A stretch of DNA of 64,000 nucleotides, from NCBI RefSeq assembly GCF_036711975.1, contig NC_091972.1, positions 14,513,001 through 14,577,000 on the forward strand. The letters run 5' to 3'. Positions within the stretch are counted from its first letter, which is position 1. Each line of letters begins with the position of its first letter. The notes under the pieces are model-generated. The model made no database searches. It was not told the origin of the DNA and was given only the letters and a program-made list of their open reading frames with translations. The stretch comes from Onthophagus taurus (taxonomy: Eukaryota; Arthropoda; Insecta; Coleoptera; Scarabaeidae). Of the stretch, positions 1 through 64,000 are shown piece after piece. The position numbers were made by a program, and so were the translations under genes.

Positions 1-1731
1 TGCAAGTACAGCAGACACTCTAATATAAATAGCGAGAGAAATATTAGTATTTTCTGATCTATAAAGAATTCACGGCACTCGTCTCGATACTTCAGACCAC
101 ATATGACACATATAACAACCTGTGGCATTGTGAATATCTCTTAATAAATGCAGGCGATTCCTCATGTCCTTGAGATCTGCAGGAAACCAGCTTGTGCATT
201 TCTTATTTACGCTGCAGCCGAAAAATCCTAGACCAACCCGAGCAGTTTCCCAAGGCCAACTAAGAATATGACAATAGCGATTGACACGGTGCAAAGTAAG
301 CAGTTCTCAACACCGGTCCCGACACATTGCCACCTAAAATGTACAAAAATGTTCCTGCTCAGCTTTTCGCAAAATATACTCCCATTTCAATGTGGGGTCC
401 AAGAGAACACCCAAAAAATTTATGAATTGCTCATCCATCAGATCTGGCTGAATGCCTCTTAGTGTAAAGCCAGCTTCAGCTGTTTTGTTGGAATTCAGAT
501 TTAGGCACGCAAACCACTCCTGAGCCTCAGAGCGCGACGGCCGATTTACTACAACAGCATTAATGAGAATTTTATGTCTGCTGATTAAAGTAGTGTGGTC
601 AGCGTAGAATATGATTGAAGATTTAGATATTGAAGCAAGTCATTTAAGTAAATGAGGAAAAGGGTCAGTGGCTTCAACACTGACCCTTGTGGAACTCCAA
701 TAGAAATGCATTCTGATGTAGAATAGCGATGATTACAACAGACTATTTGTCTTCTGCCACTATATCTACTCAGCTTCTTTATTAATAAATTATGGTTCAC
801 ACAATCAAACGCTTTACTGAGGTTGCAAAACGTAGTTATCATATACTCACCTCTCACATAACAGTTTATTGCCTGTTCTTCTACAGGCTTCTACAATTCT
901 ATTCTTTATGAATTTTCAAAAATTTTTGAGAATACAGACAGGAGTGAGGTTGGTCGATAATTTTCTATTGCAAGAGGATTGCCTTACTTAAAGACAGGAG
1001 TTGCCAATGCTAACTTTAAAGCATTTGGAAAAGTATTTTCTCTCATGCATTGGTTGATTAATTTTGTTAAAGGTGATGATACTTAAATCTTTTATCAGCT
1101 AATATTATAGCATTTAATCCGTATACATCTCTACTTAGAAGAAGTATTTTTTAAAGAGCAGATTATACCACGAACCTCAATTCGGCTCCAGGCAGAATTT
1201 CCTAGATGGTACGGTGATATTAGATAGTAGCTGATTAAAGTTAGTTGTCAAGTTACCCCACTGAATTTTATTAACAAGATCTAGGGCACCATTTATAAAA
1301 TAATCATTTACTTCATTTGGGACAAAGATTGCTTTAGTATTACTTTTCTTGCTTATTCGATGACTGTTCACTATCTTCCACATATACATACTTACATGAA
1401 TATTTTTTTTGTTTTAAAATCTCATCATTATATCTAAATTTAGCATCCTCTCTACAATTTTTTGTCAGAAAGTTAAGTTCACGCTTTAGTTTCTCACAAC
1501 CTATGGCATTGTGAATATCTCTTAAGAAATGCAGGCGATTAATTTCTCATGCCCTTGAGAGCAGAAAACTAGCTTAATTATTTTTTCAAGAAATGCGCTA
1601 TGAAATGCATGAAGAATAAGGTCATGAAATTTATCAAACTTTTGATTGGCAGTCAAATCATCATGCGATATGAAATCCCAATTTATATACATATAGAGAG
1701 TTAGAAAACATCTTTCCATGACCCAACCCAA
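1..1731 (-). mobile_element. Degenerate non-LTR retrotransposon (LINE), reverse transcriptase region
   Basis: Broken pieces of one LINE ORF2 read on the minus strand. About 1731-1390 resembles the linker between endonuclease and reverse transcriptase. 1389-1177 (starting MWKIVNSH) is the segment just before the polymerase. 857-585 carries RT motifs: LSKAFDCVNHNLLIKKL, then GVPQGSVL. The YADD-like region near 600 is damaged. The rest, to base 1, looks like the post-RT region. Stops and frameshifts throughout make it a dead copy. The clade (Jockey/CR1-like) is a guess from motif wording. Confidence 0.75.
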
Positions 1732-1869
1732 ATGTTTCTAGTTCTATGTTTATACAACAATCTAGCGCTGAATAACAATTAAAACTCTCCTCACCTCTTG
1801 ATTGTTCTAGACTGCAATCTGACTTAAACAATCTACATGCTTTTTGCTTAAATAATCACCTATCATTAA

Positions 1870-2690
1870 ACTTATTAAAGTGTAATATTATTTCCTTCTC
1901 TAGGAGAGTGAACACAATCCACTATAATTATAGCTTCGCTGGTGCGAGGTGAGAGGTGTTATTTGATTATAAATTATTATTTGATAAACATCCCAAAGCC
2001 TGGCGTATTTTAGGATTTATTATAAGATCCACGGTAGCTTTTTCTAACATTGATGCAATTATAAATCTCTATTTTGACTATGTCTACAGCACACTTAACT
2101 TTTGCAACGTCGTTTAGAATCCTCAGTATCTCTCGTATAAATCTAGAATTGAGCGTATTCAATCTAAATTCCTCAAATTACGAATCAACTTGCACTTCTT
2201 TTCGTATGTTAACCCTCAACCAGCGTCGCTTTTGTGGGGATATGTTATATTTTTACAAACTTTTGAACAACAAGTGTGATTCTCCAATGCTTGTTGGTTC
2301 TATATGTGTTCATGTTCCTCCGAGATTACTTCGCTTGACTTTCTATTTATGACACCTACTCCTAGAACCAATGCATGTCAAAACTCTCCTTTATTGAAAA
2401 TAGCAAGATCAACAAATCGTGTTAACATAGATCTGTTTCAGCATTCTTTCTATGCATTTAAAAAACTGCTCTTTGTTGCAGTTGGTGTATTACCTCGAGC
2501 GTTCATTTGATATATGATATATTTATATCATCTAGACTTAGTTTTAGTTTTTTCCTTTTGATTCACTTTTATACCATTTATATTAATCCATTAATATTAA
2601 CTGTAATTTTATTTGCATACAATTGGTTGTTTATGGTACAGTGTTTTTGGGTTCGACCTGTTTCTGTACCCACATGAGATAAATAAATAA
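1870..2690 (+). mobile_element. LINE 3' end fragment (C-terminal ORF2 plus 3' UTR)
   Basis: Plus-strand frames at 2074-2352 encode the same C-terminal LINE segment seen at 62331-62708 (QRRLC/QRRFC, then VPPRLLR), so both belong to one family. The copy ends in a short 3' UTR with a hairpin (2635-2670) and a TAAATAAATAAA tail near 2680. It is 5' truncated and frameshifted, and lies tail to head against the minus-strand LINE at 1-1731. Confidence 0.75.
2635..2670 (+). other. LINE 3' UTR stem-loop
   Basis: Outer stem GGTACAG (2635-2641) pairs with CTGTACC (2664-2670). The inner stem TGGG (2648-2651) pairs with CCTG (2657-2660) through two G-T wobbles, around a TTCGA loop. The related LINE at 63067-63102 has the same geometry with compensating changes. 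Confidence 0.6.
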
Positions 2691-2692
2691 AA

Positions 2693-2765
2693 ACTAGAAC
2701 TAACACTAGACCTAGAACTAAGTCTAGTGTTAGTTCTATTGCTAGTGTAAGCTCTAGTTTTAGTT
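2693..2765. repeat. CTAGAACTAACACTAG-type simple repeat with perfect 16-bp hairpin
   Basis: A low-complexity run built on ctagaac/taacactag follows the LINE tail. Bases 2696-2711 and 2722-2737 are perfect inverted repeats. The same motif forms the outer ends of the foldback element at 19704-19949. Confidence 0.7.
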
Positions 2766-2939
2766 ATTATTCAAAATTTCTTATTTAATGGACTTTTAGC
2801 ATTAATGGACACTTCCTTCCCCGTATTAATGTGTTGTAACGAGCTTTTTCTGTGATATGATAAAATTTGTAATAATTATAAATTTTTGTTATTTCAAGAC
2901 AATTTTATTCATCATCAAAAATAAATTTTAGACCATAAA

Positions 2940-4482
2940 CGGTCTTAAAACCGTACGCGCCGCCCCTCCTTATTAGATTCCCGGAATATGGCGCGGCTCT
3001 TTTGATCGCCCCAAGCTCGTAAAACGAAATAAATCGCTCCAGCTGTGATTTAATTACGTACTTTCGTCCCGAACGCGTTCCTTCCTCTTGGCACCCCCCT
3101 CACACATCTTCTCCTCACCTCGTTTCCCTTCTTCCTTTCCCTTTACATCAAAAACCCAACTCCCCTTTGCCTCTCCTTCCGATTTCCAACTACCACTCAT
3201 ATATCCCACCACCCTTCAACGAACCCAGAAATAGAAATTCATTAGTTCTACTTTGTCTTCTGAATAAATTTTATATTTAGATTTTAGTCTAGATGTGTTA
3301 TGTTTCAATGTCTCTCTGTCCATCTGCTGTCTGCAAACACACGTACACATACACCGACGCGTATATTCACAACCACATCCACCGGTTTATATCCACAACC
3401 AACCAACATCTGTTTGTGTTCATCAAAACTTCCCAAAATTAAGACATCAAAAACGATTTATACAATTCACAAATTTATACGAGCGTTTTTGTTTTTTTTT
3501 TTTTGTTATTTGGTGGTTTTTAAATTACGCCATCTTTAAAAAAATAACTTGAATGTGTATACTATACACAAAATAAAATGTGTACATGTTAAAGGTTTCT
3601 ACTACTACAAAGAGAAATAGAGACTTTTCTGAGAACGAAAGACAGTAATTTTTAATGGGTCCAGATCAAAGTCGAGTGCAACAAAATGGGCACAGTGTCC
3701 GTTTGTCGGTTCTTTGATCGGGCAGAGAGCGTGCGCTCCTCGCGAACGCCCCCTATACAAGACGAAATCATCGTCATCGTAAAAGCCGCGACGAGAGCGA
3801 TAGAGAAAGCACGAGGGGATGGCTCCAAGATGAACGCGCCGCACCTCGGACGCCGTTGAAACCATAAGTTACCGGCTTGCGTTGACATTTACGCCGCCAT
3901 ATTCAGTCTTCGTCCAGTCTCAACGACGATTTCTTACGACCTCTAACCGCAACACATTAACGACTTTAATGTTGCAAGTTGGAAAATAGTCTTAAAAGAT
4001 TATTATTTACTTGATTTCCTTTTAACTTAATATTCTAATTTTGATCTGATATTCTTTTTGTAACCATTTCGTGTTCCAGTTTTTTTTTTTAGGTTAATTC
4101 TTGTAAAAGTACTAAAAATCGTTTCGATAAGGATGCAATAAGCGTAACATGACGATGTATTTAAAGTATATTTTTTTAGCATTTTTTCGCGTGCACAGTT
4201 TTCTTTTGGCGTTAGAGCGCGCGCGCGGGGGGCATAAACATGCAAACACCGGTCGTAAAGTAACTGCACGGAACCTGCCGATTGATTAGATGGAAACTCG
4301 TAAAGATGTATAGTGTTATTTATGCCTTCGGTAAGCCGCAAAGGGTGTTGACGACTTATCATTCCGCCATTACAACGTTTTATTAGCCTTTGTATGAAAC
4401 TCTCCGCAACCAACAACCAGCAAACTCATCTTGCATCAAAATCAATAGGAATACTAAAAAGTATTAAAAAATTTTTTTGCAG
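2940..4482. other. Non-coding stretch upstream of the first visible retn exon, with GC-rich blocks
   Basis: No convincing exon seen. The blocks 2940-3110 and 3650-3960 are clearly richer in G, C and CpG than the surrounding DNA (for example GCGCCGCC near 2957), with a GCGCGCGCG run near 4220. Lying just before an internal retn exon, they are either intronic control DNA or an alternative first exon/promoter. Open frames here show no recognisable protein features. Confidence 0.35.
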
Positions 4483-7400
4483 GTTCTCCAATCAATAGAC
4501 TTCCCATTATGGCCAAACAAGTACTCGACTTATACGAACTTTACAACTTGGTGATAGCCAGAGGTGGACTCGTAGATGTCATCAACAAAAAGCTGTGGCA
4601 AGAAATCATTAAAGGTCTTCATCTACCATCATCAATCACATCAGCTGCGTTTACATTAAGAACACAGTAAGTTATTTACCTTTGTTTCATATTAATTGAT
4701 AGCTACTTCAAATAATCATATATGTCTTTGTTTCGATTTGACGCAATTCCATTGGTTGTTGCCTTAGTAACGTCATAATAATAGGCGTGGCTTTCAAAAA
4801 ATTTAATTCCCATTGGTTCAAAGCCAACCTTATTAATTATTTATATGAAGAAGCTATTAAGGTGTATAATAACAGGGATTTGTATTGAAACTATTGAAGG
4901 GGAGTGTAATTGTATAATAAAGAAAAGAGTGCTTTTATAATAGGCAGAATAATTATAAAACGGGAGGTGAGTTATTATTAAATGGGGGAACAATATCCAG
5001 TCACGTTTTAACGATCTAATCTCTTCATTTGCACGTCGACTAATGAACGTAAAGGATGAAAAAGCAAAAAGGGGGGAAAATGAAAGAGTGAGTGAGGAAT
5101 GATGGAGGAGTGGTGATATGAAAAGAGAAGGGAAAAAAGTTGGTTTGGTCGTCTCGGTGCGTTTCGTTCAGTTGCTAAGGTTGGTAAACGGGGTCTCTCT
5201 CTTAACCAAATAGACCGGCCAATAATAACGCAACGAAATGAAATATCATTTTATCGCCGGTTTTAACGACCGGACCCGACGGCCGAGGGTCTGTTATTAT
5301 AATTATTAATCTGTTTTTCTCCTTTTCCAATTTCCCGGTGATGGTAATTAAATCCGAACGTGCGCACACACACAAAAATATTATATTCGAACAAGAACAG
5401 AAAGAAAAAAATTAACTCGAAAAAACTCTAAATGGTATTAACTCTCAAAAATACAATTAATTTTTTGTTTTGGGGGCACCCCATAATATATATAACTAAA
5501 TTTTTTTAATCTACACAACGAATTTCGCAAATTTACAAAATTCCACTTATTTCGAACGTAAATGTAATAGTGGTTGTCTATATTTTTCATTATTGTAAAT
5601 GTAGAAAAGAAATGTTTTTGATAACTTTCAAGGTCGCTTATCACCGAGGAGCTAAATAAAGAAGTTAGAACAAAAAGAAGCTAAAAAGTTTTTTTCATTA
5701 ACAACATGCTTCGTGACCTTGGTACAGATGTAATTATTGTATTCCCATCCTAGGTAAAATTTATTTTAAGCCAAGGTCACTTCCGGCCGATCCGCTGCAA
5801 TCGAGATCGTCAGATATAAAATGCAAAAGAAATATACAAAAAAACACTCTGATTATATACTAAGACAAAGTTTATGAGACTTTATGTTTGATGAGAGAGA
5901 ATCCGAGACCAATCGAGATATCGATGAAAGATTACAAATTTCTTTGGCACAATCGCAATCTAGCTCAGATAGCTAGGAATTCTTACTGACGTTGGCTATT
6001 TTTGATTTTTTGATACAATTCAACAATTTTAAAAGTAAATCTTTATTTCGCACATCAAACTGGTTACGGAAGCAAACACAGAATTTAATAGGAAATTTGC
6101 AGAGGTTTTAATTACCATATGGTGCCAGATATTCAAACTCGACTCATTAACCATATGAGAACAAATATTATAAAATAATTTGAATCTATAATAATGCTCT
6201 ATAATAAAGCAAAAAATAATAAGTCACCTGTACGATTGATTGTGTTGTATCGCACTTTATTAGGAGCAAAAATATAAGATGTACTCTACAAATTAATTTG
6301 AACTGATTAAAATTGATTTCTTTGCTTGCCGAATACTTATCAGTGTTGGTAGTTCGACTCATTATCAAGTACTAAATTTTGACGCAAATATAAGTTATGG
6401 ACTGTGAATCAATGAAAAACATCGTTTGACTACAACACCATCTTGGAGCTTCATAAATAAAACACAAGTAAGAATTTTGTATTTTCTGAATCCGATATGT
6501 ATTCGTAGCTGACAAAAATGTGCTGCAAAAGACATCACAACGGTACAAATTATACAAGGCCAATGCGTTGTATAAAGTCTACACTATATTTACAATGAGA
6601 ATGTATTTATAAAGGTGTACAGAAATTTTGATCGTCTCATAGCCTTTTGGAGAGTTGTATTGACATCTTGGGACATGTTGGATACTTAATGGTTGATTGA
6701 TCTAGATATCATAGGCTATTTGGAAGTAAAATTTTTACTTTGGCTGTTTGTTTTGTAATCAAAAAATAACTACGTAACATTTAATGACTGATTGTAAGAA
6801 AAGGCAATGACCTCTCTTATCTGGATTACAATAGAAGTCGATTCAAACTTAAGACCATTAGCAATTATGATCACATAGATTGCTAGAATTAACTATAGAG
6901 GTTAACTTAAATAAAATGAAGCACAGAAATACAAAGATAGAAAAATGTAAAGTTAAAAAGGCAAAAAAAGGCTAAATATAAGAAATCTGAAGAAAAAAGG
7001 ACGTAATATACCAGCAATAGCACTACTGCTTAATTAAAAATGTTGTCAAATTTTGTTTACACACAAACAAACGCAACCTTACCTGTATATTTATACTAAA
7101 TTTCAAATTTTTCTGAAAAACAAACAAATATTAAAAAAGATTAAAGAATTTGATGTAAGAAATTTTATGGACAACAGCTGATATTAGGAAAATATCTTTT
7201 TTGCCTTCTATATCTTGCTTGTGATTAGTCTAAAAAGGTTGGTCGAGAGAGGTATTAAAGTTAGTTTAAATCTAGTGATTTGAGTCTATTCTGTCATAAC
7301 AGTGTATGGTAACTTTCTTCTTCTTCAAACAAAATACTTATTTCAAATTTGCTCATTATGTGTGTCCACAACCTGCTAGGTATTGTGACATATGGCATTA

Positions 7401-10400
7401 CCTTGTTTGGAACTACACCATCACTAATGCAAAGTCCATCCAATTCAGACCAAAATGGTCTTCCAACATGATCATTTTGATGGAAAAAAAATTTGGTCCA
7501 ATCACATTTCCGACATGAAATCCACAACACACGACCACTTTTCATCTCTGAAAATGATTTTTGATGAAATTCAGAAATCTCCTCAAACTTTAGCAGGGCC
7601 CAACTTGAAAAGTTTTTTGTTTGATGAATAAGAGACTTCACTTCTTGAGTTAATTTGATCTTACAATTTGCAAGCTGAGATCTTTATGCAAAATTCGCCA
7701 TAGTTCATGAACTTTACCATGATAAAAATTTTATGGTTTATTTGCGTTGATCATGAAAAACATTTAAGGGTTGGGTTGAGTTAGGTCAGACTGGGTTGGG
7801 TTGATCTTCCAACATAGCACTACAACATAGCGAACTTCATTGACATAACAAATTTTATTCATTTTCATCGATCAAAAAGTGGGTCCAATAACACCTCTGG
7901 GATGAAATCCACACCAAACGGTCATTATTCGTCGTTGTAATGGAATTTATTGAAGCACACCCACATGTGCTTCAATAAATGTTGCATGTTGCAGTCTAAT
8001 CATGCATATTTGCTTATTGACAAAGCCATGCAATCAAAAATGAGCTTCGTCGCTGAAAATGAAATTGAGAAATCTGTTCAAACTTAAGTAGAGCCCAACC
8101 GGAAAAGTTTTAAATGGCTTCACTTCTTGAGTTAATTTGATCTTGCAAGTTGCAAGCTAAGATCTTTATGCTAAATTTGCCACATAACTTCACAATGACA
8201 AAAATGTTAAGGTTCACTGTTTATTAGTTCCTAGAGATCTAGAGATTTAAAGCATTTTTTAATGTTTTATTCAATTTTCGTCAATTTTCAATTTCAACCT
8301 CAATCTCTAATTCCTTTTATTATTATTATTTCTTTTAGTAAATTCTTTTTCGAAAACCATATCACTTTATAGCACACGATTTAAATTTTTATTGACGTCC
8401 ACATCGTAAATCACTCGGTTGTCCCTCTTCTTCTCGTCTATCTCGTCTTAGTTTCTTCGCGTTCTCCTTTGAAGAGATTTTTACGTCCTCAACTCCTTGA
8501 CCATCAAAGCGATGGTCCTTTTTCAATCCTTTCAAGACGGATTACCTTTTTTTTCAAGGGGGGGGCTTTTCCTTTTCGGTCCAAACGAATCGATCTCGTG
8601 GTTAAAAAGAAGAAACTTTTTTGACCAGGTGTTAGTTACGATTTCCTAAAAAAACGATTAAATATTTTTATTTTTCTTGAATTTATTTTGATTTATTCTT
8701 ATTTTTTTTTTAGATATATGAAATATTTATACGCATTCGAGTGTGAAAAACGACAATTTAGTACGGCGGATGAACTTCAAACGGCTATTGATGGAAATAG
8801 GCGTGAAGGAAGACGCGGAAGTTATGTAAATTACAATCGTCCGAGTAATCGTTCACCAAATCATCAACAACAAATGAGTCCGATCTCGATGAATATCCAT
8901 CAACAGCAACAATTAGCGGCAGCTAGAATGAGTTTAGGTTTGCATAATGGTCCACATCATATCGCGCATCAATCGCCACCGTTGGTGCCCCAATTAAACG
9001 GAAATCCTTTACATCCCATGAACAATTCCGTTACAATGGAATTTCAACATCGCATGTTAGAATACATTAGGAATGTTGCCGCGGCATCATCGACCACGAA
9101 CACTCCAAATACACATGGAAATAACGTTGTAGTTCCGACTACCACGGCTTTAACGAATGGAGCGCCGTTAAATCCCATTGCGGGACCATCAGGAATTGAT
9201 TTATCAAAATGGTGGAGTTATTACAATAATAACAATAATAATCAAAGTGCCGGGAATAATAATCAACAACAAACTCAGCCGCCACCACCGTCTCAAGGAG
9301 TTGTTCCTGCTGTTTTAGCCGAACCGCAAAGGGAGGCTTTAAATTTATCAGCAACACCTGAACCCGATGAAAATAATCATCAAAGTACTGGTGGTAATGG
9401 TAGTGGACCAAGTATTATTGAACCGATTCCAGGAACAAGTGGAGGTGGTAAAGAAGAAGATGGTGATGATGGTCATGATCCGGATGAAGATTTTCAACCT
9501 AGGAAATTTATTAAAATGGAAAATGGAGCTCCCGTACCTGTTTTACCTATTAGTACGAGTATTTCAATTCAAAGTCGAGGTAAGTAATTATAACAAATTA
9601 AATAAACTAACTTAAAATTCTCTTTTTAATTGAAATTTGAAGCTATTCCATTTGGCACTAAATTACAATTTTGAACATTTTTGACAACTAAAAATTACTT
9701 GAGTACTTTAAAATGGTAACAAATAATAGTTATTTCACATTATTTGTGCCTTGGGTCATTTGGAACCGTACACCAAAAATTTTTATACACGTCAATCCGA
9801 GTTTCTAGTCGAACGGTTTCAAGTGATAAATGATGGACGCTTTCAAACCGGTGCCAAAATGCACTGTGTGTCTAGAAGGCTAAGAAGAAGGAGAAGTCTC
9901 GCTGCCGCCCGTTTATTTTTGGGGTGTCAGGTGCCATCTCTGTGTGTGCATCTAATTACCGAAAAATATGCAAATTATTTCAAAATTTGCAAAACAACAA
10001 AATATAAATTTCAACAGTTTAAAACATTTATCTTAACTACTCTTAAAACAACGTTCAAATTAAGTAATTTATTTATTTTAATTGTATAATAGTTTATTTC
10101 AGAAATACCTGAACATACTACAATGTGACGTTAAAGGGCATTACGCTCCAATCACCACTTCATGAAACTCTTTATCGAACATCTTTCTAGTACCCATCTT
10201 TTCAAAAATATGTCTAAATCGGCAATAAATATGTTTTCATTTCTTGGGAAGTGGCTTGATATGATCATAAACTGTAGAGTAATACTCTCTGGCTTGACAC
10301 TTATCATGCTTTAGATTTTCATTTTTTCAAACATATATGTTAAGTGTTGCAAATTTCGTTCATGTTTGAAAATCAAAAAAAATCTGATGGTTTCATCTGC

Positions 10401-13400
10401 ATTACAACAAGCTTTTGTAGACGTGCTAATGGACAAAAAATTCGGTCAAACGTTATCAAAAAACTGCGTCTACTTCTTGGAGATTACCATGTCCAGGTTC
10501 TATGTATATTCCTATTCTTGGGAATATGGTAATCAGACCAAATTATCAGCTGTAGTTAAATCTGGAAAATCTGGTACAATTTGGTCCAAAATTTTCACCA
10601 AATGCGATTTCCTTCTCTTCCGGATATCATATCATGCCAAACAGCGGAATACGTTTTCTTATTTTAAAGGTAACTCTTAAAGTAACTCGTACTGACAGGA
10701 AAGGTCTGATTGGACTGATTGAAGCTATTATTTTGAACCAAGTCATGCTCTGTTATCATTCGCAGGAAACTTAATACAATATAATTTCACATAGTAAGGC
10801 TGTGTTGGTACAAAGTAACTCTTATAATTCTAGCTTTTTTAGCGTAATATTGCCTTCTCTAGCAGGTCTGGATATGATGCAATATAATACAATATAAAAG
10901 TGGGCATGGTTCAAAATAATTCTTATGTGACGAATTATCTGCTAGACCCAAAAAGTAGGAGCAAAGGATATGAATGTGAAATTAAGTCTTGTTGTAATAA
11001 TATTCTGTTTCAATACAAGTTTTGTTCTGGACCTGGCCAGACACATTTCCAGTATGATACGAAGTAGCTACTATAACAGTTAAATAGGACCATACAAATC
11101 AAGATATTGATTCTTGCTTATTTTGTGCTATTAATGTTCCTTTGTTTCTTAGATTACAAGTTCAATTCCTCGTGTAGTCAAGAACTAATACCTGTTTTTA
11201 GTGCCTTCGTATCTTGATCATATCAATATCAACCTTTTTACATTTGCTGTTTTAGGTTCGTTTGTCTTCGTGAAGTGTTATTACATATCCTCTCCTTCTA
11301 AAGGTTACCATCCTTTTCAATATTCAAGATTCATGTGACTTTTTCAAAATGTCTACGTAATGTCTGGTTGAGTTGTTCTGTGTATATTTTTTACTTGCTT
11401 CGGTAAGGTATCTCAGATTTTGTGGTATGCACAAAATACATACAAAAAGGAAATAATGCTAGTACAAAAAATATGAAAACATGAAGTTCAGAACTTTGAT
11501 AATGTTCAGCTCGGAATATAGCTGGAAGGTATATTTTTAGGAAATGTATCTGTATCTTGTTAGGGACGTGTATCTTGTGTTGTAATCTTACGTATTTTGC
11601 CTTTCGTCTAAGCATAGTCCTTAAAGTCGTATAATCAAGTTGCTCCTTGCGATGATCCTCCTTTTTACATTTGCACCTGGCTCCCAATCGTTGTCTAATT
11701 CATAAAAATCACCCCTCAACTTTTCTATAGTTGAAAGGATATGCTTTAGATCTGCCATTTTGGTAACTTTCGCAATTTCTTTTCTGCTTTCTTCTCTCTC
11801 CCGGTATTCTCAACCTAATTCTTTGTATAATTCTTGATTCCAAACTTCGAGATCATGGAGTTCACAAAATTCTGTCCTCTTCACTTATAACATCTTCTAA
11901 CCTCACATCACGAGCAAGCCTGGGAAAGGCTTCAATAATATTCTATCGATGTAGAAGTTTTCAAACACCATTTAAGCATTTTCTTGAAACTTCATTTCAA
12001 ACCGAATTGATGCTTTTAAATCTTTAATACCTAAATATATCGTGTAGTCCAAACTTTCTCGTTTAATTTCCAACGAAATGTTTTAACTTAAACCTTTTAA
12101 AGCACGATGATACATGAAAATCGGTTTAAGGTTCAAAATTTCTGGCAAGTTTGCTCCTAACCATATGCTAAGTGTTAATCTATATTTCGCAACATTATGG
12201 AGCAACGCTATTCTCGAGAAGTTAAAAATTCGTACTGGTAACTTTTTCCAATAAATCTTGCTCTATATAACTAAGACATTTCTTAAGAAAAATAACCACC
12301 CTTCACGATTGCTGCTGCATCACATAATCTCTATCAGTTATAGCAACTTGCATGAAGGGAAAGTATTTTTAGATTTGCATCATCCACTCAAACGTCAACA
12401 ATCTCTACTGTAACTGACAAGTTTTATACTTCCTGTCATTTTTCTTTTGGTCTACAAAGTATTCGACCACAAATCGTGATAAAACCGAACGTTGGCTTCA
12501 ATTAATCCTTATTAATTAGGAGTTAGACAGCCACCGTATCTAATGCAATATTGAACTTGAGGGAGAATATTGTTATAGTAAAGATGCTTACAATTATTCT
12601 TTTTGTGCCCTTCATACATCTGAAAGGTTGCAGGATAATTCTCATTGCAGTTCTTGAAAGTAACTGACTCGCAATTAGTGTAAGCCACTTTAATTTTTTT
12701 ATCTCATCAATGCATCTCTCCCGAAGGAAAAAATCTTTGTATTTGTGACTCATTGTTCTTATTTAGGATTTTCATTAATTTTAGGGTCTTGCAATTGTCT
12801 ACAAGCAAGTCCCAAAATATTCCCGGGTTTGGCAGTAGCGATGTTGATAAACAACTTAGCGTGTCGCATTACAGGAGAACTGGTCCACAGTAGGCGAAGT
12901 CTCTCTTTCAAGTCCAATTCTATGTTTGGCCATCGCAAATGATATACCAACTGCTGGCTCTGGCCTCACAAACGCTTTAGCGCTGCCCTCTCGTGTTAGC
13001 TCATCTGCCGCTTCATTGCTAGCAACCCCAGAGTGATCTGGGATCCAGATCAAAGAAACTCTGTTATCACAACTCAGTGTGTTCAAAGTTTTTTTACAGA
13101 TTAACCAGAGCTGACACCGTTTTCAGGGCCTGCAGCGCCTGGAGAGCGACTTGACTGATGTTCTGCACCCTTCTCTCAAGAAGGATTTTAGCACCCATGT
13201 GAATAGCAAATATTTCCGCCTGGAATACAGTACAGTACATACCCAGGCTGTAAGCTTGCTTAATCCGAAGTATCTGGCAGTATACTCCTGCCCCGACCTG
13301 TTTCGGCGTTTTTGATCCAACTGTGAACATGCAAATATCTGCCTGACCACAGAATTTTCGTTTTCGATCCAGAATTGCCGTTCAGGTAGTACAATCTGGT

Positions 13401-14003
13401 ATCAAGCATTAATCAGTAATAATCTAACTCTATAATGTGGCATGTCCAGCTTCACGATATTTTATGTATTTCTTGATGCAGATTTCAACACATCCTCCAT
13501 CCTTGAAAAGGTTGAAAACGTCTTGTAAATTTCCAATTCGTTCTTTTATAGTTTTATTCAATATAATCACATCATCCATGTCACAAGTTACAAAAGCTGT
13601 AAATTTTCTTTAATACTTCTTTGGTGTTACCCAACAAAATACAAACACTTGAAGAAAAACTATAATATGCACTAATAAGAAAAATTATAAATTAAAAAAA
13701 ACCATATTTAAAATATTTGAAATTAAAATATATTTTATTTAACATTTGAAGTTATTTTTGGTTGTCTCCACTGATGACACTGCCAATGTCGATGATTGAT
13801 ATCCTTAAGTTAATTTCCTTCAAATATCTAGTCCTCGCGCTTGCACGTGTTCATTTTAAAAATATATTTTGTTTGTTGTTGCAGGAGATGGTCGTAATGG
13901 TGATAATTCCTTAGTGGTAACAATGCAAATAGCCGGAGTCGCTTACGAGGGAGTTTTATTCGCACAGAGGCCTTCGGGCGAGAATTCATCGACGGTTTCG
14001 TAA
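4483..14003 (+). CDS. retn: Dead ringer / ARID3-type transcription factor, 3' part (three exons)
   Basis: Sequence-specific AT-rich DNA-binding regulator of the ARID3 family, known in Drosophila embryonic patterning and neurons. Exons are 4483-4666, 8714-9579 and 13885-14003. All junctions are GT-AG and the frame joins exactly, giving 388 residues after a split first codon. The first exon carries the middle and end of the ARID domain (LDLYELYNLV, GGLVDVINKKLW, LPSSITSAAFTLRTQ), continued by YMKYLYAFECEK at the start of the second. The second exon is then low-complexity (Q, N, P, G rich) with an EALNLS motif and an acidic patch. The last exon encodes the end of the REKLES domain (IAGVAYEGVLFAQ) and stops at 14001-14003. 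Exons for the N-terminus and the start of ARID lie left of the window or were not found. Both introns exceed 4 kb and hold transposon debris. Confidence 0.93.
4667..7290. other. retn intron, no gene seen
   Basis: Mostly AT-rich DNA. A more GC-rich block at about 5130-5300 stands out and could be a conserved intronic enhancer, but no motif decides this. The short open frames here have no family resemblance. Confidence 0.4.
7295..8190 (-). mobile_element. Tc1/mariner-superfamily transposase relic, two partial copies in tandem
   Basis: On the minus strand the second copy (about 7800-8190) reads as a decayed DDE-transposase core: FSDEAHF, then FVNKQ, TVWCGFH, and a GVIGP-like motif. The first copy (about 7430-7705) repeats the same stretch with different indels. 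A shared 65-bp block occurs at 7636-7704 and 8117-8185. Both are full of stops. It sits in the first visible retn intron. Confidence 0.6.
9580..12750. other. retn second visible intron, mostly unassigned
   Basis: AT-rich DNA with several short open frames that match nothing I recognise. The 9750-9950 block is more GC-rich and open on the plus strand but lacks splice or domain support. Confidence 0.4.
12760..13380 (-). mobile_element. LINE ribonuclease H domain fragment
   Basis: Minus-strand frames at 13350-13094 and 13086-12856 encode two parts of a LINE-type RNase H domain. The end motif WIPDHSGVASNEAADELTR is the usual histidine-containing C-terminal segment. The halves are separated by a frameshift near 13090. 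This indicates an I/R1/Jockey-like element with RNase H. It lies in a retn intron, antisense to retn. Confidence 0.75.
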
Positions 14004-15242
14004 ATTAAATGTAAAAGAAAATATAATGTTATTAATTTATATTTTCGATTTATAAGATGTAACATGTAAAATAAATACTTAAGCAAAAAATATTAATTAA
14101 GCAATAATGTTATTTTATATTTAAAAAAAAAATTGTACTTTGTAAGTCTTTATACAATGTTTTTTAGTGGATAATAATTACATAAGACGTTTTTATGTAT
14201 GTGCGTGTAAATGAAATAAGAGATTGTGGAATTGTATATTTTTTTGCTGTAGATATTTTTATCAAGTTAAAATAGCAATTTGGAAAACGAAGAAAAATAA
14301 AAACGTTTAGGTATTGTTTGTAAAATGAGGATGCAATATCAAAAAAAATTAATTAATGAAATTAAAAGTACACCAATACCAAACTTGAATTAGTCATACG
14401 TTTTTTCTAATTTATATCAAAAATGTAAAAGAAAAAATTCTTTTTAAAAATAATGAATTAAAAGTAAATCATGTGTATTGTATATTATTGTATAGATGAA
14501 GTTAAAAGTAACTCTAGAAATCAGTATTTGACATTAGAAATTATTATTAAGCTAACTTTACTACATAACTAATTACATATTAGGATTAAAGTGACGAAAA
14601 GAAAATTAATAAACTGTAATTAGCCTCTCTTAATGTTTAAAAAAATAAGAAAAAACACATCGAAGACTGTTTAATATTTAGATTTTCATTACTTTAAAGA
14701 TTTTTTGTAATAATAATTTAATCATGTTTTTTAAGTAATCATTTAAGTTAAATTAAAGTTAAAAAGATCATCTTTGTTTATATATTATGCATATTGTAAT
14801 TTGTATTATTTTATTTATATACCGAGATAAAAAAAAATGTTTGTTCTTGCTGATGTATATTCGCCTGGTAATCTTTAATATGTGTCTTAGATTAGAATTT
14901 ATTTCAAATTTCACTGTTCATCACAATAATTATTAACTTTCTAATTAAACATGTAATTCTTTCTTTTTAATTTTGGACCAAAAATCATTTTATTCTTCGA
15001 ATTTAGTCTCTCAGGGATTTAAAACGCCAATTCCTGATTTCTTTGTGTTCCCTCCACTTTTATTTATCATATATTTTCTCTTTTTTTGTCTTAAGTAATT
15101 GGTTTTAAAACATTTTTTTAACTAAGTAAAAAACGAAATACTTTAAATTTGTATGTATGTGTTTTATAATCATCCACATCATCTCATCTTATATGTTAAT
15201 AGAGAAAAATTAAAGAAATCGATATAGAAAAATAAATAAAGG
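14004..15242 (+). other. retn: retn 3' UTR
   Basis: About 1.2 kb of very AT-rich DNA follows the retn stop with no open frame of note. AATAAA signals occur near 14070 and again in AATAAATAAAGG near 15231, which is the likely distal polyadenylation site because LINE sequence starts soon after. Confidence 0.5.
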
Positions 15243-15309
15243 TGTTTTTTTTAAATTTATTTATTAACCCAAGTAAAATCCCAATTGATTGTAAAAATTC
15301 TCACCTCAA

Positions 15310-15960
15310 AGTACTCTCATGAATTTGTTGAATGATGGTTTGAAGAGCTCTCTGTAAATCCTAAAAAGACTAAGATTGATCTGTTCATCAAACACAGGAC
15401 ACTGGAAACCCCATTTCTGCAACAGTCTATTATCCTTTGCTCCAGAGGTGGAAATATCTTGGACAAAGGACTGACTTGGAAATCACACATTACTTGCAAA
15501 ACCAAAAAAGCAATGAATGTACTCGCCCAGTGCAGAAGGGCAATGGGGACTACATGAGGATTAAATCCGAATGTGGATTTACACTTCTGTGATAAGACCC
15601 ATGGTAGGGGGCTATGGTTTTGTACTCAGCACTAAAAGATGCATATAAGGCTGGGCGCTGCATCAATTGCAATTACTGGCCTGCCTGTTATGGAGACTAT
15701 GCTGAACGTGCTGCCTCTACATATATTTATCAGGGAGGGGGACTTGATAACATTGCTTCGATTGCGATCAGTGGATAATAAGCAGGTTGTACAAATGGGA
15801 ATAGTCAGGAGCGAACTCTGGAGTGAGGCTATTCGTAAACAACACCTCCTTGAAGATCGCACATACTACATCACACCTACTTTCTTAAACAAGCCACACT
15901 TTGGCATTGAGATGATACCCCAGAAGTACGCTGGCTGTCTAAGGGAAACTGTTTGCAGCG
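15310..15960 (+). mobile_element. LINE fragment, post-RT region
   Basis: Plus-strand frames read as the region after the polymerase active site: NPKKTKIDLF, then LDKGLTWKSHI and AMNVLAQCRRAMGTT, then a segment ending in LPLHIFIREGD. Frames break at least twice. It probably belongs to the same element as the RNase H pieces at 16900-17040 and 19190-19640, which are in the same orientation and in the expected order. Confidence 0.7.
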
Positions 15961-16713
15961 TTTTATAGAGATTTTTAATACCGTCGTGGAGATTTTGTTT
16001 GATGTTGACAATGAAATGGCGATACAATTATTCCAAGTTAAAAATACATTTTCTATTTGGCTGATATTTATTCATTATTCAACGCCACACATAATAAACT
16101 GCAAGGAAGAGACGTTAACCTTATTGAAGCCAGAACGGTGATCTTTGGGTTTCGTTCTAAGATTGACTTGTTTATATCCACATTAAACCGGAAAGAATTT
16201 CGATACTTTGACAATCTGAAGCTATTATCCACCATTGAGAAAGATTGCATTTTAGCGGAAGATATAACATTATATACAAGTCATTTACAAAATTTCAAAG
16301 TTGATTTTAATGTTCGATTTATGGATATTGAAAATTTGAATGTGCAAGTATGGCTTATGGACCCACTGCAGTGCGACATATCTCAACTTGATATTGATGA
16401 TACGATTCAAGAAGAGTTGCTTACATAGAAGGAGGATATGGAAGCACAAATATTATTCAAAATGCATTGTTATGCTAAGTTTTGGAATTTAAAGGTCATC
16501 CGAGAAAAGTATCGACGCTTACAGGTCCTGACAGAGCAACTATTATTGACTTTCCCCTCTTCTTATCCCGTGGAAGCAGGATTTAGCCATATCAATAATT
16601 TGTTGCGTAAAACAAGAAATAAAAGAAAAATAATGTTAAGTAATTTTAAACCTAATATATCGAATATTGTATCAAGAATCAAGCACAATCATCATATTAA
16701 TTACGCAGGGTAG
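15953..16713 (+). mobile_element. hAT-superfamily transposase relic (ZBED5/SCAND3-like C-terminus)
   Basis: Frames at 16057-16428 and 16438-16713 give the C-terminal half of a hAT-type transposase. LQGRDVNLIEA begins a helical region, and FPSSYPVEAGFSHINNLL RKTRN matches the hAT dimerisation block. A stop (TAG) at 16426-16428 and a frame break near 16060 interrupt it. No N-terminal BED finger or catalytic core remains. It appears to have inserted within LINE sequence. Confidence 0.7.
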
Positions 16714-16899
16714 AAATTTTGTGCAATGTTCTTTCTAAAAATTTTATTTATAAATACTTAATAAGTTATTTAAGTACAAATTTGTATTGTTAATGACTAT
16801 AAATGTGTTTTTGAAAAAAAAAATGCAATGGGATCGATTAAGTGAACCATACTAGTAGAGGGGGTTGATACAAAAGGTTGGGTACTCCTCGTACTCCTG

Positions 16900-17040
16900 C
16901 TCTAGAGCAACTTTAGCACAGATAAAACGCTGACCATCGACATCTACACTGATGGATCAAAGAAGGAGGTTCCGGAGCGGGAATCTTCTCGCACTATCTC
17001 CTATCCATTTCACTAGGCTCGTACTGCACGATACGAAAGC
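16900..17040 (+). mobile_element. LINE ribonuclease H start (interrupted element, left part)
   Basis: Plus-strand translation gives IDIYTDGSKKE followed by a GSGAGIFS-like stretch, the hallmark N-terminal strand of LINE RNase H. The frame is lost near 17040, where other repeats begin. Confidence 0.7.
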
Positions 17041-17489
17041 AGTACGAAAACATATTTACAAATGTATCATAGTATCCTCTAAAATTGTACTTCAAGGTTG
17101 AGGAGAACTTTATATTTTAGGTTTTTTTGCGTATAACCAACGCATCTAAAGTTGTCTGCCTTTTTCTTTTATTTTTTTGTGTTCTAAAGTTTCTTCTTAA
17201 TGGAATTTTCAAAGTTGCTACAAAAAAATAGTAGATGAAAAAATAGTGATGGAACGGATAGTGGTTTTGCGAAAAACCAGATATTCAGCAGCCCCTTCGG
17301 CCGGATATTCGGTTATCCGGCATATCTATCCGGCCATTATGGTTATAACTTCTGGTGCATTTCTGAACTGATATTGCCACATTATTGCAATATTTGAATA
17401 AAAATGAAATTAATAAGAAAGCAGATAAGACATGTCAAATTATTTGGATACAAGATACAAAATAAACCTTTTTGATGCTGATTTAACTA

Positions 17490-17715
17490 ACGAAGCAACT
17501 TTAAAAAAAGGATACTTTAATTAATAATTGGCGATATTTCCACAAGGAAATTACAACATCGAAAATTTTATCAAAACTTCAAATATTGTTTTCTCAAAAA
17601 CTAAAACTGATTGTTCAAAACGTGTTTTTTTATTGGAAAGAGGACACTTATTAACACTTTGGAAAATGTTCATACTCATATTCCAAGAAATCAATTTTAT
17701 ACGAATGTTTATTCA
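17490..17715 (-). repeat. Dispersed satellite-like repeat, second locus
   Basis: The reverse complement matches the array at 47712-48530 almost base for base over about 220 bp. The match includes ATTTCTTGGAATATGAGTAT, GTTTTTGAGAAAACAATATT and the terminal GTTGCTTCGT(T/G)AGTTAA. It lies beside the pogo-like relic. Confidence 0.75.
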
Positions 17716-17759
17716 TTTACTCCTTCCACCATTTCTTTATCCAAGTGATTATTAACAAT

Positions 17760-19000
17760 TGCTTCTCTTAGGAAATCCCAAGCTTGAATTATTGATAACA
17801 AAGTATTAGAAGAAATATCTTCGATTCTACATTTGATTCCTCTTCATCCGTATTTAATTCGTCAACATTTTCATTCATTTTCTCTAAAGCTTTTAAATCT
17901 TGTGTAGAAAGGTCATCATAGGATTTTAGTAACTCATTTACGTCATCAACTTCTACATTTAACCCAAGAGATGCACCGATCATCACAATTTCTTCAGCTT
18001 CATCAACCGCCGCATTATTTTCAAAAATAATTTTAGGCATCATGTTTTTCCATGCCTATTTTAGTACCCTTATGGATAGATCATCACATGATTTTACAAC
18101 TAATTTAACTCATTCCAAGATATTAAATTTTGTTTTTCAAAATTTTTTAAGGGTCATAGAATCATCAGCATTCATCGTATAAAAAAGCTTTGAAAACATA
18201 TCCTTTGTATACAATTTTTTAAAATTGGTAAATACTTGATGATCCATCGGTTGTAGAATTGAGGTTGTGTTTGGAGTTATGACCAGGGGCGTTATTCAAT
18301 AATAATATAATCTTATAGGACCAAAGGTGTTGTTTGTCCATTGGCTGAAAAGGTAACGCGTAACTCAAACTAACGTATTAAATTGCCAGTAAACTCCCAA
18401 GCTCTCTTTATTGACTTTTTCTGTTTTAAGTGCTCTAGGATTGGCAGAGTGATAAAGAAACATAGGTTTTAATTTCATATCTCCAGAAGGATTACCCTAT
18501 CTTCCATAGGTTTATGACCTGGAAGGCGCGACGTTTCCTGTGTTCGGTAACTTTTTCCAGAATAATGCGGTTTCAACGCAATTAAAAATTGGTTGGGGGA
18601 GGAAACCGTTTTCTTCCACAAATTTAGCGAATTCAATTTTAAAACGTTCTGCCCGCACTTGTAGCTTCTCCATATCTAACGATACTGTGTATTATAGCTT
18701 TAAAGTCAATTAAATGCATATTTTCTATATTTTCCATTCCACTTTTTAAGTCATTAAAAATTGTCAGTGCTTTTTCACAAATAAATCTGCCCCAGATATG
18801 GACTGTCCTCTCATCTCTTTGTCTTTAATATAAATCAGTAGTAAATTTTCCATTTTGCAAATCAAATCACTGCCTTTTACGATAATTGCAGAGTTTTCCG
18901 CTTTTGTTTTCATATCTCTTTATGCTTTATAATAGTTGAAATAGTAGACGAAGAATGCTCATATTCAATTACTAAGTCCATATGTTTAACTCCTTCAGAA
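17760..19000 (-). mobile_element. pogo/Tigger-like DDE transposase relic
   Basis: Read on the minus strand, the region around 18290-18240 gives TPNTTSILQPMDHQV, a signature of Tigger/CENP-B-like DDE transposases. Upstream (about 18480) is a YHSANPRALK segment. The open frame 18043-17789 encodes the acidic C-terminus (DDVNELLKSYDDLSTQDLKA). The helix-turn-helix N-terminus is only faintly visible near 18960. Many stops make it inactive. It splits a plus-strand LINE. Confidence 0.75.
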
Positions 19001-19189
19001 TGTCCGCAAAAACTATTATTTTTAAACTACACAATACTATTTTGTAAGTCGAGTTGTAACCTTCGATTTTAAACGTCTCGTAAGTTAGAGCTCTCGTAAG
19101 TCGGTGGTCTATTGTATAGCCGTTTGTACCTCTAACTTTTAATGCAGTATCAAAGCTGATCAACTCCATCTCCCATCCAGCTTTTTGCG

Positions 19190-19640
19190 ATAGACTACTG
19201 CAGTAGGTGTCTTTGCAAAATTGAAAAGTCTGCTCTACCCTGACTGGAAGACCTCTTCCAGTCTAGGACCCACTTCCTGGACACTGCAGGTTTATTATTA
19301 TTGCTGCCGGGCTGAGAGTAGTGGCCCCTCCCGTTACCGCGATCTAAAAGATCTATTGAAACTTAAGCCCTCCAAAATTTAAGGGCAAATGTAGATCATT
19401 GATGAACCTTAGTATTGCTCTAAAGTCTTGTCTCTTTATGGCAGCAGGTTACATTGGGTTACATAAGCATATGTTCTACATGAAGTTGGCGAACACACAC
19501 CTTTGTAAAGGGTGTGAAATGGAAGACGAGCCGGTAAATCATATTGTTTGTGCCTGTTCCAACCTCGTGTACTTAAGGGAATCAAGGGGTGTTTAAGAGA
19601 ACATACCCGTTCATTAAAACCTTGGACTATTGGGGATTAA
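19190..19640 (+). mobile_element. LINE C-terminal zinc-finger fragment (interrupted element, right part)
   Basis: The open frame 19399-19596 gives GLHKHMFYMKLANTHLCKGC, then EDEPVNHIVCACSNL, the usual cysteine/histidine knuckle after RNase H in LINEs. With the RNase H start at 16900-17040 it forms the two halves of an element split by later insertions. Confidence 0.7.
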
Positions 19641-19703
19641 ATGCTGTGAAGGAATTCGTCCCCACATGAAACAGGAATAGGAAGGCTTTCACGGTCGGTG
19701 TGA

Positions 19704-19949
19704 ATTAAACTAAAATTAGAACTAAAACTAGAACTAACACCAGAAACTTTCGGGTTTTGCCGTGTGTCTTTTAAGAAAAGGTTTGACGTTTCGGATGCCA
19801 TGTTGCAACTTTGGATGCCTTCTTCAGAAACTGATTCAAGGTGGTCACTACATGGCATCCGAAACGTCAAACCTTTTCTTAAAAGACGCACGGCAAAACC
19901 CGAAAGTTTCTAGTGTTAATTCTAGTTTTAGTTCTAATTTTAGTTTAAT
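19704..19949. mobile_element. Foldback element with 100-bp inverted arms
   Basis: Bases 19704-19803 and 19850-19949 are inverted repeats with only about three mismatches, separated by a 46-base loop. The outer part is the taaaactagaactaacac repeat. The inner part includes CTTTCGGGTTTTGCCG and GGTTTGACGTTTCGGATGCC. It has no coding capacity. It is likely a MITE or foldback element, and the family is not recognised. Confidence 0.8.
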
Positions 19950-20277
19950 ACTTTCATATAATTGTAAAAATTTAAAATTAATACATTTATATATCCATCT
20001 TTTTTCAACTCAATAATTTCGATAATTTCATCTCACTTTACATGTTGGGATCAGAATTTCAACTCTATATCGAATAGATGTTTAAGCAAGTCCTTGTTGA
20101 CATAATAACTGTCACTGTCAAAATGTATTAAAATGTCAACTAAACATTAAAGAAGTGTTATTTTTAAAAAAAAGTTTGTTAATAAAACCCCCCAAGTGGG
20201 TATTTTTTTAATTAAAACGTGTTCGCGTGTGTTAATGAGCCTTGAACACGACGTTTTTCGCGACGTTTAAAAAGGCC

Positions 20278-21150
20278 ATGGCCGGCGAGGGTTCCTGCGG
20301 TAGCGCAAATAAGCGTAAATACAAGATCTCCAGGCAGGAATCTTCAAGAGCTGGTAAAGATTCGGATCATATTGAAGGTGATCGGATTTATGGCAGCAAT
20401 ACTCATCAAAGGGGTGGTATTAGGGTATATAAAATCGTTGTTTTAGGTGATGGGGGAGTTGGTAAATCAGGTATTTAACAAAATATAACTATATTCATTA
20501 CAATTTTAACCCATATTTTGTAGCTGTTACTCTCCAATTTGTTAGTCATAGCTTTTTAGACTATCATGATCCTACAATAGAAGATTCTTATCAACAACAA
20601 GCTGTCATTGATGGTGAACCAGCCCTTTTAGATATTTTAGACACAGCTGGACAAGTAAATAGCAATCTAACCTCAAAATTAAATCATTAAAATAAACTTT
20701 TAGGTGGAATTTACAGCAATGAGAGACCAATACATGCGTTGTGGGGAAGGTTTCTTAATTTGTTACAGTGTGACGGATCGACACAGCTTTCAAGAAGCCT
20801 TGGAATACAAAAAATTGATTCAAAAAGTTCGGGCAAGTGAAGACACCCCTTTGGTGCTAGTTGGAAACAAATTTGATCTTCAAATGCAAAGAAAAGTAAC
20901 CACAGAAGAAGGGAAATCATTAGCAAGACAATTTGGGTGTCCATTTTATGAAACATCGGCAGCTTTAAGAACGTATGTTGATGATGCGTTCCATACGTTG
21001 GTGAGAGAGATAAGGGTGAGAGAACGGCAAAAAGGTGGGATTAATGGTAACGAAAGAAAACCACATAAACACAGCAAATGGTGGAGATTACGAAGTATTT
21101 TTGCGTTGGTTTTTAAAAGAAAAAGACAACAAGCTAATTATGGTAATTAA
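20278..21150 (+). CDS. Ric: Ric, a Rit-type Ras small GTPase (three exons)
   Basis: Ras-family GTPase homologous to Drosophila Ric and vertebrate Rit1/Rit2, membrane-associated signal switches without a lipidated CAAX tail. Exons 20278-20470, 20524-20654 and 20704-21150 join in frame to 256 residues. The ATG at 20278 was chosen because it sits in a GCCATGG context; the frame stays open further 5' without another ATG. Visible motifs are the P-loop GDGGVGKS, the effector loop HDPTIEDSY typical of Rit, DTAGQ, NKFD and ETSA. The C-terminus ends in a basic, aromatic segment ([18 protein letters not shown]) and no CAAX box, as in Ric/Rit, where it binds phospholipid and calmodulin. Introns are only about 50 bases. 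An AATAAA lies near 21220. Confidence 0.95.
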
Positions 21151-22440
21151 AAGATTATTTATTTTGAGTATTATTGATTGAGAATTTATTTCTGGAGAAA
21201 GTGTTTAAAATATCTGTAATAAAATAAAAAATAACTGCCCTTTTAAGATGATAAAAAATAAAAAAATCATCTATTTGTGCCAAAAAAAAAAAAAGAAACT
21301 TCGTTTTTACCATTAATTTTGTTTAGTTAAAAAATTAAAAAGGTACTAGTCATTATTTTTGTCCTAAATTCAATGCTTTAAATAATAATTTATTTATTAA
21401 TAATTATCTAGTCATGTAATTGATAAATTAATTTTATACAAAAATTGTTTTTGAAGTTAGAAATTATTGCAAATATTTTAAGCACTAAAAAAAATTTAAA
21501 ACATCACTGAACCAAGAAATACAAACAAACAACCTATTACAAACACAATCCTTAACGCACACACGAAATAAAACTCATAAAAAATGAAAACTTAGGCAAC
21601 TTGAAAAGTCCTTTTAGAGATTAAATATTGATTTTAAGACAAACGCTTCATAATCAACTATGCATAAAGGCGGAAATTTTTTTTAATTAATCTAATCAAG
21701 AAATTATATCAGAAGTTTCAGATAATTTTAACCCTATTTATTTTTGTATGTTTTCAATATCACATTTGACAAGGTGAAGTTTGTTAGGTTTTTTAGTTTT
21801 TGAATTATCAATTGCAGCATTAAGTTGCTAATAATGAACAATGAATTAATATTGTTTATAAGTTTGGTGTAGAAAGAAGAGAATTTTTTTAATGTATTCA
21901 TTACATATTATTATTCATTCTTCTTCAGCATATACAGTTTATTCATGAATAAATCTTCTTCTGGTTGGCAGCTGCACCAGATTTTCCTCTGAAAGTTTTC
22001 ACCTTCTTCCTGAAACAGTCTTTCAGGTTTAACTATTACAAAACATTGATATCTTCTTGCCTGTCTTAATTGGAAACTCCTACTTCCTCTATAATCTAAC
22101 TAAACCAAATTGTCACAACGGCCTCGCTTTGACGTTTTGCCAGATGAAAGCCTAATAAAAGCTCTTTATATTTATATTAAAAACACTTACATACTGTACT
22201 ATGGGGCCAATAGAAACACTTTTGAACATTCAAAGGCTCTTACAATTAACAACAAAAACAATTTCACTTTAACAACTATTAGAAATGTCTGGTCTTTGGT
22301 TGGACTAAAGGGTGGTGTATTTGTAAAAAGAATAAAAAAACAGTTTTTCCAATAAAAATTTTTTTTTCGTTGTTTCTATTGACACTAAAGTTGGGGCCAA
22401 TAGAAACACCTGTTTAAAAATCATGTACCTATATTGCTAT
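21151..22440. other. AT-rich intergenic DNA after Ric
   Basis: The Ric 3' UTR probably ends near 21240. Beyond it I see only AT-rich sequence. The phrase GGGGCCAATAGAAACAC occurs at about 22204 and 22393, with a related AAAAGAAACAAAAA block near 22456, and may mark ends of decayed DNA transposons. The open frame 22110-22355 has no recognisable features. Confidence 0.4.
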
Positions 22441-22724
22441 TAAACCCATTTTGGGATGAAAAGAAACAAAAAATTTCTTTTTGAGATCTGTTTACAGAAA
22501 GGCATCAAATTTGGAGAGAAATTTATCAAAAAATTTGCTAGACTCATTACAGACGTAGGCAAACAATCTTAGAACTGTATAGGTATTGAAAACATTAAAA
22601 ATTTTAAAGTAAAAAACAAGTATTTTGTTAAAATATTGCAAACATAGGAACTATTCCAAAAATCTAATTGCAAAAAATGAAAACAAAACAATTTTCTTGT
22701 TTCTTAATAGGTACCTATTATAAC

Positions 22725-23995
22725 TAGGGTACGGAACTTTTGTAACAAAACGATACGATTTCCCCCCTCCACTCGTTCTCAGCAGAAAATTTCATACAAA
22801 AGTTGTTCTAAATTACATTTTAAAACGATTTTCTCAATAAAAAAAATATATAAAAATTTTTTTGAGATTATGTTCTTAATTATTGATCAAATCAAAAATT
22901 TTTATTAACAATATTTGTTTAGAATTACTTCAGGTTTGTTAACAGTGTTTGTTAATACAATTTTTTGCTAACTTGATATTTTAATTTCCCTCTGAATAGT
23001 ATGCTATCAAAATTAATTATCTCAACAATTATTGTTTTTATTAAAAAATGTTTTAAATAAAATTTGTTTCAATTTCGATTTTGAATCAATTATCTTAATA
23101 AAAATTTTTTACATCTCTATTAATTAAACATCTAAGTATAATTATGTATAAAAACGGAAAAATTATTATTTTGAGGTTATCTCCTTAATCATTGATTAAA
23201 CCAAAAAAAAAATGTTGACAAAGTTTGTTTAGAATTGTTTCAGGAACAATTTTTGTTAACATAATTTTTTTCTAACTTGAAATTTTAATTTCCCACTGAA
23301 CAGTATGCTACAAAAATTAATATTTTGAGGTTATATCCTTATTGTTGATTTAATCAAAAAATTTTGTTAACAAAATTTGTTTAGAATTACTTCAGGAACA
23401 GTGTTTGTTAATACAATTTTTTGCTAATTTGAAATTTTAATTTCCCTCTGAATAGTATGCTATCAAAATTAATTATCTCAACAATTATTGTTTTTATTAA
23501 AAAATGTTTTAAATAAAATTTGTTTCAATTTCGATTTTGAATCAATTATCTTAATAAAAAATTTTTACATCTCTATTAATTAAGCATCTAAGTATAATTA
23601 TGTATAAAAACGGAAAAATTATTATTTTGAGGTTATCTCCTTAATCATTGATTAAATCAAAAAAAAATGTTGACAAAGTTTGTTTAGAATTGTTTTAGGA
23701 ACAATTTTTGATAACACAATTTTTTTCTAACTTGAAATTTTAATTTCCCACTGAACAGTATGCTACAAAAATTAATATTTTTGAGGTTATATCCTTATTG
23801 TTGATTTACTCAAAAAATTTTGTTAACAAAATTTGTTTAGAATTACTTCAGGAACAGTGTTTGTTAATACAATTTTTTGCTAATTTGAAATTTTAATTTC
23901 CCTCTGAATAGTATGCTCTTCTTTTAATCAAGATTTTCTGAGAACGAGTGGAGGGGAGAAATCGTATCGTTTTGTTACAAAAGTTCCGTGCCCTG
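22725..23995. mobile_element. Non-autonomous hAT-type element with 8-bp target duplication
   Basis: The ends are inverted repeats of about 56 bp, beginning TAGGGTACGGAAC on the left and CAGGGCACGGAAC on the reverse-complemented right. The direct repeat ATTATAAC flanks both sides (22717-22724 and 23996-24003). An 8-bp duplication with (C/T)AGGG termini is the hAT pattern. The interior has no transposase. It is filled by about 2.3 copies of an AT-rich 456-bp tandem repeat, with unit boundaries near 23003, 23459 and 23914. Confidence 0.85.
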
Positions 23996-24099
23996 ATTAT
24001 AACATAAATAAAATCTTAAATTCTGAATAAAAATCTTTTTAGACTAGGTACTTCATAAAAAAATTAATCGATTTTTATGGGAATACAGAGCAACTTTTT

Positions 24100-26060
24100 C
24101 TACTCAGCATTGACTGGTTCAATTTTTACCACAACTTGATTATAGCAAAAATATGCGGTTGTTGACTTTTCTTGAAGCCTTTTTTCTGACAAAGTATCCC
24201 TCAAAGTCTTCAGGTTCATCACAGTTAGTTTCAGTTAGACAGTCTTCAGTTTTATTTAGGGACTTTGTGACTTGACCTATGTAATACTTAAACTTGTTAG
24301 CCTTTTCTTGGTGTTGGTCTTGATATTTTCTTTGGCTATGTATTGTGTAATTTTTCAAAAAATCTTCCAATTCTTTGAATTCCCTTTGAAAATTTATCTT
24401 TGGATTGGTTTTCTTTTTTGGTCTCAAAAAATAACGGCCCAGCTTATCACTATTTACTTCATTTTCATCTTGAGTCTTTTCTTCAACATTGATTTCGTCG
24501 CCTTCGATAGTAAGTCTAAAATCTGATCTGAATCTGATCTTTCACATTTAATTTTTTTTTGCGACGTCGACTTCTGGTATCAGATTCGTCGCCGTAGCGA
24601 AAGTTTTTCAAGTAGGAAACTACTGAGATGTTAACATCTTGAAAAACTCCAGTTTGGTCTTCTTCCAACGACACTTCTTGCCTGTTTTTGAGGATAAATC
24701 CCAGCTTTTCTGAAGCCCGAAATTATGTTATAGTTCGTTTTTTTTCTATAATACTTGTCAATGTAAATTTTTTAGGGTTTCTGTTGGTATTATCTAGGAC
24801 TCTTATAAAATTTATGTTGTTTTCCTGATTTTTAGTAACATGTTCAGTAACTAAATAGTTGAGGTTAAAATACTAATACATTTTTAGATCAATACGATTT
24901 TAACGAGGTACTTATTTATTGTAAAAACGTGCTACAAAGTAATTATATACAACAAAACACCTTTTCTAGGTAAATAAATGGCAAATAAACACTCCACAAC
25001 ATTTTTTGTGCGCTTTTTCTTTTTGAATAACGAAAGCTCAAACGTCAGTGTGACATATCTATTTTAAAACATGATAAAACAAAACTCTCTGTTAATTTTG
25101 CCAACTTTACAACAATTTGACAGGTATTATAGAAAAAAAATGAACTATAGTTGCCTCGTTGACTTTGATTTTGTCAAAAAGTAATTTCAAAAGATGGGGA
25201 CATTTATTCTTTTAGACAGATCCTTTTTTTTTTGCTTCTGAAGACATTTTCCAATTGATGAGAATTTTTCTCCAAGCTGCAAAAGACACATCTAATTGAA
25301 TTGGGCGGTAGAAAGATGAATGATACATTTATATCATGCTGCCTACATTTTTCTACGATATTTGCTGAAAATTCGATGACAAGTTGTCTCCAATTAAAAA
25401 TTTTGGTCTTGGTAGTGTTCTCATGTGTGGAATGGCAATTTTCAAATGTAGATGTTTCAAACCCGCTTTTGCTTCTATTGAATCTTGTACCTCTTGGCTC
25501 CCAATTGTCCGAAAATCGTAAAGATGTGTGGCTTTATAAACCACATATGCCGGCAATAGTTGACCAGTGGCTGTACTTTATGCACTTTTTGTATTGTCAT
25601 AGTTGACGATATTTTCTGGTGGTACATCTCTCAGTTATTCTTCTAGATGATCAAAAAAATTGCCGATATCACGAGGTGACACCTACGCCCTACATCTTTT
25701 GACATTTTGACAAATTCGTGTTCTCAAGTTTTTGGCATGTCTCCGTAAAAATGAATAGATAAAGTCTTTCTCTGGTATATTGTCTTTAACTAAAGGCACT
25801 TGTTTTCCTCGACTATCTAAGTAATGTTTGACAATTTTGCGCAGATCTAAATACTTGACTACTCTTCCACAGTGCTCAGCTGAGTTTTTTCAAATTTGGT
25901 TTATTTTTGTGCAGATATAAAACGGAATAATGAATGATATATCTTTTAGCAGCATTTCTGTACGATACTCCATTTCTAATGTCTTGAAGAGCCAAATTGA
26001 AGAATCAATTTTTTTGTACTGCTTTGACCTAGGGTCGTAAAAGTACTTCCACGGCATCTA
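24100..26060 (-). mobile_element. pogo/Tigger-like transposase relic
   Basis: Minus-strand reading starts at an ATG at about 26058 (MPWKYFYDPRSKQYKK, a pogo-like N-terminus). It continues through a DNA-binding region into GQLLPAYVVYKATHLYD and LPRPKFLIGDNLSSNF at 25590-25360, the DDE core ending in the conserved GDN. The frame 24427-24140 is a basic C-terminal tail. Frameshifts and stops break it. Possible outer ends are AAAAGAAACAAAAA near 22456 and TTTTTGTTTCTATTCACCC near 26334. Confidence 0.7.
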
Positions 26061-26349
26061 AAGCATAAAATAACAGGGAATTATGCATCACCCCATTCAT
26101 ACTTCAGTTAAAATATAAACAATCATACCTTATTTTTGTTGCCAAAACAAACAAAGTTTTCTAACTTATATTTTGACGTTTACCTTGAACTGTATAAAGG
26201 TAAACTTGCCAACCTTCTTTTAATTTGCCTTAATTTTGCTTTCTTTTATTCATTCTACATCATTTTCACGCAACCAAACCAAACTTTTTTGTATTAGTTT
26301 AAAAGCAAACAAATTATGAAAAACTTTCCTACTTTTTGTTTCTATTCAC

Positions 26350-29217
26350 CCATCATTATAACATCAGGTAATCATTTAAATTTATTTAACAAAATTATTA
26401 ATTTTTGTCTGAGTAAGCGTTGCAAATGTTTTTTGCCTACTATGTCCCTCATTCGTTTTAACAAAAAAAGTTGGACTTCATTACATTCCTAGTGCGTTTA
26501 TTGGTATCTCCAACGCCGTGAACGCTTCGGCATGCGTCATGTGTATATTATCATCGGTAATCGTTGTCATTGAGGTTTACATAGCCCATATCATTTTTAT
26601 CCATATCCAACTATTTGCAGCATCAGATTCGTCACAATCATGAAAACTAGGAACTAACTGGTACAGTTTTGCCACCCTTTTTTTCTTTCAAGCGTTTTTG
26701 CTTCATTTGCATTCTCTTATTCCCTCTAATTTCTTTATTGTCATGTCAACGCTTGTTCCATCCTTTTTTTTTTGGATTTTCATTAGTGAGTACTTGCTCA
26801 AATTCTTCATCAATCGAATTTAGCACTTCAACAGAAAGAAAATAACACTTTTCCTTGAAGTTGTTTTACTTTTCAAACATTTTTCACATTTGATATGAAA
26901 ATTTTTTTGTACCAGTCTATAGAAATTTCATTATTCATCGTGGCAGTTCTATGCTCTAGAAGAGACTGGGAGCTGAGTTACATTTTTTTGAAACACTTTC
27001 TTACTTTTTCCATTGACTTGTAGCGGCAGTGCATAATCACTACTAGCGTTTAGGAAAGTGCCTTTACAATCTGAAACAACTTTTTCTCCGACAGCAACCT
27101 AAGTATTTTTGCAAACCATACAAAATTCACACTGTATTTCTGGAAAAATGTTATGTTGAGCATTGTTTGCAAAGTATTGATGTATGAGGTGGTTGTTGCA
27201 CCTTTGGTATGTTAACCAATTTATTTATAAATCAGGTGGGGCTGTCCAAAAGCCATAGATATGGAATCTAGTTAGAGAAGAGAAAACCAATTAAAATACA
27301 CGTTGTACATTTGAAGTTCTTCCGTTTTTAAAAAACCCCTTTTTTGACCGGTATTGCTTCCTGACTCCCACTGTAGACGAATATTGTTTTTATTCTTAAC
27401 AATTTCTAAACAACTAAATAAATACGACAGAAAAGAAAGATTCAGTTCCGCACTAAAACGAAGGGAAATAGGTAATTCCCCGGTTTTAATATACTTAGAT
27501 TATTCCAGAAATGTTTGCTTCCAGAAAATTTGTCCACTTAAAAGGGGGTGCCCGAAAAGGATTTTCTACTGTGTTTATCGTCTTTTTGTTCCTGGTTCTT
27601 TATACTTCATTCCAGAGAGTTTTAAAAAGTAAACATCTCTTGGGTTTTTGTGTTTCTTTCGCTAGTCCAATTTTCCAGCTGAACATTATGTTTTTTAAGT
27701 TGGAAGACGCCTCTTTTCAACTGCTAAAGCAGTACCATCACTTATCCAATTCCGGTCATCATTATTAGGTTATATGTTATCTTTACTTCTCTCTCCATTT
27801 TTTTTAAAGTTATATTTATTTTTGCGTCAACTGCTTTTTTGGATATCATTTTTAATTGGGGTATTGTTTTCGCTGTCCATGTTTAAATGGCAGAAAATAA
27901 TAATAATATGAATTGTTTTAAAGGATTTTCCTTTAGCTGGTTGATTATGAAACCGGTCAATAGACAAATTTAAGCATTTAATATATTTTTTTAATTTATT
28001 GATAAATTATATACAAGTGTACCTAAAAAAATATGGTCGCAAATGTAATTAAAATATATTTTATTGCCACTCCATATTTAAACTTGATAGGTGTAGAGTT
28101 CACGTGTAAAAAATTATGATTTGTTTTTAGTATTTATTAATTTCGAGTTATTTTTTCTATGATATCGAAAAATAACTAGTTTTTAAGTACAATTCCTTTC
28201 TACGACTGTTATTTAACTTAATTACTTTGATAAATTGTTATCAGTTGACTAGCCATTTATAATTAGAAAAGAAATATTTAAAATGTAAAATTAGATGAAG
28301 ATAAAATGTATATTATTATTATTATTAATAAATAATGTTGTTAATTTGTGTAGCTACAAAAAAAATTAAAAGAAAATCATAAAAATTTCTAGTCTATTAC
28401 GATTTTTTTGCAAAAAATATCACATATTTTATTTAATAATTTTATTACAATAAATAATTGTATGTTCAATAAAATTCGAAATTGGTAGTGTTGATAGAAG
28501 CAAATATATACAAAAACTCAAATTGGGAAACCTATAAAACTTTCCAATTGAAAAGTTAAGTTAAAAGTGTGAATAGATTTTATTGAGCATACTTTAAAAA
28601 GTGTATTGTGTAAGTAATATTAAAATACTAGTTAAAAAGCTACTACCAATCATAACAAATAACGGGTATAGATTGTAATTATTAAATATAATGCAAATAA
28701 AAATATGTGGAAAAAAATAAAAATAATCGTACTTGAGGGGTATTATAATAATTATTATAAAATATAAATGTTGAGCTGCTGCTTTGTTATGTAATATAAT
28801 TGTTAGAATTATAAAAGAGATAATAGAAAACGTATAAAGCTTACAAAAAACTTCAAACTAACCGCAAAAAGATCATTGACTTTACAATTCAAAGGAATAT
28901 CAAAATTGAAAACTTTAGAAAAGGTGTCAGAATTTATTTTTGTTGTAAAACAATCTATAAAACAGGGTTTACATTACATTTAAATAAAATTATTAAATAT
29001 ATTAATTAGAATCTCAACACCAATTAAAAAAAAAACATTAAAATCGTTAATTTCTCTTTTTTGTTACCAAATTGTTGCAAATGTATTAAAAAAAGTAATA
29101 TATAGAAAGAAAAGTATTAATTTTATGTATTCTTCTTTTTAATAATTATTTTATTAATAAAAAATCATTTTTTATTATTATTTTTTCTTTTATTAACGAA
29201 AAAAAATCAACATTATT
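26350..29217. other. Intergenic, no gene recognised
   Basis: AT-rich DNA. 26440-27230 on the minus strand hints at a decayed cysteine-containing frame that I cannot assign. The plus frames at 27354-27768 have no family features. 28000-29217 is very AT-rich and is probably downstream flank and 3' UTR of the minus-strand MTIF2 gene. Confidence 0.4.
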
Positions 29218-32200
29218 TTAAAACCCAGGATCCCAATCGGTTTTTTGCTTCTCCATTTTCTTTTCAAAACAAATCAAAACATCTCCTTGTTCGAACTTAA
29301 TATCTCTATCAAGTAATTGTAATCCGCATTCCAAACCTTTCTTAATCGTATCCACCTCATTCTTCAAATGTCTCATTGAGAATAACGATCCCTCATAAAT
29401 AGGACTCCCATCCCTAACCAATCTGTACATCAAATTCTTTTTAAGTACTCCTTTTGTACATCGACTTCCTGCGACAGGAACTTTTCTTTTACCCTCGTTA
29501 ATTTCGAATTGTTGTAAAACTTGAGCTTCGCCAACGATTTCTTCGACTTCTTTCATTGGTAGACGAGAATTAATTTGTTCTTTTACGTCATCGATTAATT
29601 TATAGATTACATTATGTTGTTGGATGGATAATTTTGAGTTATTTGCGTCGTTGATGATGTTTTCAGGGTTTGTAACATTAAAAGTGTAAATCACAGCATT
29701 AAAAGCTTTTGCTAATTCAACATCAGACTCTGTAATGGGACCAACAGCAAAATGAACTATATCTAGGGGACACTCCTGTGATTCATACGTTGATAGAACA
29801 TTTAATATCGCTTCTAAAGTTCCATTTACATCACATTTTAGGATTATATTCAAATGGGGTGATGTATCATCTCTTTCATATTCTGGTTTTCGCGGACCTT
29901 CAGGTCTTAATTTAAATCTCCCCAAACTCCTACGCAGTTTTAATTTTTCTTGATAAATCTTTGAATGTTCTTTTTCTTTAGCTTCAATTATCGCTAAGTT
30001 TTCTTCTTCTTTATCCTTTACGTTTTTTTCTTCGCGTGTCTTTAAAACGTTTCGAGCTTTTTTTTCTGTTTCAACTTCTAATATAATATCCCCAGCTTGG
30101 GGTAAATCCTTCCATCCTTCAATTTCAACCGGATATCCCGGTTTAACTTCGTCCAAAACTTTTCCGTCAGCATCGCGTAACACTCTCACCTTCCCCATAA
30201 CATTTCCCGCAACTAAAACAGCTGCTTTTTTTAATGTACCTCTTTGCACAATTGCTGTACATAATTTTCCACGATGTCGATCTAGTTTGCTTTCAATGAT
30301 AACGCCTTCCGCGGGTCCCGTTGGGTCTGCTTTAATTTGAAGGAGATCTGCTTGAAGAACTAAAGCCTCGGTGAGTTGATCTAAATTTTTCTTTTTTAAA
30401 GCGGAAATTGGAACAGATTGGACGTCTCCACCTTGATTTTCTACTTGAATTCCAATTTCTAAAAGCATTTGCTCCGTTCTTTGTACATTTGCTTTTGGGG
30501 CGTCTATTTTATTTATTGCGACAAGAATTGGAACTAAAAAGAAAATTAATTAAATATGTAATTCATAAAAATATTTGACCGACATCACAAGGGAGATGAA
30601 TGGATACAAAAGGGAAATGGATATAAAACTAACAAAGAAAGACAGGAGGATGGATATCCTGAAACACGCTAAAGAGTTGAAAGGAACGAACATATGGATA
30701 GATGACGAGTACTCTAAGAAAATTCAGAGAGAGATATGATTTGATGACTGAACTAAGGGAACTCATGAGGAAAGGAGTTAAAGCTCATTCACAATTCAAC
30801 AAAATAATTGTAAAGGATGAAGCAAAGAACAAGGGGAAGATAGTGGATGAAGAAGCTGGCAGGAACAATAAGCGTACAGTTTCGGAAAGATCGCCGGACG
30901 ATATGGAAAAAGAAAAAAGGAAACTACAAAGATAAAGACAACTACAAGGGACATATGGACATATGGGCGGATTTTTATGCAGAAAAGTTCAAGGATGGAA
31001 AACGGACACAAACAATGGAGGAGGAGAGAGAAAATGAGATAAGGGAAGACACTACAGACACAGCAACTGAAGAGATAACAATGGAAGAATTAGGAAGGGC
31101 AATGATGAAGTTGAAAACAGACAAGACTTGCGACAAAGACAAGATAGATTCAGAGATGATAAAATATTTGAGAATAAAAGGGAAGAAGGGGCTTCTAAGT
31201 GTATATTATAAAACCGCATGTGAGTCGGAAATAATTCCGAAAGATTGGGAAGATAACATCATACAATACATAAAAAAGGAAGCTACTCGAACTGTGAAAA
31301 TTACAGAGCCATATGCCTATCATCTACAAGTTACAAATTATACACAAAGACAATAGAAAAAAGGTCAAGAAGAGTAGTGGAAAATAAACTAGAAGATGAA
31401 CAAGCAGCATACAGAGCAAGCAAACAAACGAACGATAACATCAGAAATATCATTGAAAGGAAAATAGAGACGGGCAATGAAGTATACCTAATATTCTTGG
31501 ACCTAAAAGCAGATTTTGACATTGTTAACTGTAGTATTATATGGAAGTGTCTAGAACAACTAATGGTACCACAAACACTAACAAAAATAATTGAAAACCT
31601 GTACAAGAAAGTCAAGGGCATAGTACAAATAAAGGGAGAAACATAAAAAACTTTTGAAATGAGCAAGGGAATAAAACAAGGCGATAGCCTTGTTTTATTA
31701 AGCCTCTTGTTATTTATAATATTAATGGACAGAGTGATTAAAAATACAAGAACAAATAAATATCAAACAGTAATAGGTTATAAAAGTTTCGAACCAGTAA
31801 AAATAGATAATTTACTATATGCTGACGAATAGTGCTGATAGCAGAGAACCATAAGGCAAGGAAGTTGGGTGAAATAGGACAGAAGAAATTGAAAGATTCA
31901 TGTGATATCACGAAGATTTGTATGTGCAGTTGTGATAAAAACCATTGCATTAGACATATTTGCTATTGCATGATATATTTTGTTGTTTGCTGACAAATGA
32001 ATAACGAATTTCACTCTACTCCAAGCGAACATTACAGTAAACATTTCAAGTTATAATGCATAATTCTTATTTCATTATTTTACGAATAATTTTTATATCA
32101 AAAATGTCGAAACAATCAAGATATTTGAAATTATTAGAAATTATAAATAACATAGATGAAGAGTGTTCGGAATTTAGCGAAGAGGAACTATCTGAAAGTG

Positions 32201-35200
32201 AAGTGGATAATATAGAACAACATGATGACTCATTTGACACTACGGACGAATGTGAGACCTCAGGAAAAGAAATTGAAAACGAAAATATTTTGAATATACG
32301 TAGAGGACAAAAGAAAAAAAGACCGTTATCAAGTTCAGAAAATGAAAGTGATGTGGAACACCGAAATTGCGGCTGATGGTACAGTTTAGCAAGAAATAGA
32401 ACCAGGCTCAACACCTGGACGATCATCAATTTATAATATTTTTATTGATGTTGTAGGCCTGGCAGCATATACCAAACGAAATATTATGAAGGGGAAAGTG
32501 AGAACTGCATTTTCTTTGCTTATTGATAGTCATGTAATGGAGCATTATAAAAAAAAGCACAGTTTGAACATCTGATATGGAATAATAAATGGGGTCCCGC
32601 AAAAACCAGGAGCAGGAATGGTTTTTGTGAAATTATGCGGTTTATCAGGTTTAATAAAAAAAGTCAACAAAGTCAGCGTTTACAAACAGATCAATTTGCT
32701 CTAATTTCTGAAGTACGGTACAAATTCATCGAGAATAGCCAAAATTGTTACAAGCCTGGGAAACATGTAACTATCGATGAACAGCTTTTCTCAACCAAAG
32801 CGAGGTGTAGGTTTACGCAATATATGCCGAATAAACCGGATAAGTTTGGTATAAAATTCTGACGTCAGCACCAAATACACTATAAATCGATTTTCATATT
32901 TGGGGAAAGATGAAAACAGAGGAGCTTCATCTCCAATTGGGGTATTCGTTGTTTTCAAACTACTGGAACCACAGATAATTTCTTTGCAAGTGCATCACTA
33001 GCTGCAAAATTACTAGAAAAAAGAACCACTCTTATTGGAACTATCCGCGGAAATAAAAGAGAACTACTAAAATTCGCCAAGCAGCCGAAAGATGGAAAGA
33101 AGCGTCACATGCTTCTCAACAACATTATATAAATCGAGACATTGTTCACTTACCATTTACAAAAGTAACCCAAATAAAAAAGTGCTTCTACTGAGTTCAA
33201 AGTATAAATCTATAAGCATCGGAAAAACCGGTAAGCGTATACCTGAAACGATCAAATTCTACAATAGTACTGAATACGGTGTAGATGTAGACATGACGGA
33301 TCAGACGGCAAGAAAATACTCCGTGAAATCGAAATCGCAAAGATGGCCTGGATGGAATCAACTCATGGGTTTTATACGGAGAAACAACCAGCGAAAAAAT
33401 TTCTAGACAACATTTTTTATTTCAATTAGCTGAAGAACTTGCCGAAGATTTTCAACATGAACAACAGGAAGAAAAAGAAATTATACAAAAAACATCAACA
33501 AATTCAAGTTCGGATTCTCGTGTGCAAATGCGAAAAAGGTGTCAAATAGGTTTTTGCAAAGAAAACAAAACTACAAAAATCTGTTTCAAATGCCACAAAA
33601 TATGCGGCGAACATGAATAAACATATTATTTTTATGTTTTTTAAATTTAATAAATAAACAATTTTGAAGCGTTATTTGAAATAAATTGTTGTGTTCATGT
33701 ACCACATTGTACAAAATCAGCTAAATGATATATTCTTTCGCTATACATAGTAATATACAGTGTCCCGAAATTCAACGTCAAGCGGGCACCGTGTGAGAGG
33801 CCAACTCATACCTGTTCTGGTAAAAATAAGAAAAAAAATTCCATGTCTCTTAGTTAAGTGGTAATAGACATTTTTTGAGAATGTTAAAAATCGTTCATCA
33901 TATCTTTAGGTCAGAAATGTTGACAATTTAATAGTGATTTTTTTAATAAAGTATTTCGTATGAACCACGCTACTATAGAATCCACAAATCAAATAACAAA
34001 AGTCGTTAGTTTTCCGAAAAAAAAAATATTTGTATGATCGAGTTAAGGTTAAAAGAATTTATGGCTATTAAGTTTGACACACGATTTCTAAAAAAAGGAG
34101 TAGTACAACACCCTTGGCAAATTATTTTAAAAGATGGCATGTTTAGTCAAGATTCCAAAATGGTACAACACTTGCCATTTTTCTTTTCATAAAAAGTATT
34201 ATTACCTGTTTTTTCTGCAAAATACGCATGATTTAAAAAATTCATACTTTCGTATGTTATTTGTATTTCCTCCAAAACAATTTAACAACTTTGTTAGAAA
34301 ATGTACCACTCAATATCTACAAAGAAATGTGCTTTCAACAAGATGGTTGCCCAGTTCATTATACTTGTCGTGTACGGAATTGAATACAGAATATCTCTAA
34401 AGAGGGATCCTTTTTTTGGATTTTTCTTATTTTTACCAGAACAGGTATGGGTTAGCCTCTCGCCCGGCACCTGCTTGACGTTGAGTTTAGGGACAGCCTG
34501 TATATAACATTTTAAAGACGGGCAACTTGACCCGCTGTGGTAGGTATACATGAAGTATCGGTTGGTTTAGTGTTAAGGAATAAAAGATAGAAAAAGTATC
34601 ATCATATGAGTACTTGGGCAGTATAATATTACAAGATGTAAGGATAGATTTAGACATAAATGCAAGAATAAGGAAAACAACGTATATCATAGTCTAAACA
34701 GAACAATTTTTGGGAAGAAGGAAAGAGATAAAAAGATAAAATTGAAAGTGTACAACTTGGTTGTAGTCTCAATATTAACATATGCCAGTGAAATGAAATT
34801 TTTACGGAAAGTGGTGAGAAGCTGAAGTGGGATAGGATAAAGAAGAGTAGATCAAGAGGAGATAGCGAAATAGAGAGAAAGCAACTAAACTGGTACGCCC
34901 ACAAAACTAGAATGGAACATAACACAATAGTAAAACAGGTATTTGAAGCGTAAGAAATAAAAGAAGCGAAGAAATAATAAAGGTAAGAAAAAGAGGGGAA
35001 GACTTAGGAAAAAGTGGGAAGAAAGAATAGCAGAAGTTGGGAAGAAGAGAGGGAATGGAAGAAGTAAATGGAGGAATAGAAAAAGATTTATCCAACGCCA
35101 ACAGGCATAAGGATGAGGAGAAGAAGAAGACAAAAATAATTTTTTCAACTCACCATTGGCTTGTTTAGCCATTCGAACTGACTCCACAGTTTGTTCCATT

Positions 35201-36075
35201 ACGCCATCATCAGCAGCAACAACCAAAACAACAATATCCGTTATATTAGCCCCCCTTTCCCTCATTGAAGTGAAAGCAGCATGCCCCGGAGTATCTAAAA
35301 ACGTAACTCTAGCCCCAGAATCCAAAGAAACCGAAAAAGCTCCAATATGTTGAGTAATTCCCCCAAATTCGCGATCAACAACATTTGAGTGTCGTAAACT
35401 ATCTAAAAGGGTTGTTTTTCCATGATCAACATGTCCCATTACTGTGACGACGGGTGGTCGCCTCTGTAAAACGGAAGGATCTGGTGGAGGTCTTGGAGAA
35501 ACATCTTCGTCTTGAAAGTCTTCAGTTTCTGAAGGCTTTGGTATGATTCTCATGCGTTTTCCACTTCGTCTTATGGCGAGTTGAAGTTCTTTGAGGTCTG
35601 ATAACACGGTTGATGAGCCCTTTATGTTGTTTAAAAAGAGTTCTTCAATGTATGATGTGTTTTTATTCATTATTTCTGCTAGTTCTTTTACGGTTATGTT
35701 TCTCCAAACATCAATTACTTCTAATTTTTGCTTCGGAGAGTATTCTCTTAAATTGGGTTTTTTCTAAATTAATGATTATTTTTGAAATTAATTTTTAAGT
35801 TAGAAAATTTAATAACTTACTCTTTCTTCCGAATCTTTTCTTCGTTTTAATAAATTCGTACTATTATGGATATTTACACTTAATATACTATTAATAGTTA
35901 ACGTTTTTTCTCTTTTTAATGTTATTAACCTACAAATTAAGGTTTATTTAGAGGTTAAGTATAAAACATTAATGTTTCTTTACCTTTGTATTGAATTTAG
36001 ACTTAAAAAGGCCGATTTTTTTAAACCGGGGGTATATATTTTCGAAAATAATACGCACCGCGAATAAATCCCCAT
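29218..36075 (-). CDS. MTIF2: Mitochondrial translation initiation factor IF-2 (four exons)
   Basis: GTPase that brings initiator fMet-tRNA to the small mitochondrial ribosomal subunit. Exons in transcript order are 36075-35984, 35929-35821, 35763-35154 and 30533-29218. All are GT-AG and join in frame to 708 residues, close to the human 727. The N-terminus is basic, with serines and leucines and no acidic residues, as expected for a mitochondrial presequence. GTPase motifs are GHVDHGKTT at about residues 177-185, DTPGH at 224-228 and NKID at 278-281. The last exon carries the later IF-2 domains and ends ...DWDPGF. The third intron is 4.6 kb because of transposon insertions; the other two are 54 and 57 bases. 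The start lies 966 bp from the divergent p47 gene. Confidence 0.95.
30560..31860 (+). mobile_element. LINE reverse transcriptase, left part of a split element
   Basis: Inside the third MTIF2 intron, antisense to MTIF2. Frames at 30847-31356 and 31377-31646 encode a linker, then [43 protein letters not shown] and, near 31700, KGIKQGDSL with a YADE remnant. The wording resembles RTE-type elements. Several frameshifts. The 3' remainder lies at 34530-35140. Confidence 0.75.
32056..33720 (+). mobile_element. piggyBac-like transposase relic
   Basis: Starts with an acidic N-terminal region (open frame 32056-32376) and continues in other frames. MRFIRFNKK and [19 protein letters not shown] with [13 protein letters not shown] (32635-32862) are piggyBac DDD-domain motifs. 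[16 protein letters not shown] and [11 protein letters not shown] (33280-33370) are its C-terminal core. A cysteine-rich end (C-x4-C ... C-x2-C) follows near 33540-33610, with an AATAAA at about 33648. At least five frame breaks make it inactive. It is nested in the LINE within the MTIF2 intron. Confidence 0.85.
33758..34500 (+). mobile_element. Tc1/mariner-type internally deleted element flanked by TA
   Basis: The ends are imperfect inverted repeats of about 85 bp, CAGTGTCCCGAAATTCAACG and, reverse-complemented, CAGGCTGTCCCTAAACTCAA, with TA immediately outside each (33756-33757 and 34501-34502). Internally a short plus-strand remnant reads [15 protein letters not shown], the second catalytic-aspartate block of a mariner-like transposase. 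The first and third blocks are missing. A related copy lies at 52946-53495. Confidence 0.8.
34530..35140 (+). mobile_element. LINE 3' part, right half of the split element
   Basis: Plus-strand reading gives [20 protein letters not shown], then a YASE-like and KWDRIKKSR segment, [12 protein letters not shown], and a basic tail rich in RRGRPRKKWEER-like sequence. This is the usual end of RTE-type ORF2 and continues the element at 30560-31860. It stops about 15 bases before the MTIF2 exon boundary at 35154. Confidence 0.75.
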
Positions 36076-36454
36076 TTTAATTTAACTTATTTTAAGCCAA
36101 TATTAATAAATTTGCTTTTAAAAGTTATAGGTTATGTTATGTCATGTCGGTGATATATATACGTGTAAAACGAACGATTTTCCCCCCCTCCAAGAAATTA
36201 ATCACCTTAATTAATCTTTTCGTTAAATCTAAACTTAATTATTAGTTTTGAATTTGTTTTTTAAGTAAAAAATAATGAATTTAATTGGAGTAAACTCGAA
36301 TATTAAATATTTAAAAATAAATAATTTTTGTTATTGTTTTAAAATAACTTCCACATACATAGTATATGTAAGAAATGACAGCTGTCATTACTTAGCCCGG
36401 TATTTATAATCAGTTTCAACTTGTGTTAATAATTAAAAAGACGGGAAGAAAGTG
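35817..36454. repeat. Tandem duplication unit A (MTIF2 exons 1-2 plus shared promoter)
   Basis: Left copy of a direct duplication; the right copy is 36455-37033. This unit holds the working MTIF2 exons 1 and 2. It also holds a non-coding copy of the p47 leader (GGGAAGAAAGTG near 36443) that runs into antisense MTIF2 exon 2 sequence instead of a p47 start codon. Confidence 0.9.
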
Positions 36455-37041
36455 TTACTCTTTCTTCGTTTTAATAAACTTGTACTATTATGGATATTTA
36501 CACTTAATATACTATTAATAGTTAGCGTTTTTTTTCTTTTTAATGCTATTAACCTACAAATTAAGGTTTATTTAGAGGTTAAGGATAAAACATTAATGTT
36601 TCTTTACCTTTGTATTGAATTTAAACTTAAAAACGGCTAATAAATCCCCATTTTAATTTAACTTATTTTAAGCCAATATTAATAAATTTGCTTTTAAAAG
36701 TTATAGGTTATGTTATGTCATGTCAGTGATATATATACGTGTAAAACGAATGATTTCCCCCCCCTCCAAGAAATTAATCACCTTAATTAATCTTTTCGTT
36801 AAATCTAAACTTAATTATTAGTTTTAAATTTGTTTTTTAAGTAAAAAATGATTAATTTAATTGGAGTAAACTTGAATATTAAATATTTAAAAATAAATAA
36901 TTTTTGTTATGGTTTTAAAATAACCTCCACATACATAGTATATGTGAGAAATGACAGCTGTCATTACTCAGTCCGGTATTCATAGTAATCAGTTTCAACT
37001 TGTGTTAATAATTAAAAAGACGGGAAGAAAGTGATTAGAAT
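36076..37041. promoter_or_regulatory. Divergent promoter region between MTIF2 and p47
   Basis: 966 bp separate the two start codons, which read away from each other. The shared promoter-like core, with TATATATACGTG and an AATGACAGCTGTCATT palindrome, is present twice because of the local duplication (palindromes at about 36374-36389 and 36951-36966). No classic TATA box is placed with certainty. The assignment is inferred from position. Confidence 0.6.
36455..37033. repeat. Tandem duplication unit B (broken MTIF2 exons plus p47 leader)
   Basis: Right copy, highly similar to 35817-36454. It has lost 14 bases in the exon 2 copy and about 55 bases in the exon 1 copy. The remaining minus-strand ATG now reads only M-G-I-Y before a stop, so it cannot encode the MTIF2 N-terminus. 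Its right end forms the real 5' leader of p47, whose ATG is eight bases further on. Confidence 0.9.
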
Positions 37042-38285
37042 ATGTCAGAAAATAACGATAAACTCCAACAGTTCCTAACGGTAACAGGAATCGATGAAGA
37101 ACGTGCTCGATTTTATATGGAATCTTCCGCTTGGGATTTAGAGGTTAGGTTAACTCAACCCCTCTTAGAAAAAAAACATGACATGACAAAAACCATAAAT
37201 ATTTTATTTTTTTCATTATTTCCAGCTGGCTTTAACAAGTTTTTACGATGCAGACCCCGATCAAGAACCTGAAAGCGTCGATACCATCCAATTTTCAAAC
37301 CCTGCGGACGAAACCCCAACAGATACAACAGCAAAACCAAAAACGGAAAAACCAACAACGAGGAGCTCAAAATTTGCCACATTAAACACATTGGAATCGT
37401 CCGATGACGAAGAAGAAGGTCAGGCTTATTACGCCGGGGGTTCTGAAAATAGTGGACAACAAGTTTTGGGGCCACCGAAAAAGAAAAAAGATATTGTAGC
37501 TGAAATGTTTAAATCAGTACAAGAACACGGAGTTGAAATCTTAGATTCAGCATCAACATCTCAACCCGGAGCTTTCCGAGGGACCGGTTATCGATTAGGA
37601 CAAACAGGAAATGATTCAGTAACCGTTCCAGGTTTTGTTGAACCTTCACCTCCTATTCAGGTTACAATGAAATTGTGGAGGGAGGGCTTTAGTTTGGATA
37701 ATGGCCCATTAAGAGCTTATGATGATCCATCAAATAGAAATTTTTTGGATAGTGTAAGAAGAGGGGAAATCCCAACTGAGTTAAGGCAAGGTGTTAATGA
37801 GGTGCATTTAAGTATGGAAGATCATCGAATGGAGGGCTTTAAACAAACCTCTCATGGAAAATTAACAAAACCATTCTCTGGAACTGGGCACACTTTGGGA
37901 AGCCCGGCTCCCCCTACAATTGGTACTCCACTAAATGAAGATAAAAGTGTGAATGAAGCTCATGCTAAAAAACAAGTTAAATTGGATGAAGCACAACCAA
38001 TAACAAAGTTAGTTCATTTTGATGTTTTAAAAGAATTAATTTATTAATTGCTTTTTTTTTTTTAGTTTACAAATAAGATTAGCTGATGGATCACGATTAA
38101 TAGGTCAATTTAATAATTCTCATACAGTAGGTGAAGTTCGTTCTTTTATAATAGCTGCGAGACCTCAATACGAAACTCGAGCTTTTTCATTGTTATCGTC
38201 TTATCCAACAAAGGAATTGGATGACTCTCAGTCTTTGGAAGCCGCTGGTATATTAAATTCGGCGATAATGCAGAAATTAAAATAG
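37042..38285 (+). CDS. p47: p47 / NSFL1C, UBX-domain cofactor of p97 (three exons)
   Basis: Adaptor of the p97/VCP AAA ATPase in Golgi and ER membrane fusion. Exons 37042-37143, 37226-38007 and 38066-38285 join in frame to 367 residues (human 370). Domains in order: a UBA domain at about 1-45 (QFLTVTGIDEERARFYMESS AWDLE), an acidic and basic linker with PPKKKKDIV, the SEP domain at about 180-240 (KLWREGFSLDNGPLRAYDDP, then FLDSVRRGEIP), and the C-terminal UBX domain from about 292 (LQIRLADGSRLIGQFNNSHT) to the end. The p97-contact loop reads SYPTKEL, with Y where F is usual. The exon 2 donor is GTTAGT; using it restores TNLQIRLADG, which supports the join. AATAAATAAA near 38397 is the likely polyadenylation signal. 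Confidence 0.95.
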
Positions 38286-38409
38286 ACGAAATAAACGGGT
38301 TTTATAGATGATAAAGTGAAAAGGATGAAAAACATGATAAAACGTGTTTGTATTTAATGTAAATCTAATATTAGTACGTTTAATTATTAATATGGAAATA
38401 AATAAACAA

Positions 38410-39180
38410 ATAAGCGTTCATTTTCATAACTGATTTTAGTAAATTTATTTGAAAATAAATACGCAACTTGGTTTTTAATTGTTTTTAATTCAATTTTTCT
38501 TATCTTGCGGAATTCTTATTCTCATTTTGAAATAAATCAATTCTATTTACTATATCTGAACTATTTCCACCACCATGATGAACTCTATGCCATTATTACT
38601 CTTCCATACTTCAATAATATGTGGTTATATTGCAACATTCTTCAGACATACTTCAAACATGGATAGAATACAATTATTGATAAAAATACTTCCAGTGAGG
38701 TGGTGCAGAAAAACGTGTGCCTTGCGCAACGTGGTTATTGGCTGGCAAGATCTATTGCACTCTGTATTTTTACGCTGCGCTGTCTTGCGTTGTCTATGTT
38801 GCCTATGTCTGTATGTGCTCCAGTCTTTAAACATATTTGTGCTGCACATATAACAAAGAAGTTCTACAGACGAACAACCACACCATAAAAATGTCTTCAG
38901 TCTCAAATTCTAGAAAGAGTAAGGAAGAATAACAAACTACAGTTATCTTAAAACGCATTTTAAAATAAGCACGCGTCGTCGTTGTGGGATGAATGTCCGT
39001 AGCGCAAAGTTCAGTCCGTTAATATGGGCATTAAGGTAGCTCTGTCGCAATTTAGGCTTGTTTCAATAGACTACTTGGCCAGTAACTACGTTAGTTAAGT
39101 TAACCAACCGTTAAATTAATCCGAGGTTGGTAAATGTATTCCGTTTCCAAATCATAATCATTTAAGTGTTTGGCTAACGG
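38410..39180. other. Intergenic after p47
   Basis: No gene recognised. The short frames overlapping 38575-38906 on both strands show no domain features. The TTGCGCAACG and GCGTCGTCGTTG phrases suggest decayed repeats. Confidence 0.4.
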
Positions 39181-39193
39181 AATTCTAAAAAAT

Positions 39194-39667
39194 AATGGAC
39201 AGCGATTTCAGTGCAAGTGACGAAAACAACGGTAGCAGTGTTTATCGGCAGTCTACAAAGAAAAGGAAAAGGTCGAATGAAAGATGTAATGAAAAAATTA
39301 AGGCTTATGTCACGTGAGGCAGGTGACAGTTGTTACTGTTCAAGACTTAAATGTTTTGGCAATGTTGTTGTTGAAGGAAAGAAAGCGAATTATAAAAGAA
39401 TTCAACAGCATGCTAACTTTTGACGAGCAAAATAGTTACCTCAGTGGTCCCATTACTGTACCCCCAATAATGATATAGACAATGGCATACCTAATACTTT
39501 ATTTTACTCATACAGGTTCAAATTATTCAGCAAAGTTTCCAGGAGATGGGTGTTTCGCCAACAGACATTCGAACAGACTACATAAACACAGTAATGATAC
39601 TATCACTCTTGTTCATGATTTTATCATGTCAAAGATACGAAAAAGACTTATTTACCTGAAAACTTAA
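39194..39667 (+). mobile_element. Possible transposon-associated ORF relic
   Basis: Starting at an ATG at about 39194 (MDSDFSASDENNGSSVYRQS) and shifting frame several times, the region reads as KKRKRSNER, then GDSCYCSRLKCF and ITVPPIM. This pattern, a short acidic start, basic patch and CxC...C, resembles widespread uncharacterised insect proteins found next to DNA transposons. The assignment is weak. Confidence 0.35.
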
Positions 39668-40184
39668 ATATTTCGAAACTTCATGGGATGTTTAATGATA
39701 ATCATCCAAAAATTACTGACTGAAAACCTTCAAAAACTTCAGCTTTTAAAGAATAGTGTCCTTTATCGAGTTGTTCTAGTGAAAATAATAGCTGTTCCAG
39801 ATTGCGTTAGATATAATAAGTATATATTTGTAATATGATATTGAAAATAGAAAAACTATGGTCACAGCAATCAATTAGACATCTTTTTCAGCCAAGCCAA
39901 TTTTTAGTTATAACTTCGGAATGCTGTATCCCATGATTTTGATTTTCTAGAACAATTCATAAACGATGAGTTTAGAATCGATTTTAACTAAAAAATTCTA
40001 AAACAAGGAAAATCTGATTTTTCCAAAAATAGAGGATTAGTCAAAAAACTCTTTCTTCAGGTTTTCTCGCCGAGTTTTTATTTTTTCTATTTGCCGATTT
40101 GGAACCATGTAGAAAATTTAAAAATCAAAAAATGGGGGACTAACTTCCCGCACTCTAGGAAGTAGCCAAATAACCGAACTGAAG

Positions 40185-41450
40185 CACCCTAACCAGAGGG
40201 ATAAAAGGGCTATAGCCCTGGGGCGCCAGCTCTTTGGGGGCGTCTTAATTGTTTAAATTTTTATTTGTAGTTTTTTTTATTCTCGTTTACTGGTCCCAGG
40301 GAATTTGTTCCGGATTCCCCAGTTTGTGATTGGGCCTGGGTTGGTGAACTGTGTAATGATATTGTGAATTATCGCTTTGTTTTATCTTTGTTATGTCTTG
40401 TTTATCTTTGTTGCCGTTACATTGTAAGTACATAATTTAAAAATAATTTTTTATATCGTGTAACAAGGCTAATCATGGAACAAAAAATTATCTGGGTTTG
40501 CCAATCGAAAATTGAAGAAGCAGAAGGAAGCAAGGCAAAAACCTATCTTAGACAAAGTACCTACAATAACACATTTCTTTAAAAAAGATTTGTTCAATGA
40601 TAATGATGACCAACAGTCAAATGAGAAAGAAAAAGAAGCAACGCAAATACAGCAAAAAGAGGAGCAGCCATGATCAGAAGATCAGGAAAGGAAATGTGTA
40701 TTATTTCCCATTTAGATCAATTAACCACTGTTGTCAGATATGGTAAAATAAAGGTTTTTAAAATTTTTTGAAAATACCATAAAAGCTCAAATATGGAGAA
40801 ATCTATCTTAAATCTATTATCTGATTTAGATATTAATTTGGAAAATTGCAGAGGACAATCTTACGATAATGCATGTAACATGTCTACATTTATTTGCTTG
40901 CAACCTCCAAACACGAATTAAATCCAAAAACAATCTTGTCATTTACGTACCTTATGCAGCACATTCTTTAAATTTAGTTGGAGAAACAGCAGTGGAATGC
41001 TGCTTATAAGCAACTAAATTATTTTTATTTCTTCAAAATGTATACAATTTCTTCACCGCGTCAACATCAAGATGGGAAATTTTGAAAGATACGCTCTATT
41101 AGGTAACTAAAAACTAAATTAGCAAGGGCTGACCAAGAGATTCCGTGAAGACAGTTATTTCCGGTTATGCAAATTTTAAAAGTGCTTTGAACAAAACTTC
41201 AGAAGACAATTTTCAAAGGCTTGCAACAAAAGTTGTAGCTCAGGTCTTGTTAAACAAATTCAACTCACTGGAAATTGGCATTATGTAGCATTTTGGAGCG
41301 AGATGTTATAAATCATAGATAAAACAAATACATCATTTCAAAAAGTTGATATTACAAGCTATTTTTGTTCTTTTTTTTGCAATTAGATTAGAGTTTAGTA
41401 CAATAACAAATATTGACTTCTTGAGGTTGAACCTGAATTTTCTTATGAAA
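40185..41450 (+). mobile_element. hAT-like (DUF4371/ZMYM1-type) transposase relic
   Basis: A terminal-like CAGAGGGATAAAAGGGC with GGGCGCCAGCTC near 40190-40240 is followed by decayed frames. 40790-41080 reads as LENCRGQSYDNACNMS, then YVPYAAHSLNLVGETAVECC and FFTASTSRWEIL when frames are followed; this is the hAT transposase core of the DUF4371 type. Stops are frequent and the right end is not identified. It lies between p47 and GON4L. Confidence 0.65.
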
Positions 41451-42318
41451 AGGGTTGCACTCTTTTTAATGGCCTTGCTGAAGCGTAATATTATATAGAG
41501 TTAGACTAGGTTATAGTTGACCTTGATCCTAAGATGAAGATTATGCAGTACGATCGTAACCTTGAGTGTTTTTAGGTTGAGTTCTAGCTTTCGATTGAGG
41601 AACCTTTCTGGAATTTTAAGGTCACGTTGTGTCCAGACCTCTGGACGGTTCGTCAAGCAGCAAATACTGGCTTAACTAGAGTGTACGCAAATGAGCAAAG
41701 GTCACGACGGGAACTAAGAGTTTGATTAAAATAAGGGCTGAATATTTGTTCTATTTGTTGAATCATCAGCTTCAACTTCAGCTCGATACGTCAACACTTC
41801 CAATAACTATGAAGATTATCTCTATGTGCTAACACTGATCTCACATCAAATCACGCACCATCAAAATCCGAGCGGTATTAATCAGATTTCGATATTTATT
41901 GGTTAATGAAGTTTGATTGGGATATTTGTGATTTGAAGATGAAGCTTAGTTGAAACATTTTTTTTCGTTGACTTCAGCGCAAGCTTCTAGGTCGTCTTCG
42001 CGTTTCGTAATTTCTTCATCTCTGAAAACTTGATACAAAATTTTTTCCTAGGTGACATGAAGACTTTTATATTAATGTTTCATACAATAAAACACAGCCT
42101 GATCAATTGGTTGGGTTAAAGATAACATTAGGTAATAGGTAGTTAAAGAATATTTAAGGGTCCTTTGGTTTTAAGACGGATTTTAAGGGGGCATAATTAT
42201 GCAGAAGAATTAGTTTATTCTGTCGATGACGATGTTTCTAATCAAATTTTTAATAAATATAATAATTTATAATTATATAATAAACATTTATTTCTAATCT
42301 TACAAATTAACGAATAAA
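41451..42318. other. Intergenic, nothing assigned
   Basis: No coding region seen. 42240-42318 is AT-rich and probably GON4L 3' UTR, since a minus-strand AATAAA (plus TTTATT) occurs near 42286. Confidence 0.4.
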
Positions 42319-45300
42319 TTAAGTCTTTTTATTGGCCATTTCTTGTATTAACCTCATCAGCAATTGAAAACGTTCCTTAATTTTATCCACAGACCTACTT
42401 TTTAATAATTCCGCGATTTTTACGAACGTTTCCTCTCTATGCCCTTCTTTTTGTAACGTTTCTAATATCGTTTTATCTTCGTCTTTAGTCCAACTCTCAT
42501 TTATATTTACATTTTCTTGACTATCAATTGAAGTATCACTATCAGTGTTTACATTATCTTGAGATGTTTCACCTTAAATCATCAAAATTAAAATCCAAAT
42601 TAATAATAATAAAATGATAAAATTTACCACTTTCAGATTCTGCACTTTGTTCGGGACTTAACCTCAACTCAAACGCTTCAATTGAAGTATTTAAATCACA
42701 TTCCATTAATGTAGGATCATTTTCATTGCCACACTTTACACCGAGCCTAAATTCATCTTCATTTTTCGAATTCATTTGAATTTCATTATTTTCAATATTA
42801 ATTTTTTCAATTTTCGCACTCGCCTTCGTTTCTTTCGACGACGATTTTTTCTCTTTTAATTTTTTCTTCTCTTTTTTGGGTCTTTCGATTTTCGGTTTTT
42901 GTTTTCGTTTTCTCGGCGAACGATTTTTATTCGAACCCGATTTTTTATTTTTTGTGTTTTCATTATCTTCATCGCTTTCGTTGCTTAATAACCGAAGTTC
43001 ATCGTGAGTTTCTTTATTTTGCGTAGTCGTTGAATTATTCGGTTTGGATTGTATTAAATCGGATTTCTTTTTTGTTTGCGGAGGGCATCCTAATCTTGTA
43101 AATGGATCTAAACCCGAAGATTTTTTCGAGAATGATACTTTTACTTGTCTTAAACCTTTTCCGGTATGGATGTACACTTTACCTTGAAGAAACTGAAAAA
43201 AGAAATTTAAAAAAGAATTGATATTTTGTATTTGTATTCATTTAAAGCAGTGGGTGACGATATTATATCACCAGAACTATACTGAAAAGAGGAGGTTCGA
43301 AAGTAGTACAATGGCTGGGCAAAATATTCCAGCAAACATGGAGTACTGAATCAATACTCCACGAATGGAAAAAGACTATAATCGTGCCAATCCATAAGAA
43401 GGAAGAAACAAGAATCTTCTCTACTCAAGTTTGCATTCGTTTAAAGTAGTGTTAGTACGAAATTAGAAAAAAAATCTATATATTTCTAAAGTTTAGATTA
43501 CCATGGTAACGAAACAAATAAAATTGACAGTTAAAACTTGTCACTTTAGAAGTTTTTATAAAAGATTATTTTTGTGAAATTATTTTTATTATTATAAACT
43601 ATAAAATGGACAAAGTAAAAGACAAAAAAACGTTAATAAAAAATGATAAAAAAGGTGGAAAATTAAAAGAAGAAAAAAATCAAAAAGATAAAATAGAAGT
43701 GTTTTTAAAAGTGACACACCTTTACTGGCAAGATAAATGTTTAAAATCAATCAAAAACCTAAACAGTTTCATAAATTTAAGTGTTTTATACCTACATAAC
43801 AATAACATCGAGAAAATTGAAAATTTAAATGGTTTAAGATATTTGGTCGCGCTGTACCTTCAAAAAAATAAGATAAAAAAATTGGAGAACCTTCATAATT
43901 TAACCCGCTTAGAACGCTTATACCTTGGACACAACGAAATAAGAGTGATTGAAAATTTAGAAAATTTAATTTCGCTTACTGAATTACATATTGAAAAACA
44001 AAATTTACCTAAAGGTTCTTCTTTATGTTTAGATCCAAGATCACGAGTCTCTTTAAGCAACACCCTCGAAATGTTGAACATTTCCGACAACAATATACAG
44101 TCAATCGAAAATTTAGCATCTTTATATTACTTAAAGAACCTAATCGCATCGAACAACAACATAACCGACATAAAAAAAATAACAAATTCTTTAAAACATA
44201 TGGTAAATTTACGCGAAGCTGACTTTCTTGGAAATCCAGTTGCGAAAGAACGGAAATATCGCGATAAAATTATTTCGTGCACTTATTTAAAATGTTTGGA
44301 TGGGAAAGAAGTTAGTAAAATCACGAGGTGTTTTATTAAAAGGTTAGAGGAGGAAAGAAATTATGCAAATAAATCGAAAGCGCAATTAATCGATGATGGT
44401 TTTGAAGATAACGGGAAAAGATATTCATTGGGGATGAAAAAATCGGTTTGTAATTTAATGTTAAAACCGGTTAAAAGCGGCATCAATGTCACTGGTGAGG
44501 ATGACGCGGAGTATTTGGGATGGAAATCTTTACCGAATAGTTTTAAATTGAAAAAACCATCTAAAAGTTGTTTAAAAAAATAAATTATTAGTAAATTTTT
44601 AATAAATATTAATTTTGAATTCATTTTGATATTTTAAATTCAAATTACCAAATGTGCCTACAGGTACTAAAAGAGATAGAAAAAAGTATCTTACATGTAT
44701 CATATATTATGTTAAGATCTAGATTTTTTTTAAATATGTAGTGACATACAATTTATTTTGCCTGTTTACGCACTTAATTCATTTAAATTTTCTTTTTGGC
44801 GTTGGGAGTGGCCTCGAATCCATCTTCTCAAGTTTTCTCTTCTCCCCATAGGTCGCCAGCTTGGCGCTCTGGTCTTCACGTACCATGTCCCATCGTGTCT
44901 TTCCTGCAACCCTCCAAAGACAATTCATTTGGACTGCATTAACCCAATTGATGTCCTTTCAATTTGCGATCCAGCTTTCACTGCCATAGGTAAGTATAGA
45001 CTCAACGACTCCTAGCTTATCTTATTCTTTCCAAACTAGAGCATAGTAAGTCTTGGTAGCCTTGTTCACTCTGTTTCTGATTTCTTCAATAATCTTGGTC
45101 GTTTGGTGGTTTGTCATGCCCAGTTATTGATAGCTCCTGACCTGGGGGAGAAGTTGACAATCACATTGTTGTTATCCACCTGTTCATCTGTCCTCGTCTC
45201 TACCATAACTTGACTTGTTAAAAAATGACCTTGTTAAATATCATTCACTTTAGATACTTCACCTTTAGAGTTTCTAACCACTCGAGTACAGAGTCTGGGA

Positions 45301-48300
45301 CATGATCAGTCTGAGGTTGAGCATGTCGACCACATAAGTTTTTCTTCTTCTCTTGCATGTCTTCACCACTTCATCCATAAAAGCAACAACATGGATATGA
45401 TGACCTGTATCAGTGGGAAATCCTTTTCTGCTATAGTGTTCCCAAACGTCTTGCCTTGGCACCTCATCAAACGCAAAGTGTATATCCAAGAAAGCCAAGT
45501 ATGCATATTTCCCTCTCCTGATCCACTTATCAGTTATACAGCGCAGGGAGAAAATGAAATCTCGCGTTTGTCGTCCTCGTCTGAAATCTGCCTGCTCCTC
45601 ATCCAGTTCTTCTTCAGTGCAAGTTCTTAGGCGCCTCTCCAAGATTATGGAGTATAGTTTGGCAACGACATTAATGGGGCATATTGATTTGTAGTTTTCA
45701 CAGCGTGTCGAGCATGTTCTTGTATATAGAGATGACTATGGTTCTTTACCAATCTGCTGATGTGCGCCCTATACTACCGCTCTGTACCGTTTGGAAGATT
45801 TCTTTAATTTCTTCGGCCAATATCATGGCTCTTGCTTTCACACCATTTAAATTTTCATGTGTTATTTTATACAAAATATTTTTGTATATCCCCAAAGAAA
45901 AAATCTAGTCATTTCAGACAGATTTAATAGCAAATTGTTAACATAAGGCTGCATGTGCTGTATTACTTAATATATTGAGGTATCTATCTGCATTTAAGTT
46001 TTCATGGTATGTCAAAAAATTCTATTATTTAAAAGGTTACACCATACATTGAATCCGAATCTTCCTTGAGAACGACTGGATATTGCATAATGTGGATTAG
46101 CAGCAGACTAAATACGTTCACTGTTATGATTAAATATTCCCGCAGTATTAACGTGAACTCCAAATGACATTTTGGCAAACAGCAGATTATTTAATTTTTC
46201 CAAATACCATCGATAAAATTCTAATCTTACAATTAGATTAGTATCTCCTCACGCTTTGAATGATTTATACGTTTTTCTTTAAAATTCGGGAGCAGCGTCT
46301 TGTTCAATTTCTCTGCAAGATGTTGATGGATATACTACAACTGTAGCCAACACAGTGACTTGATGACAAATCCGGCCATACCATTATACTCCCGTTCAAA
46401 ACTTATTACCGCAAGATCATGCAGCACGCCTACATTATGCCCACTTTTGACAAAACAAATTTCGCGAAAACGAAAATTTTCTTGACAAGATTCTGTTCAC
46501 TGATGAAGCGACGTTTACAAGACAGAATATCTTATGGCATTCTGTGAATCCACATACTGTGTGAGGGAAAGATATTTTCAACACGAGCTTAAAGTAAATA
46601 TTTGATGTGGTGTAATATCAAATTTTTTCATTGATCCATTCCCTCTCAAATTAAATGGACGTGTTTACTTAAGTTTTCTTCAAGATGATCTACAGAAGGT
46701 CTTACATGACCTACCAGACGCTCTAAAAGAAGATGTGGCTTATGCAGCATGGTGCGCCATCATATTATAGTCTTCCTGTGTGCATTTATTTAAATAAACA
46801 TTTTCCGCATCGTTGGGAAAGCCATGGAAGTGAATATGCATGGTCACAGAGAAATCCACTGGCTTTTGCAATATGGTCACATATGAAAGATATGGTGTAC
46901 AAAAACAAAATTAATTCAATCGAAGAACTGAGGCGAAAAATTCAAGATGTGTTGAGTTAATGGTGCACAGTTCGAAAATTTACTTTAAATTCTATTGTTA
47001 TTAATTAATTGTTATGATTGATGTTATTGATTTTAAATGGTAACTTTAAAAAAAAATTACTTTGAAACAATTAAAAGTAGATAACTTGGGAACTAGTAGA
47101 CTTATTGTTAGACAATTTAAGCAAAACTATCATTTTTGTGTAGAATTGAAAGCTCTTTCAGATTTGTGGTTCTAATTCACTACACCTCAACTGGCATGTT
47201 CATGACTTGAGTTATCAAACGAGCTTCAAGGACAAAGTTTCAACGTTTGTCCCGGCGCTGCTAATTTTTCCTTTCTGTTATTCCTGTCCTTTAACGTGTA
47301 ATGGTAATATCCCACATTCTGGTTGTTTCATTTATATGTTAATATCAAAATTCCGATTATTATTTATAACAATTAATGTTTATAATAAATAGTATTGTTT
47401 CTCTTTAAATAGCACTTTTTCTTTTGTATTGTTGCTCGTTTCAATAAATTAAATCTGTTCTGATTGGGCTAAAAATGCGTTACGTAATGAAACCAATGCG
47501 GTAATGAACTTCATTACGTAACTCAAATCAACTCAAATGAGTCTGGTAATGATGACTTATCCAAGCAGTCGTAGATAATAGTTATTTATGTGCCAAGTCG
47601 GTAAAGCACTTTGTCTGCCGCTAAATGCACAGTTTACTAGATAGTAGCACAATGCGTCACTTTACTGCCGCAAATGGATAGCATAAAGTATGGTTTTGCT
47701 GCCGGTTGGCGATAAAATTAATTTCTTGAAGGATCCTTGTGGAAATATCACCAATTATTAATTAAAGTATCCTCTTTTTGATGCAAAAAACCGTTTTGAA
47801 AAATCACTTTTAGTTCTTGAGAAATAAATTTTTGAAATAATCGACAATTTTTTTGAATTTTTCAATTTCCGCCGATTAAGTTTTAAAAATTCGTATAAAA
47901 TCCATTTCTTGGAATATGAGTATGAAAAGTTTCCAAAGTGTTAATAAAAGTGTCCTCTTTCCAATGAACCAACTCGTTTTCAAAAATAACTTTTAGTTTT
48001 TGAGAAAATAATATTTGAAGTTTTGATACAATTTTCGATATTGCAATTTTCATCGATAATTTTCAAAATTCGCTATAAAATTAATTTCTTGAACGATCCT
48101 TGTGGAAATATCACCAATTATTAATTATAGTATCCTCTTTTTAATGAAGCAAGCGGTTTTGAAAAATCACTTTTATTTCTTGAGAAATAAATTTTTGAAA
48201 TAATCGAAAATTTTTTCGAATTTTGCAATTTCCACCGATTAAGTTTTAAAAAATTGGTATCAAATCTATTTCCTGGAATATGAGTATGAAAATTTCCCAA

Positions 48301-51300
48301 CGTGTTAATAAGAGTGTCCTCTTTCCAATGAATCAACACGTTTTGAAAAATAACTTTTAGTTTTTGAGAAAACAATATTTGAAGTTTTGATAAAATTGTA
48401 ATTTTCATCAATAACTTACAAAATGAGTTATAAAATTCATTTCTTGAAGGTTCCTTGTGGAAATATCGCCAATTAAAGTATCCTTTTTTTAGAGTTGCTT
48501 CGTGAGTTAAGCAACTCACGAAGTTAATTTACTACTGATTAAGTAACACCTTATTTTCAAGCATGCCATAAGCTTCCCTAGCGCCCTCTAAGGGGATGAA
48601 ATTCACAACCCCTTTTATTTTTTTTATAAGAACTTTTTAACGCCATGGAATATTAACATAAAAAAATATAGGTTCTAAAGCTCATTCTTTAATGGTTCTT
48701 TCTTGTCCCTTTATTTTTTTCCTTAAAGATAATAGTTTTCGCGCATTCTAGTAAAGTTTCGCGATTAAATCTGAACCACCCTGCATTTATTAAAAAAAAA
48801 AACAGGGCGATAACAAAAAACGATAGCTTTTCCGATTTTTTTAAATCAGCAGTTTCTCAGAAAACGAGATCATGACATGTAAGTTACTTTTTTTCTATCT
48901 TGTTTAGTTCAAGAGATAGCCTATACAGATAACAAATTTAAGACACTGATTTTAAATAATTGAATATCAGTATAATATTCAATCAGATTCATAAAAAGCA
49001 ATTTCTTTCCAATTCACAAATTACTTACTTTTGATCCACATGGAATACAATGTTTCGACCTAATTTTATACAAATTATCTTCACTTTCATGACATTGACA
49101 AATACAATTAGGGCCTCCATAAGGATCATCATATTCTGGAAGAGTTATAACTTCATAAGGCTCCTCATTTGCAGGTAAAGGATCTTTAGGAATTTCAACA
49201 ACTTCCCATGAACCACTCAGCATACTAAAAATAAATTTTATCACTTTAAGTTACATATTGTTGTAATAAAATTACCTTTCCGTAGGCTTTTCATTAGGAA
49301 AAACACTTAAAAACCAATCAATTAACATCTTATTTCCTTTCAAAAGGGGCATAATAACACTTGTCACTTTTTCCATGTTAACATCAACACATTCGTTAAG
49401 TTCTGTAAGGGCTCGATAAATTTTTCTAACCTGTACGGGTTGGTCTTTAAAGTACATCTCTAATTTCATAAGAAATAAAGACATGTTACTTAAAAGTAAG
49501 TAAGGAACAAGCTTTCCAATAGATTTTGCTTGAGATGCTGTTAAAAATATTAAAAATTCTTCAGCCAAATCTGGATGTTTTGGGTTTAAAATGTTTGTTA
49601 TATTATGATATAAATTAATAACAGAGTCTTTTGCAGGTTCAAAATTGTGTAAAATTTCAATTAATTGGTGATAATCATGAATGTCAAGTTGTTCCTTTAA
49701 TTTTTCATAATAAGATTGCACGAATCTTTCAGATTTTTCTTCCTGATCCTTTTCATTAGGTGATAACATAGTAAGATTTGTTGTTAATTCTTTTAATTGT
49801 TTCGCTTTTTTCTTTTCACCTGTACAAACAACTTTTTTTCTTGGGGGCTTTATCGTTGATGAAGCAACCATTAAAGCATTAATATCCTCTTGATTATCTC
49901 TCGCAAGCATTTCATCATATTTTATCATTTCATTCTCAATTTTTTCTATATTTTCTTGAATTTCTTCTCTTTTCTCTTCATCATTGTTTTGAGATAAAGT
50001 TTGTGATTGATCGGTTTCATCAGCAAAACATGAATTTTTTTCATTCGGCTCATTTAATTCAGGACTCTCTCTTCGAGGGGTACACAAACTTGGCATACTA
50101 GGTAACATTTTTTTCATCAAATTATCCGAGTTTTTTAATGTTAAGGAATTAAACTTAAACTTTTTTAATCGCTCTTCTAATGTAATTAACTTTTTAGGTT
50201 TATGTCTAAAGTACTCCTCTAATTTTGCTGTTGGAGAACTTTGAGAACAAAACTCACTGAAATATTTTCCTGTTTCGCTTTCATTAAATAAGATTCTTTT
50301 CTTTGCTTTGGGAACCAGTGAAGGTGTGCATTTTTTAATGGGTTTTGGAAGCGAGCGTTTTTTTTTATTGGTGTAATCCTTTGATGTTTGTGGTTTATTA
50401 TTGTTATTATAAATCGGTTGAGGGGTTATCGGGCAGATTAAAATTGGTATATTTTGAAATGGCTAAAAAATATTAAGAAGAATTATAATGACAGAAATGG
50501 ACATTGTTTTGACATGAAGTTATTTAAGGTTAGAGTTTTAGTGAGAAATATTTGCGTTGGCAACAAACTTTTAAAAAAAGTTATATCGCGCCATTATCAC
50601 ATAATACAGATATATATGTATTTCCGTCTATTTTGAATAAACATAATATTTAATTCTCGAAAAAAGAAAGTTCAATATTTAATTAAAAATTTGACTAAAA
50701 AATCACTTTTAGTGCCATTATTTTTTTAAAGTTGGTAGTACTTTTACAAACCGTCAATATATAAACATAACCTATTTTTTACCTGTGGTATTTGATAAAC
50801 CGGAATAAATTGATTTGGAAGTATAGGTGTTACCAAATTTCCATTATTTTGATTTCCACGGCTATTATAAGGTGCTTTCTCAATTTCCGGGTTCAAAAAA
50901 ACTTGCCATTGATATGGTAATTCGTTAATATTTCTTTCAATCGGAGAAAGGAACCCTAATTTTTCCATCTCAATTAAAAAATGAGTTGTTTTAGGGGCTG
51001 TTCCATTTGTATAGTAATACTTAATTGGGTTCATTTCCGCTCCCGCACGTCGCTTATAACTTATAAACTTATAGAGGCGATTTGTATCTTTTGATGGTAA
51101 CATATAACGTTGAATGTAACTGCAAACATCCTTAAACTTGACTTCACCTTTTGAGTTAAGGTGATGGGGATCAGATTTTGCGAATGATTCAAATTGTTCT
51201 AAACCCAACGCGATTAATCTAACAATAAAATAAAATTAATAAGTATTACTAAAAAGCGTTTAAAACTTACTCAAGTTCTGATTTTAAAAATTCAACATTT

Positions 51301-54300
51301 CTTAACACTTTGTTTGGTTTGAAAGGAATTTTTGGCATTAAATGTGTATATAAAAATGTGTTGCTTTTCACTACTATGCTCATTAATAACGGTGGAAACT
51401 TTGGAATGTAATGTGTATTCATGGCACGATATTTATTGCTAAAAATAAATAAAAATTAACTTCTTCATAAATTTGATATGATCAACAAATACCAATCGTA
51501 TAACGTTTTTTCGATGTGTGCTCTAGTTTCTTGGACTTCTGGTCCGTTTTCTGTAAACCTTTTTTCCCAATCGTCGATAATTTTTAAAGCCGGATCGAGA
51601 TTAATTGGATTAAAATAAGATTTTTTACCATTTACTGGTAAATTTTTTAAATTTAACTAAATAAATATAAAACGTTATTAATTATTATTCAAAAAAAAAA
51701 TCTTTTAACACGTTCGCTGCGTTACGGCGCGAATTAGCGCGAATAACGTTATATATAATACTATAACTTTTTATTTTTTCAATATTCTGTAATAATTTTT
51801 AAACAGGCATGTTTGGGAAGACATAAGGTACTAAGTTAGATAACTGTTGTACGGGACAATTCTTTAAGCATCAAGTATGATTCATTCTGCATGTTGAAAC
51901 TGAGTAAAACTAGTCTCAACGTGTTTATGCACTCAAGGCGATTTTAGCCATTTCCCATTATAAACCTTCAACGTAAATGCAAACGTTCAAGCACAACCGA
52001 AACCTGTCTCCTCCGCCTTTCGCAAGCTTGTACTTGCATATACATTTAGTTTTTCGTTTGTCTTTGGACTCCACAGTTTGGAATGATTAGAAACGTTCTT
52101 AAATTTCCGAAGATTACTAAAATGGCTTCAAGTAGTAGAAAACGAGCGTGCACTTTTTCTGAGTTGATGAAAGTCAAATATTCTTTTATGAAAGAAGGAA
52201 GAGAGCCTACTGAAGCATATTGCACGATTTGTGACTGTAATATATCTATAAAACATAAAGGAATATCCAATATTGAAACGCATATCAATAGTAATAAATA
52301 CAAGATAAAACATAACTGTGATTACTAACACGAAAATCACTAATGTCTTTGCATCGTCGTCTTCTGGAAGTAAAAGAAAACAGTCTTCTGCTCATCTTCA
52401 ATCATATAATTCAATGGAGTGTACTGAACGATTGATGAAAGTAATATTTGCCGACTCTAATATTGCCAGCGAGATGACATTCTCAAGAATCAAAACCAAA
52501 CCCTCAAGAATGGTGTGATAGCTCCAAGGATTGTATTTTTCGTATTCAGTATTTTGATTGCCAAAATGGAGGAATTCAAACAAAATTATTGGATATTCAT
52601 AACACCCCAAATGAAGCTTCAGAAACTATTGCTGAAATTATAATGACAACTTTGCAAAAATATGATTTAACAGAAAAATGTATCTCATTCACTGTGAACA
52701 ATGGGAGTGTAAATTTTGGCCCATCGCACAGTGTTAGGAAGTTATGAATATCTGGCCAAAAAACTAATTACAACTAAATGAAGTTGAAAATGTTTAATGC
52801 CATTATAATGTCTCCTTAATGGTTAGCTAGGATTTATTTCATTCATAAATAGTGTTTAAAACAAAATTTAGGATTTTGAAACGAATATTTGAAAATAAAA
52901 GCGAAATATGGTGCAATTATCATATACCTTAACAATAAGTATATACAGGTTGTCCCGAAACTCAACGTCAAGCGTGCACCGGGTGAGAGGCCAACCGATA
53001 CCTGTTCTGGTAAAAATAAGAAAAAAATTCTATGTCTCATCTTTCTGGGTATTCTGTATGCAAGACAAGCATAATGAGCTGGGCAACCATCTTGTTGAAA
53101 CCACATTTCTCTGTAGATATAGAGTGGCCATCTTCTAACAAAGTTGTTAAATCATTTTGGAGGAAATACAAATAACATACACAAGTATGAATTTTTTAAA
53201 TAACGTGTTTTTTTGCAGAAAAACAGGCAATATTTTTTATGACAGGAAAAATGGCAAGTGTTGTACCATTTTGGAAACTTGACTAAACAGGCCATCTTTT
53301 AAAATTACTTGCCAAGGATGTTGTACTACTCCTTTTTTTAGAAATCGTGTGTCAAACTTGATAGACATAAATTCTTTCAACCTTAACTGAATCAAATTAA
53401 TATATTTTTTTGCAAAACTAACGACTTTTGTTGTTTAATTTGTGACTTCTACAGTAGCATGGTTCATAAGAAATAGATTGTTAAAAAAGGAACGGACCAA
53501 ACGCTAGGAATGTATTGTATACTAAAATATAATGTAAAAAATTGATATGTCCTTATCTGATTTTCTTTTTTCGCATAACTCTTACTGCATATCTACAATT
53601 AACCAAAATATTAGACATAACATTAAATATTGATCATCAGAGTTATTTTAATAATTGTTCGAAAATATCGCCATTAACTTCTAAACATTTACGGCTTTGT
53701 TTACTAAAAGCTCTTGTCGAAAATGAAAACTTTGACTTTAATAGGTGTTTTTGAAGAGTTATGGCAAATAAAATCAAAAATATACAGGGATAGAGATAGG
53801 AAACAAAAGGCAATAAAATTTATAGCGGATAAATTTGATACAAGCTGAAATTCAGAAAACCTCAATGTCAGAGCCAATTTTTTGGTTTTATGGATTCACG
53901 CATGTTTGTATCTAATTTTGCTATTTTATCCGAAATTAGTTGAAGTAAAAGATTAAAGTCGGTTTATGACATTATATACGCAGAAAGTTTTTGAATGTTG
54001 CTATCTTCACTTCTTAATTCATTTAAGAGCGTTGCATCAGCACCCAGAACAGACCTTCTGTTTATCCATTCTTTGACCCATATTCTTTTTCTCATCTTTT
54101 CTCTCCGAGGTTTTCGTGAAATAGCAATAAGAACAGCAGCGGCCGCAGCTCTCTTTCTGCGGCGAGACATTTTTTAACACTAGAATATACTATATCGAAC
54201 ACATACGCGCTTGCAGTCACTTATTGTCCCTAGAGTACTTGCAGAAAATTTACACACTGTGTAAACGCGTCAGCAAGCACTTGCCGCAAGTTCTCTCTAC

Positions 54301-56806
54301 AGAGTGCTTGCTGAGAGAACTTGCACACAAAATTTGCTTAGATGTAAACGCTAGCGCAAGTTACTCTCAGAAGTACTATCGCAAGTTACTATACCGTGTA
54401 AATGACGCTTTACGTCTCAATTCGAGCTGCCAAAGAAGATCTGGGAATTATACAACAAACTTTGTCGCGCTTTTCATTATAAAAAATAAATTAAGAATTT
54501 CTTGATTTGTGTAAATATTATTTTCGTTATTGTTATTGATTATTAGCTCACATGCATCAAGTGAGGTAAACAAGTGAGTCTTTGACAAGAACTCATTGAG
54601 AAGGCTTGTTTTCTATATGCTAAATATCCATATGATGTGTGTATTTTTCAAAAAACCCTAATTATCTCCCAAACTAGTAATGTTAGGTGTGGGACATAAA
54701 AGATGTAGAATAAGACACCGAAGACGACTAAGTAATAAAATATAGGGTACTAAGTTATGGTACTTCGAAATTTCGAAAAGTTAACGTGCCATAGTAAAGT
54801 GACTAAACGTTCTTGACCAAAACATACTCCATCATGTTGCTTAAGCATGTTCTGAATTTTAAATTGATATCCCAAAGATCGATTTTTTGAACAAATGTCT
54901 GCTGGAGCAGATGTTTCTAGAAAAATCCGAATAATTTGAGAACAGCCGAATCAAATTGCAAAAAGTAAAGTTATTTATAAACCTTGAGAACAGACAATCC
55001 AAATATGTAAAAATATACTTAAAAAAATAGAGTAGATGGCGAATTACGGTATAACCAGAAGTGATAGAAACCTGAAAATATTTTAGTCAAAGAGAACGCA
55101 ATTGATAATACTTAAGCCTAAATTCTAATTTTTACTTTGACCAGAAACCCAGAAACGTGTGTTAATTAATTATCATACCAGTCGTCATCATTGCAAGTAT
55201 GCAACCAATATCACAGTACTTATTTTATAATACGCGGTTTACGTATTGTGATATTGGTTGCATACTTGCAATGATGACGTCAGGGTAGGATAATATAATA
55301 ATTAATTAATATACTATGTTAATATGAATGAATCGATTCCTGAAATTAGTTGCCGCAGCGAACGTGTTAAATTAAATTTTTAACCCAAAAAACAACCCTA
55401 AAAACATACAACTTACAAGATACTCTTTGCATTTTAATCCAAGATCAGCATTTTCTGGATGTTCATAAAGTAATAAAAAATTTTGTGTCAACATTTGAAC
55501 ATGTTGCCTCATTTGTTGTTCTAAAAGTTCTTTTTGATCTTCAGATATCATATCTGGAGGGATTTCTGCTACGATTTCCGTTTCTTCATTCTCTGGAGGC
55601 AAACCCGTAATATTCACATCCTAAAAAATAATCATTTTAAAGGGCTACATTTATACAAAACTTTCGTTTACATCATTTTCATCAAAAGAAATACTCGGGG
55701 GATTTAAATTTTGACAAGTTTGATTTTCTTTCTCCTCAATTTCGCTTGCATATAAATTAAAAGTTTCAGTATAAAATGTTTCGCATTCAAAAATTTCTGA
55801 AATTAATTGATTCAATTCTTTTTTTGAAACTTTCACTCCCCTATCGGCCCTTAATTCTTCTTTATCAACTTGTTCTTTTTCAGCTAAAATATTGTATTCA
55901 GGATCTTGATCTTCATCTTCTTTTATAGCTTCATCTAGAGGTTGCATAAACTTCACTAAAAAGTCTTTCCAATCTTCATCTAGATCCATATCGTAAATAT
56001 CGTCATTTGAAGTTGTTTCTAATTCAATATCGGGATCTGGAGGAAGAACTTCGGTGATTTTTTCTAGAGATGTTGAGCTCAAAGAAAGTTTTGAACGAGT
56101 TCGCTTAGCGATGGTAGCTTCATCTTCTTCTAATTTATTTAAACTTGCGGGAATTTTAAAAATTCCATCTTCTGTCCAAAGAGTTTGTGTACTTGAATCG
56201 GCATTTTTTGGTGTGGGAGGTTCGGATTCACTGTAAACGGAACTGTCTTCTTCTTCCTCTTCTTCTTCCACTTCTTTCTCATCTTCAGGAACATATTCAT
56301 CTCCTGAAGAATCTTCTTGAAACTCTTCAACTATTAATGATTCAACACGCGAAGGTGTTGATTTTCTTTTCCAATGCACCGCTGGTATACTCGGTCCATC
56401 CATACGCAATTCCCTTCAAAAAATAATATTAAATAAAAGTAAAAATAATTTTTGTGTACTACTTTATCTTAGCTCTTGTCAATTTTGGTTCAAAAGGTAT
56501 CAAATTATTTTCCAAATCAGGATTTTCAGCTTGTCGAACCAAAGCAAGCACATGCTCATTTGTGACAACATGTTTTAAAATTGATTTGACTTTCGATTCG
56601 CTTAAATTTGCTCTCTCCGCCTTTTCATCGAGTCCTTTATCTAATTCGTTCGCAATTGTGTTAATTATTTCTGCATCTTTCGGTGATATAACGGGACTGG
56701 ATGGTTTCGAACGTTGCTTTCGCTGTACCGGACTATCTAGCACTATTTTTAAACCATCATCGGAGTCTTCTGTATCATTTCTATTCTTTTCTGGCGTAAT
56801 ATCCAT
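42319..56806 (-). CDS. GON4L: GON4L homologue (Gon-4-like nuclear regulator), ten exons
   Basis: Nuclear transcriptional co-regulator (vertebrate GON4L, Drosophila muscle wasted). Exons in transcript order: 56806-56463, 56413-55672, 55620-55417, 51656-51493, 51438-51271, 51218-50783, 50462-49276, 49224-49029, 43192-42628, 42572-42319. All junctions are GT-AG and the frame closes across every one, giving 1419 residues. Recognisable parts: FEPKLTRAKIKEL near residue 115; a long acidic stretch; KKELNQLISEIFE; QKELLEQQMRQHVQMLTQ; the block around LIALGLEQFESF; a helical region typical of PAH-like repeats in exon 7; a cysteine cluster (CICQCH, then CIPC) in exon 8; GKGLRQVKVSFSKK at the start of exon 9; and a C-terminal SANT domain at about 1361-1410 (ESWTKDEDKTILETLQKEGH). 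The introns at 51657-55416 and 43193-49028 are bloated by transposons, and the latter also holds PPP1R42. Confidence 0.93.
43250..43450 (+). mobile_element. Short LINE reverse-transcriptase fragment
   Basis: Plus-strand translation gives LKRGGSKVVQWLGKIFQQTW, then LHEWKKTIIVPIHKKEET, the motif preceding RT block 1 in RTE/CR1-type LINEs. About 200 bp only, just upstream of PPP1R42 and inside a GON4L intron. Confidence 0.65.
43606..44583 (+). CDS. PPP1R42: PPP1R42-like leucine-rich repeat protein (single exon)
   Basis: 325-residue SDS22-type leucine-rich-repeat protein matching the PPP1R42 (LRRC67/TLRR) family, a protein phosphatase 1 partner known from testis and centrosome/cilium biology. 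After a lysine-rich start, repeats run at about 30-250: LHNNNIEKIENL, LQKNKIKKLENL, LGHNEIRVIENL, then the family-specific LHIEKQNLPKGSSLCLDPRS, ISDNNIQSIENL and SNNNITDIKKI. The cap LGNPVAKERKYRDKIIS with LKCLDGKEV follows, very like PPP1R42. The start is the first ATG, behind an AT-rich leader with upstream stops. The gene is intact, uninterrupted and antisense within GON4L intron 8, with AATAAA at about 44601. Lack of introns suggests either compact gene structure or an old retrocopy. Confidence 0.9.
   Translation: MDKVKDKKTLIKNDKKGGKLKEEKNQKDKIEVFLKVTHLYWQDKCLKSIKNLNSFINLSVLYLHNNNIEKIENLNGLRYLVALYLQKNKIKKLENLHNLTRLERLYLGHNEIRVIENLENLISLTELHIEKQNLPKGSSLCLDPRSRVSLSNTLEMLNISDNNIQSIENLASLYYLKNLIASNNNITDIKKITNSLKHMVNLREADFLGNPVAKERKYRDKIISCTYLKCLDGKEVSKITRCFIKRLEEERNYANKSKAQLIDDGFEDNGKRYSLGMKKSVCNLMLKPVKSGINVTGEDDAEYLGWKSLPNSFKLKKPSKSCLKK
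44760..45860 (-). mobile_element. LINE fragment (RTE-like RT and 3' ORF end)
   Basis: Minus-strand frame 45642-45274 reads MERRLRTCTEEELDEEQADF, then GKYAYLAFLDIHFAFDEVPR, RT blocks of RTE-like LINEs. Downstream on the minus strand (about 45000-44790) comes TYGSESWI, an AVQMNCLWRVAGKTRWD segment and LEKMDSRPLP, the usual ORF2 end. The YADD region between is deleted or scrambled. It lies inside GON4L intron 8. Confidence 0.75.
46300..46960 (+). mobile_element. Tc1/mariner-superfamily transposase relic
   Basis: Plus-strand frames read LFTDEATFT-like sequence near 46495, then FDVWCGVISNFFIDPF and LNGRVYLSFLQDDL, MQHGAPSYYSLPV and, in the open frame 46733-46960, FAIWSHMKDMVYKNKINSIE. This is the DDE core and C-terminus. 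The second catalytic block reads QHGAP where QHDGAP is expected, so the aspartate codon is lost. Frameshifts add to the damage. Confidence 0.75.
47712..48533. repeat. 363-bp tandem repeat array ending in an overlapping palindrome
   Basis: The phrase ATAAAATT(A/C)ATTTCTTGAA recurs at 47712, 48075 and 48430, giving about 2.2 units. Each unit is itself two diverged halves of about 180 bp that share the order TTTCTTG, then TATCCTCTTT/GTGTCCTCTTTCCAATGAA, CGTTTTGAAAAAT, TTTTTGAGAAA. The array ends in GTTGCTTCGTGAGTTAAGCA, in which two alternative hairpins overlap. A single diverged copy lies at 17490-17715. Confidence 0.8.
52083..52760 (+). mobile_element. hAT/BED-type transposase relic, N-terminal and central part
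   Basis: The open frame 52083-52328 encodes a BED-like zinc finger: a KRACTFSELMKVKYSFMKEG start, then AYCTICDCNISIKHKG and a H-x5-K end. Frame-shifted continuation to 52740 includes QSYNSMECTERLMKVIFADS, a GGIQTKLLDIHNTPNEASET-like segment and ALTEKCISFTVNN, matching hAT-type elements. Stops interrupt it. It lies in GON4L intron 3. Confidence 0.65.
52946..53495 (-). mobile_element. Second copy of the TA-flanked Tc1/mariner-type element, truncated
   Basis: Begins CAGGTTGTCCCGAAACTCAA after ATATA. It matches, in reverse orientation, 34500 back to about 33930, including the transposase remnant (WFQQDGCPAHYACLAYRIPR on the minus strand). The far inverted repeat and about 170 bp next to it are missing. 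It lies in GON4L intron 3. Confidence 0.8.
53830..54420 (-). mobile_element. PIF/Harbinger transposase relic, N-terminus
   Basis: The minus frame 54170-53964 starts MSRRRKRAAAAAV and reads KRIWVKEWINRRSVLGADAT, then LLNELRSEDS, the conserved N-terminal block of HARBI1-like nucleases. A shifted frame continues with TDFNLLLQLI. The nuclease core is absent. The upstream flank 54280-54320 contains the inverted pair GCAAGTTCTCTC / GAGAGAACTTGC. Confidence 0.65.
55183..55279. repeat. Perfect 32-bp inverted repeat (hairpin element)
   Basis: Bases 55183-55214 and 55248-55279 are exact reverse complements, separated by 33 bases. Weaker complementarity continues outward to TTAATTAATTA-like ends on both sides (about 55162 and 55311). 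Probably a small MITE in GON4L intron 3. No protein coding. Confidence 0.8.
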
Positions 56807-57079
56807 CGTAAATACGAAAAATTAAACAATATTGTGATTTTTTTAGGTTATGTTAGCTTTTAAAAAAATAACTGTCAAAACATTTAATACCAACTTACAA
56901 AAAAATTAATTCAAATTAAAAACGAATTATTAAAATTATTTTTACGTTGTAAAGCCCAATTTAATTATAATTTCTTAAGAAGATAAATAAAATAAACTTT
57001 TTATTAAAAACGAATTATAAGTTCTAAATTCTAAAAAGGGAATACCCATAACAATAAACATAACCTCAATTGACTCAAA
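56807..57079. promoter_or_regulatory. Divergent promoter between GON4L and SNRNP35
   Basis: Only 273 bp separate the minus-strand GON4L ATG from the plus-strand SNRNP35 ATG, so both transcription starts must lie here or nearby. No TATA box or other motif is assigned. Inference from position. Confidence 0.6.
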
Positions 57080-57806
57080 ATGAGTGAAACTGTAAGTATT
57101 CTTAGAAATTAATGCAATAATATCTGTAAAACTTTCTTTATGTGATTAGAATTCCAGTAACAAAAGCGAGGCATGGTCCCAATACGCAAAACATTACAAC
57201 CCCTTAAAAATAGGTTCAATAGATGGTACAGACACTGAGCCCCATGACAAAGCAATCGTTCGTGCAATCGATTCTGATTACATCCCTAATAAATTCGTTA
57301 AGGGTCGACCTGAATGTACGATTTTCGTTAGTCGTTTAAACCCAAAAACGACCAAGGATACTATCAAAGAAATCTTTTCAAAGTTTGGACAATTAAAGCG
57401 TTTTCGTTTAGTACGAGATATTGTAACAGGTTTTCCAAAAGGTTATGCTTTTATTGAATACGAATCTGAATCCTCTGCTGAAGAAGCTTATCGTAGTGCT
57501 TATAGGATGAATATAGATGGAAATGTTGTTTTTGTTGATTTTGAATGCGAACGATTATTAAAAGGTTGGAAACCGAGAAGATTGGGGGGCGGATTTGGAG
57601 GGAAAAAAGAATCAGGACAATTAAGATTTGGAGGGAGAGATAGACCATTTAGAAAACCAATTCATTTAGAGATAAGAGAACGTGAGGAGAAGTCTCGAAC
57701 TGGAAGGTTTCGGCAAAGAAGTTATGATTCTGATGAAGAAAGGAGGAAACGAAGAAGGAGTCGAAGTGGAGAGAGAAGAAGGGATAGGGAAAGAAGTTAT
57801 AGATAG
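57080..57806 (+). CDS. SNRNP35: U11/U12 small nuclear ribonucleoprotein 35 kDa protein (two exons)
   Basis: RNA-binding subunit of the U11/U12 di-snRNP that helps recognise U12-type introns in the nucleus. Exons 57080-57091 (only MSET) and 57150-57806 join in frame to 222 residues. Motifs: YNPLKIGSIDGTDTEPHDKA at about 20-39, diagnostic of the family; a single RRM at about 58-137 with RNP2 IFVSRL (62-67) and RNP1 KGYAFIEY (101-108); then LKGWKPRRLGGGFGGKKESG with QLRFGGRDRPFRKPI, nearly identical to the human protein; and an arginine/serine/glutamate-rich tail. The intron is 58 bases with GTAAGT. It diverges from GON4L. Confidence 0.96.
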
Positions 57807-58078
57807 AATAATCGTGTTAATTATTTTTGTAATTTCATCATTTGAAATCATTGTAATTTCTAAGTACAAAACTTCACCATTCGTAGCAAATAGTAGCAAA
57901 TATTTCACTCTTTTTTTGAATGTCTTCTGTGTCATTAGTTTGTGGTAATTTATTATACAGATGAACTCCAATATAGTTGATACCATGTTAAGTTTTCTGA
58001 TGTTTAGGTGATCAAAACACTTCTGCGTTTTTAGTTTCATAATAATGAACTTTGGATCCTTTCTCCCATTGTTCCCTT

Positions 58079-59600
58079 CTATTGTGCTGGGATGGTAAGT
58101 ATGTTACTTTTGAGTATATTCCTACAACTTTCCTTAAAATTCAATTTGTAAAGAGCTCTTACTGCTTCTTTTTGCTTTATAAATATTTTTCGTGCATGAG
58201 GAGATGCATCCCACAGAAGGATTTTGTATGATGCAGCACTGTGGAGCAGTGAAAAATAAGCCTGGCAAGCCGCTTCATACGTTGCTGTCCTATTTAATAC
58301 CCTGATAGTGTAGATTTTTGAACTTAATTTACTGGACATGGTTTTGAAAGGTAACGGACCTAATACAATTCCCAGAAATTTTACGGTATCTCTTTCCCCT
58401 TGAAGGCATTAATCTCTGAAGAGATGGGTTAAAGCGGGCATTTGTATTCGAACGATCAAGTCTAAACATCATAGTTCGGTAGGGAGGAACGTAAAAACGT
58501 AACCCACAAACCAATTCAGGCCAATTAATGAATACGTTAAATACAGCACTCTGATGGAATTAATATTTGTGAAAGGACGGCAGGTTTGAATCACGAAACA
58601 TTAAACGTTAATTTACTATCAAGAGTAACCCACTGAATGTCCACACCACCCAGCCTGCAAGGAAAATTTTTGCAATAATCAGCATAAAGCAGAAATTTAG
58701 AGTGTTCAAAACATGCCAGAACATCATTAATGTATGCCAAGAAAGGGATGGGGCCGAGATGACTCCTGAGGGAACCCCAGAAGTGATCCGCTGAAAAGCA
58801 GACACACAATTGCCAACTTGAACCGCTTGGTAACGGTCACTGACGTAGGAACCCAACCACGCTAAAACACCCGGAGGAATGTCAAGCAGTAACATCTTTC
58901 TTATTAAGATGTTGTGATCAATTTTATCGAATGCCTTACTACAATCTGTATATTCAAGATCGGTCGAAAGCACGATAAATAAAATCGGTGTAGGTTATTA
59001 AATTGGTCTCAACCGATATACCAGGCAGAAAGCCATGCTGCTCAACGATCATGAAGGATTCAAAATAAAGTATATTAATTTAGGGTAAATTATTTTTTCA
59101 ATCAGATCTAAAATTTTGAGATTATCATTACTAATATCATTAAATTGTAACAAATTACAATATCAATACGTTTCCAAAAACTCTCCAGAGCGTAGATCAC
59201 CACCACCAGATTCCCATCGTCCGAACAGTACCATACGATATTAGGTAAATTAAAATCACCAACAGTTAAGATTAAATTATCAGGGCACTCATCGCGGATC
59301 TATCATTTTACCTAAAAAGACTGAAAAAAACTTCGGGTCACCGGGAGGCAAGTAGACAAAGCAAACAAAAACACGACCAATCGCTCACCCACACTTCCAC
59401 AACTTTCGTGTCGGAGTTAAAATCAGGATCCAGCAATGTTAGAAGACATTTCCTTACTCCAATCAGAACACCGCCACCAACCGTCTTACGTGACATCGTC
59501 GAACATCTGTCTCGCCGAAAGAGTGTATAATTCGGGATATATATAATTAAGGGAAGTTTCGGTAAGGCAGATAATGTTGTGGCCAAGAGTAGAGGAATTA
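58079..59600 (-). mobile_element. Degenerate LINE with endonuclease, RT and C-terminal pieces
   Basis: In minus-strand order: endonuclease pieces at 59631-59338 (GHNIICLTETSLNY, then KTVGGGVLIGVRK), a GDFNLP motif near 59255, RT at 58973-58608 (YTDCSKAFDKIDHNILIRKM, then ITSGVPSG, and a YADDCK remnant), and a C-terminal region at 58339-58079. Stops and frameshifts throughout, with part of the linker deleted. Confidence 0.8.
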
Positions 59601-59785
59601 ATGAGTAGTATAATGGTATGGGGTGTTTCAACTGAATCAGAGAAAATTTTCAAACTACAAAATAAGGCGATACGAATCCTATTGAAAATGTCCCAACGAG
59701 ACAGTTGCATAACGCGATTGTGTTTCATACTTGCTTGTGTTAAACACGTTCATAAGTATCGAGAAGAATTTTCCATAAACTCAGA
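59590..59785 (+). mobile_element. Short LINE C-terminal fragment
   Basis: Plus frame reads SSIMVWGVSTESEKIFKLQN followed by KAIRILLKM, the typical post-RT block in Jockey/CR1-like LINEs, in opposite orientation to the element on its left. It is cut by the GC-rich LINE starting near 59795. Confidence 0.6.
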
Positions 59786-59794
59786 CAAAAAATT

Positions 59795-61625
59795 TGGAGG
59801 GGATGAATATCGTATGGAGAGGGGGTGGGATTCCGGAGGGATGGAAAGTGGGGGTAATTTGCCCAGTATATAAAAAGGGTAATAAGGGAAGTGTAGAGAG
59901 CTACAGGGGAATTAACCTACTAGACTCGGCATACAAGGTATACACGAAGATACTGCTGGAAAGGTTGGAGGAGGAGATGGAGTTGGGGGGAATTTTGCCG
60001 GATGGGCAGGCAGGCTGTCGGAAGGGAAGGGGAGCAATCGACAACGTGTATGTGTTGAAGCATTTGGCAGATAGAGAGCTGGATAAGAAGGGAGGGAAAT
60101 TGTACGCCCTGTTTATAGATTTGAAGGCGGCTTTTGATAAGGTGGATAGGGGGAAGTTGTGGGAGAAGATGGGGAGGAGGGGGATAACGGAACACCTAAT
60201 TGCGAGAGTGAAGGAAATATACATGGAGACGATGGCTAGGATAAAAGTGGGAGATAAGCTGAGCGACGTGTGCTGGACGACGAAGGGACTGAGGCAGGGA
60301 TGTCCGCTGAGCCCAAGTCTGTTTGCACTGTATACGGCGGACCTGGAGGAAAGATTGGGGAAGGGGCAGATGGGAGGATTGGTGGTGGGAGGTAGAAAGG
60401 TGCATATGTTGGCATACGCGGATGACATCGTGGTCATGGCGAGAAAAGCGGTGGAGATGAAGGAGATGATAAAGACATTGGAAAGATATTTTAGGGGGAA
60501 GGGGCTGGAAGTGAATGTGGGGAAGACAAGGATGATGAAGTTTTGTAAGGGTGGGAGAAAAAGAACAGAAAACTGGAGATGGGAGGGAAAGGAGATCGAG
60601 GAGGTTAGGGAGTATACTTACTTGGGGTATGTGTTTAGGGAGGATAACAGGGAGGGGTCGCATGTGATAGCTATGGCAAAAAAGGCGAATAAGGTGATGG
60701 GACAAGTATGGGGTTGGGGGAAGAGAGTCTTTGGAAGGAATGTGGCAGCGAGAAAGATTATGTTTGAAGGTCTGGTTAGCAGTGTGATGATGTATGGGGC
60801 AGAGGTATGGGGATGGAGGGAGCAGGGACCGCTGGAGGACGTGCAGGCTAGATATTGCAGATGGGTGCTTGGGGTGGCGAGAGAAACACCGGGGTATATA
60901 GTGAGGGAAGAGGTAAAGGTGGATAAGGTCAGGGTGGAAGCGGGCAGGAGGGCAGTGAAATATGGAGAAAGAATAGAAAGGAGACCAAGCTGCGGGATCC
61001 TGGGGGAGTGTTGGAGGGAAATTAGAGAGGGAAAGGACACAGAGACAACTATTATAGACGAGCGGGCTACTCGGTAACGGAGATAAATAGTAGACAAAGG
61101 GTGGGTAGGGAGATGTGGAGGGAGTTGAGAGACAGGGACCGAGATGTGCAGAGACAGGAAAGAAGGACACAAATAAAAGAGGGAAGGTATAACGAAAGAT
61201 ACAGGGACATAATTACGGAGGGGCTGCCTAGATACTTGTTATTGGAAAGAGATGAGGAAGGGAAAAAGTTGGTGGCTAGGTTCCGTTGTGGAAACGAGGA
61301 GAGAGCCAACAAATACTGGATGGCCGATGAGGAGAGGTGGTGTAGGCTGTGCAGGGAGGAATGGGAAACGTTAGAACACATGCTGAATGGGTGCAGTGAG
61401 TTGAGGGAGGAGGAGATGGACCGAAGGCAGATCTTAGGAGAGGGGGGAGAGGGGAAACGATGGATGAGAATGGTGATGGGGGTGAGGAGACAAAGGGATG
61501 GGTGAGGGGATGGTTGGGCCGAGGAGCCGAGGGCGTGGAAATGGAGGAAGAGGGTAGAGAGTGAAAGTAATATTTGAATAATGTAAAGAATTGTAAACAA
61601 TTACTGTATACAATAAACTCTTAAT
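59795..61625 (+). mobile_element. GC-rich, nearly intact 5'-truncated LINE
   Basis: The open frame 59794-61077 spans the whole RT domain: GWKVGVICPVYKKGNKG, YRGINLLDSAYKVYTKI, ALFIDLKAAFDKVDRGKLW, TTKGLRQGCPLSPSLFALYT, MLAYADDIVVMA and KTRMMKF. One frameshift near 61035 separates it from the C-terminal part (to 61505), which has YYRRAGYSVTE and a CRLC...H...C zinc knuckle. The 3' end is CAATAAACTCTTAATAATAC. No endonuclease is present, so it is 5' truncated. The G-rich coding strand stands out sharply from the AT-rich flanks. The family resembles elements abundant in ant genomes. Confidence 0.85.
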
Positions 61626-61639
61626 AATACAACCGGTCT

Positions 61640-63120
61640 ATTCAATCTGGGGTTTTTCCACGCGTTTGGAAGGAGGTTAATATAATTCGGAGATCGTAGT
61701 GAGGTGTCGAATTATAGACCTATATCGTTACTACCTCCGTTCAGCAAAATACTTGAAAAGCTTATTTATGAAAGACTATTTTTCACAGTGAAACGTAGAT
61801 TAGACCGCACAGAGAGTAACTTGCTGAAATATACTCACTACATATTAAAGTCAATTGATGATTTTTATCAAGTTGATTCTATTTACACGGATTTCAGTAA
61901 GGCTTTCGACCGGGTAGATCATAAACTTTTGCTTACAAAACTTAGACAGTTCGATGTAGACGAATACTTGATTCGATGGTTTGCCTCCTATCTGCGTGGA
62001 AGAACTATGATGATCTCGATCGGTGGTTATTTCTCCAACATTATGATGGTTCCTTCCGCAGGGTAGCCACTTAGGTCCTCTCCTATTTAATATTTACATT
62101 AATGACGTCTTTGAGGTGATTCATACATCACAGTGTTTGATGTATGCCGACGACCTAAAATTATTTGCTAGAGTGTCCTCACCTCTGGATTACTGTAGGT
62201 TACAGCGCGATATTTCTGCGTTGCTCCATTACTGCAGCTCAAACTTTATTACGCTTAATCCTGGAAAATGTAATGTAATCTCATTTACAAGGAAGGCATA
62301 ACCATACCCAGAGTAACTTAGATTAGAGATTTGGGCGTCATATATGACGAAAAACTGATGTTTGAGGTCGCCAAGGCATGGCGCATGCTTGGATTCGTTA
62401 TGAGAACCACTCAAGACTTTGCGGATGTCAATGCTATAAAAACTCTATATTTTGCTTATGTTCATAGTATTCTGAATTTTTGTAGCTCCGTTTGGAATTC
62501 GCAATATCTAACATACATTTCGAGAATTGAAAGAATTCAAAAGAAATTCGTAAAGTACCTTTGTCATAAGTCCTTCAATCTTTTATCTCTTCGTCAGCGC
62601 CGTCTTTGTAGTGATGCCTTAACATACCACAAAATTATCAATGGCAGCTTCGATTCGCCAGCACTTGTTGAAACCATTAATATACGCGTTCCTCCCCGAT
62701 TGCTTTGATTAGATTATATATTTCACACTCCCATTCCTCGCACGAATGTCTTTCAGAATTTTCCTATACTGCGAATGGCACACACTTATGATCCTTTTCA
62801 TCGCAACACGGGGGTTGATGTCTTTAGTAGTTCACGTAGGGAATTTAAACGTTTGGTAATTGCATATTCTAAGCTTAAAGCTGATCAATTAATTTAAGTA
62901 ATTCGTTAATGAAGTCTGATTTGCGTTTTCTTTTTTTTTGCAATGTTTTGTTATTATTATTATAAAGTCAATCCTTTTATTTTTATTATCTCAATTAACT
63001 CGTTACGCTGTTAATATAATTTTGGTTTAACATTTTTTTTGGTGATTTGTTTTTGTATTATTTTGTGGCACAGAGTTTGCGGGTTCGTCCCGTTTCTGTG
63101 CCTATAGTGTTAATAATAAA
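61640..63120 (+). mobile_element. LINE copy, RT to 3' end
   Basis: Begins SGVFPRVWKEVNIIRRS, then SNYRPISLLPPFSKILEKLI, SIYTDFSKAFDRVDHKLLLT, a damaged QGSHLGPLLF block, CLMYADDLKLFARV and GKCNVISFTRK, ending with the C-terminal part at 62331-62708 (VPPRLL). The 3' UTR contains the hairpin at 63067-63102 and ends AATAATAAATAAATAAA near 63122. Frameshifts at about 61700, 62065 and 62320. Same family as 1870-2690. Confidence 0.85.
63067..63102 (+). other. LINE 3' UTR stem-loop
   Basis: Outer stem GGCACAG (63067-63073) with CTGTGCC (63096-63102); inner stem CGGG (63080-63083) with CCCG (63089-63092) closing a TTCGT loop. Spacing is identical to 2635-2670, with paired base changes in the stems. 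Confidence 0.65.
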
Positions 63121-63124
63121 TAAA

Positions 63125-63440
63125 TAAAATACATGGGATATATGAACCATTTATGAACTATCCTCATTACTTCTCCTTTAGTTGTAGGTTGAAGAAATAA
63201 TGAATGTCGCGTAGTGTAAGACATGTTTTGGAGCAAACTATATGGACAACTCGTCTGAGAAATCATTGCTGATGTATGCGCCCCAATGCTGGTAAAGAAG
63301 TCGTTCAACTCTTCTACTGTGATGTTACCAGACTCATTCATCTCCCCTGGTAATGTGAAATCTTTTACTTTTCTTAGGTATTCTTCCTTGTATCATTTGT
63401 ATATGTCTAATGATGGCTGATCTTTCTTAACCTAATTAAC
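63125..63440 (-). mobile_element. LINE fragment, segment before the RT domain
   Basis: Minus frame 63341-63102 reads ITVEELNDFFTSIGAHTSAM, then LFLQPTTKGEVMRIVHK, the linker just before RT block 1 in Jockey/CR1-like LINEs. About 300 bp remain. Confidence 0.65.
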
Positions 63441-63865
63441 TAATTATCTTCTAATGCTACTGATAAACATATATAAAGATGAGAAAACAGCAAACAAAAT
63501 TCTTTTTAGAAAATAGATTTAATTAATAAGCATTTTAATGTTGTTTTACAAATTGTCTTTTCCACAACAGCTTACGATTACATCTTTTTTTTTAATAATA
63601 ATTATACATTGTAATTCATAGGAAAATTTCTTAATTATAAAAACTTTATAGGTAAATAACATTTTGTTTTTCAAGGATACGCTTTGTAATACAAATCACT
63701 ATGTACAAAGGACGATTTTTAACCCTTTATCATATCTTTTTGTGGCAAATGTAAAAAAATAGGTTCGAATAACTTTAACCTAAGGTTAAAAATTGTAATT
63801 ATTAAAAATTAACACAAATGTAAATCTTTTACGATAAAGAGTTAATTTAACACAATCACACACAC
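63441..63865. other. AT-rich flank, probable 3' UTR of the terminal gene
   Basis: No open frame of note. Minus-strand AATAAA-like signals are plentiful, and the region directly follows the stop codon of the minus-strand gene entering at 64000. Confidence 0.35.
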
Positions 63866-64000
63866 TTATTCAACGTCATTTTTCTCTTCCTCTTTATCAG
63901 TGGTTGGTTTATTTGAGCAATTATCTTGTTCGGAAACGGTTTCTTCTTTTTGAGGGGAATCTATGTCTAATTTTAATGTGTGGTTATCGAAGAAAGTTTG
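63866..64000 (-). CDS. C-terminal end of an unidentified protein (partial)
   Basis: The minus frame enters at the window edge and is open for 44 codons to a TAA at 63868-63866. It begins QTFFDNHTLKLDIDSPQKEE and ends in a charged tail KEEEKNDVE. The acidic, lysine-rich, low-complexity end and its coding-like composition suggest a real last exon, but I do not recognise the family. The rest lies to the right of the window. Confidence 0.55.
   Translation of the reverse strand, partial: QTFFDNHTLKLDIDSPQKEETVSEQDNCSNKPTTDKEEEKNDVE

Follow-up and report, generated by a model that had tools for sequence, protein, structure and literature searches.

Does a tandem duplication across the promoter region of two outward-reading genes uncouple them, give rise to extended transcripts that interfere, or have no effect? 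The locus described here, in a window of 64,000 nucleotides (C7:14513001-14577000; the window is the whole stretch of DNA analysed), can be used to ask this question. The case is clean and brings its own control, in that near-identical promoters stand in both inner and outer positions between a gene for mitochondrial IF2 (MTIF2) and a gene for p47. Gene structure, AT-richness and the type of core promoter suggest an insect genome.

Two genes flank the duplicated region

The left flanking gene is read from the minus strand and is identified by its predicted product as MTIF2. The coding part of exon 1 (36075-35984, 92 nt from the ATG), exon 2 (35929-35821, 109 nt) and exon 3 (35763-35154, 610 nt) connect in frame on this strand, and the donors of exons 1 and 2 both scored 7.0 in a simple splice donor matrix. 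The product of exons 1 to 3 matched PDB chains of mitochondrial IF-2 (best E=2e-56, residues 72-269) and the GTP_EFTU family, and IF-2 and EF-G_D2 domains are encoded in a frame farther along (30546-29218). The whole of exons 1 and 2 falls within residues 1-71, which lie outside the best PDB match and are basic; these residues probably contain a mitochondrial targeting sequence. When the exon-3 protein was searched against the genome, the only full-length match was to itself, and six partial matches at 38-53% identity were probably to other translation GTPases. Plus-strand transposon remains were also found in the stretch that separates exon 3 from the following conserved frame of MTIF2 (30549-35154), including a reverse-transcriptase piece (RVT_1, 31257-31643) and a DDE_Tnp_1_7 transposase piece (32551-32859).

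The right flanking gene is read from the plus strand, opens at an ATG at 37042 and encodes UBA, SEP and UBX domains; from this domain order we take it to be p47/NSFL1C. Its first coding exon (37042..37143) carries the UBA domain (UBA_4 match), ends at the donor GAG/GTTAGG and lies outside the duplicated unit, as does MTIF2 exon 3. A literature search for MTIF2 with NSFL1C in a licence-limited library returned nothing on a pairing of the two genes, judged by titles.

A head-to-tail tandem duplication lies between MTIF2 and p47

Copy A of the unit (35817..36454, 638 bp) contains MTIF2 exons 2 and 1, the divergent promoter and a copy of the p47 leader, while copy B (36455..37033, 579 bp) contains dead copies of the two MTIF2 exons, the divergent promoter and the p47 leader that is presumably in use. 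The alignment of A with B covered 576 columns with 22 substitutions (3.8%; 17 transitions and 5 transversions; K2P 0.039) and three gaps, of which 14 bp (35823-35836) and 48 bp (36009-36056) were present only in A and 3 bp (36983-36985) only in B. BLAST of A against B gave two blocks (E=0 and 6e-76), far beyond chance. The near-identical direct repeats reported at these positions in a preliminary description were thus borne out by both methods, and the alignment agreed with the content given there for the unit, namely MTIF2 exons 1-2, the divergent promoter and the p47 leader; the 3-bp insertion in B was absent from that description. The two copies adjoin in the same orientation, which is the arrangement of a head-to-tail tandem duplication. 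On the left, the unit is cut off within the 5' splice site of MTIF2 exon 2 (GTAA/GT), so that it includes 4 bases of intron 2; on the right, it stops 8 bp short of the p47 ATG.

A DNA search of the whole genome (290.8 Mb, 33 contigs) with both copies matched a single place, the A/B pair itself, a count that is a lower bound. In addition, copy A had no match in 20 sampled 10-kb stretches (200 kb). With one genomic place and no match in the sampled sequence, the possibility that the unit is a mobile element or a satellite was rejected. No match in the window attained the gathering threshold of an Rfam family.

These results demonstrate that the A/B repeat is genuine at the level of the assembly. 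An assembly artefact, in which two diverged alleles of a single-copy region were set in tandem, is unlikely. Alleles of a highly variable insect could differ by 3.8%, but B would then be an allele without a working MTIF2 first exon. Moreover, the 1.2-kb pair fits inside one long read, and the 40.8-Mb contig suggests a long-read assembly.

The background of local repeats was sampled in the same 20 stretches (17 from contig C7 and 3 from C8; 20 of 60 planned). Direct repeats of at least 150 bp with at least 85% identity and an offset below 3 kb occurred in 6 of the 20 stretches, as multi-copy arrays in four and as spaced pairs in two, and a clean two-copy head-to-tail unit of at least 500 bp was found in none of the 20. 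Two further tandem repeats were observed in the window, one at 22849-23917 (period ~456-460 bp, 2.3 copies at ~95%, containing a shorter repeat unit of ~153 bp) and one at 47706-48475 (period ~363 bp, 88% identity); neither the first 460 bases of the former nor the first 363 bases of the latter had a match in the 20 sampled stretches. A 9-bp inverted repeat was also observed just inside the ends of the duplicated unit (35822-35830 and 36444-36452), so that the A/B junction forms a small palindrome. Among random placements in the window, 25 of 20000 reached a 9-bp inverted repeat, a figure that applies to a feature noticed post hoc. This repeat is perhaps linked to the origin of the duplication break.

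MTIF2 exons are retained in copy A and dead in copy B

On the alignment and the in-frame models, the coding MTIF2 exons are retained in A and dead in B, as the preliminary description had proposed. The dead exon 1 of copy B (36608..36651, minus strand) retains its donor and, in the alignment used here, lacks 48 bp (36009-36056 of A) rather than the roughly 55 bases given earlier. As 48 is a multiple of 3, this deletion alone causes no frameshift; the stop in the M-G-I-Y-stop frame, which had been correctly read, arises next to the deletion, where the codon TCG reads TAG owing to the difference at 36062. The dead exon 2 (36459..36553, minus strand) lacks 14 bases, again as reported. Because the edge of the unit cuts inside the splice site, the exon-2 donor in copy B is GTAACA, which scored 1.4 compared to 7.0 for GTAAGT in copy A. 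Within exon 2, differences between A and B alter three residues (T/A, E/K and N/S).

Both copies carry the same predicted core promoters

A predicted p47 core promoter is present in each copy, the inner one in A (36410..36443, plus strand; TCAGTT with its A at 36412) and the outer one in B (36989..37022, plus strand; TCAGTT with its A at 36991), both with AGACG at +28. These calls used the Inr and DPE consensus letters. With both strands searched, TCAGTY followed by the DPE-like RGWYV at +28 occurred in the window only at 36412 and 36991, and 0.97 matches per window were expected from 100 Markov simulations. The two matches were called p47 starts because they are oriented towards p47 and stand a short way upstream of it, and the predicted Inr plus DPE start is identical in A and B. 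For MTIF2, strict TCAGTY plus DPE gave no minus-strand match in the window, and the looser TCAKTY plus DPE gave one candidate start per copy, at 36376 and 36952.

Both candidate MTIF2 starts lie inside a palindrome, AATGACAGCTGTCATT, at 36374..36389 in A and 36950..36965 in B. On the MTIF2 side, a TATATATA run is found on the minus strand at 36154..36161 in A, where it may serve as a TATA element, and at 36730..36737 in B, where a similar function may be supposed. The TATATATA run and the TGACAGCTGTCA palindrome were retained in both copies. The perfect 16-bp palindrome AATGACAGCTGTCATT occurred at two places in the genome, both in the unit, compared to 16 per strand for a reversed control pattern; a role as a general promoter motif of the genome was therefore unsupported.

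In copy A, the distance from the predicted p47 start (36412) to the MTIF2 ATG (36075) is 337 bp, and from the outer predicted p47 start (36991) to the same ATG it is 916 bp. Measured in this way, from predicted p47 starts and the MTIF2 ATG, the starts lie less than 1 kb apart and the genes stand head to head. The earlier statement that each gene has one adjacent copy of the promoter was supported by the alignment together with the promoter positions.

Substitutions between the copies along the unit

Substitutions between A and B numbered 5/99 in exon 2 with its 4 intron bases, 1/54 in MTIF2 intron 1, 3/44 in MTIF2 exon 1, 13/336 in the MTIF2 leader plus the intergenic part and 0/43 in the block with the p47 leader and start. 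The MTIF2 exon/intron part (9/197) did not differ from the rest (13/379) in substitution rate (Fisher P=0.50), a comparison to which 22 substitutions lend little power. Different selection on the promoter and dead-exon parts was thus unsupported. The unchanged p47 start block could reflect selection on the inner start too; by simple arithmetic, the chance of an unchanged 43-base block at 3.8% divergence is ~0.19. At an insect substitution rate of around 3e-9 per site per generation, and in the absence of gene conversion, K2P 0.039 would correspond to some 7 million generations.

The preliminary description had suggested that two formerly co-regulated genes may have been uncoupled, and it is conceivable that the duplication was favoured for uncoupling MTIF2 from p47, with each promoter copy specialising. 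An adjacent copy is available to either gene, A and B are set apart by 22 substitutions and three gaps, and several of these differences lie just upstream of the p47 start (36393, 36396, 36405 and the 3-bp insertion). However, the predicted core elements are alike in both copies, and neither an excess nor a deficit of change was found in any part, which leaves this explanation improbable.

The inner promoters converge and face their own genes

The order along the DNA is MTIF2 body, A, B and p47 body, with both genes reading outward. The inner promoters consequently converge: the p47 start of A points through B to p47, and the MTIF2 side of B points through A to MTIF2. Because each is directed at its own gene by way of the other copy, the inner promoters can be regarded as distal promoters, and on this geometry they could yield 5'-extended mRNAs of their own genes. 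The preliminary description had called the inner halves back-facing and able to make only non-coding transcripts; the geometry contradicts the first point and, by permitting extended mRNAs of both p47 and MTIF2, the second. A p47-leader transcript antisense to the MTIF2 exons, also suggested there, would cover only the dead copies in B, as the working exons lie to the left of its start.

A p47 transcript from the A start would carry 11 upstream ATGs, compared to 0 in the 51-nt leader from B. From the dinucleotides of the A-derived leader, 8.6 would be expected by chance, and there is therefore no sign of selection for them; with 11 upstream ATGs, the A-derived p47 mRNA would probably be poorly translated. 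The plus-strand p47 extension also contains four AATAAA hexamers, and 6 minus-strand ATGs lie between 36720 and the MTIF2 ATG. A transcript from the MTIF2 side of B would open with the exon copy that reads MGIY-stop. If its dead exon 1 were spliced to the working exon 2, the next long frame would run from the exon-3 ATG and would be without the presumed targeting part.

Such extensions raise the possibility of interference, in which the inner promoters fire and 5'-extended transcripts dampen the near promoters of p47, MTIF2 or both. The geometry is suitable, the predicted p47 extension holds its 11 upstream ATGs, and tandem promoters at Drosophila Adh offer a precedent, as outlined in PMC7202008. 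Nevertheless, the ATG count is near that expected by chance, and the four AATAAA hexamers could end the plus-strand extension early; on balance we consider interference very unlikely. Equally unlikely is a symmetric switch created by the one copying event, in which uORF-laden mRNAs from the convergent inner promoters would dampen MTIF2 and p47 alike at their near promoters. If it were true, the inner transcripts would overlap in antisense over ~300 to 540 bp (36412 to ~36700 or to 36952, according to where MTIF2 starts), the overlap would be a possible source of double-stranded RNA, and co-regulation would have turned into mutual damping.

A neutral duplication is the most probable explanation of the locus

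Taken together, we favour, with a probability of about 0.7, a neutral small tandem duplication in which the outer promoter halves drive the genes and the inner halves are redundant. A single head-to-tail duplication would have copied the presumably shared promoter region, the MTIF2 5' end and the leader of p47, and both genes are intact in the order MTIF2-A-B-p47 because both read outward from the unit. On the anatomy described above, MTIF2 would use the exons and promoter of A, and p47 presumably the promoter of B, leaving the p47 start of A and the MTIF2 side of B redundant. The MTIF2 exons of B appear to have decayed as unused sequence would, with losses of 48 and 14 bp, a stop and a splice site that has become weaker. 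Any firing of the inner starts may produce 5'-extended, weakly translated transcripts, whose interference would do no more than tune the near promoters. Copying events of this kind are ordinary, and an adaptive cause would be unnecessary for the duplication to persist.

The locus has a wider bearing. Because both genes stay intact, a tandem duplication across the promoter of outward-reading genes is a permissive route by which a pair with a single shared promoter can acquire a second. Our search of a licence-limited library found no description of a shared promoter that had been duplicated.

Comparison with known systems

Among small segmental duplications in Drosophila, 83.4% are reported to be under 500 bp, and duplications over RNA polymerase II sites or active histone marks are described as under-represented, more so when older (Li et al., 2019, PMC6380325). 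The present unit resembles those outlined there in its short copies, in a setting where divergence grows with age; unlike the typical case, it spans a whole promoter region at 3.8% divergence, which would be expected to be uncommon, although the survey dealt with a different species and with duplications that are polymorphic. Partial-gene tandem duplications, including 'dual promoter genes', are discussed by Rogers et al. (2015, PMC4503668; 2017, PMC5460883). As in the cases sketched there, a tandem duplication has relocated a 5' end and promoters; in contrast to them, both parent genes are intact here and what has been copied is a promoter region between divergent genes.

Divergently paired genes of Drosophila are characterised in PMC2670823 by the combination of Inr plus DPE with no TATA. 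MTIF2 and p47 are like such pairs in standing head to head with close predicted starts, and differ from this outline in that the presumably shared promoter region is doubled and the MTIF2 side carries the TATATATA run. Finally, long undecoded transcript isoforms (LUTIs) that dampen near promoters are described in yeast, and interference between tandem promoters is treated in PMC8153250, PMC9754628 and PMC7202008, the last with the Drosophila Adh distal promoter. Like the LUTI and Adh systems as presented in these papers, the locus has a distal start, a near promoter in between and a predicted 5'-extended leader with uORFs (for p47, with an ATG count near chance), here known from sequence alone. 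Unlike the Adh promoters, which differ in timing, the inner and outer promoters at this locus go back to a single sequence and remain almost the same.
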